In this document: piece by piece, positions 1 through 64,000 of the stretch | Numbering within the stretch: the stretch's first letter is position 1 | How the letters are laid out: every line of letters begins with the position of its first letter | DNA from: Legionella cardiaca | GTDB taxonomy: Bacteria > Pseudomonadota > Gammaproteobacteria > Legionellales > Legionellaceae | DNA length: 64,000 nucleotides | Direction of reading: 5' to 3' | NCBI RefSeq assembly: GCF_029026145.1 | Contig: NZ_CP119078.1 | Span: forward strand, 400,501 to 464,500 | Position numbers and translations under genes: made by a program | The notes under the pieces: generated by a model | Databases searched by the model: none | The model's input: the letters and a program-made list of their open reading frames with translations, nothing else | What the model was told of the DNA's origin: nothing

Positions 1-303
1 GTTACTGATAGCCCAGGAAGTTATAAAGCAGGTAATTATATCCATGGGGCATATGAGTCTCGAACAGAACCTGAAAAAGTTGAATCTGAAAAATTTGTTC
101 AAGAAATTGCTCAGGAATTAAATGATGGTCGAGTTCGTAATCAATTTGATGGGCTCGTTATCATTATGCCAGCTCAAATGGAAGGGCTGCTTTCAAAACA
201 TCTTAATAAGGAAGTAAAAGAACAGGTTGAGACAGTTTTGCATAAAAATATAATGAATTTCTCTAAGAATAAACTGCAAGATTATATTAAAAGCCACATT
301 TAG
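1..303 (+). CDS. Host attachment family protein, C-terminal part (5' end outside window)
   Basis: The reading frame is open from the first base and stops with TAG at 301-303, leaving the last 100 residues. The visible part has the pattern of the family annotated 'protein required for attachment to host cells': a Phe-containing helix (KFVQEIAQELNDG), a strand leading to IIMPAQMEGLLSKHL, and a closing helix ending in LQDYIKSHI. Members are small cytoplasmic alpha/beta proteins whose biochemical role is unclear; the family name comes from an attachment phenotype, not a reaction. No neighbour explains its job. Identification is by pattern only, since the N-terminal half is missing. Confidence 0.6.
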   Translation, partial: VTDSPGSYKAGNYIHGAYESRTEPEKVESEKFVQEIAQELNDGRVRNQFDGLVIIMPAQMEGLLSKHLNKEVKEQVETVLHKNIMNFSKNKLQDYIKSHI

Positions 304-489
304 TTCTGTAAAATTCTAATAGAAGGATTCGCTTAAATTGCCTCTTAAATTTAACGAAATTCTGATGGGCTATAATTAAAAAATAAGGAGAATAATATCC
401 AAAAAAGAGTCTGGAATAACGGGAAACAAGATAAGCTAATTGATTAAATAATTAATACTTCCGGTCTCTTAAGGATGAGGAGGAGTATA

Positions 490-909
490 ATGTCTGTTAG
501 ATCAATTGAATCTTCATTGGCTAGTACTTATCGATGGTTAAATGAATTTAAGGAAATGGGACACTTTCGTGATGAATCTCAAGCCTATTCAGTATTGAGA
601 ATAGTGTTACATGAATTAAGAAATCATTTACCACTGGATATTTCTGCGCATTTATCATCCCAATTACCGCTTTTTCTAAAGGGAATGTATTTTGATGGCT
701 GGGATCCTTCAAAAAAAATAACACGGGATGAGTCTTTCGAAGATTTTATAGCTCCAATGAGGAGTTCTATTAGCAATTTAGATGTCAATCTAAAGGAATC
801 CGTCAGAGAATGCTTTCATTTTATTACCAGTAAGTTAGATGATAATTTAGCGGCAAAAGTAATAAATTCTTTGCCAGAAAGTTTAAGAAATGCCCTTATG
901 GTTTCTTAA
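490..909 (+). CDS. DUF2267 family protein
   Basis: A 139-residue soluble alpha-helical protein. The segment RIVLHELRNHLPLDISAHLSSQLP followed by LFLKGMYFDGW is characteristic of DUF2267, a domain of unknown function often found near stress and membrane-homeostasis genes. I chose the ATG at 490 because a GAGGAG Shine-Dalgarno sits just upstream (478-485); an in-frame ATG at 475 would start inside that region and is less likely. No signal peptide or membrane segment. The gene stands alone, with 186 bases upstream and about 220 bases of unremarkable sequence downstream. Confidence 0.7.
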   Translation: MSVRSIESSLASTYRWLNEFKEMGHFRDESQAYSVLRIVLHELRNHLPLDISAHLSSQLPLFLKGMYFDGWDPSKKITRDESFEDFIAPMRSSISNLDVNLKESVRECFHFITSKLDDNLAAKVINSLPESLRNALMVS

Positions 910-1128
910 ACTCTCTTTTTTCGAGCATGGTAGGATAATATTGAAAAGCACTACGGAGGGTCTATGGATAGTGCGTGCAATGATACTTAAGTGGATTACC
1001 TGATAATCGTTGCCTTTGAGTTAGGGTCTTTGTTTTGCTCCTGTTTGAAAACTCCGGAACAAGGATGAATTTACAAACTAAGGTTTTCAGGCTAAATAAT
1101 ATAACAAGGAATTTCACTTAGGGATGTT

Positions 1129-2544
1129 ATGAAAAAATGGATTGGTTTTTTTGCTGCGCTCGTGGTGCTTGTTCTTGTGGCTTATTATGTCATGGGTTAT
1201 ATCGCTAAAAGCACCCTCAATAAAAATGTAAATGCTATTCCCAAAACGTCCCTAATGTCTATTGATCTTGAGCAATATCAACTTGGCTGGTTTTCATCGA
1301 AAGCAAGATTGAAGCTCAAAATGCATATTCCAGCACAAAAAACAACGGATAAAGAAGGTGTGACTAAAATAGAGCCACCCGCTAATCTTAAGGTTGATGT
1401 TCCTCTTACTATTAAACATGGTCCGGTAATATTTACCAAAAATGGTATACGTTTTGGCATAGCCCAAGTAACAACCAAACCTGAAACCCATTATGGTGTG
1501 TTAATTAATTACTTTAACAAAACGGTTTTAAGATACACGCTGCCATCCATTTCTATGCAAGGTAAATCGGAAGCAAAAGAAGGCGACTTCCAGTTCAATT
1601 GGAAGGGATTAAAAGCCTTGCTTTGTATTTCTTCAAATATTGATAATGTTGATGGGCATTTAAAGTTATACGGTGTTGAAGGCTCTGCAGATAATGTCAT
1701 CTTGAAAATTGGTAAGGTGAGGAATGATTTGCAGCTGAAGCGTTACCATGATTGGTTATGGTTAGGCCAATCGCATCTTGATATTTCCTCTGCCTCTATG
1801 GATGCGGAAGGAGCAAATATATTTGCTCTCGAACGATTTGATTTCACAGCAGATTCTGGGGTCACCGAAGATGTATTTCACTTAAACAGTGCATTATCTT
1901 TGAAAAAATTGGTTGCTAACAATCAGTCTTATGGTCCAGGTATCTTGAAGTTAAGTATCACAAACCTGGAACCTGCAGCGCTGGCTAAGATTAATCAACA
2001 AGCATTGGATATGATGCAGAATAATAATGACCCTAATTTGGTCATGCTTGCATTGCTTGCTGAATTGCCGCGATTACTGACCAAAGGTCCTGTATTAGAG
2101 GTTTCTGAAATGACTTTACATGTGCCGCAGGGGAAGATTGAAGGCAACTTAAAAATAGTACTTCCCAAAAATGAGACCAATGATCTTAACCAAACCATGC
2201 AAAAAATGCATGGAGAAGGGCGATTTAAAGCGCCTATTGCAGTGATTAGAGAACTTATGGTGGCATCAATTAATAGTGATCTGGCCAACAAGACACAAAC
2301 TACAGCAGATGGAACAACAACACCTCAGCCTGCAGCTATTCCAATGCCGGCATCAACTCCATCCACTTCAATGCCTGTGGCGACACCTGAAGATGCTCAG
2401 CAACAAACGGATAAAATTTTACAAAATCTGGTTAGCAAAGGGTTTTTAAAGATTGAGGGCAGAGATTATGTGCTTAACTTTAAGATAGAAAATCAACAGC
2501 TTATTGTGAATGGGCAGCCATTTAATTCAGCCATGCTGCAATGA
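1129..2544 (+). CDS. DUF945 family protein (YdgA/YihF-like)
   Basis: A 471-residue protein with one N-terminal membrane segment (about residues 5-24, FFAALVVLVLVAYYVMGYI) and a large exported domain. The opening MKKW, the early hydrophobic anchor and the LEQYQLGWFSSKARLKL segment match the DUF945 family of gammaproteobacterial periplasmic, inner-membrane-anchored proteins such as YdgA. Function is unknown. A Pro/Thr-rich linker lies around residues 395-430, before a short C-terminal domain beginning at KILQNLVSKGFL. The gene is probably monocistronic; 80 bases separate it from the next gene on the same strand. Confidence 0.75.
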   Translation: MKKWIGFFAALVVLVLVAYYVMGYIAKSTLNKNVNAIPKTSLMSIDLEQYQLGWFSSKARLKLKMHIPAQKTTDKEGVTKIEPPANLKVDVPLTIKHGPVIFTKNGIRFGIAQVTTKPETHYGVLINYFNKTVLRYTLPSISMQGKSEAKEGDFQFNWKGLKALLCISSNIDNVDGHLKLYGVEGSADNVILKIGKVRNDLQLKRYHDWLWLGQSHLDISSASMDAEGANIFALERFDFTADSGVTEDVFHLNSALSLKKLVANNQSYGPGILKLSITNLEPAALAKINQQALDMMQNNNDPNLVMLALLAELPRLLTKGPVLEVSEMTLHVPQGKIEGNLKIVLPKNETNDLNQTMQKMHGEGRFKAPIAVIRELMVASINSDLANKTQTTADGTTTPQPAAIPMPASTPSTSMPVATPEDAQQQTDKILQNLVSKGFLKIEGRDYVLNFKIENQQLIVNGQPFNSAMLQ

Positions 2545-2624
2545 ATGGTTCCCATTCTAAATGTCTATACTTAGATATATTTTTAGCCTCATTCTTAATC
2601 AAATGAGGCTCAACCAGGTGTGAG

Positions 2625-3470
2625 ATGTTTTTAAATTGTACTTTGTTGCAAAAACGAATACTGATTGTGTTAATGACTTCTGTATGGGTTAGTGTATGTC
2701 AGGCCCAATATGATCCTTGCCTGGGAAAATCTGTTTTTGTCATAGAAACGGCAACCGTTACGGAAAGTCAGAAACTGTTGCCAATGATTGCACCTTATCA
2801 AAAAATTGAGAGGGATGGAATAAAATACTATTGCGGTACGTTTAATGATTATCCTGTGATGCTGGTTCATACAGGAGTGGGCAAAGTATATGCTGCCGTA
2901 ACGAATGCACTTTTAATTAGTACCTATCATCCCAGGTTTATTTTATTTGTGGGACTCGCAGGTCGATTGGATCCTACATTAAAATATGGAGATATCGTAA
3001 TTGGTAGTGAGGTGTATCAGGTTGAGCATCTCAAAATGAGTATAGGAAGAACTAATAAAATAAATCCGAATACAGGGCTAGTCTATTCGCCACTATTACA
3101 ACCTGAGGCAGAGGTTTTGCGATTTGTTCAAACGTTACCTGCTTTTAAAAATTTTTCCGTTGTCTATGGAAAAATTGCAACCACAGATGAATTCCCTGAA
3201 AGTAAAAAACTGATGAAAGAAATTATAAAATCTAATTCGCGTGCGATCGCAATGGAAGATTATGCTGTCATTGCAACTTGTCAGTTATTGGATACAAACT
3301 GTTTAACAGTCCGAGCTCTCAGCGATAACCCGTATAAAATTTTAACAATGCAAGATGAAAATAATTATCATATTGAGGAAAAAGAGCGATTACTGACAAC
3401 TAACAATCTTACGCAATACGTGAGAATATTTTTGGAAACATGGTTAAAGCAACAGCAAAATGATAGGTGA
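2625..3470 (+). CDS. Exported phosphorylase-superfamily nucleosidase (MTA/SAH nucleosidase-like)
   Basis: A 281-residue protein of the PNP/UDP phosphorylase superfamily. Family members such as MTA/SAH nucleosidase cleave the N-glycosidic bond of methylthioadenosine or S-adenosylhomocysteine. Visible motifs are the glycine loop HTGVGKVYA (82-90), FVGLAGRLDP (108-117), Met210-Glu211 in AMEDYA (ribose contact in the family) and Asp234 in VRALSD (the family catalytic acid). Unlike the usual cytosolic enzyme it begins with an apparent signal peptide (RILIVLMTSVWVSVCQA, about residues 11-27), so it should act in the periplasm or outside the cell. Adenosyl substrate specificity is inferred from the family, not proven. 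It converges on the next gene across a strong hairpin. Confidence 0.75.
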   Translation: MFLNCTLLQKRILIVLMTSVWVSVCQAQYDPCLGKSVFVIETATVTESQKLLPMIAPYQKIERDGIKYYCGTFNDYPVMLVHTGVGKVYAAVTNALLISTYHPRFILFVGLAGRLDPTLKYGDIVIGSEVYQVEHLKMSIGRTNKINPNTGLVYSPLLQPEAEVLRFVQTLPAFKNFSVVYGKIATTDEFPESKKLMKEIIKSNSRAIAMEDYAVIATCQLLDTNCLTVRALSDNPYKILTMQDENNYHIEEKERLLTTNNLTQYVRIFLETWLKQQQNDR

Positions 3471-3486
3471 TAATCTTAGACATGTA

Positions 3487-3519
3487 TTCTAATGTCAGAT
3501 TTGGAATCTGACATTAGAA
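3487..3519. terminator. Bidirectional hairpin between convergent genes
   Basis: A perfect 15-bp inverted repeat (arms 3487-3501 and 3505-3519) with a 3-base loop lies between the stop of the nucleosidase gene and the stop of the converging 407-codon gene. Neither side has a long T run, so termination efficiency is inferred from position and stem strength. Confidence 0.6.
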
Positions 3520-3532
3520 GCCATAGTCACAA

Positions 3533-4756
3533 TCAATATAGAAGCTGTTGAGTCACAATAGCTGCAGCCCCTACAGCAATAGCTTGTACAGTGTAGCGAC
3601 TGGGAAGATGTTCTTTAAAAAAACCATAATAAAAATCAGCCGCTGAAATGGAATCTCCTTTAAGGTCTTCCTCTATAAGCTCATCAGTATCTTCTTTAAG
3701 GTCTAACGATTCTTTTTCTGAGGGGGGTGCACATAAATTAGGCTTTACAGCGCTTTCCTGCTGTTGTTTTAACTGTTCTAACTTACTTTGAGTAAGTTGT
3801 TCCTGCGTATGTGCATATTCCTTTGTTATTTCCTCCAGTTGATTGTTTAATGCAAGGCGATACGTTTCCGCAGACTCATAAGGAGTAAATTCTTCTTTTA
3901 AGGCTATTTCACTTGTTGTGTATTGCTTTTGAATTGCTTTTAAATTTTCGATTTGCGGAACCCGATAAAGAAAAGAAATTAACCAATAATAAAATTTGGT
4001 AATAAAGAAGGTATTGCTCCAATGATGATTAAACTGAATATAATTCTCAGTGGTCATATGAAACGTGGTAAGCCTTTGGGAGAGGGAGTTTATTTTACTG
4101 ATGACTTGATCTTTTTTCTCTGTTAATGCTTGTAGAGAATCTTCCAGTTTTTTTGTTGCATCAACTCCAACTGTCTCATCTGATGGGGTGACGTTATTTG
4201 CTGGGAGCTCAACGCTACATAGGCTTACCACTCTCGCTACATAGTCCTTGATTGACTCGCTGTCTGCTCTTGTTAATTGAGGTTCATCGAGGTCGATATG
4301 CTGGTTTTGACAATATTTTTTAATTTCCTCAAGCAATGCCATAGATTGCAATCGTGTTGTCACTTTTTTTTCATTAACACCATTAATGATTATTTGCTTA
4401 AACCAGGAGAAAGTAATCGATCCTTGATAACTAACATTGGCATAGGCTTTTAAATGTTGATAGTAAATGATTGCAAACATTAAACTTTCTTGCGTTGTTA
4501 TCTTTGGTAAATAAAAAAAATACTTTTCTTCAGCAACGCTGAATGCTACTCGATGATGAAATAGTTTGGCTTTTTCATGCAGTTTATTCACTACTTGCTT
4601 GATTTCGGTAATTCCTAACTGTTCTATTCCTAAACCAATTTTTATCATGGCCTTTGCAGTTGAATGTTGTCTTAAGTATTCTTGATTTCCCGGTGATGCT
4701 GGAAGGTTAATGAGATAGTCTTGGAAGAGCTGCCAATAGGTTGTCATTGAAATCAT
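3533..4756 (-). CDS. Hypothetical protein, coiled-coil with C-terminal hydrophobic tail
   Basis: A 407-residue protein I do not recognise. The N-terminal half is mixed helical and Tyr/Gln-rich. Residues about 205-345 are Gln/Glu/Lys-rich with heptad character (for example EEITKEYAHTQEQLTQSK), followed by an acidic stretch (LKEDTDELIEEDLKGD) and a short hydrophobic C-terminus (AIAVGAAAIVTQQLLY) that could be a tail anchor. A good AAGGGA ribosome site sits upstream of the ATG at 4756. Size, coiled coil and the lack of bacterial homology signals fit a Legionella effector-type protein, but this is only a guess. A hairpin at 3487-3519 should terminate it. Confidence 0.5.
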   Translation of the reverse strand: MISMTTYWQLFQDYLINLPASPGNQEYLRQHSTAKAMIKIGLGIEQLGITEIKQVVNKLHEKAKLFHHRVAFSVAEEKYFFYLPKITTQESLMFAIIYYQHLKAYANVSYQGSITFSWFKQIIINGVNEKKVTTRLQSMALLEEIKKYCQNQHIDLDEPQLTRADSESIKDYVARVVSLCSVELPANNVTPSDETVGVDATKKLEDSLQALTEKKDQVISKINSLSQRLTTFHMTTENYIQFNHHWSNTFFITKFYYWLISFLYRVPQIENLKAIQKQYTTSEIALKEEFTPYESAETYRLALNNQLEEITKEYAHTQEQLTQSKLEQLKQQQESAVKPNLCAPPSEKESLDLKEDTDELIEEDLKGDSISAADFYYGFFKEHLPSRYTVQAIAVGAAAIVTQQLLY

Positions 4757-4987
4757 AATAATCCCTTAAATATGAGTGTGACATTTCTAATGTAAATCGC
4801 TCTTCTAAAAAAAGCTATATTAAGTCCGTTTCGAGCAATACATAATCAATTAATGGCTTAACGTCATTCTTCAGATTTCACTCAAAGCTATGCCCGAGCG
4901 TGCAGAAGCTTAAATTAATGAGGGTATTCACTGCAGGAATCATTGAAATCTTTGAATTTAGAATCTGTTTTTCTTGTCTGGGATAGT

Positions 4988-5019
4988 ATAGGCAACGAAA
5001 TTCAGCTTTCATTGCCTAT
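4988..5019 (-). terminator. Hairpin downstream of the SAM hydrolase gene
   Basis: Arms 4988-5000 and 5007-5019 form a 13-bp stem with one mismatch and a 6-base loop, 5 bases after the stop of the minus-strand SAM-hydroxide adenosyltransferase gene. The position suggests a transcription terminator. The remaining intergenic space up to 4756 shows nothing else I can support. Confidence 0.5.
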
Positions 5020-5023
5020 CGTT

Positions 5024-5932
5024 CTACAGTTTTTCAATGGTAATAAGCCAATCAGGGCCTGCATTAAGCTGATGCAATTTTGCAAAATTACCTTGATTGG
5101 TGGCAATAGCCAATTTGAGCAGACTATTTAAATAAAGCAAATTAGCGCCTTTTTCCGTATCACCAAAGGTATTATGGAAAGAAATAATATCAGAATATTT
5201 TTGTACTTGATTATGATAAATTTTTACCTGATAACGTCCTTTGGCTTTCATCCCGTATGCATTTATTAAATTTTCATCAATGTTTGTCCAAATGTTGCCA
5301 TATTTAGGATCTAAAATAACAATAGTTCCGCGTAAAATATTATTTTCTATAACAGGTTTCTGATAAGGTATTTTTACAATAGGTTTATCTGATAAAGGTC
5401 CTACCTCTGCAAATGAAATTTCTCCTGCAGCCAATTTCGCGGCAGTATAGCCATAGACATCTCGACCAAAAAAGGTGTAAGAATTATTTGAACCTTTTAA
5501 ACGATGTTTCCTTTCATCAATAAGACGAACTTCTTTAATGCCATAGGCATCATCGATTAATGTCAATGTTCCATTGTCAGGAGTCACAAAATAAAGTCCA
5601 TTATTTGTTAGTGCCACCACAGAGCGACGTTGTGTTCCTACGCCTGGATCAACAACACTGACAAACACAGAGGCCTTCGGCCAATAGGGGGCTGCTTGAT
5701 AAAGGCGATAGGAAGCCTCCCAAATATTATAAGCAGGAATGTCATGGGTTAAATCTGAAATAATCAGTGACTTATCAACGGAATAGATAACCCCTTTTAC
5801 TTCACTAACGGCAGCGTCTTTGTAACCAAAGTCACTTTGAAATATCACAATACCGGATTTGGCAAAAACAGTCGATGAGAATAGAAGAAACAAAGTAAAA
5901 TTTTTTAAAAAACGCTGTGTGAGGCCAGGCAT
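5024..5932 (-). CDS. Exported S-adenosyl-L-methionine hydroxide adenosyltransferase (DUF62 family)
   Basis: A 302-residue member of the SAM hydroxide adenosyltransferase family, which uses water or hydroxide to split SAM into adenosine and methionine; halogenases such as fluorinase are relatives. Signature segments are SDFGYKD (33-39), LTHDI (61-65), VVDPGVGTQRR (93-103) and TPDNG (117-121). The first 24 residues (NFTLFLLFSSTVFA) look like a cleavable signal peptide, so the enzyme is predicted to be periplasmic, which is unusual for an enzyme of a cytosolic cofactor. The start at 5932 is the only one that retains the signal. It lies near an exported MTA/SAH-type nucleosidase (2625-3470). Confidence 0.8.
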   Translation of the reverse strand: MPGLTQRFLKNFTLFLLFSSTVFAKSGIVIFQSDFGYKDAAVSEVKGVIYSVDKSLIISDLTHDIPAYNIWEASYRLYQAAPYWPKASVFVSVVDPGVGTQRRSVVALTNNGLYFVTPDNGTLTLIDDAYGIKEVRLIDERKHRLKGSNNSYTFFGRDVYGYTAAKLAAGEISFAEVGPLSDKPIVKIPYQKPVIENNILRGTIVILDPKYGNIWTNIDENLINAYGMKAKGRYQVKIYHNQVQKYSDIISFHNTFGDTEKGANLLYLNSLLKLAIATNQGNFAKLHQLNAGPDWLITIEKL

Positions 5933-6069
5933 TTGTACTACCTTTAAAGAGTGAACGATTATAAAACATATTATGTTTAATTTTTCTTGTCTAGTTGTTT
6001 ATCTGGCTACAGGCAAAATTCTATTTTGATTATATAATGCTTAATTTGAGTCATTATCGTCCTAAATGG

Positions 6070-6089
6070 ATTCCCGCCTTCGCGGGAAT
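6070..6089. repeat. Short GC-rich palindromic repeat (REP-like)
   Basis: An 8-bp perfect stem (6070-6077 / 6082-6089) with a 4-base loop, GC-rich in an AT-rich intergenic region and embedded in the GGATTCCCGC...GCGGGAATGAC context of dispersed palindromes in many bacterial genomes. A related palindrome occurs at 18155-18176. It lies between the divergent starts of neither gene: it follows the 6165-7544 gene, so it may also act as a terminator. Confidence 0.5.
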
Positions 6090-6164
6090 GACAAAAAGCT
6101 CAATTTATAAGGTATGATTATAAACCCACTCAAACAGGATGAGCTGGCCATCACATTGACAAAC

Positions 6165-7544
6165 CTATCGTAATGGTTCCAAATTCTCTAACGTCGTAGG
6201 GATTAATTCAGAAATAGTTGGATGAATATGCACAGCATCTCTGATGAGGGTATAGGGTTTATCGGCATACATAACATCCAGGATAGAATGAATAAGCTCA
6301 TCACCATTGACACCTAAGATTGCTGCGCCCAATATTTTTTGCGTGTCAGCATCAATCATTATTTTGATAAAACCAGTGGGTTCACCTTTTATGACGGCGC
6401 GTTTGATTTGCGTCATAGGACGTTTGGCTACGAGGGCATTATAACCTTTGCTTCGTATTTCTGCTTCGGTCATGCCGCAGCGTCCCAGAGCTGGATCAGT
6501 GTAGAGAGCATAAGCCAAAATACGATCACTCACTTTGCGTTGTAATCCTGCAAGTAAATTATCTGCAACGATTTGATAGTCATTATAGGCAGTATGAGTA
6601 AATGCACCTCGACCATTACATTCTCCTAACGCCCAAACATTCGGGACAGTGGTTGTTAGTTGATCATCCACCACAATCATGCCGCGCTGATCAATTTGAA
6701 TATCAGTATTCTCCAAACCTAGATCGTCCGTATTCGCTTGACGACCAATAGCGATTAATACATGTGAACCATCAACTGTGGTCTTATTATTATTACAGCC
6801 AACATGTGCCGTAATACCTCTGGCAGAAGCTGAGAAAGACAAACAATTTGTATCAAGACGTACATCAATACCTGAATCTTGCATGATTTCAAGCACGGTA
6901 TCGCAAACGTCAGCATCTTCTCGAGCGATTAGCCGAGATGCTTTTTCAATAATGGTAACTTTCGCACCAAAGCGACGGAAAATCTGGGCAAATTCCAGGC
7001 CGATATAGCTACCACCAACAATAATTAAATGCTCTGGAACGGTATCTAATTGTAAAATAGAGGAATTCGTCAAAAAATTAATCTGGTCTAATCCATCCAT
7101 CGGGGGGATAAATGCACGAGCACCAACGTTAATAAAAATTTTTTCACCAATCAATCGCTCATCGTTAACTAACAGTGTGTGGTTACCCTCGAAAAAAGCA
7201 TGTCCATGATAGACGGTAACATTTGGGGTACCTTTGAGCCATTGTTCCACACCATGGCTTGCTTTATTAACAATAGCATCTTTACGTGCCTTGACTTTTT
7301 TCATGTCCGTTTTAATGGAGCCACTAATCTCAATACCAAAATCGCTGGCGCGTTGGGCATGATAGGCAATTTCAGCGCTGGCAACCAACGTCTTGGTAGG
7401 AATGCAACCTGTATTAACACAGGTGCCGCCGAATTTATCGCGCTCAATAATAGCTACTTTTAAGCCTGAATTGGCAAGACGAACTGCTAATGAGGGACCT
7501 GCTTGACCTGCTCCCACAATAATGGCATCAAAATTTTTAGCCAC
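6165..7544 (-). CDS. FAD-dependent pyridine nucleotide-disulfide oxidoreductase (mercuric reductase/dihydrolipoamide dehydrogenase-like)
   Basis: A 459-residue class I flavin disulfide reductase. An N-terminal FAD-binding motif (VGAGQAGPSLA, 10-20) is followed by the redox-active pair Cys42/Cys47 in GGTCVNTGCIPTK, then an NAD(P)-binding Rossmann motif (IIVGGSYIGLEFAQIF), the second FAD motif (VWALGECNG) and a C-terminal dimerisation domain with HIHPTISE, which holds the catalytic His-Glu of the family. It lacks the extra N-terminal heavy-metal domain and the C-terminal Cys pair of true mercuric reductases, so 'MerA' should not be assigned. The physiological disulfide substrate is unknown. The gene is isolated on the minus strand. 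Confidence 0.85.
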   Translation of the reverse strand: MAKNFDAIIVGAGQAGPSLAVRLANSGLKVAIIERDKFGGTCVNTGCIPTKTLVASAEIAYHAQRASDFGIEISGSIKTDMKKVKARKDAIVNKASHGVEQWLKGTPNVTVYHGHAFFEGNHTLLVNDERLIGEKIFINVGARAFIPPMDGLDQINFLTNSSILQLDTVPEHLIIVGGSYIGLEFAQIFRRFGAKVTIIEKASRLIAREDADVCDTVLEIMQDSGIDVRLDTNCLSFSASARGITAHVGCNNNKTTVDGSHVLIAIGRQANTDDLGLENTDIQIDQRGMIVVDDQLTTTVPNVWALGECNGRGAFTHTAYNDYQIVADNLLAGLQRKVSDRILAYALYTDPALGRCGMTEAEIRSKGYNALVAKRPMTQIKRAVIKGEPTGFIKIMIDADTQKILGAAILGVNGDELIHSILDVMYADKPYTLIRDAVHIHPTISELIPTTLENLEPLR

Positions 7545-7606
7545 AATACTCTCCTTGTATTATTAGCCAGGCACCTATTAAATTTATGGCCTGTCGCAAT
7601 ATAACG

Positions 7607-9559
7607 TTAAATAAAAGTAGTTGATCCCAGATTATAAGGTAGTTTAGGAAGTATAGACGCAACGCCCATTGTTGCGATTATTTGCATAATTCCTAAATCC
7701 CCTGTGGCTTTTCGGCCTATAGTTAAATGAATTTTAATTAATTGCGTTACTTTTTCTCTGTCATTTTGATAGATAACTTTTAAGGGTAAACTAATTTGCC
7801 ATTGGTTGTCTGTGGCTTTCAGTAATTGTGGTTGTCCATCTAACTGGCTAGTCATTGTTAGCTTTTGGGTCTTGATGGCTTCAATATTACCTGATTTGTC
7901 TAGAGCGGCTTTAAATTCAAACCAACCATGTTCTGTATAACATGATTGCAATTTCTGCAACTGTGTATCGACTGATTCAGAATCAAAATTAAAAGATTGA
8001 ATTGCAGCCTGCTTTGCCCAATTTAAAACAAGCATTTGATCAACCTTTGTTTCAATAGGAATTCTATAGTCACAATTAATGTCTGTTTGTTGAGGTTCAG
8101 GAGAAGAGGTGAGTGTAGTTTGTGTGTTTTGTAGCGCTTGAGGCGATGTGGCAGCTATTTGTATTTCAGGCGTTTTCGGTTGCATGGTTTGTAGCGATTC
8201 TTCTCGCTTAATTTGATTTGAATTTACGTTGTTTGAAGCTGTTGCTATTGTTGGAGACGTTTTTTCAACGGCACTTGCTTTAGCCATAATTGGTAGTTCA
8301 ACATCACTGGTTTTCCATCCTATAGAAAAATTAATATTAACTAATTGTGTGATTTGATTTTTATTACTTTGGTATGCAATTTTTAGAGGTAGAGAGAGGT
8401 TCCATTGCTTAGCCTCTGCTTGTTGTGAATCTCGCCAATTACTTAGATTAGTTGCTGCCCTATTGGCAAACTTTTCTGTTGCAGCCTTAACTGCCACAGT
8501 TTCTTGCTCTGTAACCCAGGATTGCAAATTTAATATTGAGGCAGCTAAAGCCTGCAAATCCAATTCTGGGCTACCTTGTTGTAACCAGTTTAAAGTGAGT
8601 AGCTGTTCCATTTCAGCCATTTGCCCTAGAGGAATCGTGAGATGTTGGATGGGTGAGGTTTTTTGTGGAATTTCGTCGGTTTGCCGCATGGAGTAAGCAA
8701 TGAGTCTTGTTGCATTAGGCTGTGGTTTTTTTTGCGGCGAATTTGCTTGTTGCTCAATATTAATATCGGGGAGAGAGTAGCGAGTAGTTTGAGGAAGCAA
8801 TGATATAAAGAATGGCTCAATGATTTTGCGGGCAGCATCTCGAGTATCAATACTTTTTTGCGCCATAATTGAATAAGTGTTTTGCGCTGCATCTACCAAT
8901 GATTTAAGTTTCAGAGATAAAGGGGCTTTGCGTGGTGTGACAATCATTTGCGCGATACCTAGATTCCCTGTAATTTTACGACCTACTGTTAAATAAATAT
9001 TGAGAAAATGCACAACACCTTCGTTGTCATTTTGATAAAGAACTTTAATAGGCAAAGTAATTTTCCATTGATCATTGGTAGATTCGATAAGTTGCGCCTG
9101 ACCATCCATCTGACTACTCACAATCAGATTTTGCTTTTTTATGATTTCCGTATTACCAGACTGAAGCAACGCAGTTTGAAACTTGCGCCAGCCACTTTCA
9201 GTGTAACAGGATTGTAATTTTTGTAATTGCTCTTCAAGAAGCGGGGCATTAAAAGAAAATGATTGTGTGACAGCGTGTTTTGCCCAGCTTAAGACAAAAT
9301 CTTGCTCAATTTTTGCGGTTTCAACAGGAATATTATAGTTACAATTCATTTTATGGGGATCTTGTTGTCCTGAAGAGGCTTGCATAGCGGCTAAAGCTTC
9401 GAGAGCAACAGACGGGGGATCCATTTCTTCCTTGGTTTCTGTTTGCTCTACAGCAGCAGATGATGTAGTGTCCGTGTTAGCAGTATCTGGAACTTGTAAA
9501 GCCTGTGCATGGATGCAGATTAAATTAAACAATGCACCGCAAAGAAGATTTTTTTTCAT
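7607..9559 (-). CDS. Exported protein with three tandem IcmL/DotI-like domains
   Basis: A 650-residue protein starting at 9559, where ATG follows an AGGGA ribosome site and begins a signal peptide (MKKNLLCGALFNLICIHAQA). Three copies of a ~135-residue domain occupy about residues 71-208, 306-426 and 494-633. Copies 1 and 3 are very alike: IP-ET start, WAK-A--QSF-F, LQKLQSCYTE-GW-(K/E)F--AL--SGN-E-IK, then DGQ-QL and QW-I-LP-KV-YQND, ending in a GRK-(T)G-LGI-QMI strand. Copy 2 is divergent and lacks the Cys and the GW motif. This is the pattern of the periplasmic domain of IcmL/DotI, an inner-membrane core protein of the Dot/Icm secretion system, but here with a cleavable signal instead of an anchor. 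A Dot/Icm-linked role is inference. Confidence 0.7.
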   Translation of the reverse strand: MKKNLLCGALFNLICIHAQALQVPDTANTDTTSSAAVEQTETKEEMDPPSVALEALAAMQASSGQQDPHKMNCNYNIPVETAKIEQDFVLSWAKHAVTQSFSFNAPLLEEQLQKLQSCYTESGWRKFQTALLQSGNTEIIKKQNLIVSSQMDGQAQLIESTNDQWKITLPIKVLYQNDNEGVVHFLNIYLTVGRKITGNLGIAQMIVTPRKAPLSLKLKSLVDAAQNTYSIMAQKSIDTRDAARKIIEPFFISLLPQTTRYSLPDINIEQQANSPQKKPQPNATRLIAYSMRQTDEIPQKTSPIQHLTIPLGQMAEMEQLLTLNWLQQGSPELDLQALAASILNLQSWVTEQETVAVKAATEKFANRAATNLSNWRDSQQAEAKQWNLSLPLKIAYQSNKNQITQLVNINFSIGWKTSDVELPIMAKASAVEKTSPTIATASNNVNSNQIKREESLQTMQPKTPEIQIAATSPQALQNTQTTLTSSPEPQQTDINCDYRIPIETKVDQMLVLNWAKQAAIQSFNFDSESVDTQLQKLQSCYTEHGWFEFKAALDKSGNIEAIKTQKLTMTSQLDGQPQLLKATDNQWQISLPLKVIYQNDREKVTQLIKIHLTIGRKATGDLGIMQIIATMGVASILPKLPYNLGSTTFI

Positions 9560-9701
9560 GAAACAAATCCCTGTACCCATAATAGATATCTAATAATTTT
9601 GTGATAATAATTATGATTCGTCTAGAGGTAAGTTTTAGGGGTTTAAAATAAAAAAGATAATTTACTTCAAGTGGTTATGATTTTTAGAGGACTAGAATAA
9701 A

Positions 9702-9733
9702 ATATCCCGTAAGCGTTGCTGCTTACGGGATAT
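9702..9733 (-). terminator. Rho-independent-type terminator of the Gly-tract gene
   Basis: A perfect 13-bp stem (9702-9714 / 9721-9733) with a 6-base loop begins 20 bases beyond the stop of the minus-strand gene at 9753-10631. On that strand the stem is followed by an A/T-rich tail (ATTTTATT). Confidence 0.65.
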
Positions 9734-9752
9734 GATTAAATGCTTCTCTGCG

Positions 9753-10631
9753 TTATTTCTTATGAGTGGGTCTGGTTGAAAGTGGTGATGGATTAAAAGG
9801 CTCCAGATCATGTTCTTGTTCGTCTTCCATCCCAATAACTTTTGCCTCACTATTCTTAGAAGGCGTTGGTTTTGTTGCAAGTGGACTAGGATTAAAATTT
9901 GATTCCTCTTTTGGGCGAGGTGTTGGACTAGGTAATAAATTGTGTCCTAAACGTTGAACAAATGCATCATATAATTCTACGGTGGGCAAAGTAATTCGTA
10001 CGGAAAGTATATTGCCATCATCGTCGTGCTCAATGAAAAAGCATTTGGAATCGATGCCATTTTCTTTTTTAAATTCTTCTAACTCTTCCAAGATAGCATG
10101 AATATATTTTTTTAATTCAATTTTCTCTTCAATAGTCAACTTGTCAGGATCACATTGCAATTCAATAGTTAACGTCCGTTGTTCTCTATCAAAGTCCACT
10201 GTTAATTTATTTTTTAATAATTCTTCTATGACTGCCGCATTAAACCGTGCGTTTAATTGAGGTGTATCGCTGCCTACTATTTCACCCCAGTAATCTTCCG
10301 TTGGTTCCCCAGTAAATTCTTCAGTTGTTTCGGATGTAAGCATGGAACTATCTTTGGCTTTTTTGTTTTCCCTATCCTCATCGGTGTGGCCGCCGGCACT
10401 ACCACCGCCACCACCACCGCCTCCACCACCACCCCCGTGACCCGGGCAGCGACGGTTCGGCGCTACTTCCTGAAAGCAGATTTTACAACGAGTGCGCGCC
10501 GACTCAAGGGCAGCTTCCTCCCTTTCCTTTTCTTTTTTTTGCCTTTCCTGGAGTTTTAGAGGATCTAATAGTGATGTATTGTGAGGCTTATTTGTGTCCA
10601 TAGTTTGTCCAGTAAAAAGAAATTTATCCAT
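9753..10631 (-). CDS. Hypothetical protein with a 12-glycine tract and C-terminal NPSPL repeats
   Basis: A 292-residue soluble protein I cannot place. It begins with a Lys/Glu-rich helix, then a possible zinc-binding patch (CKIC...RRCPGHG, with Cys and His ligands) leading directly into 12 consecutive glycines. The central part (about 125-235) is a compact alpha/beta domain (TLTIELQCDPDKLTIEEK). The C-terminus repeats FNPSPLATKPT and FNPSPLSTRPT. There is no strong ribosome site: 10631 is the longest start, and ATG 10601 (MDTNKPHN) is an alternative. Acidic content, lack of homologues I recognise and neighbourhood suggest an effector-type protein, but that is a guess. Confidence 0.5.
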   Translation of the reverse strand: MDKFLFTGQTMDTNKPHNTSLLDPLKLQERQKKEKEREEAALESARTRCKICFQEVAPNRRCPGHGGGGGGGGGGGGSAGGHTDEDRENKKAKDSSMLTSETTEEFTGEPTEDYWGEIVGSDTPQLNARFNAAVIEELLKNKLTVDFDREQRTLTIELQCDPDKLTIEEKIELKKYIHAILEELEEFKKENGIDSKCFFIEHDDDGNILSVRITLPTVELYDAFVQRLGHNLLPSPTPRPKEESNFNPSPLATKPTPSKNSEAKVIGMEDEQEHDLEPFNPSPLSTRPTHKK

Positions 10632-10714
10632 ATCATATAAATGTTTAATTTATTTTGTGAAAAGAGGTTTAAATATTTACAATCTCTTAACAAAATTTAA
10701 ACAGTAGACAGGCA

Positions 10715-12259
10715 TTATAGGAGCTGGTGGTTTACTAAAAAGTCATGGGCAACTTTCTGTGGAGTTATTTTTTTGACATCCACGAGATAATTTAAATGCT
10801 GCATTGTTTTATTATTAATTATTCCAAGCAATGGCTGTAATATAGAGATTATTTGCGGATATTTTTTAAGAATAGTATTACGAATTACAGGGGCTGCATA
10901 GTATGGTGGATAGAAGTGCGCATTGTCTTTAAGCATGCGTAAATGAAATTCAGCAATTCGACCATCGGTTGTAAAGGCCTCGATAACTTGAACGTTATTA
11001 TTTTGAATCGCTTGATAAACAAGGTCAGGTTGCATTTGCACAATTTTTTTAAAATCAAGACGATAGGCTTGGCTCAAACCAGGTAAGCCATCAGGACGTT
11101 TGATAAATTCAGCTGGGGCAGCCAGGGTCAGTTGATTGGCAATCTGCGCTAAATCGCTTAAGTTAACTAGATGATGGACTTGAGCAAATTTTTCTGTAAC
11201 TGCTAATGATTCAGCATTATTAAATCCGAAGGGGGCTAACCACACGAGGTCAAAATCTTTAAGATAAGCGTCGCGAACAAATTGATAAGTTTGTCCTGGA
11301 TTTTTAATTTGACTTTGTCTTAATACAACCAGATAAGCTGTTCCAGTATATTCGGGATAAAGATCGATTTGTCCTGCAAGCAAAGCATTCTGCAATATAG
11401 TCGTTGTGCCGATATTGAATTTCTTGATAACTTTTATATCAGATTTTGCTTCAATCAACTCGGCCATTAAATGACCTAAAATATATTGTTCAGTAAAATT
11501 TTTGGTGCCGATTACAATTGAATTTTTAGTATTGTGAAAAGACGCGAACAGATAATGGGTTATTATCATAAGCAAGGCAGTAACGATAATACCCACTAGA
11601 ATAATTTTCATTTTTTTAAAGCGAAGGTTTAAACGCTGGCGATGTGAGAGCAAAAGCGTCATTGTTGCAATGACATAGTCAATCGTTAGAGCAAGTAAGG
11701 CTGTAGGAATCGCACCCAATAAAATAAGGTTCGAATCATCTAGCGATAAGCCTTGTGTAATAAAATCGCCTAAACCACCCGCACCAACAAAGGCAGCAAT
11801 CGTTGTAATGCTAATTGTCAGGGCCATAGAAATTCGAATACCACTCATAATGACAGGAAGTGCCAATGGAAGTTCAATAATGTATAGGCGTTGCCAACGT
11901 GTAAAACCAAGACTATTAGCTACCTCAAGATACGTAGGTGAAACGCCTTTTAAGCCAGTATAAGTATTACTTGTTATAGGTAATAACGCATAAATAATGA
12001 GAGCAATTAAGGTTGGTTTTAATCCTATTCCCACAAAAGGGATTAAAAAGCCAAGCAAGGCAATACTTGGGATTGTTTGCAATATATTCGTTGTTCCAAG
12101 TACAACGTTTTTTAACTTCGGTAAGCGAGTAATTAGAATTCCTAAACTAATACCAAAAATAATCGCTATGACCATGGCGCAGATAGCAATAGAAATATGC
12201 TCGCTTAATTTTGTCTGTAATTCAGGCAGATGAGATTTTATAAAGTCCCAGGCGCTCAT
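10715..12259 (-). CDS. ABC transporter permease fused to its substrate-binding domain (OpuC/EgtU type)
   Basis: A 514-residue fusion. Residues 1-215 form a polytopic permease of the ProW/OpuCB class (several hydrophobic helices, with the EAA-like loop EVANSLGFTRWQRLYIIELP). Residues about 245-514 form an OpuAC/OpuCC-type substrate-binding domain (IVIGTKNFTEQYILGHLMAELIE, then DLYPEYTGTAY). The permease-binding protein fusion is seen in some osmoprotectant importers and in the ergothioneine importer EgtU. The ATPase gene ends 1 base before this start, so the pair forms a two-gene importer. Substrate could be glycine betaine/choline-like compounds or ergothioneine; sequence alone does not decide. 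Confidence 0.85.
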   Translation of the reverse strand: MSAWDFIKSHLPELQTKLSEHISIAICAMVIAIIFGISLGILITRLPKLKNVVLGTTNILQTIPSIALLGFLIPFVGIGLKPTLIALIIYALLPITSNTYTGLKGVSPTYLEVANSLGFTRWQRLYIIELPLALPVIMSGIRISMALTISITTIAAFVGAGGLGDFITQGLSLDDSNLILLGAIPTALLALTIDYVIATMTLLLSHRQRLNLRFKKMKIILVGIIVTALLMIITHYLFASFHNTKNSIVIGTKNFTEQYILGHLMAELIEAKSDIKVIKKFNIGTTTILQNALLAGQIDLYPEYTGTAYLVVLRQSQIKNPGQTYQFVRDAYLKDFDLVWLAPFGFNNAESLAVTEKFAQVHHLVNLSDLAQIANQLTLAAPAEFIKRPDGLPGLSQAYRLDFKKIVQMQPDLVYQAIQNNNVQVIEAFTTDGRIAEFHLRMLKDNAHFYPPYYAAPVIRNTILKKYPQIISILQPLLGIINNKTMQHLNYLVDVKKITPQKVAHDFLVNHQLL

Positions 12260-12260
12260 A

Positions 12261-12995
12261 TTAATCGCTTTTCTTATTGTTAAGTAATTGGCTTACGAAT
12301 TCGCTAGCAGGATGGGCTAAAACCTCTTCTGTTGTACCAACTTGTTCAAGACCACCATCATGTATAACGGCAATTCGGTCTGCTAAACGAAAGGCTTCAT
12401 TAATATCATGTGTTACAAAAATAATTGTTTTCTTAAGCTTTTTCTTTAATTCAATGACTTCGTTTTGTAAGGATTCACGCGTAATGGCATCTAATGCGGC
12501 AAAGGGCTCATCCATCAAAATATACTTAGGATTAGTTGCCAGAGCACGTGCTACGCCTATGCGCTGCTGTTCTCCTCCCGACAATTCATCAGGATAACGG
12601 TTAAAATATTTTTCTGGTTCCAGATTAACTAAATGTAATAGTTCATTAACACGTTTAATGCGTTGTTCTTTAGGAATTTTCATTAAGTGCATAATAATGG
12701 CTATATTAGTACCTACCGTCATATGAGGAAAAAGGCCAATATGTTGAAATACAAATCCCATTGAGCGACGCAATTGCACTTTGGGATAGGTTTGTATTAG
12801 TTGGCCGTCTATTTCTATTGTGCCTGTAGTCGGTTTAAGAGAATGATTAATCAGCTTAAGTAAGGTTGATTTTCCTCCACCCGAGGAGCCTACTAATACT
12901 AATGTTTCACCATCCATAATGGAAAGATTAATATTTCGTACGGAATAAGATGCTTTATCATCAAAGGATTTGGAAACATTATATAGTGTGATCAT
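12261..12995 (-). CDS. ABC transporter ATP-binding protein (OpuCA/ProV type, no CBS domains)
   Basis: A 244-residue ATPase with Walker A GSSGGGKST (37-45), Q-loop FVFQHIG, signature LSGGEQQR, Walker B YILMDEPFAALD and switch His in FVTHD. The order and sequence are those of the quaternary-amine/osmoprotectant importer ATPases, but the protein stops just after the nucleotide-binding domain and lacks the C-terminal CBS pair that senses ionic strength in OpuA. That absence argues against osmotic gating and is shared with ergothioneine-type systems. It is the first gene of a two-gene operon with the permease-binding fusion. Confidence 0.88.
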   Translation of the reverse strand: MITLYNVSKSFDDKASYSVRNINLSIMDGETLVLVGSSGGGKSTLLKLINHSLKPTTGTIEIDGQLIQTYPKVQLRRSMGFVFQHIGLFPHMTVGTNIAIIMHLMKIPKEQRIKRVNELLHLVNLEPEKYFNRYPDELSGGEQQRIGVARALATNPKYILMDEPFAALDAITRESLQNEVIELKKKLKKTIIFVTHDINEAFRLADRIAVIHDGGLEQVGTTEEVLAHPASEFVSQLLNNKKSD

Positions 12996-13108
12996 GACTA
13001 ATTACATCATCGTAAAAAGACATTCACCAGCATAACATTCGGTTGAATTTTATGAAATTGAAAATTTAGATTAATAGAAGAACAACGATCGTCGGCCAAA
13101 CATAGACT

Positions 13109-13840
13109 TTACATCACTATTTTTTTTAGTCGTTGTGCATCCTGTGGCGCACAGCATTTCTCGTCATTGTCAAAATAACAATAAATTGCTTTTCCATTAT
13201 TCTGCCAATCACTAATCTTCTTGGCATATTCTAATAAGGTTTGATCTTCGTAGGCTCCCTGATAGGGTTTTAAATTAGGACCATGCATACGAATGTATAT
13301 AAAAGGACTTGTTACAATTTGTGGTGATTGATAAGTTTTGAAATCATAAAAGCAAAGTGCCATCTGGTGTGTATCTAACAATTCATAGAGAGACTCGCAA
13401 AACCAGCTTTTATGACGAAACTCGAACGTATAAGCGTATTGATGAGGTAAGTTTTCAATAAATTTTTGTAAACACGGAAGATCAATAGGCCAATAAGGGG
13501 GAAACTGAAATAAAATGGGTCCTAGTTTTTCTTCAAAATGACTAAAAGCATCGAGAAGTCTTGCAACACTATCGGTTGTATCCTGTAGTTTTTTCATATG
13601 TGTAATATAACGATTCGCTTTGCACGAAAAGATAAAATTTTTTGGCGTTAATTCTAGCCATTTCTTGATATTTTTCTCTTTAGGTATCTGATAAAAACTA
13701 TTGTTAAGTTCTACCGAATTAAATATTTCGGCATAGTAAGGTAATGTTTGGGTTTGTTTGATTTTTTCTGGATAAAAATTACCTATCCAACCTGAGTAGA
13801 CCCAACCTGATGTCCCTATGCAAATTTGGTTTTTAGGCAT
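13109..13840 (-). CDS. DUF72 domain protein (YecE family)
   Basis: A 243-residue TIM-barrel-like protein of the DUF72/YecE family. It opens with CIGTSGWVYSGWIGNFYP, continues with YAEIFNSVELNNSFYQIP and FSCKANRYITHMKKL, and has ILFQFPPYWP and FEFRHKSWF, the hallmark segments of the family. The biochemical role is unknown; an endonuclease-like or sugar-related barrel has been suggested for relatives. It appears monocistronic and cytoplasmic. The 236 bases upstream, up to the next gene, hold no feature I can support. Confidence 0.85.
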   Translation of the reverse strand: MPKNQICIGTSGWVYSGWIGNFYPEKIKQTQTLPYYAEIFNSVELNNSFYQIPKEKNIKKWLELTPKNFIFSCKANRYITHMKKLQDTTDSVARLLDAFSHFEEKLGPILFQFPPYWPIDLPCLQKFIENLPHQYAYTFEFRHKSWFCESLYELLDTHQMALCFYDFKTYQSPQIVTSPFIYIRMHGPNLKPYQGAYEDQTLLEYAKKISDWQNNGKAIYCYFDNDEKCCAPQDAQRLKKIVM

Positions 13841-14076
13841 GTGAATATCCTTACAAATTTATTGCTGTCTATTTTTAAATATAGCAATGGCTTTAAGTCC
13901 ATCGTAATTAATTTTAAAGCTTGTAAAGTTTTATAAAAATTTTAAAAAAATGATGATTGCAAAAGAATTGCGATAGGGTTTCTATTATTAATATCCTATT
14001 TTACTTACTTTACTTAATGTTTCTATAAGCCTTCTTGGTTAGAATACCGCGCCATTAGATCTTAAAAAAAATTAAG

Positions 14077-15729
14077 ATGAAAAAAAAAATAGAAGATGTA
14101 ATTAACAATAATGACGAAATTCCAATACCAAAATCCATCACGAAGAAAAAACCTTCTCGCAACAACTTACCCCTAAAGCGTTCAGCTTCCCAACATGTAA
14201 AATTTGCACGAAAAATGCATGAAATTGGTTGCATTTATGCTCTTTATGGAATATTGGATGCAGAGATTAGTACTTATGGCAGCATGCGTTATTTTTTTGA
14301 TGTTTTATTCGCTGGCCAATCATCCAGTCAATTAATTCATAATTGGTTATTGACACCTACAGGTGTTGCCGTTGCACTTATTGAGTCAACGGTTTTTGTG
14401 AGTTTATCGCTGCTTAACAGTACAAAAGATGACGATACTAAAAGTGCATTTAGACAGACGGTCTCATCATTTTGGCCCTACTGCCGTAGTGCTATTAGTG
14501 AATTAAAAAAGACAAATAGAGGGGTCGGTAATACACTAAAAATAGCTACTTTTTTTAGTGCGCAAAATTTAAATCACCTGGTAATGCCGCTTGGTTTAAC
14601 ATTTGGTGCAGTATCTGTACTAAATCGCATCTGGTATCAGCAGATGCATAACCGCCGAAAAGAAATGAAGAAGAGACTAACGACGCTTCTACAAGAAATT
14701 TCTGAACTCAACCCAACCTCATTTGGTGATAATGACCAGTGTCTGAATCTTGAAATATACTATAACCAAATTGAAGATCAATCACTTGTCGAACAAAAAA
14801 GTGCCTATTTATCCGCCGCCTATACGGGTCTTGCGGAAGGCTTGGCGTTCTATGTGGGGATCCTGACTTTTGTTTCGGTGACTTCCTCGGCGTTTATTCC
14901 CATGGTAACTTGCTGTGTAGCTTTTGCAATGATTTCTATTGCTACACGTATCTACGAAGAGTATGAGCATCAACGCAGTCTGGCAGTCGATCGCCTACTC
15001 ATTCAATTGCGTTTAAAACAAAAAGAAATAGAAACGTTAGATATTGTAGCTGGGAATATGGATATTAATAATCAATATGAATATATTTTCGGGGAAATTA
15101 TTGAGCTTAGTAAACAGCTTGACGCCAAAGCAATTTCTAGCTTTAACAAAACATTAAAGGGATTGAAAGAAGGCTTACGACTCTATGCGTTTGTTAATAA
15201 AATAATTCTTGGTGCTACTGTATTTTTTAGTACTGTACCTGCTGCTTTGTTGATTGGTAGTATCGTTGCCGGAATTTTAATTCTCTTGGCTACGACAATA
15301 AAGTCAGTGCTTAAACAATCTAAACCAGTCGAGCAGCCACTAAATTATGTCGTGCCGGCATTCAGTGATTATCCTCAGGAACACGTGAGTCAATTAGTAG
15401 ACAGGTTAATTCAAGTTCATGTTTCTGCAAGTATTGAAAAACCGTCTTCTTTTCGCGCTTGGTTTGAAGTGACATGGAGTTTTTTCTCTGGTTTGGATAA
15501 AGGGCGAAAAAGCATAGGTTACCTGCTAATGTTGGCTTTGATTGAAATGAGCTTGCATGATAATTATCAGGATTCACCAACAGTGATAAACGTGTCTATT
15601 GCGGTGGGCATGGTTAGTTCTTTAATTTTTGCCTTGCGTGCTCACACCTTAAATTTTGGGACACACTCAGAAAAAGAAGAGATGGAAACAAGAGAGCCCA
15701 GTAAATCTCAAGTGCTTATGCCTCTATAA
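14077..15729 (+). CDS. Multi-pass membrane protein, effector-like, unknown function
   Basis: A 550-residue protein with a basic N-terminus and several hydrophobic segments: around residues 100-112, a pair at about 250-290 (GLAEGLAFYVGILTFVSV and MVTCCVAFAMISIA), a pair at about 370-408 (IILGATVFFS and LIGSIVAGILILLATT) and a pair near 485-525. Between them are long charged helical regions. The C-terminus is Glu-rich and ends EKEEMETREPSKSQVLMPL, resembling the E-block secretion signal of many Dot/Icm effectors. No catalytic motif recognised. The ribosome site is weak. A membrane-inserted effector is the most likely reading; an ordinary inner-membrane protein is possible. Confidence 0.5.
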   Translation: MKKKIEDVINNNDEIPIPKSITKKKPSRNNLPLKRSASQHVKFARKMHEIGCIYALYGILDAEISTYGSMRYFFDVLFAGQSSSQLIHNWLLTPTGVAVALIESTVFVSLSLLNSTKDDDTKSAFRQTVSSFWPYCRSAISELKKTNRGVGNTLKIATFFSAQNLNHLVMPLGLTFGAVSVLNRIWYQQMHNRRKEMKKRLTTLLQEISELNPTSFGDNDQCLNLEIYYNQIEDQSLVEQKSAYLSAAYTGLAEGLAFYVGILTFVSVTSSAFIPMVTCCVAFAMISIATRIYEEYEHQRSLAVDRLLIQLRLKQKEIETLDIVAGNMDINNQYEYIFGEIIELSKQLDAKAISSFNKTLKGLKEGLRLYAFVNKIILGATVFFSTVPAALLIGSIVAGILILLATTIKSVLKQSKPVEQPLNYVVPAFSDYPQEHVSQLVDRLIQVHVSASIEKPSSFRAWFEVTWSFFSGLDKGRKSIGYLLMLALIEMSLHDNYQDSPTVINVSIAVGMVSSLIFALRAHTLNFGTHSEKEEMETREPSKSQVLMPL

Positions 15730-15843
15730 ATGATAAGAATTTTAAAAATAACCTCTTGGCTATTGTCTATTTTTTATTTAATCATAATAATCAAAGCATT
15801 AAGGATTAATTAAAGCGTTTTAGCAAGGCAAGGAGGCTCTAAA

Positions 15844-17238
15844 GTGCATTCCCTTTATTACTTAAGTGCAACTCAAATTATTGAATTAATTAAAACTAAA
15901 CAAGTTTCCGCAGAGGAGATTATGCGGGCTCATCTAGACAGGATTGATAACATTAATCCTTCAATCAATGCATTGACGCAACGGGTTAATCACGAGAAAT
16001 GTATTGATGAGGCTCGTCAAACCGACGCGCTTATTGCCAATAAAAAACCTCTAAAAAAATTAGCCGGTCTTCCCATTGCTATAAAAGACGCTTTAAAAAT
16101 AAAAGGGCTAATTTGTTCGGCTGCGTCTCCTGGTTGGTATAAGGCTGGGGTAGCGTCTGAAAATGCGACAATTGTTAATCGTTTGCAAAACGAAGGTGCC
16201 ATTATTGTTGGATTGACTAATGTGCCAGAGATGTGTCGTGGCGGTGATTCGGACAATCTCATTTATGGTCGTACAAATAATCCTTACGATCTCAGCAAAA
16301 CGTCGGGTGGAAGTAGTGGTGGATCGGCAGCTTTGATAGCTGCTGGCGGTGTGTCTTTAGCCATTGGTTCGGATGGTGGTGGTAGTATCGTTCAACCCTC
16401 TCATTGTACTGGCATTGCAGCGTTAAAACCAACTCATGGTCGTATCCCGCCAACTGGTTCTATCGGGGGAGATGCTTGGGGTATGATTAGCTCGATGATT
16501 AGTTATGGCCCTATGGCTCGCTCGGTTAAAGATCTTCTTCTTGGATTAACTGTTATTGCTGGTCCGGATGATTGTCATCCTTATACGCCTCCTGTAGATA
16601 TCTTATCTGCTGTTCCGCTTGAGCAACTTCGTATTGCTTATTTTACTGAAAATGGTTTTACTCCAGTGAATGAGGAGATTCAAAAGACAGTGAGGGAGGC
16701 GGCTCTTTCTCTACAGTCTGATGTACATTCAGTAACAGAAGACCGTCCTTTTTGCATAGGTGAGGCGTTTAATCTCCATTGGGATTTATTTCTTGGTGGC
16801 GACAGGGGATTAGGTTTTAAAACACTCCTACATAACCTTGGTGTCGATAAATTTTCATGGGAATTACAGGAATTTGTTCGTCAAGCGGAACTTTGTGAAT
16901 TGTCAGTAATGGAATTAAATGAGCGAATGGTTGCTATTGATCGTTTCCGCTCAGAAATGCTTTTTTTCATGAAAAATTATGATGTGTTAATAAGTCCCGT
17001 ATTCCCCACAGTTGCCAAAAAACATGGTATCGGTATCAAGGAAATTAGTGATTTTTCCTATGCAATGGCGCACAATTTAACCGGCTGGCCAACTGCCGTG
17101 GTACGTTGTGGCACCTCTTTTGATGGTTTGCCTATTGGAGTACAAGTGGCTGCCCGACCCTGGAGGGATACTAATGCTTTAGCGATTGCTGAACGTTTAG
17201 AACAAATTCATGGTGGCTGGCGTGCACCACTAATGTAA
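15844..17238 (+). CDS. Amidase signature family hydrolase
   Basis: A 464-residue amidase-signature enzyme, which hydrolyses a carboxamide bond. The family's Ser-cisSer-Lys triad is visible by spacing: Lys81 in PIAIKDAL, Ser157 in the TSGGSSGGSA loop and Ser181 in GSDGGGS. The start is GTG at 15844, supported by a strong AAGGAGG site at 15830-15836. The protein is not GatA by context, as no gatB or gatC is nearby. Specific substrate unknown. The next gene begins 10 bases after its stop, so they are probably cotranscribed. Confidence 0.85.
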   Translation: MHSLYYLSATQIIELIKTKQVSAEEIMRAHLDRIDNINPSINALTQRVNHEKCIDEARQTDALIANKKPLKKLAGLPIAIKDALKIKGLICSAASPGWYKAGVASENATIVNRLQNEGAIIVGLTNVPEMCRGGDSDNLIYGRTNNPYDLSKTSGGSSGGSAALIAAGGVSLAIGSDGGGSIVQPSHCTGIAALKPTHGRIPPTGSIGGDAWGMISSMISYGPMARSVKDLLLGLTVIAGPDDCHPYTPPVDILSAVPLEQLRIAYFTENGFTPVNEEIQKTVREAALSLQSDVHSVTEDRPFCIGEAFNLHWDLFLGGDRGLGFKTLLHNLGVDKFSWELQEFVRQAELCELSVMELNERMVAIDRFRSEMLFFMKNYDVLISPVFPTVAKKHGIGIKEISDFSYAMAHNLTGWPTAVVRCGTSFDGLPIGVQVAARPWRDTNALAIAERLEQIHGGWRAPLM

Positions 17239-17248
17239 GGGAAATGGT

Positions 17249-18118
17249 ATGACAAAAACTCAAAAGACGGTGGACTTGGGAAGTGGGATAAGATGGGGAG
17301 TAATTCTACTCTATTTTCTGGCTACTTTGTTTTCTGCTGTTTGGCATGGCCCGCTTGCTGTTGTTGCTCTACCTATAATTCTTGTTTTTTCCATTTTTAT
17401 CGCCGTATGTTTACATGGTAAGGAACGTTACGGCATTAAAAATTTAATAATTTTCTTTATCATTACCTGGTTAGTCAGTCATTTTTTTGAGGCTTTAAGT
17501 ATTCAAACAGGATTCCCGTTTGGTCATTATTATTATGACAAACTGGTTGGTCCAAGGTTATTTCAAGTACCGATTGTTATTATGTTCGCTTACTTTGGTA
17601 CAGGATACGCTTCGTGGATTTTGGCTCATATACTTCTTGGCCAGTATGGTGCACGACTAGCAGGGAAGCAAATTTTTCTGGTGCCCTTTATAGCAGCATT
17701 CATAATGGTAATGTGGGATGTTTGTATGGACCCTCTGGCTTCAACCGTTTATTCTCTCTGGGTATGGCAAGGTGGTGGCAAATATTTTGGCGTCCCTTTA
17801 CAAAATTATTTTGGTTGGTTTTTGGTTGTTTATATTATCTATCAACTTTTTGCATTCTATATTGCAAAATATGATGTCGTCAGAAAAGAAAAACAAGCGT
17901 TGTTTTCTTCTAAAAATTTTTGGCGGGAAGCGGTAACGATTTATGGAATCCAAGGTCTTACCCAATTAGTTGATCCTTTTGGTGCTTCAAATTATATGGA
18001 AATATACGGTTCAATGGCATTACTCACTATATTTACAATGATGTTTGTGACCTTGCTTTCTTTTATCAAAATTCAGCAAATAAATGAATTTGAATTAAAT
18101 ACACTGGCTAAGCGCTGA
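17249..18118 (+). CDS. Carotenoid biosynthesis (CruF-like) membrane protein
   Basis: A 289-residue polytopic protein with about seven hydrophobic segments. The pieces SHFFEALSIQTGFPFGHYYY and VMWDVCMDPLAS, with a conserved Asp-Pro after the membrane-embedded Trp-Asp, match the family that includes the carotenoid 1',2'-hydratase CruF. There are no other carotenoid genes in the window, so the substrate cannot be assigned; family members also occur outside carotenoid clusters. It follows the amidase gene by 10 bases and probably shares its transcript. A palindromic repeat (18155-18176) lies downstream. Confidence 0.7.
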   Translation: MTKTQKTVDLGSGIRWGVILLYFLATLFSAVWHGPLAVVALPIILVFSIFIAVCLHGKERYGIKNLIIFFIITWLVSHFFEALSIQTGFPFGHYYYDKLVGPRLFQVPIVIMFAYFGTGYASWILAHILLGQYGARLAGKQIFLVPFIAAFIMVMWDVCMDPLASTVYSLWVWQGGGKYFGVPLQNYFGWFLVVYIIYQLFAFYIAKYDVVRKEKQALFSSKNFWREAVTIYGIQGLTQLVDPFGASNYMEIYGSMALLTIFTMMFVTLLSFIKIQQINEFELNTLAKR

Positions 18119-18154
18119 TAGAATACGCGGATAAGGAGTTGTAATGTATATGAT

Positions 18155-18176
18155 CCTTCCCGCCTGCGCGGGAAGG
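18155..18176. repeat. Short GC-rich palindromic repeat, related to that at 6070
   Basis: A 9-bp perfect stem (18155-18163 / 18168-18176) with a 4-base loop, sharing the TTCCCGC...GCGGGAA core with the palindrome at 6070-6089. It lies between the convergent CruF-like and outer-membrane-protein genes, where it could also terminate transcription. Confidence 0.5.
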
Positions 18177-18231
18177 GGTCAAATGTTGCATTATATAATT
18201 AATGTATGATTTTCTCCGAGTTTTAGCAGGA

Positions 18232-18957
18232 TTATTTGACAAACACGTTTTCAGGTTGGTCGAAATTATAAATTAAGCCAAAGCCTACTTGAGCTGTGTT
18301 AGGTGTGATTTTTGTTTTTTTATAAACCATGCCAAAGGGTTCAACTACACTACCGGTTATGCTTTGATAATTGATTTGGCTATAGTCCATCATAAGAGTC
18401 AAACGTGGGGTTAGAGCATGTCTGATACCTAAGCCATAGCGAATGCCACTACGGTTTTTGGTCGCGCTACGTATAGTTGGGTCGGATTCAGAAATTTTTA
18501 ATCGTCCATTTGCATAACCTATGCGACCGTAAAATAAAGTGGACTCGGAGAGAAAATACCCGGGTAGTAAACTTATCCCCTCGCTATGTTTTATGGTGAA
18601 ATAAGTTTTCGCAAAAGTTGAATGGATATATTCATCATTAGTGAGTTGATACTTTACAGAGCTAAGATTGCCATTGACTTCGCCGGCCAAATAATATTGG
18701 TTATATTTGTAACCGTAACCTGCAAAAATGGAACCAAAAACTCCCACTCCGGAAAAACGATTTTTATCAACCACACTAAACGACCCTTGAGCTGCTGTAG
18801 TGCCGGGACTCGGATTTACATCGACACGTCTGACAAAGGCTTTTTGGACAAAATGAGCGCCTTCTGGGCCGACACTTGCACCGGCATAAAAGCCAGAAAA
18901 ACAGGGGGTAGCTACCAAAAAAGAGGTGAGACCAACCAAGCAAATTTTCCCTAACAT
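18232..18957 (-). CDS. Outer-membrane beta-barrel protein
   Basis: A 241-residue exported protein. A signal peptide (ICLVGLTSFLVATPCFS, about residues 5-21) is followed by FYAGASVGPEG, the usual first strand of small OmpA/Opa-like barrels, and by alternating hydrophobic strands such as GVFGSIFAGYGYKY, LFYGRIGYANGRL and YGLGIRHALTPRLTLMMDYS. It ends with a phenylalanine-containing strand (AQVGFGLIYNF). Such porin-fold proteins are common in Legionella in multiple copies. It is probably structural or adhesive; no enzymatic motif is visible. An AAGGAAG ribosome site precedes the start. Confidence 0.75.
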   Translation of the reverse strand: MLGKICLVGLTSFLVATPCFSGFYAGASVGPEGAHFVQKAFVRRVDVNPSPGTTAAQGSFSVVDKNRFSGVGVFGSIFAGYGYKYNQYYLAGEVNGNLSSVKYQLTNDEYIHSTFAKTYFTIKHSEGISLLPGYFLSESTLFYGRIGYANGRLKISESDPTIRSATKNRSGIRYGLGIRHALTPRLTLMMDYSQINYQSITGSVVEPFGMVYKKTKITPNTAQVGFGLIYNFDQPENVFVK

Positions 18958-19092
18958 ACTCTTCCTTAAATAAATTTAGCAATCGATTGTATGCAAGAAA
19001 AAATAGCAGATCAATGGTTAAGTGCTGGAAGATAAGATTAGGTTAGCGAATCATTTCTTTATAATAAGGCGGCCTGATTGTAGAGCAATTTA

Positions 19093-19521
19093 TTAGTAAT
19101 TTTTTAAACTTACTGAATGTGTATTTGTTTTCTCTAAAATTAGTTCAGTAATTTGCTGACTTAACCTGTGACGTAAAATGTCTTTTTTGTCAAAGTTTAG
19201 AAAACTAACGCCATTGAAGAGTTCTTGATATATCTCATGCTCATCGCTTAGCGTACAGGTACACACCCCATTGAGCTCTTGTAACCTCTGACACATCGAT
19301 TTTAATCGTAGATTATTTTCTTCAAGCGGTAAAAGATTATGAAGTTCGGCATCAAATTTTGCTGCTGTGGAGTAAGTTGCTAACAATAACAACGTATCAA
19401 AAACTTCATGGCGATGAGCTTTTTCAATTGGTTCCTCTGTTTTATCAAAAAAGCAGCGCATTTCATCGATAAATTGATTATATTGTACTCGGTAAATAGT
19501 TATTTTTTCTTTGACTCTCAT
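19093..19521 (-). CDS. Hypothetical small acidic protein downstream of the giant effector-like gene
   Basis: A 142-residue helical soluble protein. I chose ATG 19521 because AGGGAGA lies about 7 bases upstream; an upstream in-frame ATG at 19557 lacks a site. It contains three close cysteines (C-Q-R ... GVCTCTL) and no signal peptide or membrane segment. It follows the 1398-codon gene by 80 bases on the same strand, so cotranscription is plausible and it might be a partner or chaperone of that protein. No family recognised. Confidence 0.5.
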   Translation of the reverse strand: MRVKEKITIYRVQYNQFIDEMRCFFDKTEEPIEKAHRHEVFDTLLLLATYSTAAKFDAELHNLLPLEENNLRLKSMCQRLQELNGVCTCTLSDEHEIYQELFNGVSFLNFDKKDILRHRLSQQITELILEKTNTHSVSLKNY

Positions 19522-19601
19522 GCATTTCTCCCTACAAAAGAGACTATGCTTAGGCACAGCTGAATTTTTTAATTTTATCTAACCCATCTTGCTTCATAAA
19601 T

Positions 19602-22600
19602 TTATGCAAGCGTTGTTTGTATACTCTTTTTCTCTTCAGGTAAGGACTCTAGTAATTTATCAACTAACAAGTCAACCTTATTATCATGGAGCAGGCATTG
19701 CTTATGGACTTCTTTAAGTGTGCCATAATGCCCATAAAGTAAAATCATTTTCAGTAAATTATTTTCCAGTTTTGAAGATTCAGACAATTTTGTCTTAAGC
19801 TGAGAAAAATCTAAAATATTCATAATAATAGTGCCATTTGTTCCTTTTTCTACGGTCAAGTAAGGAACATTATTCTGACCATTCAGGATAACTTTATAAC
19901 CGAAGTCCATGACAGTAAATAATGAGTCAATTTGAAACTCAGCATTTTTTAGTTTTTTGAAAAAAAGGCTATCGTCGCTTTTAGCACCGATATTGACTCG
20001 TGATTTATTAAAAAAAGAAGCTAGCCTTAGTAACGCTCCATTATCATTACAAATTGTTATAGATTTTGTTCCATGGGTGTCAACAGTTGCTATTAAAGGA
20101 GGTATTGCACCGCGTGGAATATTCGTATCGTAGAAGGCAATTCTGGTGTCTGGGGCACAGTACTTTATTAAATTGAGACTCGCCGTTTTGTGCATTTCGA
20201 GTAAACTATTGGTGTTGACGTAACGACCTTTATCAGCTGAGCCAGCATCTTCACTGAGAGCTCGTTCATAAGACCGCCTAACCACTTTTGCCATGTCATC
20301 AAGACAGGCACAGACGATAATGGAATTTTTATTTTTTTCTACCAGTGCTCGTTGTGAGGGCTTATAAGTTACCGCATCGACAATGACATTAGCTCTTTCA
20401 GATTTTTTTGCCGCCATGCGCATTTCAACAAGCTCACTAATTAAAAACGCGGAATCTTGGGTACGGATAAAAACTTGCTCAATTTCTTGTTTTTCAAAAC
20501 GTTCAGTGAATGGCAGATGGATTCCTCGATAATCATCGGTGGCTAAAGAAACATAATCTTTTCTATCTTCATGCGAAATATATTGGCTTGAAATGGTACT
20601 TTTACCACTGGCTGCCGGTCCTAAAAAAACAAAATCTCGGTTATCGGCAAGCGGGTGTACTGTTTTTTTCTTGATTTTGAATAATTGAGCATGCTCATCT
20701 AGATACTTATCAAGGAATTCTGACATTAATTGGTTTGTCATCTGTTTCCTTATTATATTTTTTTCAATTTCTAAACAAGAAGCTAAATAATGAAGGTAGG
20801 TCTGAGAATTTTCTTCGAGTGCAGGATATAATTCTGTCATTTTAAGTTTGGCTTTATGCAAACATTGTTGGTAGGAACCTTGTTTCTCCAAAATGTCAAA
20901 AGCTTGTAGTATCTTTTGTTCGATAGTTATAAGCTCAAGCACATGCTTTTCATAAATTGAATCATGCAGGGATTTCGCTAACTCATTGACGTCTTCTATA
21001 TCCACACGGTATTCAGTAATCAAGCACGCGGCAATGTTAAGAAAAAGTGCTGTTTCTGGTTTAGGTGCCAATACATCAGTTAGCCATTCAGCTTTTGCAA
21101 TTTTAGCGTGCATTAACTGCTCGCTTATATTTCCCCACATAAATCCAGGTTGTAATATACGATTATGCGCTTCTTGTAATTTTCTTTCTTGCTCACTCCA
21201 GCCACTAAAATTTTTAAGTGTCAGAATATGCCGCATATTATAATGTCTATTCGCCTCAGCTTTGACTTCAGCCAATTTTCCAGGAATATATTTAAATGGT
21301 GATTTGGGAAGGACGTCGGACTCTTCGTCATGAGAAACAGTTTTTGTGGTTGTAAGAAGGTTATCCAGATGTAACCGTTTATAGCCGTCAGTAGTCTGGC
21401 TGCGCCTTATTCTCACACTACCTGATTGGTTAGTAATCTCATTTGATGTTGAAGTCGTTTTATGTGATTGAAGAATTTCTATTAATGACTTGCGGGTATG
21501 TGCTCGAGGTGTTTCCTGTTCTTGAGGAACTGGCAATTTAACCGTGCCTGCATAATTAGGATTATGCTTTATATTATAAAACTCAAGACCTGCTAAAATT
21601 ACTTTTTTTGTTAAGTCGTTGACACCGTGGATTTCACCTGTCAGGTTTCCAGGAATTACATCGAGAATAGTATTATTTTTATCATAAAGAATGGTCATCA
21701 CATAATCACTGGGGTGGATATGTGTATAAGCAGTCTCACTAAGCTTATTTTTTCCCATAGGATCCAAATAGGGATGTAGATTAATTCCTTTTTTGCCACG
21801 CAAAATGTAGAGGATTTTAATATCCTTATCGCCACCGTATTGCAAGGCAATATCAAATCTATCAGTGGCTGCTCTTGTCCCATCTGCCCCGGTAGTAGCA
21901 AATAAAGTCGCTGCGGTGCCAGAGCGGACCTCGTGTTTTTTAATATTATTTTCTTGTCCGCTTAACAAATGGCTGTCTGCGGAAAATTCGCCACTTTTGG
22001 TGATTTTTTTGGCAAGTAACTGGGTTTCTTCCAATGTATCGGTTAAATTACCCCCGCGGAAGGTAACAGGTGCTTGATGAGGGGTTAAATTATCATTTTC
22101 GTAACTACGGAGGGTGTAATAATGATGGGTATTAGCCTTTAATTGCGTGGTAATATGTTTTTTCATCGAATCTCTGAATACCACGGTGGTAGGTATGCTC
22201 TTACCATCTTTGTCAGTAAGTAATTGAGTCAGCTTTTTTTTATTTGCTTCTCGTACGAAAAAAAACTTCTGCCCTCCCATTAAGGCATTAATGACTTCAA
22301 GAAGATCTATCTTCCATGCCTTAGATTGATCCGTTTGATCAGTGACATATTGAATTACTTTATCATAGGTTGAATTAAATATTATTTTCCTGACAAACTC
22401 AGCGAAATTTCCTGCTGTAGAAGGGAGTGATTCGCCTGGTTTTAGTAAAGGTGTTTTAGAGTAGTAGGTTTTTATTTCATTTAGAAATAGGATTAATTGA
22501 CTTATTTTTTGATCTAATTCGCTATCTTTTTCCTGAGAATCTGCATCGAGCGATGCAATGAGAGCGACTATTTCCTTCATCAATGTAGCTACGGCGTTCA

Positions 22601-23798
22601 CTGAGCTAAATATCTCATCATCAATGACTTCTTTAACTTGATTACTGAATTGATCCAGTTCACTGTAATAACGCTGACAAGCATTGTTGGCTATATGATC
22701 TTTAAATCGGGATAAATTACCTTGCTGTAACCAATGGTAAATACAAAATGTATGCTCTTCATCTTTCACCAAATCTAGCGAAGGTAAGTGAGATAAAAAT
22801 AAATCATGTTGATATTCGCCAGAAAGGTAGGCTATTGCCTTATTTTTTAGCGATGAAGTGCTATCAAGAGCAACATCGCTCGTATGCCCTCTTTTTGCTG
22901 TAATCTGCAGCATGACGGGTAAAATAGCTCTTAATTCTTCTTCACAAGTATATTGATCAAAGGCAAAACCAGCCTGGTCTGATTGGATTGTATCAGTTAC
23001 TTCGCGCCCATCAGGCGTTATTACTGTGTAATGCAGTGTGCCCTCTATTATTTTTGTATATAAAGTATTTTTTTTCAGTACAGTGTCGGATGAGTTGAAG
23101 GCAAGCCCATAACTAATTGCTGCCAAAAAATCGGATAATGATTTTTTACTAATTGTTGCTGGTGAGTGTAGATGATCCTCTTTATTTCTGGCTTGATTAA
23201 ATTCATTGGCGAGACTTTCCATGAAAGACTTTAAGAATTTATCGTACAAAGGGTTATTGGCTAAAAAAACCAGTAGTTGTTGAAAATCATCATGATCTTT
23301 AATTTTGGCAAAATTTGGAAAATTTTTGCTTAGTTTTTTTTGCTGAAGCAAAAATTCACTATAAACAGCATCGAATTGTTCAATGGTTGTTATCCCGGCC
23401 GATTTTAATACTTCAAGACTAAGTGTGGTTGTTTGGTTATTGGTAAGATGCAAAGCCAATTTTTGCGTGAATAACAAATAATCTGAATTACTATTGAGTA
23501 TTGCAAGGATTTTATCCAAAACAATGTTATTAAATTGCTGGTTGGAATTGAAATTACCAAGCACTTCCTTTTTAATGAAAATTCCTTGCTTCTCTGCATC
23601 CTGAATAATAACAAGAGCCACTTCTGGAGCAATATTATCCCATTGATAATCTCTTCCTTGATTTGTTTTCTGATAAGAATAGCTTGTTGCCGATAATTCA
23701 AGCGCCTGACGGAGTGTGCGGTGATATTCATGCCGTTGAAGATCTAAATTAGGTTTGACACCAAAATTAATGCGCTTCGTAGTATATAAAAACGGCAT
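19602..23798 (-). CDS. Giant effector-like protein with ART-like region and zeta-toxin-like kinase domain
   Basis: A 1398-residue soluble protein. Residues about 1-550 are helical and unrecognised. Residues about 575-705 have an order reminiscent of ADP-ribosyltransferases: VTFRGGNL (~579), LFATTGADGTRAATDRF (~631), KILYILRGKKGINL (~660-673) and HIHPSDYVM (~694-700). A canonical catalytic Glu is not obvious. Residues about 1050-1250 hold a P-loop GPAASGKST (~1057), DDYRG and the NVIVDAVTY strand, as in zeta-toxin/UDP-GlcNAc kinase-like folds. The tail LPEEKKSIQTTLA is E-block-like. A PmrA-type box lies 54 bases upstream. A Dot/Icm effector is strongly suspected from size, domains, box and tail; activity is inference. 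Confidence 0.65.
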   Translation of the reverse strand: MPFLYTTKRINFGVKPNLDLQRHEYHRTLRQALELSATSYSYQKTNQGRDYQWDNIAPEVALVIIQDAEKQGIFIKKEVLGNFNSNQQFNNIVLDKILAILNSNSDYLLFTQKLALHLTNNQTTTLSLEVLKSAGITTIEQFDAVYSEFLLQQKKLSKNFPNFAKIKDHDDFQQLLVFLANNPLYDKFLKSFMESLANEFNQARNKEDHLHSPATISKKSLSDFLAAISYGLAFNSSDTVLKKNTLYTKIIEGTLHYTVITPDGREVTDTIQSDQAGFAFDQYTCEEELRAILPVMLQITAKRGHTSDVALDSTSSLKNKAIAYLSGEYQHDLFLSHLPSLDLVKDEEHTFCIYHWLQQGNLSRFKDHIANNACQRYYSELDQFSNQVKEVIDDEIFSSVNAVATLMKEIVALIASLDADSQEKDSELDQKISQLILFLNEIKTYYSKTPLLKPGESLPSTAGNFAEFVRKIIFNSTYDKVIQYVTDQTDQSKAWKIDLLEVINALMGGQKFFFVREANKKKLTQLLTDKDGKSIPTTVVFRDSMKKHITTQLKANTHHYYTLRSYENDNLTPHQAPVTFRGGNLTDTLEETQLLAKKITKSGEFSADSHLLSGQENNIKKHEVRSGTAATLFATTGADGTRAATDRFDIALQYGGDKDIKILYILRGKKGINLHPYLDPMGKNKLSETAYTHIHPSDYVMTILYDKNNTILDVIPGNLTGEIHGVNDLTKKVILAGLEFYNIKHNPNYAGTVKLPVPQEQETPRAHTRKSLIEILQSHKTTSTSNEITNQSGSVRIRRSQTTDGYKRLHLDNLLTTTKTVSHDEESDVLPKSPFKYIPGKLAEVKAEANRHYNMRHILTLKNFSGWSEQERKLQEAHNRILQPGFMWGNISEQLMHAKIAKAEWLTDVLAPKPETALFLNIAACLITEYRVDIEDVNELAKSLHDSIYEKHVLELITIEQKILQAFDILEKQGSYQQCLHKAKLKMTELYPALEENSQTYLHYLASCLEIEKNIIRKQMTNQLMSEFLDKYLDEHAQLFKIKKKTVHPLADNRDFVFLGPAASGKSTISSQYISHEDRKDYVSLATDDYRGIHLPFTERFEKQEIEQVFIRTQDSAFLISELVEMRMAAKKSERANVIVDAVTYKPSQRALVEKNKNSIIVCACLDDMAKVVRRSYERALSEDAGSADKGRYVNTNSLLEMHKTASLNLIKYCAPDTRIAFYDTNIPRGAIPPLIATVDTHGTKSITICNDNGALLRLASFFNKSRVNIGAKSDDSLFFKKLKNAEFQIDSLFTVMDFGYKVILNGQNNVPYLTVEKGTNGTIIMNILDFSQLKTKLSESSKLENNLLKMILLYGHYGTLKEVHKQCLLHDNKVDLLVDKLLESLPEEKKSIQTTLA

Positions 23799-23851
23799 TG
23801 TTAGACCCGGAAAATGGAAGAGTTTTATTTGTTAATAATTAGCACATATAG

Positions 23852-23868
23852 ATTAATATTTTATTAAG
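23852..23868 (-). promoter_or_regulatory. PmrA-type box upstream of the 1398-codon gene
   Basis: On the minus strand this reads CTTAAT-AAAAT-ATTAAT, fitting HTTAAD-N5-HTTAAD. It ends 54 bases before the start at 23798. The hexamer 10 bases downstream is TAATTA, a poor minus 10. The same architecture occurs at 40478, 43893, 48310 and 54900. PmrA binding is inferred from the motif. Confidence 0.55.
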
Positions 23869-23913
23869 AGGGGCGTGGGAACTAAAATAATTTTATATAA
23901 GACGTTTATTAAG

Positions 23914-23943
23914 TTGGAGTATTCTCTAAAGAGAACACTCCAA
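23914..23943. other. Orphan hairpin in a divergent intergenic region
   Basis: Arms 23914-23927 and 23930-23943 form a 14-bp stem with one mismatch and a 2-base loop. Both flanking genes point away from it, so it does not terminate either. No T run follows on either strand. The rest of the 303-base gap holds only the PmrA-type box at 23852. Confidence 0.5.
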
Positions 23944-24101
23944 TCTAGATGCTGATAATTAGCCATTGCCAGCTTGCAATGATATTTATTTTTTGAATTT
24001 TATTCACAAGCCGTATTTCTTCAGTATTCCTTAATCTTTGCTCGTTATAATTTTGTCCATTTAGTACATGCTAATAGCATAATCAAAAAGTAGGTCAATT
24101 T

Positions 24102-24878
24102 ATGCCAGAGACAAACAAACAAAAAACTCCGCAGGATAATCAAGGTGAAGGTCCGACTGTAAAAAACCAAGAGACTCCATTTTCACAGAAACCGGATGAC
24201 CATCCTTATGTTCTTACCTTCGTTAAATTTTTGGGGCAAGGATGGGATCACAGTGCCACTATACTTGGTAAAAAAGAATCTGTTTCCAGTGATAATTACT
24301 TTAGTATTTACCCTAAAAGGGAGCCGTTGCCCAGTTTAGGTGATCCAGACGATGGAATCGCAAATATGCGGGTAATTTTTTTTAACGCAAAAAGAATGCT
24401 ATATACTGACATGGATCTTGAAACACCAGAGGAACTTGAAAAATATCCCCATGAGCTAACCGAAGTACCAGTAACCAAAGAGCAATTTGACAAAGCGAGT
24501 GAAGTTGCCAGAAAAGAAAAAGAAAAGGCCGCAAAAGGCCATCGAAAGTATTCTGTTTTTGCAACAAAAAATACATACTCCTGCGCAGGACACCAGTCTC
24601 TCTTGTTAGAGAGCATCGCTACCCCTGAAGAAAAAACGAAGTTTGCTGCAACTGGGAAAATATGGCCTACTCATTCATTTGAAAATGCTAAAAAAATATC
24701 AGCTAGCCGTAAAAATCTGGAGCCAAAAGAAGCTCAACAAGATTTATTATCAAATTACCAGATTAAGTCATCAATCCAGGGATTTTTTAGTATGAAAACT
24801 ATAATGGGGCAGTTTTTACAAGCCCATCAGGAAAGACGAGAGCGTTTTGGTTTTGGCAAAACGTCAACTTCTTTATAA
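24102..24878 (+). CDS. Effector-like protein of an H...C (permuted papain-like) family
   Basis: A 258-residue soluble protein. In order it has His50 (GWDHSATIL), YFSIYP (66-71), DPDDG (81-85), VPVTKEQF (122-129), YSVF (150-153) and Cys161 at the start of a helix (TYSCAGHQSLLLESI). The same series occurs in the facing 228-residue gene at 24967-25653 and, more loosely, in the 495-residue protein at 53362. His before Cys, with Cys capping a helix, is the arrangement of circularly permuted papain folds such as LRAT/NlpC-like enzymes, so a thiol hydrolase or acyltransferase is a reasonable guess. No activity is known. A hairpin (24888-24913) follows the stop. Confidence 0.55.
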   Translation: MPETNKQKTPQDNQGEGPTVKNQETPFSQKPDDHPYVLTFVKFLGQGWDHSATILGKKESVSSDNYFSIYPKREPLPSLGDPDDGIANMRVIFFNAKRMLYTDMDLETPEELEKYPHELTEVPVTKEQFDKASEVARKEKEKAAKGHRKYSVFATKNTYSCAGHQSLLLESIATPEEKTKFAATGKIWPTHSFENAKKISASRKNLEPKEAQQDLLSNYQIKSSIQGFFSMKTIMGQFLQAHQERRERFGFGKTSTSL

Positions 24879-24887
24879 TATAATTGG

Positions 24888-24913
24888 TTTCGCTGTCATA
24901 AGGGACAGCGAAA
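24888..24913 (+). terminator. Hairpin after the 258-codon gene
   Basis: A perfect 10-bp stem (24888-24897 / 24904-24913) with a 6-base loop starts 10 bases after the stop of the 24102-24878 gene. It lies between two convergent paralogues and may serve both; there is no strong T run. Confidence 0.5.
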
Positions 24914-24966
24914 ATGTAAATTATGGCTATCAGGATGGAGTACAGCAATCTCTATAATCCAAACCA

Positions 24967-25653
24967 TTAAAAATAGGTTAATCGTTCGACTTCCATGTTA
25001 TCCTTAATAGTCCCTTTTTTAGAGGCCTCAGTTAACTTTTTCGGTTGAGCAAATAAGCCTTCCTTAATTGGTGCTTGTATTGATGGTTGAGAGCATTGCT
25101 GTCGTGCTTTGCCTACTCTTTCTGCTCGCTGGAAATGAGATTGTGGCCATACGGCAATATTTTCAAAAAAGTTACGTTTAGCTAATGTTGCTTCGGGGGT
25201 ATTTTCGGTGATTGCCTCCAAGACTTCTTGAGAGCTTTCCCCACAAGATCTTCCCAGGATTCGGAAAACGGAATAGTAGCTTGATCCATTTTTTCCCTCA
25301 GCAATTTGTTGGGTAATGCAGCGTTGTGCCTTTTCAAATTGCTCTTTGCTAACCGGAACCTCCACAGAAGAATACTCGTATTGACTTAATTCTTTTTCTT
25401 GCTCCCCAAAAGCCATATTTATTGCAACCATGGGCTTAATAATGTTCCGCCATAGTTCCAAGGCCTTTGTGGCATTGTCATCAGGATCATGAAATTCATT
25501 ACTAACTGGTGGGTTAAAATGAGTGATGGGGTGTGCACTTAAATAAGTCTCTGCCTCGACTGCGCTGTGGGACCAAAGGGTATCACTTTTAAAGTTATAA
25601 AAAATAACTTTATAGGACGAGGGAGAGGAGGTTACTTCCGTTTTTGCTTTCAT
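24967..25653 (-). CDS. Effector-like protein, divergent paralogue of the 24102 gene
   Basis: A 228-residue soluble protein converging on its paralogue. Shared landmarks are His29 (LWSHSAV), YLSAHP (37-42), DPDDN (57-61), VPVSKEQF (99-106), YSVF (127-130) and Cys137 (RSCGESSQEVLEAI), in the same order and at similar spacing as in the 258-residue protein. After the Cys helix both have a Trp-Pro (VWPQSHF here, IWPTHSF there). The pair probably arose by inverted duplication or by separate acquisition of family members. A Cys/His enzyme is inferred; oxyanion or third catalytic residues were not identified. Confidence 0.55.
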   Translation of the reverse strand: MKAKTEVTSSPSSYKVIFYNFKSDTLWSHSAVEAETYLSAHPITHFNPPVSNEFHDPDDNATKALELWRNIIKPMVAINMAFGEQEKELSQYEYSSVEVPVSKEQFEKAQRCITQQIAEGKNGSSYYSVFRILGRSCGESSQEVLEAITENTPEATLAKRNFFENIAVWPQSHFQRAERVGKARQQCSQPSIQAPIKEGLFAQPKKLTEASKKGTIKDNMEVERLTYF

Positions 25654-25787
25654 AGATATTCTCCGAAGATCTTATCTATTTTACAAGGAAGACTTTTTTT
25701 AGCAATAAAAAAGGATAAAAATTTATCTTTATGATAATTAATAGATCGAATTTAACCTCTGAGCTTGCTTTATTGAAGCTCATGGCT

Positions 25788-27059
25788 TTACAAGATAATA
25801 GGTTTAGTAAGCAGATTGTACTTAGCTTTTTTCAATTTAATAAATAATAATGACAAAATTGATAACAAGGAAACCGCTATTAAATACAATGCCGGAGTAG
25901 TAATCCCACCAGTATAGTAGATGAAAGATAATGAAATAAAAGGTGTTAAACCTCCAAAAAAGGCAAAGCCTAAGTTATAACTTATTGCGATTCCACTGTA
26001 ACGAACTTTTGTCGGAAATAATTCACTTAAAAGTCGGGGAATTGTGCCAGCGGAAAGTCCTAACAGGATTGAGCTGCTAAGCAAGGCAATGAAGTAAAGC
26101 TGGGGATAATAAGCATAGATAACAAAGATGGGGTAAGCTAATAAAGCTGCCAGCAACGTTAGAAGAATTAGCAATTTACTTTGCTTACTGTCCGCTACAT
26201 AGCCAAAAAAGATGCTTAGGCTTGAGCCCAGAGCAATCGCTGCTGTGCGTTGCCAGATATAGGTATTGGCTGGTAAATGTAAAACTTCGGTAAAATAAGC
26301 TGGGATAAATAAAAATAGGGAGGTAACAATGACGGCACAAAGCGCTGTTATCAATGCACCAGTGATAACATAAGACAGATGTTGTTTAAGGATATTAATA
26401 ATAGGGAATTTCTCGATGGAACCTTCAATAGCTATAAATTGCGAAGATTCATGTAAATCTTTACGTAGTAAATAACTAAAGAATCCAAAAATACCTCCAA
26501 GAATAAAGGGTAACCGCCAGCCAAAACTATGCATTTGGTCATTTGAAAGAAGTGTTACAATTGCTGCATGAACAATTGAACCTAAAACAATGCCCATAGT
26601 TAGTGCACAAAAAATAATGCCACAGGCGAAACCTTTGTGAAGAGGAAACGATTCACTGACATAAGTGATTGCTCCAGGTATCTCGCCACCAATAGAAAGT
26701 CCTTGGATGATACGTAAACTAACAATTAAAAAAGGTGCTGCCATGCCAATCGTGGAGTAAGAGGGCATGAGTCCTATACCTAGCGTCGCAAAAGCCATCA
26801 TCAGTATTGATATAGTAAAGGTTACTTTACGACCAATACGATCGCCAAAATGACCGAAAACAATACCCCCCAAGGGTCTGACAAGGTAGCCAATAGCAAA
26901 AGTCGCAAAAGTAATCATTAAGCCTGCAAGTTGATTGGCTGCTGGGAAAAAAGCACTGGAGATATAGCTTGCGAACAAGGCAAAAATGATAAAATCATAA
27001 AACTCCAGGATTCCACCCAGGCTTGAGAGTATTAATAGCTTACGTTGATCCTTTTGCAC
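25788..27059 (-). CDS. MFS transporter, metabolite:H+ symporter type (ProP/ShiA-like)
   Basis: A 423-residue 12-helix transporter. The segment SSLGGILEFYDFIIFALFA in helix 1, the loop 2-3 motif GHFGDRIGRKVT and the helix 4-5 region RIIQGLSIGGEIPGAITYVSE place it in the metabolite:H+ symporter family that includes ProP and ShiA. It likely imports a small organic acid, amino acid or osmolyte with protons. It is isolated and has no linked catabolic genes to indicate a substrate. The C-terminus is short (LTKPIIL), lacking the ProP coiled coil, so an osmosensing role is unlikely. Confidence 0.85.
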   Translation of the reverse strand: MQKDQRKLLILSSLGGILEFYDFIIFALFASYISSAFFPAANQLAGLMITFATFAIGYLVRPLGGIVFGHFGDRIGRKVTFTISILMMAFATLGIGLMPSYSTIGMAAPFLIVSLRIIQGLSIGGEIPGAITYVSESFPLHKGFACGIIFCALTMGIVLGSIVHAAIVTLLSNDQMHSFGWRLPFILGGIFGFFSYLLRKDLHESSQFIAIEGSIEKFPIINILKQHLSYVITGALITALCAVIVTSLFLFIPAYFTEVLHLPANTYIWQRTAAIALGSSLSIFFGYVADSKQSKLLILLTLLAALLAYPIFVIYAYYPQLYFIALLSSSILLGLSAGTIPRLLSELFPTKVRYSGIAISYNLGFAFFGGLTPFISLSFIYYTGGITTPALYLIAVSLLSILSLLFIKLKKAKYNLLTKPIIL

Positions 27060-27238
27060 AGACGCTCCCTATAACTCAACAGAGAATATAACTGAATCAA
27101 AAGCAGTATATATACAAAAATATGCGCTAGCCAGAATCTTTGGTAGGAGATTCTTCGCTACACTTGGAATGACAGGAGGTAAACGCCTTTTCTAGGGCTT
27201 GACTATAATTTAGTTACGACTTATTGCGGTGAGTTGTA

Positions 27239-27358
27239 ATGACGCAAAAGATTATCAAAGATCATTTAGCTTTATTTCTTGATTATAAGGCAGAGCAATT
27301 ATGTCAAGAAATTAAAGGTCTAAATTTACCCTCGATCTTTCCGTTAGAAAACAGGTAG
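27239..27358 (+). pseudogene. Out-of-frame 5' end of the C58-like protease gene
   Basis: An ATG at 27239 opens a 39-codon frame (MTQKIIKDHLALFLDYKAEQ...) ending with TAG at 27356. The downstream protease frame is open from 27316, just after a TAA, and reads LDLSVRKQVEIKKHIKLVKDFL, clearly protein-like, before the first possible GTG at 27382. The two frames overlap by about 40 bases. Joining them by one frameshift between 27316 and 27355 gives a continuous N-terminus, so the gene is probably disrupted here, or contains a sequencing error. Confidence 0.55.
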
Positions 27359-27381
27359 AAATTAAAAAACATATTAAGCTG

Positions 27382-28683
27382 GTGAAAGATTTCCTTACTT
27401 CTGAGGGCAAGTGTTTTGCTTTTTCCATCGCTGAGGGTGCTTATTCTGTTACAGGTTATGGTATCTGGTGGAGAACAATTTTAACCAAGGTAGAGAATTG
27501 GCAAGAAGGTAACCTGGCTTCCTTTAAAACACCCGTGAATTTAAATCAGTTATTATCTGAAGCTCATAAGCGTGAAACAAATGAGCGTATCGAAACACTT
27601 GGCGAACTTGTTGAGCGTGTTTTAAATACTGCTGTGCTTGAGCACGCCTTAGCAAAAGGTGTAACTACCCCATTTTTACCTGAAGGAATAGATCAAATTC
27701 AATTTTTGGATCCTGATAAACATTTTTTTGAAATCATGATAAATAAAAAACTTCTTCATATTCAAAGTCGCGATATTGTAGGAGGTTATTTTCCAACACC
27801 GCAGTTGGCGGACTTATTGGATGCTCATAAAGAATTAATTGCCGGGAATATTTGTCTTGTTCATGGTGAAGATCATGCTATCAATATTAAATACCAGCAA
27901 GGAAAATGGATCGTTTATGATCCAAATTACGATCATGACACTGTAGAAAATATGTCTAAATCATTTGATACAGCTGAAAACTGCGTTAAAGAAATTAAAA
28001 CAGCTTTGCGTACTGAATCTATCGCTTTACAGTTGGCAACTTTTGATAGCGATAAAAAGGTTGCATTCAAATTTTTTGATGAATTATCTATGCAAGACAT
28101 TATCCAGTTAATCGATAAAGGTGGCTTATCCGCTATTGCTCGGCGCGTACCCATGCAATTTGAGAAAATTATTGATTTAGCGACGCAATCCAAGGAAGTA
28201 GCACATGCTTTGGGTAAAGCATTGATTGATGTTAATAGAGCGAATTGGAGTGGTTTACTGGTGATTGCTCGCTATGCACCACTGCAATTGGAGCGTTTAA
28301 TTAAGCTTGCCCAAAAAAATGAAATCATTGCAGCAGCAATTGCTGAATCGTTGATAATACCTAATGCGCAACAGTGGAATGCACTACATATGATGAGTTC
28401 TACCGCCGCCAATACTATTCCGGCATTATTAGAGTTAGGTGAAACAAATAAGAAAGTAGGTAAAGCACTTACGGAGGCTTTGGGAAAACCTAATTTAAAG
28501 GGCACGACTCCAAGAGAACTGATTATGCGAGAAGGGGCACTGAAATCTAAAATTTTAACTTTTGAGCTAAAACAGGGATCAACAAAGCAGCAGTTTTATG
28601 ATGTGAAGGCAGGGGGAGCTACTAAAGATGAAATTTCAGGTTCAGATTTTAAACCACAAACTCAGGAAAAAGGCATGATATAA
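27382..28683 (+). CDS. C58/YopT-like cysteine protease with C-terminal helical repeats (5' frameshift)
   Basis: A 433-codon frame from a GTG at 27382. Papain-fold catalytic landmarks are Cys11 (EGKCFAFSIAEG), His165 (HGEDHAINIKY) and Asp180 (IVYDPNYD), with the 15-residue His-Asp spacing of YopT/C58 proteases. Residues about 240-380 contain three ~42-residue helical repeats (GLSAIARRVPMQFEKIIDLA / GLLVIARYAPLQLERLIKLA / ALHMMSSTAANTIPALLELG). With the GTG start only 10 residues precede the Cys, which is too few for the fold; the missing segment is the out-of-frame piece at 27239-27358. A Dot/Icm effector is likely but perhaps inactivated in this strain. Confidence 0.6.
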   Translation: MKDFLTSEGKCFAFSIAEGAYSVTGYGIWWRTILTKVENWQEGNLASFKTPVNLNQLLSEAHKRETNERIETLGELVERVLNTAVLEHALAKGVTTPFLPEGIDQIQFLDPDKHFFEIMINKKLLHIQSRDIVGGYFPTPQLADLLDAHKELIAGNICLVHGEDHAINIKYQQGKWIVYDPNYDHDTVENMSKSFDTAENCVKEIKTALRTESIALQLATFDSDKKVAFKFFDELSMQDIIQLIDKGGLSAIARRVPMQFEKIIDLATQSKEVAHALGKALIDVNRANWSGLLVIARYAPLQLERLIKLAQKNEIIAAAIAESLIIPNAQQWNALHMMSSTAANTIPALLELGETNKKVGKALTEALGKPNLKGTTPRELIMREGALKSKILTFELKQGSTKQQFYDVKAGGATKDEISGSDFKPQTQEKGMI

Positions 28684-28693
28684 TGCTAGAGTC

Positions 28694-29320
28694 TTACGAA
28701 AGATTGCGACAAAATTTAGCAATCAGTTGTGTGCGTGTAGTGACCCCTAACTTGCGTTTTGCATTTGTGATATGAGACTCGACTGTTCTTGGTGATATTT
28801 GCAAGTGTTTTGCTATTTGCTTGTCTGTGTAACCTTCTCGTACTAATAAAACAGCTTGATATTCTCGCTGGCTTAAACTTTGTAATCCTTCAGATTTAGG
28901 TAATTCCATACTAAAACCGATTAAGCCAATGAGGTTTTGCTGTTTATCATACAAAAGAGATTTATTGCTAATAATATCTATAAAACTTCCTTCATGACGT
29001 AAAATACGTTCACGTATTGTGATGGGCTCATGCGTTGTGAATAGTATTTTATCATTGGTTGTTAGTTCGTCTGCATATTGATGCCATGAAAAATCATAGT
29101 CTTGTTTATTGTAAATCTCATTAACAGAACGATAGCCAGCCGATTTACGTATAAAAAAATCATTAGCCCACAGATAATGACTCTGCAAGTCCTTTATAAA
29201 AACAGCCATGCATAAATTTCTAAAAGCCACTAAAGGGAGGTGTTCAAGATAATAAAACGCTGAGTGGTTTTTCTTGGCGTTGCTAAGAGTTGTTTGATTA
29301 GGCTCTTCTTCTATTAGCAT
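28694..29320 (-). CDS. LuxR-type transcriptional regulator with PAS-like sensor
   Basis: A 208-residue regulator. The C-terminal GerE/LuxR helix-turn-helix is clear: LSQREYQAVLLVREGYTDK, then QIAKHLQISPRTVESHITNA. The N-terminal ~130 residues look PAS-like (FIKDLQSHYLWANDFFIRKS, GLIGFSMEL) and lack a phospho-acceptor receiver motif. Legionella has several LuxR-type regulators of this design (the LpnR group), which is a plausible affiliation. I chose ATG 29320 because a TTGGAG site precedes it by about 6 bases; the upstream frame start at 29338 has none. It runs convergently to the frameshifted protease gene, 10 bases from its stop. Confidence 0.8.
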   Translation of the reverse strand: MLIEEEPNQTTLSNAKKNHSAFYYLEHLPLVAFRNLCMAVFIKDLQSHYLWANDFFIRKSAGYRSVNEIYNKQDYDFSWHQYADELTTNDKILFTTHEPITIRERILRHEGSFIDIISNKSLLYDKQQNLIGLIGFSMELPKSEGLQSLSQREYQAVLLVREGYTDKQIAKHLQISPRTVESHITNAKRKLGVTTRTQLIAKFCRNLS

Positions 29321-29500
29321 AAAACTCCAAACAGGCACTGCTGAACTTTAGGACAACTTACAAGGTTGATGAGGGTCATATTATATACCTATTCTGAATG
29401 AGATTTAAAAAGCTTCCGACTAATTTATTTTTCTTTAGTGCATCATAATTGCTTAACAAATTTTATCTATAATGACTAAAAATGGTTGTCTGGAGATAAT

Positions 29501-31378
29501 ATGCATCTTGTTATTTATTTTTGTGGTACTGGTAATCCCGGCAATGATTTTCCAGAAGAATATGATTATGTTCCTGAAAATAAAAATGTTCGTACAATTT
29601 TTGTTAAGGGCTGTGATGAACCCGAAGTCTGCAATAGTACTATATTCCCTAATTTAAAAGAATTCGCAGGTCGTTTTGTAAAAAAATTATTTAAACGGGA
29701 TGAAGGACAAGAAAAAGATAATTTACAGTTTAAAACCACCAATAAAGATACACTTCAAAGTATCGGTATAAATCTAGAGGAGTATGAAATTCTAGATGAA
29801 TTCGGTCGGCCTAAACGAACGGTTAAGCGTACTAATATAACTGGTGCAGACATGGATGAAGAAATTGAAAGTATTACTCTATGTGGATATAGCCGGGGTG
29901 CGGTAACCTGCTTTGAGGTCGCCAGACAATTAAATCAACTAGCGCCTCGTATTCCAGTTGATATTGTTGCCGATCAGCCAGTGCCAGGAAACTGTTATCA
30001 AGGACCTTTATCTAATGCTGGAAGTATCGCTGACTGCAGTGATTTAACTAATCTTCGCAATGTCAGCGTTATTCTGGGTGCATATACAGGAGCGATATTG
30101 AATGTTGATTTGCACGTTGTAAAAAAGGCGGGTTTTCAGATTGAGGATTTTTCTCCCTATAAAAATAGTTATTTAGTTGATCAAAATTTTCTCTTCTATT
30201 ATGTTGATTCTGATGGTAAACCTGAGCGATTAGACCGCCCTGATATTATCTATGACATGAGGGAAGTGTTTGAACATTACCGCATTGATCCGGATAAAGA
30301 TGGAAAAAACTCAATTCCAGTTGAAGCATTGAAATATATGGTCGGACAACATCATAAGCCTGAGTCTCATTATGAAAGCACTAATCCAGTGCATCGAGGT
30401 TTTTTTTCGCAGATTGTGCCAAAATTACCACGACAAACCCATCGAGATTTAATTGTTATTCCCCGTGAAAGCCATCATCAAGTTAGACCTAATGCAGCTG
30501 GTGGTTCAAAGCATATGCATATGCAGCTTGCCAAGTATTTGAATGCTAAAAAAGGTAACAATAGAAAAAAACTAGGTCTGGTATCCGATGAAGAGGTTGC
30601 AAGAAAAACAGAGGAGGCTAGAGCCACTTACCATACTCGTTTAGGGCAGGATCCTACATATTTTCCTCCATCCAGTGATTTACAAGGTTTTTTTGGTAGC
30701 TTAAAAAAGGAAATGGCTTATCGTTACATCGATAAATTACATCCTCAGGCTTATGAACGCAAAGGCATGAAATGGGATGCAAACGAAGAAACATTGTTAG
30801 AGTGGTGGCAACGACAAGATAAAAAAGCGTCTCGTTTTTCAACTCCTTTAACAAAGGATTTGGTTAAAGCTATTAAAGATACTCAACTAAGTGATAAAGA
30901 ACAAACTATAAAACTGTTCAAGCAAGCTGATCGTTGGTTGATGCTTAAAGAAAATAGTTCTACCTCACGATATTCTCAGGTAGAAAGTTTACGCACTCAT
31001 CTTATGCAGTATTTAGAAAATGTGCATGGAGTTTCAAAGGAGGAGCTAGTACAGCTTAATCGAGAGGTTATGGCGGAGACAGACTATTTTCTTAAACATT
31101 GGACTGAAGGAAGTAAAGCGGCTTCCTGGTTTCAAACGGTGGCCACAGATCAATTGGATAAAGCATTTCAAGCTCATGCTCAACTTAAACCCCCTACCGA
31201 GGAGGGAGATCGAGCATTATTGAAAGCTTTAGGTACCTGGCTTGATAAGAAGGAAAAAAATCCCAGTAAGACCAGTCGTTATGATTTAGTGATTGAAATG
31301 TATGAACATTTAGTAGAAGTCATTGAAAATAATTATGGAAGTGACTTAAAGCAAGAAATGGAAGTAAGTTTAACCTAA
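29501..31378 (+). CDS. Effector-like alpha/beta serine hydrolase (GYSRG, Tle/DUF2235-like)
   Basis: A 625-residue soluble protein. It opens with a strand and glycine-rich loop (HLVIYFCGTGNPGNDF) and has the nucleophile elbow Gly129-Tyr-Ser131-Arg-Gly133 in LCGYSRGAVTCFEVARQL. An Asp in DIVADQPVPG and a His in PRESHHQVRP could complete the triad. GYSRG elbows typify DUF2235-type phospholipases and related toxins. The C-terminal 250 residues are helical and charged, without a recognised fold. ATG 29501 is supported by a GGAG site at 29492. The gene ends in a 3-base overlap of stop codons with the convergent hydrolase gene. A lipase or esterase effector is inferred. Confidence 0.6.
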   Translation: MHLVIYFCGTGNPGNDFPEEYDYVPENKNVRTIFVKGCDEPEVCNSTIFPNLKEFAGRFVKKLFKRDEGQEKDNLQFKTTNKDTLQSIGINLEEYEILDEFGRPKRTVKRTNITGADMDEEIESITLCGYSRGAVTCFEVARQLNQLAPRIPVDIVADQPVPGNCYQGPLSNAGSIADCSDLTNLRNVSVILGAYTGAILNVDLHVVKKAGFQIEDFSPYKNSYLVDQNFLFYYVDSDGKPERLDRPDIIYDMREVFEHYRIDPDKDGKNSIPVEALKYMVGQHHKPESHYESTNPVHRGFFSQIVPKLPRQTHRDLIVIPRESHHQVRPNAAGGSKHMHMQLAKYLNAKKGNNRKKLGLVSDEEVARKTEEARATYHTRLGQDPTYFPPSSDLQGFFGSLKKEMAYRYIDKLHPQAYERKGMKWDANEETLLEWWQRQDKKASRFSTPLTKDLVKAIKDTQLSDKEQTIKLFKQADRWLMLKENSSTSRYSQVESLRTHLMQYLENVHGVSKEELVQLNREVMAETDYFLKHWTEGSKAASWFQTVATDQLDKAFQAHAQLKPPTEEGDRALLKALGTWLDKKEKNPSKTSRYDLVIEMYEHLVEVIENNYGSDLKQEMEVSLT

Positions 31379-32556
31379 AACCATGAGGTAACATTTAAGC
31401 TATTTTTGTTACTTGATTTTTTAAGAAAGAAAGTAATTCTTTCCTTATTTTTTAAAAGTAATTCGAGTACCTTAGGTATTATTTTTTCGATGATGTCCGT
31501 ATCAAAATTGTTGGTTAAAAGCACAATACTAAGCTGCTCTTTGGGGAAATAATAATATTGTCCTTGGAAGCCTGAACTCATGCCATTATGAGTCCAAGCC
31601 CAGTAGCCATTAATTTCCTCACGGTAAATGCCTAAACCATAATCATCCTTTGTCCGAAGCATTGTTTTAAGCGTAGCCAGGGTTAAAAGTGTTTTGTTTT
31701 TTAATAATGCTTGAATAAACCGATCTAGATCAGCAACAGTGCTTACCATGCCGCTATCACCCATCCCCAAGCCATCGTTGAGGTACGTTACATCAGTGAG
31801 TTTTTCATCTTCCAGTTGATAACCATGTGTTCTTAAATAATTTTTGGTATTCGATTCTGTAATTTCAATAAAGGTATTTTTTAATTGTAATGGTGCCAGG
31901 ATTTGTTGTCTGATAGAGGCTGCATAGGGATATCCCGTTAATTTCTCTGTGATGAGTTGCAACAATAAATAATTGGTATTGCTATATTCGTAAGATTTAC
32001 CAGGAGAAAAACTCGGTTTTTTATCATAAACAAGTTGAATACATAATTCTGGGGTCCATGTTTTCCCAACCATATTAACAATAAGATCAGTGTAAGTATC
32101 ATACTCTACGTAATTAGGTATACCACTTCGCATTTGTAATAATTGTCTAATTGTGACGCGTTGGCCATTGGGTATACGTTTGACATCAATCGTATTAGGT
32201 AATAAAGGTGCTATTTTTGCATCGAGACTAAGCTTCTTTTCTTCAACCAATTTTAAAATAGTGGTTGCAAGAAAGGTTTTACTCATACTGGCAATACGAA
32301 AATTATTGGAATCTTTCATCGGCTGATGACTTTTTTCGTCAGCTAAACCTGCGGAAATTGTAATAGTGCCCAGTTGAGGATTGGATACGAGTAGTACAGC
32401 ACCGGGTGTCGATGAGTGTGTTAATGCTGTATCCAGTATATTTTTTAACCGAGCGACAAGTGCATCATCGGCGAAAGCTGCTTTATAAGGAAAAAAAGCA
32501 ACAAGGAAAAGAGCACAGACTAAATTTTTTTGCAAAAGAGGCCTGATGCTATCCAT
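31375..32556 (-). CDS. Exported serine hydrolase, beta-lactamase class C / DD-peptidase fold
   Basis: A 393-residue enzyme of the beta-lactamase superfamily. Landmarks are the nucleophile motif Ser90-Met-Ser-Lys93 (IASMSKTF), Tyr191-Ser-Asn193 (YEYSNTNY) and a third-motif-like HNG in WTHNGMSSGF. A signal peptide occupies about residues 8-29 (KNLVCALFLVAFFPYKAAFA). ATG 32556 is preferred over the upstream frame start at 32595 because it has a GAGAG site and restores a normal signal peptide. The family includes D-aminopeptidases, esterases and penicillin-binding proteins; the substrate is unknown and it should not be called a resistance gene. Confidence 0.85.
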   Translation of the reverse strand: MDSIRPLLQKNLVCALFLVAFFPYKAAFADDALVARLKNILDTALTHSSTPGAVLLVSNPQLGTITISAGLADEKSHQPMKDSNNFRIASMSKTFLATTILKLVEEKKLSLDAKIAPLLPNTIDVKRIPNGQRVTIRQLLQMRSGIPNYVEYDTYTDLIVNMVGKTWTPELCIQLVYDKKPSFSPGKSYEYSNTNYLLLQLITEKLTGYPYAASIRQQILAPLQLKNTFIEITESNTKNYLRTHGYQLEDEKLTDVTYLNDGLGMGDSGMVSTVADLDRFIQALLKNKTLLTLATLKTMLRTKDDYGLGIYREEINGYWAWTHNGMSSGFQGQYYYFPKEQLSIVLLTNNFDTDIIEKIIPKVLELLLKNKERITFFLKKSSNKNSLNVTSWF

Positions 32557-32636
32557 AGTACTCTCGAATTCAATTGTTATCTTCAGCGTAGCCAAGAGGC
32601 TCAGCTTTTACAATAACGCCTCAGAGTAGATAACGC

Positions 32637-33944
32637 TTAATTTCCCTGTTTGAGTTCCTTCAAAAGTTGTCGACGAAATGTTTGATAATCAACCTCGAGA
32701 GCATGACGAATACTGCCTTTATAATGTTGACGTGAACACCTAATTTCTTTTTCAATTTTGTCAGGCAAATTAGGAGGACGTTTTAGGGTACCTGCAATTA
32801 TTTTGGCCGCAATTTTTGCCTGGAAATCAGCTAGAGGCCATATACAGCCTTGTGGTTGAACAAGCCCAATAAAATATAAGGTCTCAAATTCTGGATGCAT
32901 CATTTTACGATAAAGAGGGATGCTCGTAGCAGTGCTATAGTCGATTAAATTTTTATCAAAAAATGGAAAACTGGTCTGATATCCCGTGGCGAAGATAACC
33001 ACATCAAATTCTTCCTTCAACCCATTAACAAAATAAACATTATTTTCTTCAAAACGCTCAATTCCTCGGCGCGGCAAAACTCTGCCATGTCTAATGGAAT
33101 AAAGGAGTTCCGAATTAATCGTGGGGTGTATTTCCAGCGGTTTGCAGGTAGGTTTTTGCAAGCGATATTTAGGATATCGCCCTTGTAAGATGCGAATGGC
33201 ATGTTTAGCGAGAAATTGCTTTAACCAGAGTGGTATCCATCTAAGTTTTGCAAACAGAATGTCAGTAGGCTTACCGAAAATAAATTTAGGAAAAATATGT
33301 TGTCCGCGACGCATACTGATGCAGGTTTTTGCAGAAATACGAGCTATTTCTACGGCAATATCGCAGGCAGAGTTACCACCACCCACTACTAAAACCCGCT
33401 TATCCTTAAATGGTGCCGCCTTTTTATATTGATGAGCATGGAGAAGTTCACCCTTAAATTCGCCAGGATAATTGGGAGTGACTGGGTCCCAATGATGACC
33501 ATTAGCGACTAACACATAATCATAAATGGTGTCGTGTATACCATTTTCATCACGATAGATGACTTGCCATTGGTTATTTTCTTTTGGAGAAACTTGTTCT
33601 ACCTTCGTATTGAATTTAATATAGCGACCTATATCAAAGTGACTTGCATAAGATTCAAAATAATCGAGGATCTGCTTATGTGAAGGGTAATCAGGATATT
33701 CACCAGGCATGGGGAAATCTTCAAACTCCGAGAGGCGTTTTGAGCTAATGATATGCGTGGTTTCATAAACACTGGAGTGGTTATTTTTCTCATCAAATAC
33801 CCAATTACCCCCTAATTTGTTGCTTTTCTCAAAGACTGTGAAATTATTTAATCCTTGTTGCAGTAAATTTTTGGCAGCGGCCAGGCCGCAGGGGCCTGCG
33901 CCAATGATGCAAATTCTTGGTGAAGCATTAGCTTGTTGTTTCAT
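32637..33944 (-). CDS. Flavin-containing monooxygenase
   Basis: A 435-residue class B flavoprotein monooxygenase. It has the FAD motif GAGPCGLAAA (15-24), an FMO-type signature segment FKGELLHAHQY (163-173), the NADPH motif VVGGGNSACDIAVE (186-199) and the FATGYQTSFPF segment that closes the FAD domain. These enzymes use NADPH and O2 to hydroxylate nucleophilic N or S atoms or, in Baeyer-Villiger relatives, ketones. It resembles eukaryotic FMOs, which is common among Legionella proteins. No neighbour hints at the substrate. It is cytoplasmic and lacks membrane helices. Confidence 0.85.
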   Translation of the reverse strand: MKQQANASPRICIIGAGPCGLAAAKNLLQQGLNNFTVFEKSNKLGGNWVFDEKNNHSSVYETTHIISSKRLSEFEDFPMPGEYPDYPSHKQILDYFESYASHFDIGRYIKFNTKVEQVSPKENNQWQVIYRDENGIHDTIYDYVLVANGHHWDPVTPNYPGEFKGELLHAHQYKKAAPFKDKRVLVVGGGNSACDIAVEIARISAKTCISMRRGQHIFPKFIFGKPTDILFAKLRWIPLWLKQFLAKHAIRILQGRYPKYRLQKPTCKPLEIHPTINSELLYSIRHGRVLPRRGIERFEENNVYFVNGLKEEFDVVIFATGYQTSFPFFDKNLIDYSTATSIPLYRKMMHPEFETLYFIGLVQPQGCIWPLADFQAKIAAKIIAGTLKRPPNLPDKIEKEIRCSRQHYKGSIRHALEVDYQTFRRQLLKELKQGN

Positions 33945-33995
33945 GATAACGATATATCTTACAGATTAGATTTTTATTATTTAATACATTTCGTT

Positions 33996-34709
33996 TTAAG
34001 CATTTTTTGTTTTTTGCTGCACCGAATCATCATGCTTTCTAGTGGTATGGTTAATTACCGCGAGTACATTTTCGAGCATAATTTTTTGAATTTCTTTATG
34101 TTTGTCAATGGTAAAATGATTGACATAAATATTTTGCAGTTTAGAAACATCAAAATTGTTAACATAGGTAAATTCTGGATCTTCTGCTTTAATTTTAAGA
34201 CCGCTAAACATAGGGACAAAAGCCGGTTTATAGAGATTGAGAACGTATTTGACATTCGGTGGTACTTTAACAGGAGCAACTGCATCGACTGTAATTAAAA
34301 GATCAACTGGGATATGTGCTTTATAAAGATTTTGCGCTACTTTAATTTGCTCATTTGCTCCCAATGAATGACCAATCAAGATAATTGGCCCCTGCAATGT
34401 TTTTGTCTTGCGATGTTCAATAATATAGTCGCTTAATTTGTTCGCTTTATACCAAATAGTGCTGGCGGTCCTTACGTGGTAATCATTATCAAGGGTATTT
34501 TCTAAACGATTCATCCCTTTACTAAAAATGCCTCCTAATCCACGCATGGTATAGACTTGTCCCTTCTTGTAAACTACTCCTTGTTTATTTTGGGCAGGTG
34601 TTTGTGAAGCAAGGTCCATGCAGTTGGTAAGCATGCTGACTAAAAATAGACAAAAAATTAATTTACAAGCCTTTAAAAGGTGAGGGTATGCCATAGTACG
34701 ATTCTTCAT
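33996..34709 (-). CDS. Lipase-like alpha/beta hydrolase lipoprotein
   Basis: A 237-residue protein with a lipoprotein signal: hydrophobic LIFCLFLVSML followed by a lipobox-like TN-Cys30. The mature part has the nucleophile elbow Gly113-His-Ser115-Leu-Gly117 (ILIGHSLGANE), an Asp in LLITVDAVAP and a His in VNHFTIDKH, consistent with a lipase/esterase triad. It is predicted to sit in the outer or inner membrane facing the periplasm. The start is uncertain: 34709 and 34694 (MAYPHLL) are both possible and neither has a strong ribosome site. Confidence 0.7.
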   Translation of the reverse strand: MKNRTMAYPHLLKACKLIFCLFLVSMLTNCMDLASQTPAQNKQGVVYKKGQVYTMRGLGGIFSKGMNRLENTLDNDYHVRTASTIWYKANKLSDYIIEHRKTKTLQGPIILIGHSLGANEQIKVAQNLYKAHIPVDLLITVDAVAPVKVPPNVKYVLNLYKPAFVPMFSGLKIKAEDPEFTYVNNFDVSKLQNIYVNHFTIDKHKEIQKIMLENVLAVINHTTRKHDDSVQQKTKNA

Positions 34710-34897
34710 TCTAGTTATTTCTCGATTTTACATAAATTTTAAATAGGGTAAAACCAGTTTTCTTAAGACAGCATGAAGAGTGCCCTAAAAGAATAAAAAT
34801 AATACACAATATTTGTTTTTTATGTTATGTGGATATAGTTTAAGATTAGAGCGGTGATTTCAATCTAAAATAGAAGTAGGACTTTGCGGAGACTATT

Positions 34898-35425
34898 ATG
34901 CCGAGTAGACGCGTTTTAAAAATGGGTAATCGACAACTGGCAAGTCCGTCAAAACCTTTAGAAAATTTTGCCAGGGAAGGCCGTTCTTACCCTGGATTGA
35001 ATGAATTGCTTCAGGACATGCTTGCGACAATGAAAGAAAAAGGAGGCGTCGGTATTGCTGCGCCACAAATAGGTTGCAGTCAGCGAGTCATCATGTTTGG
35101 TTTCGAAAAAAGTGCACGTTATCCGAATGAAAGACCTGTACCATTTACCATTTTAATTAATCCCATCATAAAAATTTTATCACAAGAAATGAATGATGGA
35201 TGGGAAGGATGCCTTAGTGTCCCAGGATTAAGAGGTTTAGTTTCTCGTTATAATAAAATTGAATACAGTGGTTATGACCCAGATGGCAAACCAATTAGTC
35301 GAGTGGTAGAAGGGTTTCATGCAAGAATTGTACAACACGAATATGATCACCTCGATGGTATTTTATTTCCGCAACGTTTAAAAGATTTGCAAAATTTTGG
35401 TTTTGAAGATGAATTGCAATTCTAA
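34898..35425 (+). CDS. def: Peptide deformylase
   Basis: A 175-residue deformylase, which removes the formyl group from the N-terminal Met of nascent proteins. All three family motifs are present: GIAAPQIG (52-59), EGCLSVPG (103-110, Cys105 metal ligand) and HEYDH (147-151, His147 and His151 ligands, Glu148 catalytic). It is not next to fmt or the dprA locus, so it is probably a second copy rather than the main housekeeping gene, which lies beside fmt in many bacteria. A GCGGAGA site supports ATG 34898. Confidence 0.9.
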   Translation: MPSRRVLKMGNRQLASPSKPLENFAREGRSYPGLNELLQDMLATMKEKGGVGIAAPQIGCSQRVIMFGFEKSARYPNERPVPFTILINPIIKILSQEMNDGWEGCLSVPGLRGLVSRYNKIEYSGYDPDGKPISRVVEGFHARIVQHEYDHLDGILFPQRLKDLQNFGFEDELQF

Positions 35426-35432
35426 TAGAAAT

Positions 35433-35677
35433 TTATTTTGCCAACTTTCTGGCAGATGCAAAATACCTCACAGCAAATGCGTTTTCGCTCTCATGATGAT
35501 AAAACACTGAAAATTTACCAAAAAAGTTATCAACGCGTTTGATTCGCCTTTCTGGAAGTTGATATTCCGCTGATTATTGTCGTCTGTTAAATTACCTTCG
35601 CTTGAATAAGAAACTGTTTTTCCTACTGCTGTTAAATCATTACCATTCTGTATAAAGAAGTAATTGCTATTTTTTGA
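35433..35677 (-). pseudogene. Degenerate remnant of an unidentified gene
   Basis: In a 402-base gap two overlapping minus-strand frames read as protein. One is open over 35468-35677 (IQNGNDLTAVGKTVSYSSEG) and the other over 35433-35572, ending in VFYHHESENAFAVRYF and a TAA at 35433. Neither has a start codon; together they look like one C-terminal region broken by a frameshift. The family is unknown. Confidence 0.35.
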
Positions 35678-35827
35678 TTATTCTTAATATTTAACTAATG
35701 TATTTTTGTTATCTTTAGAAATAAGACGATTATTTATAGTCTATAAATATAAAATGTCCCTACACTTTAAGGATCTAGGGATTTCACGTGGGATGCTCTG
35801 AAATGAGAAGTGTTGTGGGAGTTTGAA

Positions 35828-38071
35828 ATGATTCCTGAAACGAAAGTTGAAGAATGGGTCAGTAAAATTGGTAATTATGAATTAGATAAAGATAGCCCCC
35901 GTGAGCAACGTGAAGCCAATTTTGACATTGATCTTTTTTTAACTCCTGAGGCGCAAGCAAAACTCTATGAGTCTACTCACTCCGAAGATGTTGAACCTAC
36001 CGCTGCACGCGAGCAATTTATTCGTTTTCTCTATCGTAAATTTAAAGATATAGAGAGAAATCCTCATTTAGCCGATAAAACAGTGCAATTGGCTGACTTT
36101 CTTGATGATATAGATGAAGATGGTCTAGCACTTTATAAGGCTGCAGTCGAAGAAGAAAGCAAAAGTAAGGCATTTAGAGATGCCGTGTTTTTTAAATCGC
36201 TAAAACATTATCCCGGTAACAAATGGGCACAACGTATGGTGTTATGGGTTGGGGGCCCTTCGAGTTCCGGAAAAACCTATGGTGCAAAAGGCGCTGTCGA
36301 AAAAATGAGCCGCGATGTTCTTAAAAAAACAACCGAAGAAGGTGGCAATGATATTGTTTCGGTAGATGGAAGTTTTGAAAGAGAAACATCACAAATGCGG
36401 CAAATGGTATTACAGTTTGCCTTAGCTACTGGATATAAAGGAATTCAAGATTTACATACACATAGCAAAGATCTTACTGTAAAGAAATATGTACGCGAAG
36501 CCGCGCTGGAAGACAAAAGATTAAGCCTGGTGATACCAGATACCTTTGTACGCAATCCAAAAGAAATTCGAAAAGAATTTAAAGCTTACGAAAAGGCAGG
36601 CGTTGTTCAAGCCTTTAGTGAAGTAAAAGCCGAAAAGGGTTATCAGGATCGTTTCCAAACCTCTGTAAAAAAAATGGGAGATGCGCGAGCATGGAATAAT
36701 AAGGTTTTTACTGAATCTCAAATTGCTATGAATAACCGTAATATAGGTTGCGAATCTAAAGTATATGAAGGCCATTATTTTAAATTCGGCCTGCATATGA
36801 CTAAAATTTTTAAAAAATTCTATAAGGCATATAGTCGAGATAAAGTAACACTGACTATCATGAATGATCTTATTTATTTAGTGAAAAGAGATAATGCATG
36901 GCAAGAGTGTGAATATAGCGATAACCTGGATAATCAGATTGAAGGTATTGATTTTATCCGCATGCCAGCAAGGGCTTATAATTACTGGCGAGACAATAAG
37001 ATTGCGCAGCCCTTGGAAACATGGTTCGAAGAAACCGGTAAACACATAAAATCGTTAACTGAACAAGTTATTACCGACAAAAAAAATGAGAAATATTCGA
37101 AGCATCACTCCTTTTTTAATCTGTTGCGAGTTAGTAGCTTACGAGAGCTTTTTATAAAAGATGTTGAAAAAGAACAAAGAAGGTTACGTCATCAAATTGC
37201 TGTGAATGAAGACATGATAACCGCTTTAGAAGAAGAAATTGACACATTAACAGCTGATACTGAGGTGGCAGAATTATTAAGTGCAAAATTAGAGACATGT
37301 AAACTTCTCCAGGCATCGTTGAAAGAAAATTTGAATATGTTGAGTGACCCTCACAGAAGCACAACAGAAGCTATGCAATTCTTACCTTATATTGACAGTT
37401 ATGTCGATATTCCGATTAGCGACAAAGAAGAATTATTACAGCAAACGGTTAGGGGGGATACACCATCAATTGCTATTACCTCAGAAACGGAAAACCAGGG
37501 TGAATTTCTTGCTCCACAACTGAAAGACGATTATTGTCGAGTACATTATGTTGATCTTTCTTCTGCGCCCGCTACAAAAGCAATGTTTGTACAAGAAAAA
37601 AATTCAGGCTCTGAGCGTGGTTTTACGCTTTCAGCGGTAGAGGAATCAATTGATCATGAGCCTACTGCTCTATTTGAATATTCCTTGGCAATGGCAAGTA
37701 GTCTGTTACTGGGACTCGATACCCCACCAACAGAGAAGAAACCTGTGACTATTCAAGGTTGGGATAGAGAGTTATTGGCTTACATGTGGACTGCGTTGGT
37801 GGTATTAGGTGAGAAAACGTCGGGTATGAAATTTCCTCTGGAAGCAATCTCAGTGTTCACCACAGCCTTTACAACTAATCAAGAGATGATGAGTGATAAG
37901 AAATTTTCACCACAATCTCTGCATGAAACTATTTTCAAGACTCACGAAGCATTCGTTAACTTGAAGGTCAAGGAATTAGAATCACTGCTTAAATTAAAAT
38001 CAGACCCTGAAGCGCAAGCAAAATTGCTTAATCAGGAATTGGTTGAAGCTACGCAATCATTGCAAAAATAA
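35828..38071 (+). CDS. Effector-like protein with zeta-toxin-like P-loop kinase domain
   Basis: A 747-residue soluble protein. After a helical N-terminus comes a Walker A loop GGPSSSGKT (142-150) in the context MVLWVGGPSSSGKTYGAKG, followed by IVSVDGSFERE and ALATGYKGIQDLHTH, then RLSLVIPDTFV. The arrangement resembles zeta-toxin/AAA-like small-molecule kinases, as does the GPAASGKST domain of the 1398-residue protein. Residues about 440-510 form a coiled coil (RRLRHQIAVNEDMITALEEE). ATG 35828 follows a TGGGAG site; the frame start at 35810 (TTG) is less likely. Effector status and kinase activity are inferred. No PmrA-type box was found upstream. Confidence 0.6.
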   Translation: MIPETKVEEWVSKIGNYELDKDSPREQREANFDIDLFLTPEAQAKLYESTHSEDVEPTAAREQFIRFLYRKFKDIERNPHLADKTVQLADFLDDIDEDGLALYKAAVEEESKSKAFRDAVFFKSLKHYPGNKWAQRMVLWVGGPSSSGKTYGAKGAVEKMSRDVLKKTTEEGGNDIVSVDGSFERETSQMRQMVLQFALATGYKGIQDLHTHSKDLTVKKYVREAALEDKRLSLVIPDTFVRNPKEIRKEFKAYEKAGVVQAFSEVKAEKGYQDRFQTSVKKMGDARAWNNKVFTESQIAMNNRNIGCESKVYEGHYFKFGLHMTKIFKKFYKAYSRDKVTLTIMNDLIYLVKRDNAWQECEYSDNLDNQIEGIDFIRMPARAYNYWRDNKIAQPLETWFEETGKHIKSLTEQVITDKKNEKYSKHHSFFNLLRVSSLRELFIKDVEKEQRRLRHQIAVNEDMITALEEEIDTLTADTEVAELLSAKLETCKLLQASLKENLNMLSDPHRSTTEAMQFLPYIDSYVDIPISDKEELLQQTVRGDTPSIAITSETENQGEFLAPQLKDDYCRVHYVDLSSAPATKAMFVQEKNSGSERGFTLSAVEESIDHEPTALFEYSLAMASSLLLGLDTPPTEKKPVTIQGWDRELLAYMWTALVVLGEKTSGMKFPLEAISVFTTAFTTNQEMMSDKKFSPQSLHETIFKTHEAFVNLKVKELESLLKLKSDPEAQAKLLNQELVEATQSLQK

Positions 38072-38099
38072 GCATTGGGTAAATGAATCTGCATGCCTG

Positions 38100-38693
38100 T
38101 CACTTTGTTTGGCGATATTCCGTAGCGAACGTCTTGGCAATATCTTGAGTTAAATGGGTTAGATTAACATTCATACTAATGACAAGCCTTTCAATATCAA
38201 CTGGCATTACTTTGCTGCAATAATAAACGTCTCTTTTCTTAATAAGCTTATCTTCATGATAAATAAGATACTCTGCTCGTAATGTGCTATTGCCATTAAT
38301 ATCAATTTCAAATTGTGAAATATCAATCTGCAAATGATAGTTAGGTTTGAATTTGGAATCCCAGGGAGAACTCTCAACAACGGCGCCAGGCAATAAGGTT
38401 GCAAGATTAGTTTCTACTACCCTTGTTATATTTTTGTCTAAAGATTCAGCCCACTGATGATATTCTTCAAGTTCCAATCGATGAGGAGTCTGATGAATCA
38501 TCAATTGTGGCTTGGTCATATAGGCTGGTGTAGTAACTTCATCTATACCTATTTGCAAATAGGTATAAGGTTTGGTGCCATTTTTTGCTGGTGGGAGAGG
38601 ATTTAGCATATACATCTGTGCGTCTTTGCTGCGGCCACACGCTACAAGTAATAAACCAATAAATGCTATGAAACTGAATTTGATAAGTTTCAT
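38100..38693 (-). CDS. PqiC/YmbA-family lipoprotein (ABC-type transport auxiliary)
   Basis: A 197-residue lipoprotein of the DUF330/PqiC family. The signal KFSFIAFIGLLLVAC contains the lipobox LVA-Cys19; the mature protein has MYMLNPLPPA and YLQIGIDEVTTPAYMTKPQL, typical of PqiC/YmbA, followed by HQWAESLDKNITRVVETNLA. Family members are outer-membrane lipoproteins that work with MCE proteins in lipid trafficking. Its ATG overlaps the stop of the upstream MlaD gene (ATGA), so the two are translationally coupled in one operon. Confidence 0.8.
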   Translation of the reverse strand: MKLIKFSFIAFIGLLLVACGRSKDAQMYMLNPLPPAKNGTKPYTYLQIGIDEVTTPAYMTKPQLMIHQTPHRLELEEYHQWAESLDKNITRVVETNLATLLPGAVVESSPWDSKFKPNYHLQIDISQFEIDINGNSTLRAEYLIYHEDKLIKKRDVYYCSKVMPVDIERLVISMNVNLTHLTQDIAKTFATEYRQTK

Positions 38694-39436
38694 CGTTTAC
38701 CTCGCAGTAAAGACTCAGGATATCGTGCTAAATAATCAGTCAAATTCTGTGTGGAATAAGCTGCATTCGCAATTTGTTTTAAGCTCTGATTAAGATAAGC
38801 CACCACTGATGGTACATTCTGGTTTAAGTTGTTAGCTAATTTATCAAAACTTTCCGCCATTATTTTTGCGGCTTCGATGGTATCGCGTACTTCCTTGGAG
38901 CGCACTAAAGCACTGATATCTTCTAAAGTTTTTTGAGCTGCCTTTAATGCCTCATCAATGGTTGTGTATTTTTCAATAGTATTCCTGGTTGGGAAAATAG
39001 GATAGCCTCGGTAGTAGCTTTGTTTGAAAGTTCGCGGTGAATCCGATTTTACAAGTTCTACTTCAGCGACTCCTGTTATCAGATTCGGTTTGGTTATATT
39101 GGCTATATAACCATTATTAATTAAAAGACGAATAGGATCTTGGCTAAAACCAAACGTTTTTTCAACAAAGAACTGAATATAAACCGGCAGTCTAACTTGG
39201 TTACGCGCCTTATTTTCCGTAATCTCAATACGTTTGACCTCGCCTATTTTAACACCACGGTAAGTAACAGGGGCTGTGGCTACCAAACCTTTGAGTGAGC
39301 CTTTAAAGAACATAACAAAAGTTTGTACTTGTGCACGTTTGTATTCCTCATAGAAGAAAGCAGCACCAATAAGCATCAGGCAAAGTGCGCCAACAACAAA
39401 CACGCCTACTAATGTATAAAATCGCTCGTGCCGCAT
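38690..39436 (-). CDS. MCE-domain (MlaD family) lipid transport protein
   Basis: A 248-residue inner-membrane-anchored protein. One N-terminal helix (LVGVFVVGALCLMLIGAAFFY) precedes the MCE domain: FKGSLKGLVATAPVTYRGVKIGEV is the canonical MlaD/PqiB/Mce core. A helical tail (about residues 165-240) follows. MCE proteins form hexameric rings or tunnels that carry phospholipids between membranes. It sits between the MlaE-like permease (9 bases upstream) and the PqiC lipoprotein (overlapping). The protein is anchored in the inner membrane with the MCE domain in the periplasm. Confidence 0.85.
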   Translation of the reverse strand: MRHERFYTLVGVFVVGALCLMLIGAAFFYEEYKRAQVQTFVMFFKGSLKGLVATAPVTYRGVKIGEVKRIEITENKARNQVRLPVYIQFFVEKTFGFSQDPIRLLINNGYIANITKPNLITGVAEVELVKSDSPRTFKQSYYRGYPIFPTRNTIEKYTTIDEALKAAQKTLEDISALVRSKEVRDTIEAAKIMAESFDKLANNLNQNVPSVVAYLNQSLKQIANAAYSTQNLTDYLARYPESLLRGKR

Positions 39437-39445
39437 GCCTTTTCC

Positions 39446-40201
39446 TTAGGTCATAAATGTAATATACATACTGGCAGTTATTAACCAGAATGTGCCGCGG
39501 GTCAGAATTCGTGACACGGCTTTTCTCAAAGAAATATGTCTAACTGCTGCCTCATAATAATAATAGCCAGCGGCCAAACTCACAATGCTACATAAAATTA
39601 AAGTTTTAAATGCTGAATAAATGACGTCGTAAACAGTTAGCGAACTGGTTATATGAAGTATAAATTCGCTCTTAGTCATACTTAATAAATAATGAAATGT
39701 TATGTAAAAACTAATAGCAATAGCTACGATGGCATAAGTAAATAAAAGCAAAGAAGTAATATTTAGACCAAAAATAATAGGCCATACATGCTCAAGGATA
39801 ACCTCTTCGGGGCTTTGGCCTAGTCGTTTAATTCTTGTGTTAATTAGATGTAATCCCGCCTGAATACTTAAAATAAAGCCGATAAATACAGGGAGTACTT
39901 CGTGAGTTAAAATATTTTGCGCTATAGGTAAAGATTTATGGCGTAGATTAAAAGGACTCAGAAGAAAATAAACAGTTTGTGCTTCAGATAGACTGAGTAA
40001 TGCCAAAATAAAAATGAGAGGGACAACCAGTTTTGCTCCTGAATAGTAAAGAATTTCTACCATATTAAACCAGGAGATTGATAATTCACCGAATAAAACA
40101 TCTTTGATGCTATGAAATAGATGGCCAAAAAAACGAAAAACCAGCACGAATGAATTGAGAAATTTTACTACGTGTAAGCCAAAGCGCCGGAAGGCATACA
40201 T
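39446..40201 (-). CDS. Divergent MlaE/YrbE-family permease
   Basis: A 251-residue polytopic protein, first in an operon with MlaD- and PqiC-like genes. Hydrophobic segments occur around residues 55-75, 100-120, 145-175 and 205-222. Its length, location before an MCE gene and the segment ILTHEVLPVFIGFILSIQAG, corresponding to the relgPvltalilagr region of MlaE, support the assignment. The following region, normally GtM---EqidAL, reads NTRIKRLGQSPEEVILEHVWP, so it is strongly diverged. No ATPase gene accompanies it; the family normally requires MlaF. Assignment depends partly on context. Confidence 0.65.
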   Translation of the reverse strand: MYAFRRFGLHVVKFLNSFVLVFRFFGHLFHSIKDVLFGELSISWFNMVEILYYSGAKLVVPLIFILALLSLSEAQTVYFLLSPFNLRHKSLPIAQNILTHEVLPVFIGFILSIQAGLHLINTRIKRLGQSPEEVILEHVWPIIFGLNITSLLLFTYAIVAIAISFYITFHYLLSMTKSEFILHITSSLTVYDVIYSAFKTLILCSIVSLAAGYYYYEAAVRHISLRKAVSRILTRGTFWLITASMYITFMT

Positions 40202-40477
40202 ATTTAATCCTTTAGAAAATTATCCTAACTGTACAAATCGTGTCTGGCTATTATGCATTTTAAAGAGGCCATTATTTTTATTAAGATACACTCTGAGAAT
40301 ACCATGATGAAGCCGGAATTTATAGCGGCATCATACCCTTGCTCTTTTGTACGAGTAAAATTTATTTTTAGTAGAACTTTGCACAGGACAATTTTTGGCG
40401 TTGAACCGCTAATTTAAGTGACTATCAGTGGCATATTTTTAAAGCTAATGGAGAGGCAATAGAGATAAATTCTTGAT

Positions 40478-40494
40478 CTTAATAAAATCTTAAG
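40478..40494 (+). promoter_or_regulatory. PmrA-type box upstream of the 698-codon gene
   Basis: CTTAAT-AAAAT-CTTAAG, a match to HTTAAD-N5-HTTAAD, ends 45 bases before the start at 40540. The hexamer 10 bases downstream is CAATAT. The remaining intergenic sequence (40202-40477) shows nothing I can support. Confidence 0.6.
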
Positions 40495-40539
40495 TTTAAG
40501 CTGGCAATATGCACCTTATTTCTACTGGCTATAAATCTC

Positions 40540-42636
40540 ATGAATTTTCTAGATGTTGCTAATCGGTTTATTCCTGGATATCAACTCCTTTCCGACGAAA
40601 TTAGGGAGAAGTTCCAAAATTCTTTGGTTGGTAAACAATTTGTAGATGTGGTTAAAAATACACAAAAATCTCTAAATGCTTTTCAAAATTCAGTCTCTTT
40701 TTGGCGCTATATTTTTATTGGAATTGATGAGGAAAAGAAACGATTAAAGCAAGAATTTGACAATGAAAAAGAAAGAATTATTTCACAAATTTCCACAAGT
40801 GAAGAATACAAAAATCTCATCATTGAAATTATTCGAATTCATTTACCAGAAGCATATTCTGATTTTGAGTTGCTTGAGGAAAACGAAGAATATAGTTTAG
40901 CCAGCGCTTCTTTTTCCCATGCTTTATTGGAAATTATTCCTATCAACCATCAACTTCAACAAGAAGATGACGAATTTTCTCTAATGGATCCCTGGCAAAA
41001 AACGAGATTATTGTTTGAGCATAATCAGAGAGTAGATGCCCTTTATGCAAAGAAAAGTATCTTGATTAATAGGTGGCAGACCCAGCTGAATACATCTGAA
41101 GACATGGCGCCTTTTAGAGAAATTATTGAGCAAAAGAGACAACAAAAAAGAGAAGAGGAAATACAGGTTAAATTGCGAGAACTTAAAGCTAGAACGCAAC
41201 AATTAGCTAGAGTTTTTCCTTGGCTGCATTCAGACCCGAGCATATTAATGCGATTACAAACAAAATACCGGGAGGTATTGAACGAGGGACAGGTAGATTT
41301 TCCAACCATTGAGGAACAAGGATTAACCTATCTTGTTTTTTATCATCTGCAAAAAATAACTGAACAACAATTTGATTATGTGACATTTTTGGATTTTAAC
41401 CTGGCACAAGCAAAGAGATTAGCTAAGAAAATTATGTCAGCGTTCAAACAGGAAAATGTGCTGAATATTGACAAATGGTTTACAAAATACCAAGCTGACT
41501 TTACTAAAGAATTGTACCGCACGTTATTGTTTATTAACAATAAAAAAAGAGAGATTTCTAATCATCCGCCACAAGAATTCCTTGGCTCACTTTCTTCTCT
41601 TTTTTGGCAAAATAAAACAGTTGAGAAAACAAAGGAATTTTTAAATAGATTAGCGGATGCACATGCATTTATTCAAGCAACAGGATTTTCTACGCAAAAT
41701 GAAAGTTCTTTTTTGGCTATTCTCGATTTGTATAATTATGGTCGCGCTGCCGATCAAATCACAGAATCTAAAACGATTTTGTCTAGTTTATTTAAACCCT
41801 TTTTTCCGCTTTATGAGGAATATCGAGATATTGCATTTTATGAGAAAAATGTTTATTTAAAAATTTTAAGAACCACGATGCCGTTGTTGGTTATTGCTGC
41901 TTTTGTAACCCTTATAGCTGCTTTATTGGCACCATTAGCAATCCCTGAATTAGCATTTACTGTGGTTTTAATTCCCACCTTATTTGTTGGATTAGCCTTA
42001 GCAACCAAATATGTTGCTTTAAAAGATCATGTTTATAAGGCTCTGCGCGAAGCTTATTATGGTGGGGCGTTTGAAATACCTGAGTTTCAAATTAATCTGC
42101 GTATGCTAACTATTTTTAAAAATGAGGTAGACGCATTAGCCGTTAGAAATTTTTATATTGAAGAGATAATGCGTTGTGATGAAATTGAAGCATCCTACCG
42201 AGTAAGAGAGCAGGAAGGGATTTTGCTACAAGAAGAAATTGCCGACAAGAAAGCAAATCTTCTTAAAAGACATACCCTTAGTCTGGAATGGTATGATATT
42301 CATAGCAATATCAATTTAGGATATGAACAGGTACCTAAGCTTGTATTGGCACGCTTAGAGGAAGCTGGTAATCGTGAATATAATGCTCTTAAAGCAGCGT
42401 TAGAGGAAGATTTTCCTCATTTACAACGTGCTGTTCAAGAAATGGTTCAAGATTTGAAATCGACTTTTAGGGAACGTTCCGTTACAACTGAACAAACAAA
42501 TTCTCAAAGGCAACGGATTATAGAGTCAAGTCAAGAAAATTATTCACCAAGGCTGTTTAAACCGCATAAATCCTTAACTCATAAAGCTAATACTGAGAAA
42601 TTAGACTCGCTTGTTGCTGAAATTAGAGCATGCTAA
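40540..42636 (+). CDS. Effector-like helical protein with a central membrane hairpin
   Basis: A 698-residue protein I do not recognise. Most is charged and alpha-helical with coiled-coil character (for example EEKKRLKQEFDNEKERI at 66-82 and a Gln/Arg/Glu-rich stretch around 205-222). A pair of membrane helices spans about residues 448-487 (LVIAAFVTLIAALLAPLAIP and AFTVVLIPTLFVGLALATKY). The tail is basic and Ser-rich. A PmrA-type box lies 46 bases upstream, supporting regulation with Dot/Icm effectors. Membrane-hairpin-plus-coiled-coil is common in Legionella effectors acting at host vacuoles. No enzymatic motif was seen. Confidence 0.55.
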   Translation: MNFLDVANRFIPGYQLLSDEIREKFQNSLVGKQFVDVVKNTQKSLNAFQNSVSFWRYIFIGIDEEKKRLKQEFDNEKERIISQISTSEEYKNLIIEIIRIHLPEAYSDFELLEENEEYSLASASFSHALLEIIPINHQLQQEDDEFSLMDPWQKTRLLFEHNQRVDALYAKKSILINRWQTQLNTSEDMAPFREIIEQKRQQKREEEIQVKLRELKARTQQLARVFPWLHSDPSILMRLQTKYREVLNEGQVDFPTIEEQGLTYLVFYHLQKITEQQFDYVTFLDFNLAQAKRLAKKIMSAFKQENVLNIDKWFTKYQADFTKELYRTLLFINNKKREISNHPPQEFLGSLSSLFWQNKTVEKTKEFLNRLADAHAFIQATGFSTQNESSFLAILDLYNYGRAADQITESKTILSSLFKPFFPLYEEYRDIAFYEKNVYLKILRTTMPLLVIAAFVTLIAALLAPLAIPELAFTVVLIPTLFVGLALATKYVALKDHVYKALREAYYGGAFEIPEFQINLRMLTIFKNEVDALAVRNFYIEEIMRCDEIEASYRVREQEGILLQEEIADKKANLLKRHTLSLEWYDIHSNINLGYEQVPKLVLARLEEAGNREYNALKAALEEDFPHLQRAVQEMVQDLKSTFRERSVTTEQTNSQRQRIIESSQENYSPRLFKPHKSLTHKANTEKLDSLVAEIRAC

Positions 42637-42645
42637 AGAGTGGGT

Positions 42646-43845
42646 TTAAAGTTTAAAAGCAGTAGACAAAGATTCTGAACCATTGAGGAGAAAATCAGGG
42701 ACATGGACGGGGTCGGTTGTTATGTCTGAAATTGGAGGACTTTCTTCTATTATTAGCTGGTTTTCTGCCGGGATGGCTGAAGTTAACAAGGATAAAGCCG
42801 GTGAAATAAGCGGTTCATTGAGGTTGTCATGATCGAGCATATAGACGCGTTCTTTTTCACGTAACTCTACTTGTAATTGCTCTCTTATTGTTAATTCATT
42901 CGTTTTAAGTAGTAAATGCTTCACTCCATAGGTTATACCGATTAAAGCGACTGCACCTATACTTACAAGCAAGCTACCAGGAATAAAGCACCACCCAGCC
43001 ATGATTGCCAGTAATACAATGGAAGTGCCAAGATTAATGAGTAGAGCCTTCTTATGTTTTTTGAAACCATAAGACTGACGAATATAATCTTGATGGACAA
43101 GTAAAGGTGATGCGTCATGAAGGGGTGGTTTATTGCGAAAACGAGCATTTTCTTGAATCAAAGCAACCACTTCTTTGATAACGTCAATACCTGAAGCCAG
43201 AACAAATAATCCTGCTACTAAAGGAGTCATGGGTGCTGAAGCTGCTATCCAAACACTGTAGGCAGCGATATTAACAAATGCATTCGCCAGGAGAAAAAAA
43301 TTATCTCGTAAGCGGTTAAATAAAGTTTTCTTCGGATCAACATGGTTTTGATAAAAATAAAAAATCGTACTTGCAACATTAAAAATAAGTCCCAGAATAG
43401 GCAAACCAATTACCGAAATTAATAAGTTTCCAATTGTTTGTAAAACACCATAAAAGGCAGGAAGCGCCAAGAGTGAGGCTATAAGAGTAACTATCACCCC
43501 ACCAGCTATCACGAGCTTTAATTTACTTACGGCGGTCTTATTATCAATTAATTCAAGAATATAAGAAATTTGAGGATGACCATCATGGTGTAATTTCAAT
43601 AACAGGTTATAAACAGTGAGATTTAAATATTCATCCCATTTTTCCGGAGGAATATTTAAATTCTGTAAAATACTTTTAACTTTTAGGGTAATTTCGGGTT
43701 GAGAGCTAACAATTGTTTGGTGATAGTTTTTTTTTAATTCATTTAAGTTTTGAGCGTAATATTGAAAATGGGTCTTTAGGTGCTTAGAAGCACCACCACG
43801 CAAATAGATTTCAAATTGAATTAGATCATTAATTAAAGAGAGCAA
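42646..43845 (-). CDS. Effector-like multi-pass membrane protein
   Basis: A 399-residue membrane protein. Hydrophobic segments are at about residues 107-175 (LKLVIAGGVIVTLIASLLAL, VLQTIGNLLISVIGLPILGL), 190-225 (FVNIAAYSVWIAASAPMTPL, AGLFVLASGIDV) and 270-310 (LLINLGTSIVLLAIMAGW, LLVSIGAVALIGITYG). Both ends are soluble. It converges on the 40540 gene with 9 bases between stops, and its promoter carries a PmrA-type box with a TATAAT 10 bases downstream, so effector-style regulation is likely. I recognise no domain. Confidence 0.55.
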   Translation of the reverse strand: MLSLINDLIQFEIYLRGGASKHLKTHFQYYAQNLNELKKNYHQTIVSSQPEITLKVKSILQNLNIPPEKWDEYLNLTVYNLLLKLHHDGHPQISYILELIDNKTAVSKLKLVIAGGVIVTLIASLLALPAFYGVLQTIGNLLISVIGLPILGLIFNVASTIFYFYQNHVDPKKTLFNRLRDNFFLLANAFVNIAAYSVWIAASAPMTPLVAGLFVLASGIDVIKEVVALIQENARFRNKPPLHDASPLLVHQDYIRQSYGFKKHKKALLINLGTSIVLLAIMAGWCFIPGSLLVSIGAVALIGITYGVKHLLLKTNELTIREQLQVELREKERVYMLDHDNLNEPLISPALSLLTSAIPAENQLIIEESPPISDITTDPVHVPDFLLNGSESLSTAFKL

Positions 43846-43876
43846 TTGCAGATTAATCTTCAGAGTTTTGCATTGA

Positions 43877-43909
43877 ATTATAAAAGAGCAAACTTAATGA
43901 ATTATTAAG
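43877..43909 (-). promoter_or_regulatory. PmrA-type box and minus 10 of the 399-codon membrane protein gene
   Basis: Box 43893-43909 reads CTTAAT-AATTC-ATTAAG on the minus strand. After 10 bases comes a perfect TATAAT (43877-43882). The box ends 47 bases before the start at 43845. This is the best minus 10 of the five such promoters in the window. Confidence 0.65.
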
Positions 43910-43954
43910 AAGCTGTATAAATATTGCAATCAAAAAAATTATGGTAACTTCCTG

Positions 43955-43995
43955 CTGTCATCCTGAAAAATAATGAGCTGTTTTCAGGATGACAG
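43955..43995 (-). terminator. Hairpin downstream of the 127-codon gene
   Basis: A perfect 15-bp inverted repeat (43955-43969 / 43981-43995) with an 11-base loop lies 13 bases beyond the stop of the minus-strand gene at 44009. The arms (CTGTCATCCTGAAAA) resemble dispersed intergenic palindromes, so it may be a repeat serving as terminator. Confidence 0.55.
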
Positions 43996-44008
43996 TCTAG
44001 GAGGAGAC

Positions 44009-44392
44009 TTAATCACTGTCATCGTTTCTATCAAGACACCACCAAGTATTTGACCAGGAGTGATAACTAACTTGTAATGAATTTAAAATTCCCTCGACAG
44101 TTTTAACGCAAGCGGTTTCCTTTTCGCCCTGAGAATTAATTTTAAAAATTTTAATCAAGTCATAACGATAAATTCGCCAATCATCACCTTCATTTTGTGA
44201 ATGGGCATGACAATTTTTTTGGTTGGGTTGTAAAATTCCGCTATGAAATTTAACTTTTGGCGAAGAGCAACCGGTATTTTGATTGTTAATTTCATAATAG
44301 AGCTGAAACTCAGTCTCGTTCGTGACACAGATTGCATTTGCGTTTGCAATGAGAAAGAAGCAAAGAAAAAAAGTATAAATTTTGTTAGACAT
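44009..44392 (-). CDS. Small exported cysteine-containing protein, unknown
   Basis: A 127-residue protein with a clear signal peptide (IYTFFLCFFLIANANA, about residues 5-20). The mature protein is short, polar and has six cysteines that could form disulfides, including CVTNETEFQLYYEI at its start and WWCLDRNDDSD at its end. No family recognised; size and Cys content suggest a periplasmic or secreted small protein. It is followed by a strong hairpin. Confidence 0.6.
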   Translation of the reverse strand: MSNKIYTFFLCFFLIANANAICVTNETEFQLYYEINNQNTGCSSPKVKFHSGILQPNQKNCHAHSQNEGDDWRIYRYDLIKIFKINSQGEKETACVKTVEGILNSLQVSYHSWSNTWWCLDRNDDSD

Positions 44393-44482
44393 GGCTTACT
44401 TCTATGAAAAATTGGCCTTAAACAATACAAGAAATGATAAAAATTGCAATAGTTTGCTGTCAAGGATGATTTAAGATAAGAA

Positions 44483-44515
44483 AGAGGAGTTAAAAATTGG
44501 ATTCTTAACTCCTCT
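44483..44515 (-). terminator. Terminator of the coiled-coil protein gene
   Basis: An 11-bp perfect stem (44483-44493 / 44505-44515) starts 14 bases after the stop of the minus-strand gene at 44529. On that strand the stem is followed by a T-rich stretch. Confidence 0.6.
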
Positions 44516-44528
44516 GAAACAGAGTAGG

Positions 44529-45845
44529 TTATAGGACTGGTTGCTCTTGGGTTTTTTCCCCTTCTATAGGAATAGATTTTGTTTTTATTGCGTAAAACCC
44601 TACCTGACTGGGGGTTGCTGTGTGTGGCGTGTCAGGTATGGCTCTGCGCATTTCAAGTTTTTCTAGCCTATCCACTTGTAATTCTTGTCGATGCAATAAT
44701 TGATCATACCGTATATTGAGCTGATCATAACGTGCATTGCTGTTCTTTAATTCTTCTTTAACAAAGACAAGTTCATGTTTAACAAGTACCAGTTCACGTT
44801 CAGCACCGCAAATGCGTTCGGCAACATTAGCAAAACTTGCTTTTTCGTCACATAAGAATTCCTCTAACCTGTCCAGAAAACTCTTACGTTGTTCACCATC
44901 TTCGATAACCGTACTGGATAAAGATTGTAAAGCACCGTTTAAAGTTGCAGCAACCTGTTTTGTCTTTTGAATTTCAAGGCCCAGGGTTGTACGTACTTCT
45001 GCCAATTCTTTAACTTTCTCAGATAAATTATTCTTATTGACTGCATATTCTTTTTTGATTGCTGTTAGTTCTTCATGAGTGGCTTTAAGCAAAATATCAT
45101 TCATATCAACAGTTTTTTGAAGTTCTTCAGTTGTATGTTCGAGTTTATCTTTAGACTCTCTTAAGAGCTCTTCGGTAGCAACCAATAGCTCAACTTGATC
45201 AGTTAACGATTCTACTTGTCCTTCCAAAGTATTGAGACTCTTTGTAAGTCTTTCGTTTTCAGACCGAAATCTATCGATTTCTCTTGCTAAACTTTCACGG
45301 ATTCTATCGAGGGCAGCAATAGTAATTTCGAGAATATCAGCCAAATTAAAAATGCCTGCTTTTAATCTATCAGCAACATTTTTATTACAGGTATGGTGAT
45401 CATCTAATACAATACCGCTTGCTGTGTAAGCAACGACCGTTACACCGCTAATGGCCAATAAGATCCCTATATGGGCGGCAATACCAGCAGCTAAAGTAGG
45501 GACAGTTAGGACAATACCGCCAACAATTTTTTGCCAAAGGGGGAGATTACCCCAAAAGTTAGCTGCTCGGGAAAATAAACTATCATTTTGTTGCATTGTA
45601 TCGATAATTGTACCCAGGCTTTCTTTTATTTGCCCAAGCCTCTGCTGGTTAGCAGCAATTTCGGCGAGATCATCCTGTTTAGATACAAGCTCGGCTTGCT
45701 TAGAGAGTAGATATTCCACTTCTGCTTCATGCCGAGTATCCTCCTTAGATAGAGGCTCGGCTTGTTTTGAGACTAGAAGTTCCATCTCTACTTCATGCTT
45801 GTCGGGAGAAACACTTGATACTTCAACTCCATCGATGAGTGGCAT
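44529..45845 (-). CDS. LegC-like membrane-hairpin coiled-coil protein
   Basis: A 438-residue protein. After an N-terminal polar region with repeated LLSKQAE-type units, two adjacent hydrophobic segments (PLWQKIVGGIVLTVPTLAAG, HIGILLAISGVTVVAYTASG; about residues 100-148) are followed by about 230 residues of near-continuous coiled coil (NERLTKSLNTLEGQVESL, ELLVATEELLRESKD). This layout resembles the LegC/Ylf-type coiled-coil effectors of Legionella that insert in host membranes and act in vesicle fusion. ATG 45845 is chosen because AAAGGAG (45852-45858) lies just upstream; 45866, with AAGGAA, is also possible. Specific identity with a LegC protein is not claimed. Confidence 0.6.
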   Translation of the reverse strand: MPLIDGVEVSSVSPDKHEVEMELLVSKQAEPLSKEDTRHEAEVEYLLSKQAELVSKQDDLAEIAANQQRLGQIKESLGTIIDTMQQNDSLFSRAANFWGNLPLWQKIVGGIVLTVPTLAAGIAAHIGILLAISGVTVVAYTASGIVLDDHHTCNKNVADRLKAGIFNLADILEITIAALDRIRESLAREIDRFRSENERLTKSLNTLEGQVESLTDQVELLVATEELLRESKDKLEHTTEELQKTVDMNDILLKATHEELTAIKKEYAVNKNNLSEKVKELAEVRTTLGLEIQKTKQVAATLNGALQSLSSTVIEDGEQRKSFLDRLEEFLCDEKASFANVAERICGAERELVLVKHELVFVKEELKNSNARYDQLNIRYDQLLHRQELQVDRLEKLEMRRAIPDTPHTATPSQVGFYAIKTKSIPIEGEKTQEQPVL

Positions 45846-45990
45846 TTGCGGCTCCTTTCTGTGCATATATTTCCTTATATGATTATTAGTAATCATAAAT
45901 AATCAAAGAAAGCAAGCAAAAAGAGTTCTAATTAGTCAACTAATAGTTAAATGGTATTGAATTAAAACAAAATTTCATTAAAGAAAAGTT

Positions 45991-46006
45991 CCCCCATTAA
46001 GGGGGG
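45991..46006 (-). terminator. Terminator of the MICAL-like FAD protein gene
   Basis: CCCCC-ATTAA-GGGGG hairpin, starting 14 bases after the stop of the minus-strand gene at 46020. On the minus strand it is followed by AACTTTTCTTT. Confidence 0.55.
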
Positions 46007-46019
46007 TGTTGAATAAAGT

Positions 46020-48209
46020 TTAGGCAATCATGGCAGGAGGCGGAGGTGGGAAGACTTCCTTTGTAATGTTTTGTAATGCTTCTAGTGTTCTGCGGGAATG
46101 GCCCTCTTGAAGTGTATCGTTAAACTCAAGAATTGTAGTTAATGCATGAAGGCGCATTGATTCTGGATTTTGGGCATGTGTAGTCATTATTGCGCGTAAA
46201 TCTTTAACGAATTGATGAATGGTTTTACTATGTTTACCCTCAAAAAAGGAGATTGCAGCACGTTGATGTAGTCTTGTATTGAGTTCAAAGCTGGTTACTA
46301 TATCCCTAAGGCTATTTTGTATATCCTCTGGTTTAAGCTCAATCATATTTTGCATATTTTGAATAACGATATCACCTTTAAAGTTGTCGAGTATTTCAGA
46401 GAGAAATTGTAGTGAATTTGCTTCTAGATTCTCACCTGTCTTATTATTTAACTTGTCGGCAACTGCTGTCGTGAGAGAGTGTCTTAATATTTGTCTTACT
46501 GTATTGACTTGATTTTGCAATTTTTGGCCACTAAGGTTTAAATTATTTTCATAATCCAGGATGTGCATATCCCGCATATTTTTTACTTGTCTATCACTAA
46601 GCAAAGTTAGATCCGCATTAAGTATTTGCGGCAAAACTGCACGTAGGAAATTAATATTATCCATTTTTAATATCTGGATGACGACAACTCTAGGATCAAT
46701 GCCTTTGAATTGCTTTATATCCAGGTTTACATTTAGGTGCTTATTACAAAGATTCAGTATTTCTGTAAGTGTGTCGATATTTTTAAATGCTTCCAGCTCC
46801 TGATTATGAAGAGCATTTAAATAGCGACCGACTTTCTGCTTATTTTCTTCAATAATATCTCTGGAAAAAGCCATAAATAATTCTTTCTGAAAAGCTTCCA
46901 GGGCAAGTTTGTTATCACCATTAGCCAACTTGGTATAAGTTTCCTTAAGTTTTATAGCGCTAATATCTTTATAAACGGCTGGGTCTTTCTTTTTAGCGAG
47001 TGTTAGCAAGTCAGCAAATGTCTTGCAGCTAAAAATCTCAGCATACAGCTCATTTTGAAAAAACGCTGTAACAAAACCACTCCCTGTTTGGTAATGGGGT
47101 AAATAACGAGCATCACCATGATGAAAAATAGTAACTTGATCAATTTGGATTTTATCCACAACCAAGTGTTCTGATTCTTGTAAGTCATTCATAGACTCAC
47201 TTTGCAAGTCAAACGTTGCAATGACATCGCCACGCTCACCTCTGTCAGTCGGAAACCTGGAGCGTAAATGTTTATTGACAGGCAGTGATGTAATATCTAA
47301 ATCAGGAAATACTAACTGGGCTATCGTGCGCGTATACTCAGTAATGGCCTCTTCGTATTCCGTTTTTTCTTTCATGTTATGCATAGTTACCGGTATTTCG
47401 GCCCCTATATATAAAATATCATTGGCATAAAACACCCGGATACGAGGAGGACGAACAAGCGTCCAACCAAATTCTTTTAATGCAGGTTGCCATGGGGTAA
47501 GGTCTAAAGAGCGTTGATTACCTTTTAATTGATCACAAGTTAATCTGTCTGTAATAACAAATGTAGTTGTTCCATGTAAGGGGGTAACAGTCATTGCTTT
47601 GACATCATCTGTAGCATTTGGCATCCAATATTGTGTTTTTGTGGGATAAATAATTTCTGCCGTCGGTTTTTCAAGCTCTGTTTCGGGTTCTTTAATAGCA
47701 CCTGTCGCCACATGAATTTGAATATCTTGACTATGTGAAGTATCAATATCGAGTTCATCAAGATGATGATTTAAGATACTGGTGACTTTCGTTACAACCG
47801 ACTGGTGATGTTGCACATCAGCATCATCAGCTATCAATAAAGGTTTGGGACCCTCAGAAGCAAATAGAGTTTTTAAAAAAGCCAGTTGTAAATCACGAAT
47901 TTGAATTTGTGAAAAACGCTTCGCTGAAAAAACTTTATCATCACCACTTTGAAATCCTTGCGAAACAGAAAAGTCACGTTCATGAATTAGACCCTCTAAC
48001 TTGACACCATCTTTAATTAATTTTTTAGTGACGTATTCGTTTTCAAAGCGGAAAATATTAGCTCGCGCTTTTACTCGATCAATATCCTGGGTTTCTGGTC
48101 TTAGACGTTTATCGATAAAAATCAGCTGCGCCGTAGGATCAATTTTCTTTATTTTTAATGCACGATGAAGATTTGCAGGACCCGCGCCGATAAATACATG
48201 AATAGTCAT
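46020..48209 (-). CDS. Effector-like protein with N-terminal FAD-monooxygenase-type fold (MICAL-like)
   Basis: A 729-residue soluble protein. It starts at the FAD-binding Rossmann motif HVFIGAGPANLHRALKIKK (GAGPAN at 8-13), with an Asp-Lys-Arg at the end of strand 2 (LIFIDKRLR), then FRFENE and KRFSQIQIRDLQ. The order resembles the flavoprotein monooxygenase domain of eukaryotic MICAL proteins more than bacterial hydroxylases. Residues about 400-715 are helical and unrecognised; the C-terminus carries five prolines (EVFPPPPPAMIA). A PmrA-type box lies 100 bases upstream. An oxidoreductase effector is inferred; a degenerate, non-catalytic fold is possible because I could not confirm the second FAD motif. 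Confidence 0.6.
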   Translation of the reverse strand: MTIHVFIGAGPANLHRALKIKKIDPTAQLIFIDKRLRPETQDIDRVKARANIFRFENEYVTKKLIKDGVKLEGLIHERDFSVSQGFQSGDDKVFSAKRFSQIQIRDLQLAFLKTLFASEGPKPLLIADDADVQHHQSVVTKVTSILNHHLDELDIDTSHSQDIQIHVATGAIKEPETELEKPTAEIIYPTKTQYWMPNATDDVKAMTVTPLHGTTTFVITDRLTCDQLKGNQRSLDLTPWQPALKEFGWTLVRPPRIRVFYANDILYIGAEIPVTMHNMKEKTEYEEAITEYTRTIAQLVFPDLDITSLPVNKHLRSRFPTDRGERGDVIATFDLQSESMNDLQESEHLVVDKIQIDQVTIFHHGDARYLPHYQTGSGFVTAFFQNELYAEIFSCKTFADLLTLAKKKDPAVYKDISAIKLKETYTKLANGDNKLALEAFQKELFMAFSRDIIEENKQKVGRYLNALHNQELEAFKNIDTLTEILNLCNKHLNVNLDIKQFKGIDPRVVVIQILKMDNINFLRAVLPQILNADLTLLSDRQVKNMRDMHILDYENNLNLSGQKLQNQVNTVRQILRHSLTTAVADKLNNKTGENLEANSLQFLSEILDNFKGDIVIQNMQNMIELKPEDIQNSLRDIVTSFELNTRLHQRAAISFFEGKHSKTIHQFVKDLRAIMTTHAQNPESMRLHALTTILEFNDTLQEGHSRRTLEALQNITKEVFPPPPPAMIA

Positions 48210-48293
48210 AAATTATCTCTATAAAAATAAGCGAATCCGTGCATTAAAATCCGTGTGTTAAAAGTGACTTAAAGAACCACTAAATTCCAAAAT

Positions 48294-48326
48294 AGAATAT
48301 CTTAGAAAACTTAAGAGGGTGTTAAG
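48294..48326 (-). promoter_or_regulatory. PmrA-type box and minus 10 of the MICAL-like gene
   Basis: Box 48310-48326 reads CTTAAC-ACCCT-CTTAAG on the minus strand. After 10 bases comes TATTCT (48294-48299) as minus 10. The box ends 100 bases before ATG 48209. It also lies 152 bases upstream of the divergent FIST gene, so an effect on that operon cannot be excluded. Confidence 0.55.
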
Positions 48327-48478
48327 AAGGGAAAATTAATTGTAAAAAAAATGTTAAATTTATTTTAAATAATGCCATATGTGAATGGTTTTGTGTTTAT
48401 TTTACTCTATATGTATATTTACTATTCTTTTAGAAAAGCTATATTTAAATAGATGAAACAAAGATGGGAAATTAACTA

Positions 48479-49642
48479 ATGGAATTAAGAACATTTCAGT
48501 ACATCATAGAGAAAGGATGGAATGTACAACGTTTTCCAGAACTTGATTCAAAACAAACATTAGTGCTCGTTTTTGCGGCGCCGGAGTTTCTTAATCTCCA
48601 GGAACCCATTCACCAATTAAGGAATTATTATAAAAACTCTAAAATGATTGGTTGTTCTAGTGCTGGAGAAATTTTAGGCCCTAATATTTTTGATAAAAGC
48701 CTCACCGTTGTTGTGATTAAACTTAAAGATACCCCTATTAAAATCGTAAAAGCAGAGGTCAATAAAGTTGAGGATTCTTTTACTGCGGGTGAATCAATAA
48801 GTCGCCAATTGCGGAGTGCTGATTTGAAAAATATCTTTGTTTTATCGGAAGGGCTTCATGTGAATGGTTCAGAATTAGTTAATGGACTCAATGCTGCACT
48901 TACTGATACTAAACCACTAATTACTGGCGGATTAGCAGGGGATAATAGCTATTTCAATAAAACCTGGACTTTATTTGATGGCGAAATTCTTAAAAATCAT
49001 ATCGTGGCTGTAGGATTTTACGGTGATCATATTCATGTTGGTCATGCCTCCAAGGGGGGATGGGATATCTTTGGTCCGGCACGACGAATTACTCGTTCAG
49101 AGAGAAATATATTGTATGAATTAGATAACCAACCTGCATTAGCCTTGTATAAAGAATATTTAGGCGACAGAGCAGCAGAGTTACCTGCTTCTGGTCTATT
49201 GTATCCTCTGGCAATTAAAGATATGAGGGATAAAGATTCGATATCTCTGGTGCGAACGATTCTTGGTGTTGACGAAAAAAAACAGGCTCTCATTTTCGCT
49301 GGCGATATGCCATTGGGATACCATGCGCAATTAATGCGAGCAAATTTTGATCGATTAATAACCAGTGCGAGTGAAGCAGGCGAATTAGCAGGAAAAAGAA
49401 TATTAAAACCTGCCGGTAGAGCAAAGGATGGTCCAATACTGGCGATTAGTATTAGTTGTGTAGGGAGGCGTTTGCTTTTGGGAGAGAGAACAGAGGAGGA
49501 GACTGAATCCACACTAGATTCATTACCTGCTAACTCAACCCAGGTAGGTTTTTATTCTTATGGTGAATTATCTCCGGCAGGGGTTGGGGATTGCAAACTG
49601 CATAATCAAACCATGACATTAACGACTTATTTTGAATCATAG
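48479..49642 (+). CDS. FIST domain sensory protein
   Basis: A 387-residue protein of the FIST family, predicted small-ligand (possibly amino-acid) sensory domains. The N-terminal FIST region contains KMIGCSSAGEIL (54-65) and ITGGLAGDNSYF; the C-terminal FIST_C region contains VGFYSYGELSP, typical of the family. It has no membrane segment, so it is cytosolic. It is the first gene of a three-gene operon with a histidine kinase (13 bases downstream) and a REC-PAS-GGDEF-EAL protein, suggesting that it supplies the input for that signalling pair. Confidence 0.8.
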   Translation: MELRTFQYIIEKGWNVQRFPELDSKQTLVLVFAAPEFLNLQEPIHQLRNYYKNSKMIGCSSAGEILGPNIFDKSLTVVVIKLKDTPIKIVKAEVNKVEDSFTAGESISRQLRSADLKNIFVLSEGLHVNGSELVNGLNAALTDTKPLITGGLAGDNSYFNKTWTLFDGEILKNHIVAVGFYGDHIHVGHASKGGWDIFGPARRITRSERNILYELDNQPALALYKEYLGDRAAELPASGLLYPLAIKDMRDKDSISLVRTILGVDEKKQALIFAGDMPLGYHAQLMRANFDRLITSASEAGELAGKRILKPAGRAKDGPILAISISCVGRRLLLGERTEEETESTLDSLPANSTQVGFYSYGELSPAGVGDCKLHNQTMTLTTYFES

Positions 49643-49655
49643 GTAAAAATGAACT

Positions 49656-51068
49656 ATGGACTTGCATAAGTTATTACAAAGGCAGCTAAATCGAACTGGA
49701 ATTACAATCGATAAGCCACCAGATGCTGATAAATGGCAAGAATTTGTTTTGCGTTTAAATAGAATCTACCAGGAAGCTGATCAAGAACGTTATTTACTTG
49801 AGCGATCGATGGATATTTCATCGCGAGAGATGATGGGGTTAAATGAAAAACTTGAACGTGCGCAACATATTGCCCGTCTTTGTTATTGGCATTATGACGC
49901 AGAGATTAACCGTATTTATTGGTCGCAAGAATTTTATAATTTGCTTGATTTAGCTTCAGATACAGCCCATTCCCTAGAGGGATTTATTGAGTTAGTTCAT
50001 GCAAAACAACGCATGCAATTGCAAAATCTAGTCAAGAAAGCTTTAGAAAAGCAAATTAATTGTACTTATGAGCTGCAAATTAAAGATCGTTTGGAACAAT
50101 ATCGATGGTATCGAATTATTGTCGACTCCCAGGGAGAGGAACATCAACTTACAGGTGTGTTGATTGATATTGATAGAGATAAAAAAAATGAGGAAGAGAT
50201 CAAGGAATTGAGCCAAAAATTATTAACGACTGCTCGTCGAGCAGGCATGTCAGAAATAGCAACGTCAGTTTTACATAATATAGGAAATATCCTGAACAGC
50301 TCAAATATTTCAGTGAACATGCTCAAGGACAGTATGTCGCAACCTTATTATCAAAAACTATTAAAAATCATTGAATTAATGAAGGAGCATCAAAATCAAA
50401 TAGAAGAATTTTTAACCAAAGATGAAAGAGGAAAACTAATTCCCGAATACCTTATTGCTTTAGGGGAGATTCTGGATAAAGAACAACAGAAAAATATCGA
50501 GGAATTAGGAAATCTTGATGAAGATTTGCAACATATAAAAGATATTGTTGCTATGCAGCAAGCTTTTAGCGGTGTTTCAAGTATTGCTGAGAAAATTTAT
50601 ATTCCCGAAGTAATTGAAACTGCGCTACAAATGTCCTCAAATCCTGTCAAAGACAAGCTAATTAGAATCAAGAAAGACTATTGTGATTCATCCTTTATTT
50701 TTGCTGACAAATCAAAAGTATTGCAAATCCTGGTGAATCTGATTCAAAACGCTAAAGATGCCGTTTTAAAAAATACAATCGATAAAAAAAAGCAGATCAA
50801 CTTTATTGTTAAAGAGCATGCTCATAAATTGCAAATTATGGTTGTTGATAATGGTGAGGGAATTTTACCCGAAAATCTGCAGCGTATTTTTTCTTTTGGT
50901 TTTACAACTAAACCAAATGGTCATGGATTTGGGTTACATAGTTGTGCGTTATCGGCTCAAGATATGGGTGGCTCATTAAAAGCTGAGAGCGAAGGAATAG
51001 GACAGGGAGCTATCTTTACTCTGACTTTGCCAGTGAGCTCCAAAGATAAAGGGGTGTTTAATGAGTGA
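49656..51068 (+). CDS. Sensor histidine kinase with PAS-like domain
   Basis: A 470-residue cytoplasmic kinase. Residues about 65-180 form a PAS-like domain (IARLCYWHYDAEINRIYWSQ, YRWYRIIVDSQGEEHQLTGV). The phospho-acceptor helix contains His207 in the SVLHNIGNILNS motif, a variant H-box. The ATP-binding domain shows the N-box LIQNAKDAVLKN, G1 VVDNGEGI and G2 GHGFGLHSCAL. No transmembrane segments, so it senses a cytosolic cue, perhaps via the FIST protein. Its stop overlaps the start of the response regulator by 8 bases, implying coupled translation and a cognate pair. Confidence 0.85.
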   Translation: MDLHKLLQRQLNRTGITIDKPPDADKWQEFVLRLNRIYQEADQERYLLERSMDISSREMMGLNEKLERAQHIARLCYWHYDAEINRIYWSQEFYNLLDLASDTAHSLEGFIELVHAKQRMQLQNLVKKALEKQINCTYELQIKDRLEQYRWYRIIVDSQGEEHQLTGVLIDIDRDKKNEEEIKELSQKLLTTARRAGMSEIATSVLHNIGNILNSSNISVNMLKDSMSQPYYQKLLKIIELMKEHQNQIEEFLTKDERGKLIPEYLIALGEILDKEQQKNIEELGNLDEDLQHIKDIVAMQQAFSGVSSIAEKIYIPEVIETALQMSSNPVKDKLIRIKKDYCDSSFIFADKSKVLQILVNLIQNAKDAVLKNTIDKKKQINFIVKEHAHKLQIMVVDNGEGILPENLQRIFSFGFTTKPNGHGFGLHSCALSAQDMGGSLKAESEGIGQGAIFTLTLPVSSKDKGVFNE

Positions 51069-53322
51069 TATAGAGTTCCGCATTATGGTTATCGATGATA
51101 ATCCGGCGATTCATCAGGATTTTATTAAAGTTCTGACCACCACCCAGGAATCAAAATCATTTAATATTCTGGATAAAAAATTATTTGGTGAAGATAGTAG
51201 TTCTTTATCGAGAGAAGATAACCTGTTGCCAGAATTTAAAATAGATACTGCTGAGCAGGGTAAAGAAGGCGTGGAAAAAATTAAAAAAGCGTCCGAGGCT
51301 GGTACGCCCTACGCACTTGCTTTTGTTGATATCCGTATGCCACCAGGATGGGATGGACTTGAAACAATTAAACGCATGTGGAAAATTGATAGTGATATCC
51401 AGGTAGTTATTTGTACAGCTTATTCTGATTATTCTTGGGAAGAAACCGTTTCAAAATTAGGAATGAGCGATAACTTATTGGTACTAAAAAAACCTTTTGA
51501 TAAAGTTGCTGTTAGGCAGCTTGCTTGTGCACTAACCAGAAAATGGCTATTAGCACGCGAAGCAAAAAAACACACGGAATCTTTGCGCAAGATAGTTGCT
51601 GAACGAACAGAGTCATTACAACAGTCACTATCGTTATTGCGCGCCACGATTGAATCATCCACTGATGGTATTTTAGTGGTTGATTTAGAAGGAAAAATTA
51701 TTGATTTTAATAAACAATTTAGCAAAATATGGGGCATTCCTAAATTACTTCTCAAACAAAAAAATGAAAGCCTGTTATTGGAGTACATGGCTGGCAAATT
51801 GCGAAAACCTGAAGAATTTTTAGAACAAGTTAAAAAGTTACATCGCGATATTGATAACACAAGCCTCCAGGTTGTTAAATTTAAAGAAGAAAAAATTATT
51901 GAATGTTACTCACACCCACATCGCGTTCATAAAATCACGGTAGGAAGGGTTTGGAGTTTTAGAGATATTACGGAAAGAGCATTTTTGGAAGAAGAATTAG
52001 AACATCAGGCAACTCATGACTCCCTGACTGATCTACCTAATCGAGTCTTGCTAAATGATAGAATTCAGAATGCTATAACAACCGCTTCGCGGCAAAAAAA
52101 TTATTTCGCTATTTTATTTTTTGATCTGGATCGTTTTAAATTAATTAACGATAGCTTAGGACATGAGTTTGGTGATGAAGTTTTACGCGAAGTAGGGAAA
52201 CGACTTTCCTCATTGCTAAGAGCACAAGACACGCTTGCAAGACTAGGAGGAGATGAGTTTGTAATAATTATTCCCGACTTAGTTAAAGGAGAGAATGTTG
52301 TCACGGTAGCGCAGAAAATTCTTAGTGCCTTTAATGAACCTCTGCATATCTCAGGTCAGGAATTTACTTTAACTACCAGCATTGGCATTAGCATTTATCC
52401 CACCGATGGTTCAAATATAAATTCTCTTTTAAAAAATGCTGATTTGGCAATGTATCAGGCAAAAGAACAAGGCAGAAATCAGTTTAAATTTTATACACCA
52501 CAGTTAAATCAACTAAGCAATAAACAATTGAAGCAGGAGTCTGAATTACGGCATGCCCTTTTAAACAATGAATTTTTTATCGTTTATCAACCTCAATTCG
52601 ACATTAAAAATCAAAATCTATTGGGACTTGAGGCATTGATTCGTTGGCAACATCCTAAAAGGGGTGTTGTTTTGCCTTTGGAATTTATTCCTGCAGCGGA
52701 AGAGTCAGGATTAATTGTTCCATTGGGCGAATGGGTTATCCGTGAAGTGTGTAAGCAAATGGTAACTTGGCGTAAGCAGGGGTTACCGGATATTAGAGTG
52801 GCTGTTAATGTGGCTACCCAACAACTAAAACAAGCAAATTTTGCAGAGACAATTAAAGATATCTTAGAAGAACACCAAATTGAGCCAGAATTATTTGAGA
52901 TTGAAATTACTGAAAACGTAATAATTACCAATATCGAGGTTCAACGAATGATTCACAAACTAAAAGAAGTGGGAGTCAAAATTGTTCTTGATGATTTTGG
53001 TACTGGTAATTCGAGTTTAAATTATTTAAAACAAATCCATATTGATCGCTTAAAAATAGATCAATCTTTTGTTAAAAATATTTCTCAATCACGCAGCGAC
53101 GAAGTGATTATTGAAGCTATTATTGCAATGGCACGTAGTTTAAATTTTAAAGTTTCAGCTGAAGGGGTTGAAAATCAAAATCAAATTAAGTTTTTAAAAG
53201 ATCAAGAATGTGATGAGGTACAGGGATTTTTCTTAAGTAAACCATTATCCTCTGAGTCAATGACTAATATTTTAATAGAGCTTTCTGCAAATAATTTACA
53301 TAGCAAGGGCGAAAAAAAATAG
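51061..53322 (+). CDS. Response regulator with PAS, GGDEF and EAL domains
   Basis: A 753-residue c-di-GMP signalling protein. The N-terminal receiver domain has acidic residues in VIDDNPAIH, phospho-acceptor Asp90 in FVDIRMP and Lys in LKKPFD. A short linker leads to a PAS domain (STDGILVVDLEGKIIDFNKQ). The diguanylate cyclase domain has an intact GGDEF (396-400), and the phosphodiesterase domain has an intact EAL (524-526), with later DDFGTGNSSL and SAEGVENQ. Both active sites look complete, so the net output cannot be predicted. Its hairpin-overlapped stop precedes a convergent effector-like gene. Confidence 0.9.
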   Translation: MSDIEFRIMVIDDNPAIHQDFIKVLTTTQESKSFNILDKKLFGEDSSSLSREDNLLPEFKIDTAEQGKEGVEKIKKASEAGTPYALAFVDIRMPPGWDGLETIKRMWKIDSDIQVVICTAYSDYSWEETVSKLGMSDNLLVLKKPFDKVAVRQLACALTRKWLLAREAKKHTESLRKIVAERTESLQQSLSLLRATIESSTDGILVVDLEGKIIDFNKQFSKIWGIPKLLLKQKNESLLLEYMAGKLRKPEEFLEQVKKLHRDIDNTSLQVVKFKEEKIIECYSHPHRVHKITVGRVWSFRDITERAFLEEELEHQATHDSLTDLPNRVLLNDRIQNAITTASRQKNYFAILFFDLDRFKLINDSLGHEFGDEVLREVGKRLSSLLRAQDTLARLGGDEFVIIIPDLVKGENVVTVAQKILSAFNEPLHISGQEFTLTTSIGISIYPTDGSNINSLLKNADLAMYQAKEQGRNQFKFYTPQLNQLSNKQLKQESELRHALLNNEFFIVYQPQFDIKNQNLLGLEALIRWQHPKRGVVLPLEFIPAAEESGLIVPLGEWVIREVCKQMVTWRKQGLPDIRVAVNVATQQLKQANFAETIKDILEEHQIEPELFEIEITENVIITNIEVQRMIHKLKEVGVKIVLDDFGTGNSSLNYLKQIHIDRLKIDQSFVKNISQSRSDEVIIEAIIAMARSLNFKVSAEGVENQNQIKFLKDQECDEVQGFFLSKPLSSESMTNILIELSANNLHSKGEKK

Positions 53323-53347
53323 CTCTTGAATTCAATCCAAGAGCTAT
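53319..53347. terminator. Strong bidirectional terminator
   Basis: A 10-bp perfect stem (53319-53328 / 53338-53347) overlaps the stop of the GGDEF/EAL gene. On the minus strand it is followed by a run of T residues (53312-53318), making it a textbook terminator of the 53362-54849 gene; on the plus strand it may end the signalling operon. Confidence 0.75.
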
Positions 53348-53361
53348 CGATATTTTGATGC

Positions 53362-54849
53362 TTATATGCAGAAAGAATTGTCAGCAGGATTGCTTTCCCT
53401 TTGTACTTTGGCTTGAGCTTCGAGCTTGTTCAAATGGTCAAGACCTTTTTCCAATTTTTTCAGCCAGGTTCTCATTGATTTGGGAGTTTCAGGTTTCTGT
53501 ATGCGAAAATCCTTTTCTTTAAAACCAGCTTTTGCTATTAAGTCTTCTTTAATCGGTTGTAGACCAGCTAAGAGGCAAATTTTAGCACTCACAGCACAAT
53601 TGCGAAGAATCAGGCTATAGTTTTTCTTTTGCTCTACGCTCATCGCTTCTAACACAAGATCGTCATCCAAATAGTACGGTAATCCGCTCGATTTTGTAGG
53701 TAGCTCTACAGAATATTCTGCTCCCACCCCTTGAGTTTTCTTATTAGAGTACTCATATTGTTCTTCGCGCTGAATTAAATCAACACCTTGTTTATAGCGA
53801 GCTCTTAATCCAGTGGCTTTGCTTATTGTTCTGCCATCGATCAGTTTTTCGCACTCCTGCAAAACGTTCTGGTAGCGGTTAATGTCAGTCATGGCTGCTT
53901 GTAATTGATTGTCTATGTCATTGATAGCATCACCATGCGTGACTCCTAACCTTTCTAAGGTAGAGGCCAAGGTTGTTAATTTTTGCCCTATCTCTGTTAT
54001 TTCAGAGTCAATCGAGCTTAATTGCGCTTGCAGTCTAGTACGTTCCTGAAGTGTTTTATCATCTGGCTTGCGAATATTGGCCATATAATTTAAAGCTAAG
54101 GTAATAAATTTTTTATTACTAAGCTTCTCTCTTTGTTGTTTTTCAAGAAGTGTTTGCTGTAGTAAGAGTTCACTTTCTTGTAATGAATATTGCTCTGTTA
54201 AGGTTTGTTTTTTCTTGACTAACTCTTCAACGAGTTCTTTTTTCTTGCCAATTTTTTCCTGGCATTGCATTTTCTCTTCCAAAGCAACTTCAAGCTTCTC
54301 TGCTTCATAGTAGATTTGCATGTTTTTATTTTTTTCTTGCTGTAGAGGTGAAATGATGCCTTTTTTCTTTAAATTGATACGATGATTAATGTCAGTGATA
54401 TCTCGTTTTGTGGATTCGCATACCATGTCTTCTTCATGACTATGCATCTCAGATTTTGTTCCTTTACTGGGTGGCGCTAGATGCGCTAAGTGCAAGAGGT
54501 CCTGCATAGCACTTGCTGCACTTGGTGTCTGTTCTGGCCAAAAGCTATACGTAAGAATGTTAGCTCTCTCTCTTCTATTCTGCCAAAATTTAAGACTACC
54601 TTGCGTAGGTCCTTTTACACTGAGATTTGTTCTTTTTTCACCAACCAGCATCATTGTTTTTTCAACCCTGAAGCCTTCTTGGTTTTTTTCTAATTTATCA
54701 AAGGTAGCTGAACCTTCTAATGCTGTAAATGTAAAATTAACATGGCCAGCATTTTCATCGAAAGTCCCAGCAAAAAATGAACCTATAGCACTTTTAATAC
54801 GCTTGCCAAAAACGTTTGCAGTAGAAAACCATATGTTAACTTTAATCAT
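53362..54849 (-). CDS. Effector-like H...C family protein with coiled-coil insertion
   Basis: A 495-residue protein. It has His36 in AGHVNFTF, then ILTYSFWPEQ (98-107), a long coiled coil over about residues 160-345 (for example EKLEVALEEKMQCQEKIGKK), then EYSVELP and NYSLILRNCAVSAKICLL with Cys418 opening a helix. His in an early strand, a Y-x-S-x-W-P-like motif and a later NC helix match the order seen in the genes at 24102 and 24967, and permuted papain/NlpC-like enzymes generally. A PmrA-type box and TATGTT minus 10 lie 35-67 bases upstream. A thiol hydrolase effector is inferred. Confidence 0.55.
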   Translation of the reverse strand: MIKVNIWFSTANVFGKRIKSAIGSFFAGTFDENAGHVNFTFTALEGSATFDKLEKNQEGFRVEKTMMLVGEKRTNLSVKGPTQGSLKFWQNRRERANILTYSFWPEQTPSAASAMQDLLHLAHLAPPSKGTKSEMHSHEEDMVCESTKRDITDINHRINLKKKGIISPLQQEKNKNMQIYYEAEKLEVALEEKMQCQEKIGKKKELVEELVKKKQTLTEQYSLQESELLLQQTLLEKQQREKLSNKKFITLALNYMANIRKPDDKTLQERTRLQAQLSSIDSEITEIGQKLTTLASTLERLGVTHGDAINDIDNQLQAAMTDINRYQNVLQECEKLIDGRTISKATGLRARYKQGVDLIQREEQYEYSNKKTQGVGAEYSVELPTKSSGLPYYLDDDLVLEAMSVEQKKNYSLILRNCAVSAKICLLAGLQPIKEDLIAKAGFKEKDFRIQKPETPKSMRTWLKKLEKGLDHLNKLEAQAKVQRESNPADNSFCI

Positions 54850-54883
54850 GAAATACTTCTCTAAATAAAACTACAACCGTCAT

Positions 54884-54916
54884 AACATATCGGATAATTC
54901 TTAAGGCAATATTAAG
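54884..54916 (-). promoter_or_regulatory. PmrA-type box and minus 10 of the 495-codon gene
   Basis: Box 54900-54916 reads CTTAAT-ATTGC-CTTAAG on the minus strand; 10 bases later TATGTT (54884-54889) serves as minus 10. The box ends 50 bases before ATG 54849. The rest of the 348-base gap to 55198 holds no supported feature. Confidence 0.6.
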
Positions 54917-55197
54917 AATCTAGTACAATTTGTAAAAAATATAATAAAATTTATGGGGAACATTATTTCTTTACAGAATGTAGGTATCTTTCTCTTTGTA
55001 CAATACTTGTTAGCAGCTATTGTTACTAGATAGCATACCAGGGTTGATGGGTAGAATTACCCGGGACATCCCCTAACCTTATTTAAATTTCTTCCTATTC
55101 ACTGTATCAGGAATTAAAGCATCTGTAATGAGACTGTCAATTGACAACTTCTCCTGCAACCGTTACAAAGAAGGATGAACCTTCTAATAATTAAGTT

Positions 55198-56124
55198 ATG
55201 GAATACAAAGATTACTATCAAATTATGGGGCTTGAGCGAAATGCTAGCCCTGAAGATATCAAGCGAGCCTATCGCAAACTTGCGCGCAAGTACCATCCAG
55301 ATGTGAGCAAGGAAGCAAATGCTGAAGCAAAATTTAAAGAATTAGGCGAGGCATATGAAGTATTAAAAGATCCTGAAAAACGAGCAAAATACGACCAGTA
55401 TGGTAAATATTGGAAGGAGCAAGGACAAGGCTATAATCCGCAAGCTGGAAGACAGCAATATCAACATTATGAACAAGAAGATATGGCGGGCTTTGAAGAT
55501 TTCCTAAATAGTATTTTCAAAGAGCGCTTTCATCAAGAGCATGCTTTTTATGATCATGGCCAAGATATTCATGCAAAACTGAATATTACCCTTGAGGAAA
55601 GTTACCATGGGGCTGAAAAGACCTTGCAACTGCAAATTCCTGTAACCGATCGCCATGGTAATGTAAGTTATGAAGCTCGTGCGGTGAAGGTAAAAATTCC
55701 TAAGGGAATAGTGAATAAACAGCAAATCCGCTTGAAAGGGCAAGGAGGACGAGGCGCGAGTAATCAAGCAGGCGATCTTTATATTGAAATTGATTTTCAT
55801 CACCATTCCTATTTTCATCTTCATAAAAAGGATATTCATTTGCAGTTACCTATTGCACCGTGGGAAGCTGCTCTTGGTGCAACCATTGCAGTGCCTACTC
55901 TTGGAGGAAAGGTTAATTTAAAAATTCCAAAGTTGTCACAATCGGGCAAAAAAATGCGCCTTAAGGGGAGAGGGTTGCCAGGCAATCCACCGGGCGACCA
56001 ATACATTATTTTGCAGATAGTGATACCGGAAATTGAAAATGAACAAGCCAACAAATTGTATGAGCAACTCGCCGACACTATCAAATTTAATCCTCGAGAA
56101 AATTTAGGAGCAAGTAATGGCTAA
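55198..56124 (+). CDS. cbpA: CbpA-type J-domain co-chaperone
   Basis: A 308-residue DnaJ family protein without the zinc-finger region. The J domain has HPD at residues 33-35 ([10 protein letters not shown]), which stimulates DnaK ATPase. A Gly/Gln-rich linker leads to two DnaJ C-terminal substrate-binding domains ([33 protein letters not shown]). The layout and the cbpM gene overlapping its 3' end by 8 bases identify it as CbpA, a stress-linked DnaJ paralogue. No ribosome site is obvious upstream of ATG 55198. Confidence 0.9.
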
Positions 56125-56425
56125 GGAAAATGAGCAACCTGCCGCTTTGGAATGTGAGGATTGGTTTTATTTATCGTTACGCGAAGTAACCTATTCATTT
56201 GGCGTTTCCAAAGAAATCATCCTGGAAATTATTGATGAGGGTATCGTGAATGCTCAAAAAGATGAAAAAAATGAGTGGCTATTTGATAGTGAAGCCATCC
56301 GTAATATTCGTACCGTTTTAAGGTTGAATCGAGATTTAGGGGTTAATTTAGCAGGAGCGGGGCTTGCTCTCGAACTGCTGCGAGAAATTGAACATTTACA
56401 CATGCTGCTTGAACAGAAAGCATAG
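56117..56425 (+). CDS. cbpM: Chaperone modulator CbpM
   Basis: A 102-residue protein of the CbpM family, with a MerR-like helical body ([20 protein letters not shown]) and a C-terminal coiled coil ([18 protein letters not shown]). CbpM binds the J domain of CbpA and inhibits its co-chaperone function. Its start overlaps the end of cbpA by 8 bases, as in other gammaproteobacteria, so production is coupled. Confidence 0.88.
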
Positions 56426-56544
56426 CAAACAGATATGAAAATTTAATCCATAGAATTTCTAACTGGAATTGCAACTTTCCGACATTACTGCTAAGTTGTC
56501 AGGCCGAAGTGGATCATGCGTGATTGCTTGAAATAGGAGAAATA

Positions 56545-56859
56545 ATGAGAAAATACTATCGCATTTTATTAGTTGGTATTGGTTTTATTCTTACGGTTGG
56601 TTGCCAACAAACAATTACAGGTGAGAGTATCTTCTCTCCGCGTTCTTCTGACGATGCCATTACTGCTTCCGTGAATCAGGCAATGATGAGAAACAGAATT
56701 TTAGTTGATGTTCCGGTTCATGTAGAAACCCATCAAGGTAATGTCATGCTGAGCGGATATGTAAAAACAATTCGCCAAAGTGATACTGCTGGTGATATCG
56801 CATTGAAGGTGCCGGGTGTTAAAACGGTCCAAAATAATTTAATTGTGCGTAAATACTAA
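56545..56859 (+). CDS. BON-domain lipoprotein
   Basis: A 104-residue lipoprotein starting at ATG 56545, with an AGGAG site. The signal ILLVGIGFILTVGC has a lipobox ending at Cys20. The mature protein is a single BON domain (ASVNQAMMRNRILVDVPVHV; NVMLSGYVKTIRQSDTA; VPGVKTVQNNLIV), a membrane-associated fold found in OsmY-like envelope-stress proteins. It is likely an outer-membrane or inner-membrane periplasm-facing lipoprotein involved in envelope integrity. Convergent with the DipZ gene. Confidence 0.82.
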   Translation: MRKYYRILLVGIGFILTVGCQQTITGESIFSPRSSDDAITASVNQAMMRNRILVDVPVHVETHQGNVMLSGYVKTIRQSDTAGDIALKVPGVKTVQNNLIVRKY

Positions 56860-56917
56860 ACCAATAATTGCGTGCTCCCTAAAAGGGGGCATTCAAACGA
56901 GTAAAGAACTGCTGTAA

Positions 56918-58567
56918 TTAACTGCCAAACGTAAAGGTATAGACTTCCAGTCCTGCTGTACTCGGAATTACCTCAAGTATTCCTTCAGAAAAGTGTGTAA
57001 ATGATAATACTTCATAAATTGAATGCTTATTAACAGTGATGGTGCTGTCAATTACATCTGCTCCTTTGTTCGCATTAACTAATTTATTATTTAATAGTAC
57101 CTTCACTTGAATGGGCTGGGCAGTGGTATTTCCCATAACAATGAAAACTTTGCGAGCTTTAAAATGTATTCTTAATGGGGCGTTATTTTCTGCAGAAATA
57201 ATTTTATCGGGCGCAATGGTCCAGGCACCCTGTAGGGCCCATGCATTAGGCGGTAGTTGTGCAGGAAAATTATATTGAGTAGTTTTATCATGAATGAGTG
57301 TGGGGCTTAAATTTGGGTTCGCTCTCTCATATCCCAAATAAGTTTCTGGTGTTTCAGTAAACGCATAGCGCTCCTCAGTAAACATCGTGGGCATTCCCAG
57401 CTCGTTTATATTGAGTAAATATCGAATATTATTTTCGGTGACGTCATAATTCCCTTCACCAAAATGGGTATAGACTACTTCACCATTTTTATTAATCAAA
57501 TAATGTGCTGGCCAATAATGGTTGTTGTAATTTCGCCACGTTGCAAATTGATTATCAAGGGCTACCGGATAGTTAATGCCGTAACGTTTTACAGCATTTT
57601 TAACGTTAGCCAAATTTTTCTCAAAATCAAATTCAGGGGAATGAACACCAATAATAATGAAGCCTTGTTTATTGTATTTCTCATACCATGCTTTCAAATA
57701 AGGCAATGTGCGAATGCAATTAATACAAGAGTAAGTCCAAAAATCTATGAGAATAACATGCCCTTTTAAGTCGGACAGTTGTAATGATGGCGAATTAATC
57801 CAGGCCGTTATTCCTTCAACAGGCGGGGCTTTATAAGGAATCCATAACCCTTCCTGCAAGGTAGTCGCAGTCCTTATCGTTGTTTGTGCTGTTGTAGTGG
57901 ATAAAGCGGTCTCTTGATAGATCATATAACTCACAGCAGCAATAATGATGGCCCCTAAAATTTTACGAAAAAGGGAGGCTTTTGTCTTAAAAAAACGAAA
58001 GGTTTCAATTATTTTTATGCCATACAGGGCAATAATTAACATCGGTATTGCAGCACCTAAGGCAAAACTAAGTAACGTAAAGAAACTTATGATTGTCGTT
58101 TTTTGTAAAACCGTTTGTACAATGACTGCTGCTAAAATAGGCCCTGCACAAGGAGTCCAGATAATTGCAATTAGACTTCCTAAAAAAATACCACTAACAA
58201 ACCCTCCTTGGGGATTATTGGCTCGCGATAAATTTGCGCCTGTTCCTATAATGCGTTGCACGAAGTAACTGAATTTTTCGCTTAAATACGTAGACAGCAT
58301 GACTATGCCAAGTAATAAAAGAATGCCATAGGAAATATGACGGATTAGATTAATGTCGATTCCAGAATATTGGACCAGCTGGCGTGAAAAAAAAGCAAAT
58401 AAACTAAAACTGATTACAAATCCCGTAATAATACCAAAGGGCCGTTTCTTGCTCCCACTTAGAGAGCCGGCGAGAACAATAGGTAAGATAGGAAGTATGC
58501 AGGGAGAAAGGATTAAGGCAAAGCCTTCAAAAAATGCTAAAATAACATCGAGAAAATCCACCTGCAT
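56918..58567 (-). CDS. dipZ: DipZ-type fusion: CcdA membrane domain, thioredoxin-like domain and C-terminal domain
   Basis: A 549-residue thiol-disulfide transport protein. Residues 1-215 are a six-helix CcdA/DsbD-beta domain with the paired membrane cysteines Cys23 (LSPC) and Cys140 (TPC). Residues about 255-400 are a TlpA-like thioredoxin domain with the active site Cys281-Ile-Asn-Cys284 (WTYSCINCIRTLPYL). The remaining ~150 residues form the beta domain typical of DipZ. It would carry electrons from cytosolic thioredoxin to periplasmic targets. It sits next to YceI/cytochrome b561 genes, all on the minus strand, 93 bases away, suggesting a periplasmic redox module. Confidence 0.85.
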   Translation of the reverse strand: MQVDFLDVILAFFEGFALILSPCILPILPIVLAGSLSGSKKRPFGIITGFVISFSLFAFFSRQLVQYSGIDINLIRHISYGILLLLGIVMLSTYLSEKFSYFVQRIIGTGANLSRANNPQGGFVSGIFLGSLIAIIWTPCAGPILAAVIVQTVLQKTTIISFFTLLSFALGAAIPMLIIALYGIKIIETFRFFKTKASLFRKILGAIIIAAVSYMIYQETALSTTTAQTTIRTATTLQEGLWIPYKAPPVEGITAWINSPSLQLSDLKGHVILIDFWTYSCINCIRTLPYLKAWYEKYNKQGFIIIGVHSPEFDFEKNLANVKNAVKRYGINYPVALDNQFATWRNYNNHYWPAHYLINKNGEVVYTHFGEGNYDVTENNIRYLLNINELGMPTMFTEERYAFTETPETYLGYERANPNLSPTLIHDKTTQYNFPAQLPPNAWALQGAWTIAPDKIISAENNAPLRIHFKARKVFIVMGNTTAQPIQVKVLLNNKLVNANKGADVIDSTITVNKHSIYEVLSFTHFSEGILEVIPSTAGLEVYTFTFGS

Positions 58568-58660
58568 GACTTTAAAATCCTTTTGTATGGATACTTAGTT
58601 TAGGTGTGCTTAAATAAGTCATAGAAACCCTGTGATTTATGTAAAATAAAAACTTAGAAA

Positions 58661-59236
58661 TTAAGGTTTCTTTTTAGCAACGATTTTAAAGTTAACCTTC
58701 ACCTCATCTTTAATCTCATCCGTACTCGCCCACTCGCCTTGGCCAACACCAAAAACGCTGCGTTTTAAAGTTGCTTCGCCTTCAACGAGCGCTTTATCAG
58801 CCGAGGTTTGATTCGCAGTGAATATTAATTTTACTGGTGCTGTTTTATCCCGGATTGTCAGGGTTCCGTTAGCTTCGTAGTTTTTGTCGCCAGTTTTATT
58901 AAAATTCGATGCTTTAAATTCAGCAGTAGGAAAACGGTTGATATCAAACCAGTCAGAAGTAATTAATGTTTCTTTTATATCAGTATAGGAAGTTGAAAGG
59001 GATGTCATGTCCACAATAATGTCAATGCTGCTTTTCTTGTAGTCATCGGGATCGACTAAAATTTTTCCTGAAAATTTTTTAAACTCACCTGAGGCTGGCG
59101 CATTATTCTGAGTGCCGGTAAAGCGCAGTGTGCTTTCATTAGGAATAATTTCCCACTCTGTAAGAGCAGCATGAATGATTGAAGTGATGATTAAACAGAA
59201 TAAGATTAGTGTATTTTTAAAAATTTTCGTACTCAT
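58661..59236 (-). CDS. YceI family periplasmic protein
   Basis: A 191-residue YceI protein, a lipocalin-like beta-barrel that in characterised members binds isoprenoid or quinone-like lipids. A signal peptide (LILFCLIITSIIHA) precedes EWEIIPNESTLRFTGTQNNA, ILVDPDDYKKSSIDIIVDMTS and the WFDINRFPTAEFKASNF core typical of YceI. Its ATG overlaps the stop of the cytochrome b561 gene by 4 bases (ATGA), showing translational coupling. A second YceI lies at the other end of the trio. Confidence 0.88.
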   Translation of the reverse strand: MSTKIFKNTLILFCLIITSIIHAALTEWEIIPNESTLRFTGTQNNAPASGEFKKFSGKILVDPDDYKKSSIDIIVDMTSLSTSYTDIKETLITSDWFDINRFPTAEFKASNFNKTGDKNYEANGTLTIRDKTAPVKLIFTANQTSADKALVEGEATLKRSVFGVGQGEWASTDEIKDEVKVNFKIVAKKKP

Positions 59237-59766
59237 GAAATCATTCTCCGGAGAATATCATCTTTATTGATAAAATGATGCTGCAAAGCTGCTGCGGTAT
59301 GAAGCCCTATAAGACCAATTAAACCATAGGCTAACCAGGCATGTAATTCTTGAAACACGATTCGCAATTCTTCGCTCGGTGCTACGAGGTTAGGTAAAGT
59401 AATCAGTCCAAAAAAAGAAGCAGGTAGTCCTGCTGCGGAAGTTATTAACCATCCAGTAATTGGCAGAGCAAACATCAATCCATAAAAAGTCCAATGAACA
59501 GCACGTGCCGCAAATTTTTCCCAGGCAGGGAGTGATAAATTGGGGGGCACATTGATTAGGCGCCATAGTAGTCTAAGCATGGCAAGGCCTAAAACCAGGA
59601 AACCATATTCTTTATGCCAACCATAAAGCTTAAGTTTCTGCAAACTGATAGGCAGTGTAACCATATAAAGGCCCAGTATAACAAGCCCAATCATCAGCAG
59701 TGCTATTAGCCAGTGGAAACTAATGCTAATTAACCCATAATGGTTTTCACTATTTTTTAGCCGCAT
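59233..59766 (-). CDS. Cytochrome b561
   Basis: A 177-residue di-haem membrane protein of the bacterial b561 family, with four main helices and histidines at expected positions (ISISFHWLIALLMIGLV, GWHKEYGFLVLGLAMLR, ARAVHWTFYGLMFALPITGW, LIGLHTAAALQHHF). It probably moves electrons between quinone and a periplasmic acceptor. ATG 59766 is preferred; it overlaps the upstream YceI stop by 17 bases, with a weak AGAAGA site. A longer frame start at 59823 would add a hydrophilic tail and overlap YceI more. Confidence 0.85.
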   Translation of the reverse strand: MRLKNSENHYGLISISFHWLIALLMIGLVILGLYMVTLPISLQKLKLYGWHKEYGFLVLGLAMLRLLWRLINVPPNLSLPAWEKFAARAVHWTFYGLMFALPITGWLITSAAGLPASFFGLITLPNLVAPSEELRIVFQELHAWLAYGLIGLIGLHTAAALQHHFINKDDILRRMIS

Positions 59767-60376
59767 TATTATCTTCTGGTTTTGTTTTGGCTGCATCGTC
59801 TGCTTTATAAGCTTCTGCCTCAATTTCTATTTTTACTTCATCACCTACATTGGGTAAAAAGGCATTTAAGCCAAAATCTGAACGTTTTATCGTGGTGGTA
59901 GCACTGAAACCTGCAGTCATGCGCTCATTCACTGGATTTTTACCAGCTTTATTAAAGACAACATCCAGAGTTACTGGTTTTGAAACACCACGCAAGGTAA
60001 GGGTGCCATGTACTTTAGCTGAGTTTTTTGAAAGAACATCTACTTTATTGCTTACAAAGGTTGCTGTGGGAAAGCGTGCGGCATCAAAAAAAAGTTTTGC
60101 TTTTAAATGCTTATCTAACTCAGGTATGCCTGTGATGAGGTCTGCAACGTTAACGGTGGCCTTAACCTGACTATTTTCGGGCTTATCTTTATCTAAAATG
60201 AGTGTCCCATTGACATACCATTTTCCAGATTGTGTTGAAAAACCCAGATGTTTCACATGCCAGAGAACATAACTGTGTTCATTGTCAAGCGTGAGAGTTT
60301 CTGCCGCAAAAAGTGGAAAAGAAGCCGGTAGTAGCAACGAGCATAGTAGCAAAGCATTTTTCAGACTTCGTATCAT
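59750..60376 (-). CDS. YceI family periplasmic protein (second copy)
   Basis: A 208-residue YceI protein beginning the YceI-b561-YceI operon. A signal peptide (NALLLCSLLLPASFPLFAAE) leads into LTLDNEHSYVLWHVKHLGFS, with VADLITGIPELDKHLKAKLF, FPTATFVSNK and KRSDFGLNAFLPNVGDEV, classic for the family. A Lys/Asp/Asn-rich tail follows. The two YceI copies differ substantially, so they may bind different ligands. Coupled to cytochrome b561 by overlap. Confidence 0.88.
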   Translation of the reverse strand: MIRSLKNALLLCSLLLPASFPLFAAETLTLDNEHSYVLWHVKHLGFSTQSGKWYVNGTLILDKDKPENSQVKATVNVADLITGIPELDKHLKAKLFFDAARFPTATFVSNKVDVLSKNSAKVHGTLTLRGVSKPVTLDVVFNKAGKNPVNERMTAGFSATTTIKRSDFGLNAFLPNVGDEVKIEIEAEAYKADDAAKTKPEDNNAAKK

Positions 60377-60606
60377 TCGTTAACTCCTTTTAATTAAATG
60401 AACTTGAAAATGTTATTAATCAAACCCCTGATTGTAGGATGTAATATTAATCTCATTCTGCTCTTTCAGCTAGTTCTATTTTTTTTACATCTGAAATAAA
60501 GACCAAGGTTTGCTGCAGTATCTAGAATAATTGCCTCCAGCATGTGTTTAAAAAAAATTAATTTTGTGTTATTATCGTCCACGATTTTTCAAATGTAGGA
60601 TAATTT

Positions 60607-61026
60607 ATGAGCTTACCAATTCTAGGCACTACTGCAAAAATAGTATCAAAAAAAATATTTGAGGATTCAAAAAAACCTATGCCTTCCTTTTTTTTCAAGC
60701 CTTTTACGAGTTCTGGAAATGGTGTTATTAGAACAACATCAATTATTTCAGATCTTCCAATATTAGGAATAACTTCTGCTGTAGTAGCATTAATGGCGGG
60801 AGTTGAATTTTTAAAGGCTATTGGAAATTTGGTTACTGGGAATGTTAAAATTTCTTTAGAAAATCTGAAAGGGACAGGTGCAATGCTACTTATTTCAGCT
60901 GTTATTGCTGTTGCAGCCCTGTTTAGTCCAATCATTAATACCATTGATCTAATTGGTGGCGTGATAAATAGTGCACCGGCATGTTGTGTATGTTCTGATG
61001 AACAGCGTTCTCCGCAATTAATCTAA
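60607..61026 (+). CDS. Small hydrophobic protein, unknown
   Basis: A 139-residue protein with two hydrophobic segments, about residues 53-68 (ILGITSAVVALMAGVEFL) and 96-121 (AMLLISAVIAVAALFSPIIN), and a C-terminal Cys-rich bit (ACCVCSDEQR). It follows a TAGGATAATTT ribosome region and ATG 60607. An opposite-strand frame over the same bases looks less coding. No family recognised; a small membrane protein or effector is possible. Confidence 0.45.
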   Translation: MSLPILGTTAKIVSKKIFEDSKKPMPSFFFKPFTSSGNGVIRTTSIISDLPILGITSAVVALMAGVEFLKAIGNLVTGNVKISLENLKGTGAMLLISAVIAVAALFSPIINTIDLIGGVINSAPACCVCSDEQRSPQLI

Positions 61027-61130
61027 TTCTTCTTCATAAGCAATACGAAATCTATTCCTTAGCCTTGATTACGCTTTCTCACATCAGGCTAGGAAAGATT
61101 CTCATGCCCAAGTTTAATCCGCTGCAATTG

Positions 61131-61424
61131 TTATTGCTGTTCAGACGAGGATTGTTTATTTTCCGCAGTTAAACTTCCCCCTACAAGCCTGTTGCATACA
61201 CCTTTAGGAAGAAAAATGTAGGCATCTGCTTGATTATCTTTAGTTGATGAACTGGCGCACGAAGAGGTAGCTGTTGCACAATCGTTCATGCCCGCTTTAA
61301 CAACGCCATAACATTTTTCAGTTTCTTGGGGTGATGATTGTTGACTGGCAAGGACGGGATTTGCGGTTATAAGCGTTAAGAAAGCGGTGATAGCTGAAGC
61401 AACAAGTATGTCCTTTTGTTTCAT
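61131..61424 (-). CDS. bufA1: BufA1-family bufferin-type precursor peptide (DUF2282)
   Basis: A 97-residue exported Cys-containing protein starting at ATG 61424, with AAGGAG 8 bases upstream. The signal peptide (residues about 5-26, ILVASAITAFLTLITANPVLA) is followed by KCYGVVKAGMNDCATATSSC and KGVCNRLVGGSL, with cysteines 38, 49, 56 and 77. This is the DUF2282/BufA1 pattern. In Caulobacter the bufferins are large RiPPs whose Cys residues are turned into thiooxazoles by an MNIO enzyme and which bind copper; the same role is inferred. It is the last gene of the operon, 13 bases after bufC. Confidence 0.85.
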   Translation of the reverse strand: MKQKDILVASAITAFLTLITANPVLASQQSSPQETEKCYGVVKAGMNDCATATSSCASSSTKDNQADAYIFLPKGVCNRLVGGSLTAENKQSSSEQQ

Positions 61425-61437
61425 CAATGACTCCTTA

Positions 61438-62205
61438 TTAAAGTTTAATTTTTGCTATTAATCCTGATTGTATCCAACTTTTTAATAATGAAGCTGCCTG
61501 TAAGCCAACTTCTTCCTCGCTAAACCATTCACATAGGCCGGCACAAATTTCACCAAAACTTGCACCTTGAAGCATCGCATTTATAGCCCATGCTTCATCT
61601 TCAGTTAAAGAATAAAAACGACTTAGATAATTACTTCGCCAGATTACCCAACTGACTGACTTTGTATTTTCTATCAAGTTTTCTGGTTGTTGTTCGTTGG
61701 CAACCGCTTGCCATATAGGAACGATATTCCAATAGAAATGAACTTGCTGTAGAGATGGGTGTGGGGTGAAAGTCATATTCGCCCAGCAATCAGGTGAAAT
61801 TGCCGCCATCTCTTCGATGGTTAGCACGGGTGCATCTGCAGCATCAAAAGCCAGGGTTAACCCCCACTCAAATTCTGCAAGCTCGGCCAGAGCATGTTTC
61901 TCCTGGGTCTTTAAATAATGACTAAAATTGTCACCAAACCATCGAATAGAACGGTAGGAGGAGGGATTTTTTTCCAGATAATCATTACCCATTTCATAAA
62001 AGGACTCTGAGCCGACATAGTTTTTAAAGACAGGATAATTATTGGCCAAACATTCTAATAATCTAGTACGATAGGCATCAAGATAAATATTTAAACGAAG
62101 AGTGGCGGGTATTTTTTCAGAATCGACTATGCCTTGTTTAATATTGGATTGACCATTAAGTAAATAGTTCTGAAACTGTTCTTGTAAGTCGAGTAACTTA
62201 TTCAT
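61438..62205 (-). CDS. bufC: HvfC/BufC-family partner protein (DUF2063)
   Basis: A 255-residue cytosolic protein. The N-terminus (DLQEQFQNYLLNG, then RLNIYLDAYRTRLLECLANN and NYPVFKNYVGSESFYEM) is the DUF2063 domain that accompanies DUF692/MNIO enzymes; the C-terminal part is helical. Partner proteins of this family are thought to deliver the precursor to the maturase. Its ATG overlaps the stop of bufB (ATGA), so the two are coupled, as expected for an enzyme-partner pair. Confidence 0.85.
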   Translation of the reverse strand: MNKLLDLQEQFQNYLLNGQSNIKQGIVDSEKIPATLRLNIYLDAYRTRLLECLANNYPVFKNYVGSESFYEMGNDYLEKNPSSYRSIRWFGDNFSHYLKTQEKHALAELAEFEWGLTLAFDAADAPVLTIEEMAAISPDCWANMTFTPHPSLQQVHFYWNIVPIWQAVANEQQPENLIENTKSVSWVIWRSNYLSRFYSLTEDEAWAINAMLQGASFGEICAGLCEWFSEEEVGLQAASLLKSWIQSGLIAKIKL

Positions 62206-63056
62206 AATGCTAACTCGTTAGCAAAAGTTTTATTAACAATGTTTTTGGCTGTTTCGAGTTCGTCTAACAATTCTGCTAATGGCGGAATCTTATCGTCCCG
62301 TTCTATCATGGTGGAGATGGGCCCCAATCGTTTTATTGTTTCTGCATATAAATCCCAAACAGGTTGGATTACAGGCGCGTCATGTGTATCAATAATATAA
62401 TTGCCATAATCAGAATGACCAGCCAAATGAATTTGAGCAATACGATGGGCAGGTACTGTATTAATATAATCCATCGCATTAAAATCATGGTTTACAGAGC
62501 TGACATAGATGTTATTAACATCAAATAATAAGTAACAATCGGCGCGATTAGCTATTTCGGAGATAAATTCCCACTCACTCATTTCTGAATCTTTGTAACT
62601 TAAATAACTTGATACATTTTCAATCAAGATTTGTCGTCCCAAATAATCTTGAATCGTATCAATACGCGCAACAATATGTTTAATTGCTTCCATGGTATAG
62701 GGGACAGGAAGCAGATCATGCATATTTAGGCCTTTAATTCCGGTCCAGCATAAATGATCAGAAATCCATTGCGGTTCTACACGCCTCGCTAAATCTTTTA
62801 ATTGCTTTAAATAATCCCAGTCAAGAGGATCTGAGCTACCAATAGATAAAGAAACTCCATGCATGACAATAGGATAGTCCTGACGAATTTTATCCAAAAA
62901 ATACAATGGCTTTCCGCCAGGGATTAAATAATTTTCTGTAATTATTTCAAGCCAGTCTAAGGCCGGTTTTTGCTTTAAAATTTCCTCATAATGCTCAGTT
63001 CTTAATCCAAGACCAAAACCAAGATAAGGTAAATTATGTTTTTTGTGAGAAATCAT
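62202..63056 (-). CDS. bufB: MNIO-family bufferin maturase (DUF692)
   Basis: A 284-residue TIM-barrel multinuclear non-haem iron oxidase. Family landmarks are LGFGLGLRTEHYEEIL (12-27), MHGVSLSIGS with His66, WISDHLCW with His101, LIENVSSYL with Glu146, LFDVNNIYVSS with Asp179, IAQIHLAGHSD with His210 and IIDTHDAPV, the set that coordinates the iron cluster. Members modify precursor Cys residues. No clear ribosome site lies before ATG 63056, and a 15-bp hairpin (63071-63105) separates it from bufA2, which should lower its expression relative to the precursor. Confidence 0.88.
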   Translation of the reverse strand: MISHKKHNLPYLGFGLGLRTEHYEEILKQKPALDWLEIITENYLIPGGKPLYFLDKIRQDYPIVMHGVSLSIGSSDPLDWDYLKQLKDLARRVEPQWISDHLCWTGIKGLNMHDLLPVPYTMEAIKHIVARIDTIQDYLGRQILIENVSSYLSYKDSEMSEWEFISEIANRADCYLLFDVNNIYVSSVNHDFNAMDYINTVPAHRIAQIHLAGHSDYGNYIIDTHDAPVIQPVWDLYAETIKRLGPISTMIERDDKIPPLAELLDELETAKNIVNKTFANELAL

Positions 63057-63070
63057 TATTTAGACTTAAT

Positions 63071-63105
63071 ATAATAAGCTAGGTTATATAAACCTAGCTT
63101 ATTAT
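63071..63105 (-). terminator. Intra-operon attenuator/processing hairpin between bufA2 and bufB
   Basis: A perfect 15-bp stem (63071-63085 / 63091-63105) with a 5-base loop lies 7 bases beyond the bufA2 stop and 15 bases before bufB. It lacks a long T run, so partial termination or mRNA stabilisation are both possible. Confidence 0.65.
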
Positions 63106-63112
63106 TTCAATA

Positions 63113-63433
63113 TTATTGAGAAGAACTGTCAGAATTATTGTCGCTGCTGCTGTTGTTATTATTGTTGTTGCTGTCTGATGCATCCACAACAGTACCACCA
63201 GCTTTTTGACATTCTTCTTTAGTCATGTTGCTGATACCTTGACCTTTGCAAGAGTTTTGTCCTTTGCAAGCGTTAGTTGCAGTTTTGCAAGCGCTTTGAC
63301 CTTTACAAGCATTAACACCTTTACATTGAACGGTCTGGGCATCAGAAGCAGAAGAAGCGAATACTGGAGCCATAGAAAACATTGCAGCCGCACCAACAGC
63401 CAATGCTGCACCTGTCAATTTGATTTTGTTCAT
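63113..63433 (-). CDS. bufA2: BufA2-family bufferin-type precursor, Cys-rich
   Basis: A 106-residue exported peptide, first gene of the operon. A signal peptide (residues about 4-27, LTGAALAVGAAAMFSMAPVFA) is followed by a Cys repeat (QCKGVNACKGQSACKTATNA, then CKGQNSCKGQG) with cysteines 37, 43, 49, 56 and 62 spaced by 5-6 residues, then Cys75. Residues 88-106 are a Ser/Asn/Asp low-complexity tail. The repeated CKG/CK pattern is that of BufA2-type precursors, predicted to carry modified cysteines and chelate copper or another metal in the periplasm. Strong own promoter at 63506-63535. Confidence 0.85.
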   Translation of the reverse strand: MNKIKLTGAALAVGAAAMFSMAPVFASSASDAQTVQCKGVNACKGQSACKTATNACKGQNSCKGQGISNMTKEECQKAGGTVVDASDSNNNNNNSSSDNNSDSSSQ

Positions 63434-63505
63434 AACAATTCCTTCGTTAATAGATTCAATCTTGAACCATTAAAAGTGATTAATGGTGCCTATCTCAGCA
63501 GGAAT

Positions 63506-63535
63506 AGTGTAGAGATAGTAAAATAAAACTGTCAA
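63506..63535 (-). promoter_or_regulatory. Promoter of the bufferin operon
   Basis: On the minus strand a perfect TTGACA (63530-63535) is followed after 18 bases by TACACT (63506-63511), a good housekeeping-sigma promoter about 72 bases before bufA2. No metal-regulator operator could be assigned. Confidence 0.6.
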
Positions 63536-63681
63536 GTTCCCACAGGGTAAAAATTTATTTGTTATCAAAATAGTTATCGGAAAAACATAATAATTGCCTA
63601 TGTTTATTGTTAGTAAAACATTTATCTAAAGTGATTCTTCTAGCACAGTTTCATCAATGCAAAATATAGCGTACCAGATTA

Positions 63682-64000
63682 TTATTCATAAGCAGCAAGC
63701 GCTTTGTGTACTGCTGGGCGTTGACCAATAATTTGATACCATTCTATTAAATGCGGAAATTTTTTCTCATTTAAAGGCGTTTGATAGAAGTTTTCATAGC
63801 AATATAGCCAAGGCCAAATTGCAATATCGGCAATAGTGTAATCATTGCCAGCCATATAGGTGTGTCGAACGAGCTCTTTATCCATTACTGCCATTAAGCG
63901 AGCGACCTCTTCAGCATAGCGATTTTTTGCATAAGGCACTTGCTCGGGAGCATAACGATGGAAGTGGCCATATTGTCCAAACATCGGTCCAATGTGTGCC
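63682..64000 (-). CDS. Glutathione S-transferase, C-terminal domain (5' end outside window)
   Basis: The frame is open to the window edge. The visible part is an all-helical GST C-terminal domain: PMFGQYGHFHRYAPE, YAKNRYAEEVARLMAVMDKEL, then the conserved N-cap/hydrophobic staple YTIADIAIWPW with its buried Asp. These segments are closest to the YghU/YfcG (Nu-class) glutathione transferases, which reduce organic peroxides or disulfides. The N-terminal thioredoxin-like glutathione-binding domain is missing. 145 bases separate the stop from the bufferin promoter, with no feature recognised. Confidence 0.85.
   Translation of the reverse strand, partial: AHIGPMFGQYGHFHRYAPEQVPYAKNRYAEEVARLMAVMDKELVRHTYMAGNDYTIADIAIWPWLYCYENFYQTPLNEKKFPHLIEWYQIIGQRPAVHKALAAYE

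What the first reader, a model, noticed from the sequence alone, without database searches (positions are those of the whole stretch)
61131..63535. Complete bufferin-type RiPP operon with two different Cys-rich precursors flanking the MNIO enzyme
Seen: bufA2 (six Cys, five of them in a 5-6-residue-spaced series) - bufB (DUF692/MNIO) - bufC (DUF2063) - bufA1 (DUF2282, four Cys), same strand, coupled or closely spaced, behind one good promoter. Known: in Caulobacter, MNIO enzymes convert bufferin cysteines to thiooxazoles and the products protect against copper. Inferred: this intracellular pathogen uses two distinct periplasmic metal-chelating RiPPs, possibly against copper loading of its vacuole. 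Having both precursor classes in one operon lets a single maturase be tested on two substrate types.
Basis: partly seen in the sequence, partly recalled or inferred. Interest (0 to 1): 0.9.

Follow-up and report, generated by a model that had tools for sequence, protein, structure and literature searches.

The report
Bufferin operon joined to lipid-defence genes
A Legionella-type bacterium keeps two different copper-binding peptide genes beside the only enzyme of the needed kind in its genome, and the second peptide gene is part of a small gene set, shared with many relatives, that probably protects cell membranes from oxidation.

Summary
The operon is real: bufA2-bufB-bufC-bufA1, minus strand, behind a conserved promoter. 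The one-contig genome holds one MNIO, one DUF2282 precursor and one BufA2 over cut-off. BufB is Buf2-type by motif and tree, so BufA1, if modified, is served by an enzyme whose relatives serve the other precursor class. Of 38 Legionellaceae genomes with DUF2282 and exactly one MNIO, 31 have a Buf2-type one. One relative has lost the bufA2 core but keeps bufB, bufC and bufA1, though another Cys-rich protein exists there. YceI/b561 is the BcnA/LcoA lipid-peroxyl-radical defence of Burkholderia (PMC9113575, abstract and passages). Best reading: one maturase serves two bufferins, and BufA1 is the copper-binding arm of an envelope lipid-peroxidation defence. Modification, copper binding and that function are inferred, not shown; G096 keeps the unit without any MNIO. 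The vacuole idea is unsupported. New variant of a known kind.

The parts
63506..63535 (-). sigma-70-like promoter TTGACA-N18-TACACT of the operon
   Evidence: TTGACA upstream of bufA2 in 31 of 35 Legionellaceae loci compared
63113..63433 (-). bufA2, Cys-Lys (Buf2) bufferin precursor, 106 aa, signal peptide by eye, six Cys, Ser/Asn-rich tail
   Evidence: NF050166 91.7 bits over cut-off 60; Cys positions
63066..63110 (-). stem-loop between bufA2 and bufB, possibly setting precursor over enzyme dosage
   Evidence: -20.8 kcal/mol, z -6.66; a hairpin at this place in 20 of 20 loci folded, z -2.6 to -7.2 against mononucleotide shuffles
62202..63056 (-). bufB, MNIO maturase of Buf2 type (ERDD, D254-D255); the only MNIO of the genome
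   Evidence: PF05114 382.3, NF050167 393.7 bits
61438..62205 (-). bufC, DUF2063 partner protein, 4-nt overlap with bufB
   Evidence: PF09836 69.5 bits
61131..61424 (-). bufA1, DUF2282 (Buf1) bufferin precursor, four Cys, signal peptide by eye; the only DUF2282 of the genome
   Evidence: PF10048 78.2 bits
60607..61026 (+). lone 139-aa ORF wedged between bufA1 and yceI in this species; no family match
   Evidence: 0-6 shared 12-mers with each of nine relatives' loci
59750..60376 (-). first yceI lipocalin gene of the bufA1 unit
   Evidence: PF04264 149.4 bits
59233..59823 (-). cytochrome b561 gene of the bufA1 unit (ORF as listed; true start probably later)
   Evidence: PF01292 108 bits
58661..59236 (-). 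second yceI lipocalin gene of the bufA1 unit
   Evidence: PF04264 115 bits
56918..58567 (-). DsbD-TM/thioredoxin-like (DipZ-like) gene, recurrent neighbour, membership uncertain
   Evidence: PF02683, PF08534, PF17991; near the operon in several relatives

Best explanation
The locus joins two units. Unit 1 (bufA2-bufB-bufC) makes a Buf2 bufferin and carries the genome's only MNIO. Unit 2 (bufA1-yceI-cytochrome b561-yceI) carries a Buf1 (DUF2282) bufferin with a BcnA/LcoA-type lipid-peroxyl-radical defence. The BufB-BufC complex, although of Buf2 type, modifies the Cys residues of both precursors before Sec export, in cis here and in trans where the units lie apart. In the periplasm BufA2 is a bulk copper buffer, and BufA1 withholds Cu(I) from membrane lipid hydroperoxides while the YceI proteins (isoprenoid-binding lipocalins) and cytochrome b561 quench the lipid radicals. 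Shown: gene content, single MNIO, enzyme type, recurrent arrangement, conserved bufA1-yceI adjacency. Inferred: Cys modification of BufA1 by BufB, copper binding, export, and the joint action of BufA1 with YceI/b561.
For: One MNIO, one DUF2282, one BufA2 over cut-off in the genome. Enzyme type: 102 of 105 MNIO ORFs with bufA2 upstream read ERDD; 7 of 7 with bufA1 upstream read EWD; 14 of 14 with bufA1 downstream read ERD then D (12), G or N (some species counted twice). The bufA1-upstream enzymes form a separate clade (100/92). 31 of 38 genomes with DUF2282 and one MNIO have only an ERDD enzyme, 9 with bufA1 linked and 22 not. 70 of 71 DUF2282 genomes have an MNIO, against 83 of 143 overall. 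G022: the bufA2 core is deleted, yet bufB (sole MNIO), bufC and bufA1 are open, with pairwise dN/dS of 0.08-0.38. Four Cys in 41 of 41 linked or unlinked bufA1 compared, chosen by a pattern that already asks for two of them. Unit 2: yceI/b561 within 150 nt after bufA1 in 12 of 14 linked and 28 of 33 unlinked loci, 0 of 6 classic loci. The 28 lie in five neighbourhood groups of 11, 7, 5, 4 and 1 loci. In G016 bufA1 and the yceI-b561 genes are broken together; in G004 they are missing together from this locus (the rest of G004 was not searched for yceI).
Against: No chemistry was seen. G096 keeps bufA1-yceI-b561 without any MNIO, so BufA1 may work unmodified. The specificity residue differs between Buf1- and Buf2-type enzymes (PMC13097082 sections 13, 14), and a Lys-Cys enzyme did not process NACKG sites there, so cross-family action cannot be assumed. 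No significant signal-peptide convergence of these BufA1 on BufA2 (p 0.13). TTGACA is upstream of 31 of 35 bufA2 but only 2 of 29 unlinked bufA1, so the units do not share that promoter when apart. The family co-occurrence is confounded by ancestry. In G022 the deletion may be recent (bufB dS to G156 0.11) or an assembly fault, and a GCKGC-repeat protein there is another possible substrate. In the window itself about 750 nt with an opposite ORF separate bufA1 from yceI. In G001, G005, G014 and G020 bufA1 sits with yceI but without b561.
Confidence: 0.45

Rival explanations
1. BufB-BufC modifies only BufA2. BufA1 of the yceI unit works as an unmodified Cys protein, for example as a thiol copper ligand or redox partner of cytochrome b561.
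For: bufA1 is followed by yceI/b561 at 40 of 47 loci but linked to bufC at 14 of 47. G096 keeps bufA1-yceI-b561 with no MNIO. BufB is of the type linked to Cys-Lys sites (PMC13097082 sections 13, 14).
Against: 70 of 71 DUF2282 genomes have an MNIO. G022 keeps bufB and bufC after losing the bufA2 core. The two central Cys, the modified ones in Buf1 according to PMC12452194 section 14, are kept in the 41 of 41 compared (pattern-chosen).
Confidence: 0.27
2. bufA1-yceI-b561-yceI adjacency is inherited gene order without joint function; the operon is simply a bufferin cluster with a spare second precursor.
For: All loci with the unit are from one bacterial family; most neighbourhoods are shared by several species. 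The window's own copy is split by an insert. Five of 33 unlinked bufA1 lack yceI/b561.
Against: The unit persists in five unlinked neighbourhood groups and at the bufC junction; bufA1-yceI gaps are mostly 2-51 nt; bufA1 and yceI-b561 are missing or broken together at the operon in G004 and G016. In G001, G005, G014 and G020 bufA1 sits with both yceI genes while b561 stays behind bufC, which argues more for bufA1-yceI than for bufA1-b561.
Confidence: 0.15
3. One reading: two periplasmic metal chelators that protect this intracellular bacterium from copper in its vacuole.
For: Buf1 of Caulobacter improves growth in copper excess (PMC12452194, section 21); the Legionella GIG operon promoter responds to copper and gold (PMC5413113, abstract).
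Against: No copper regulator or efflux gene among the ten ORFs scanned around the operon; host copper status did not change Legionella infection in Dictyostelium (PMC5770829, abstract and passages); close enzymes occur in many free-living bacteria.
Confidence: 0.08

Closest known systems
Buf2 (BufA2-BufB2-BufC2) bufferin clusters, e.g. Caulobacter vibrioides; 'Cys-Lys captophorins'
   Same: Gene order A2-B-C, six-Cys precursor, ERDD-type MNIO, DUF2063 partner
   Different: A DUF2282 precursor follows bufC; 0 of the 80 loci show that (some are cut at contig ends); no DoxX
Buf1 (DUF2282) clusters / GIG operons, incl. L. pneumophila lpg2105-2108
   Same: DUF2282 precursor with four Cys, MNIO and DUF2063 partner
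   Different: Classic clusters put DUF2282 before an EWD-type MNIO, in three of five annotated plasmid loci with DoxX; here it comes after bufC and the MNIO is ERDD-type
BcnA/LcoA (YceI lipocalin, cytochrome b561) lipid-peroxyl-radical detoxification of Burkholderia cenocepacia (PMC9113575, abstract and passages)
   Same: YceI and cytochrome b561 genes side by side, two YceI paralogues
   Different: Here yceI flanks b561 on both sides and bufA1 stands in front; the main text names neither Legionella nor DUF2282 (0 occurrences)

Membership tests
Buf2 bufferin cluster | BufA2 precursor over the curated cut-off, six Cys | tested here: met
   NF050166 91.7 vs 60 bits; six Cys
Buf2 bufferin cluster | MNIO of the BufB family | tested here: met
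   NF050167 393.7 vs 310; PF05114 382.3 vs 25
Buf2 bufferin cluster | Buf2-type enzyme (Asp after the catalytic Asp; clade) | tested here: met
   ERDD, D254-D255; lies with bufA2-associated enzymes, Buf1-type clade separate at 100/92
Buf2 bufferin cluster | DUF2063 + RRE partner (PME-type 1) | tested here: inconclusive
   DUF2063 69.5 bits met; HvfC model 41.6 bits under its cut-off 142; fold not predicted, machine busy
Buf1 bufferin | DUF2282 with four conserved Cys | tested here: met
   PF10048 78.2 vs 22.4; four Cys
Buf1 bufferin | own Buf1-type (EWD) MNIO downstream | tested here: not met
   bufA1 is last of the four genes and the sole MNIO is ERDD-type; hence a Buf1-type precursor, not a classic Buf1 cluster
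Bufferin (either) | Cys-derived thiooxazoles, about 4 Da lost per modified Cys | not testable with these tools
   needs mass spectrometry
Bufferin (either) | Cu binding and protection from copper | not testable with these tools
   needs biochemistry
Bufferin (either) | Sec signal peptide | tested here: inconclusive
   both N-termini look like Sec signal peptides (basic residues, hydrophobic stretch, AxA-like end) by eye; no predictor run
BcnA/LcoA system | linked YceI lipocalin and cytochrome b561 | tested here: met
   PF04264 twice, PF01292 once, adjacent; confirmed by Pfam in ten proteins of relatives
BcnA/LcoA system | lowers lipid peroxidation | not testable with these tools
   phenotype

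The most novel reading that the evidence does not exclude
A copper-binding RiPP is a dedicated part of a bacterial lipid-peroxidation defence: bufA1-yceI-cytochrome b561-yceI is a portable unit in which a bufferin removes the copper that would split lipid hydroperoxides while YceI and b561 quench the radicals, and its bufferin is matured by an MNIO of the other bufferin family, in cis or from a distant locus.
Probability: 0.35. Interest if true: 0.75.

Novelty: new variant of a known kind. Interest (0 to 1): 0.6.

Why it matters
PMC12452194 leaves open whether one MNIO pair can modify several precursors, and whether precursors without their own MNIO are modified at all (its sections 20 and 21, read). 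Legionellaceae offer a natural test set: 31 genomes, one per species, with a DUF2282 precursor and only a Buf2-type maturase, one that lost the BufA2 core yet kept the enzyme, and one that lost the enzyme yet kept bufA1. The bufA1-yceI-b561 unit also ties bufferins, known for copper, to lipid-peroxide defence; I found no paper on that link in searches of the held library (listings only, apart from the papers named here).

Tried and rejected
Vacuole copper idea: no support among the ORFs scanned; literature against. Signal-peptide convergence between these BufA1 and BufA2: scored with a BufA2 signal-peptide HMM, p 0.13, not significant. Shared promoter between unlinked bufA1 and bufA2: TTGACA in 2 of 29 against 31 of 35; nothing else seen by eye, no motif finder run. 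BufA1 tree: too few columns; linked and unlinked bufA1 fall in one lineage at 96/77, with two classic ones of G004/G016 inside, unresolved. Specificity residue in bufA1-linked enzymes: 2 of 14 deviate (ERDG, ERDN) against 2 of 94 with bufA2 alone, too few to use. G102 was counted 'same-down' and dropped: no bufA1-pattern ORF follows its bufC (L307) and its DUF2282 lies by an EWD enzyme (L310). G152/G153 have no BufA2 over cut-off, but three MNIOs each and a GCKGC-repeat protein, so they are not used as proof. In the typed MNIO list four pieces were left out (in G008, G105, G129, G135); 'unlinked' there means over 6 kb away or on another contig, and several assemblies are in many contigs. G062 and G129 MNIOs are partial and untyped. 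One search printed scores as E-values and so wrong paralogue labels; its distances and counts stand. One search counts some species twice (same genomes under G and named records). One search left out 50 of the 152 enzymes, named ERDD loci picked by number only. Solved structures: BufB matches eight distinct sequences, best 3bww; BufC and BufA1 match none.
Full report
What is there. bufB and bufC overlap by four bases, bufA1 starts 13 bases after bufC behind TAAGGAG, and one promoter-like element TTGACA-N18-TACACT precedes bufA2. The scan finds no more such sites than chance, but TTGACA stands upstream of bufA2 in 31 of 35 Legionellaceae loci compared. Between bufA2 and bufB lies a long stem-loop; a hairpin of varying sequence stands there in 20 of 20 loci folded, which would suit a higher dose of precursor than of enzyme.

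Whose genome. One relative in the same GTDB genus, G020, has a contig of the same length as the Legionella maceachernii record (396,527 bases), so the window comes from that Legionella-type genus; the species was not determined. The genome is one contig of 3,477,232 bases. It holds one MNIO, one DUF2282 gene and one BufA2 over cut-off.

Which kind of enzyme. In 152 MNIO ORFs from the loci gathered (some species counted twice), the residues around the catalytic Asp tell the classes apart: 102 of 105 enzymes with bufA2 upstream read ERDD, 7 of 7 with bufA1 upstream read EWD, and 14 of 14 with bufA1 downstream read ERD followed by D (12), G or N. PMC13097082 (abstract, sections 13 and 14, passages) names the residue after the catalytic Asp as a specificity site, Asp in the Cys-Lys class. 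The window's BufB reads ERDD. In a tree of 102 of these MNIOs the bufA1-upstream enzymes fall in one clade (100/92) and the window's enzyme lies in a fork (95/93) of Legionellaceae bufA2-type enzymes, with one record labelled Bacteroidetes. So BufA1 here depends, if it is modified at all, on an enzyme whose relatives serve the other precursor class.

How general. In 143 Legionellaceae genomes, 83 have an MNIO, 71 a DUF2282 gene, 62 a BufA2 over cut-off. Of the 71 with DUF2282, 70 have an MNIO; G096 does not. Common ancestry inflates this. Thirty-eight genomes have DUF2282 and exactly one MNIO; 31 of these enzymes are ERDD, 5 EWD (G059, G060, G142, G143, G158), 2 partial. Of the 31, bufA1 follows bufC in 9 and is elsewhere in 22. 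Over all, 14 genomes have bufA1 after bufC. In the 80 loci the arrangement occurs in 0.

Natural experiments. In G022, with one MNIO and one DUF2282, an internal deletion has taken the whole CKG part of bufA2, while bufB, bufC and bufA1 are open; bufB against G154 has dN/dS 0.083, against G156 0.26 with little divergence. This fits an enzyme kept for BufA1; a recent deletion, an assembly fault, or another substrate are not excluded, since G022 also encodes a GCKGC-repeat protein. In G096 the enzyme is gone and bufA1 stays: the opposite case, which favours an unmodified role or a recent loss. In G016 the signal-peptide part of bufA1 is out of frame with the rest and in G004 bufA1 is absent from the operon; both have a separate classic Buf1 cluster with an EWD enzyme.

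The second unit. bufA1 is followed by yceI, cytochrome b561 and yceI. Within 150 nt after bufA1, yceI or b561 is present in 12 of 14 linked loci, 28 of 33 unlinked loci and 0 of 6 classic loci. The two linked exceptions are the window itself, where a 139-aa ORF on the other strand lies in a gap of about 750 nt, and G016, where the unit is broken. The five unlinked exceptions are L311, L333, L337, L338 and L339. Pfam confirms YceI or cytochrome b561 in ten proteins checked from relatives. The 28 unlinked units fall in five neighbourhood groups of 11, 7, 5, 4 and 1 loci. In G001, G005, G014 and G020 b561 stands behind bufC while bufA1 sits elsewhere with yceI genes, which suggests that the linked order is old in this genus and was broken up later. 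In five annotated plasmid loci from other bacteria DUF2282 stands before the MNIO, in one with three genes between, and no YceI is annotated; one stretch had no annotation.

What it does. YceI and cytochrome b561 are the BcnA and LcoA of a system that lowers lipid peroxidation in Burkholderia cenocepacia (PMC9113575, abstract and passages); most YceI structures hold an isoprenoid such as ubiquinone-8, and copper or iron ions turn a hydroperoxide into radicals (same passages). A Cu(I)-binding bufferin next to such a system is therefore sensible: one part removes the catalyst, the other the radicals. That BufA1 binds copper rests on Buf1 of Caulobacter (PMC12452194, section 21), not on anything measured here. 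Other bufferin clusters carry related functions: MsrQ in Methylomagnum, an organic hydroperoxide resistance gene in Paraburkholderia.

Compared with print. PMC12452194 (abstract, sections 13, 14, 18-21 read) reports tandem precursors, genomes with several precursors and one MNIO, and L. pneumophila subsp. fraseri as the richest genome; it asks whether one enzyme serves several precursors. It first took precursors that precede the MNIO gene and then collected family members in any setting. PMC5413113 (abstract, section 14) describes the copper- and gold-responsive GIG operon of L. pneumophila and an H3 operon of three genes without the DoxX gene. The mixed A2-B-C-A1 order and the bufA1-yceI-b561 unit were not found in the parts of papers read nor in the listings of searches; figures and supplements were not seen, and subscription papers are mostly not held.

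Noticed in passing
L131 3805-4359, L133 5281-5940, L132, L134, L307 (G010, G020, G014, G005, G102): Long repeat precursors with up to 24 CK[SGT] motifs (219 aa, 24 Cys in L133) upstream of ERDD-type MNIOs that form a sub-clade (100/100).
   Followed up: partly
upstream of bufA2 in L287, L292, L306 and upstream of the bufA2 remnant in L130: A Fur-box-like stretch (ATGAGAATCATTTT) in the promoter region, kept even where the bufA2 core is deleted; suggests iron control in that genus. The likeness to a Fur box is recalled, not tested.
   Followed up: no
L350, L351, L352, L354, L363 (G153, G152, G096, G106, G022): Small signal-peptide-like proteins with GCKGC-type repeats, not within the MNIO loci seen, one in a genome without any MNIO.
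   Followed up: partly
window 60607-61026: 139-aa plus-strand ORF without Pfam or NCBIfam match between bufA1 and yceI; not beside the operon in the nine relatives' loci compared.
   Followed up: partly
window 56918-58567: DsbD-TM/thioredoxin (DipZ-like) gene is a recurrent neighbour of the operon, next after bufC in four of ten loci without the bufA1 unit.
   Followed up: partly
L343 (G015) and L335 (G096): G015 has a bufA1 whose yceI neighbours are in pieces; G096 has bufA1-yceI-b561 without any MNIO.
   Followed up: partly
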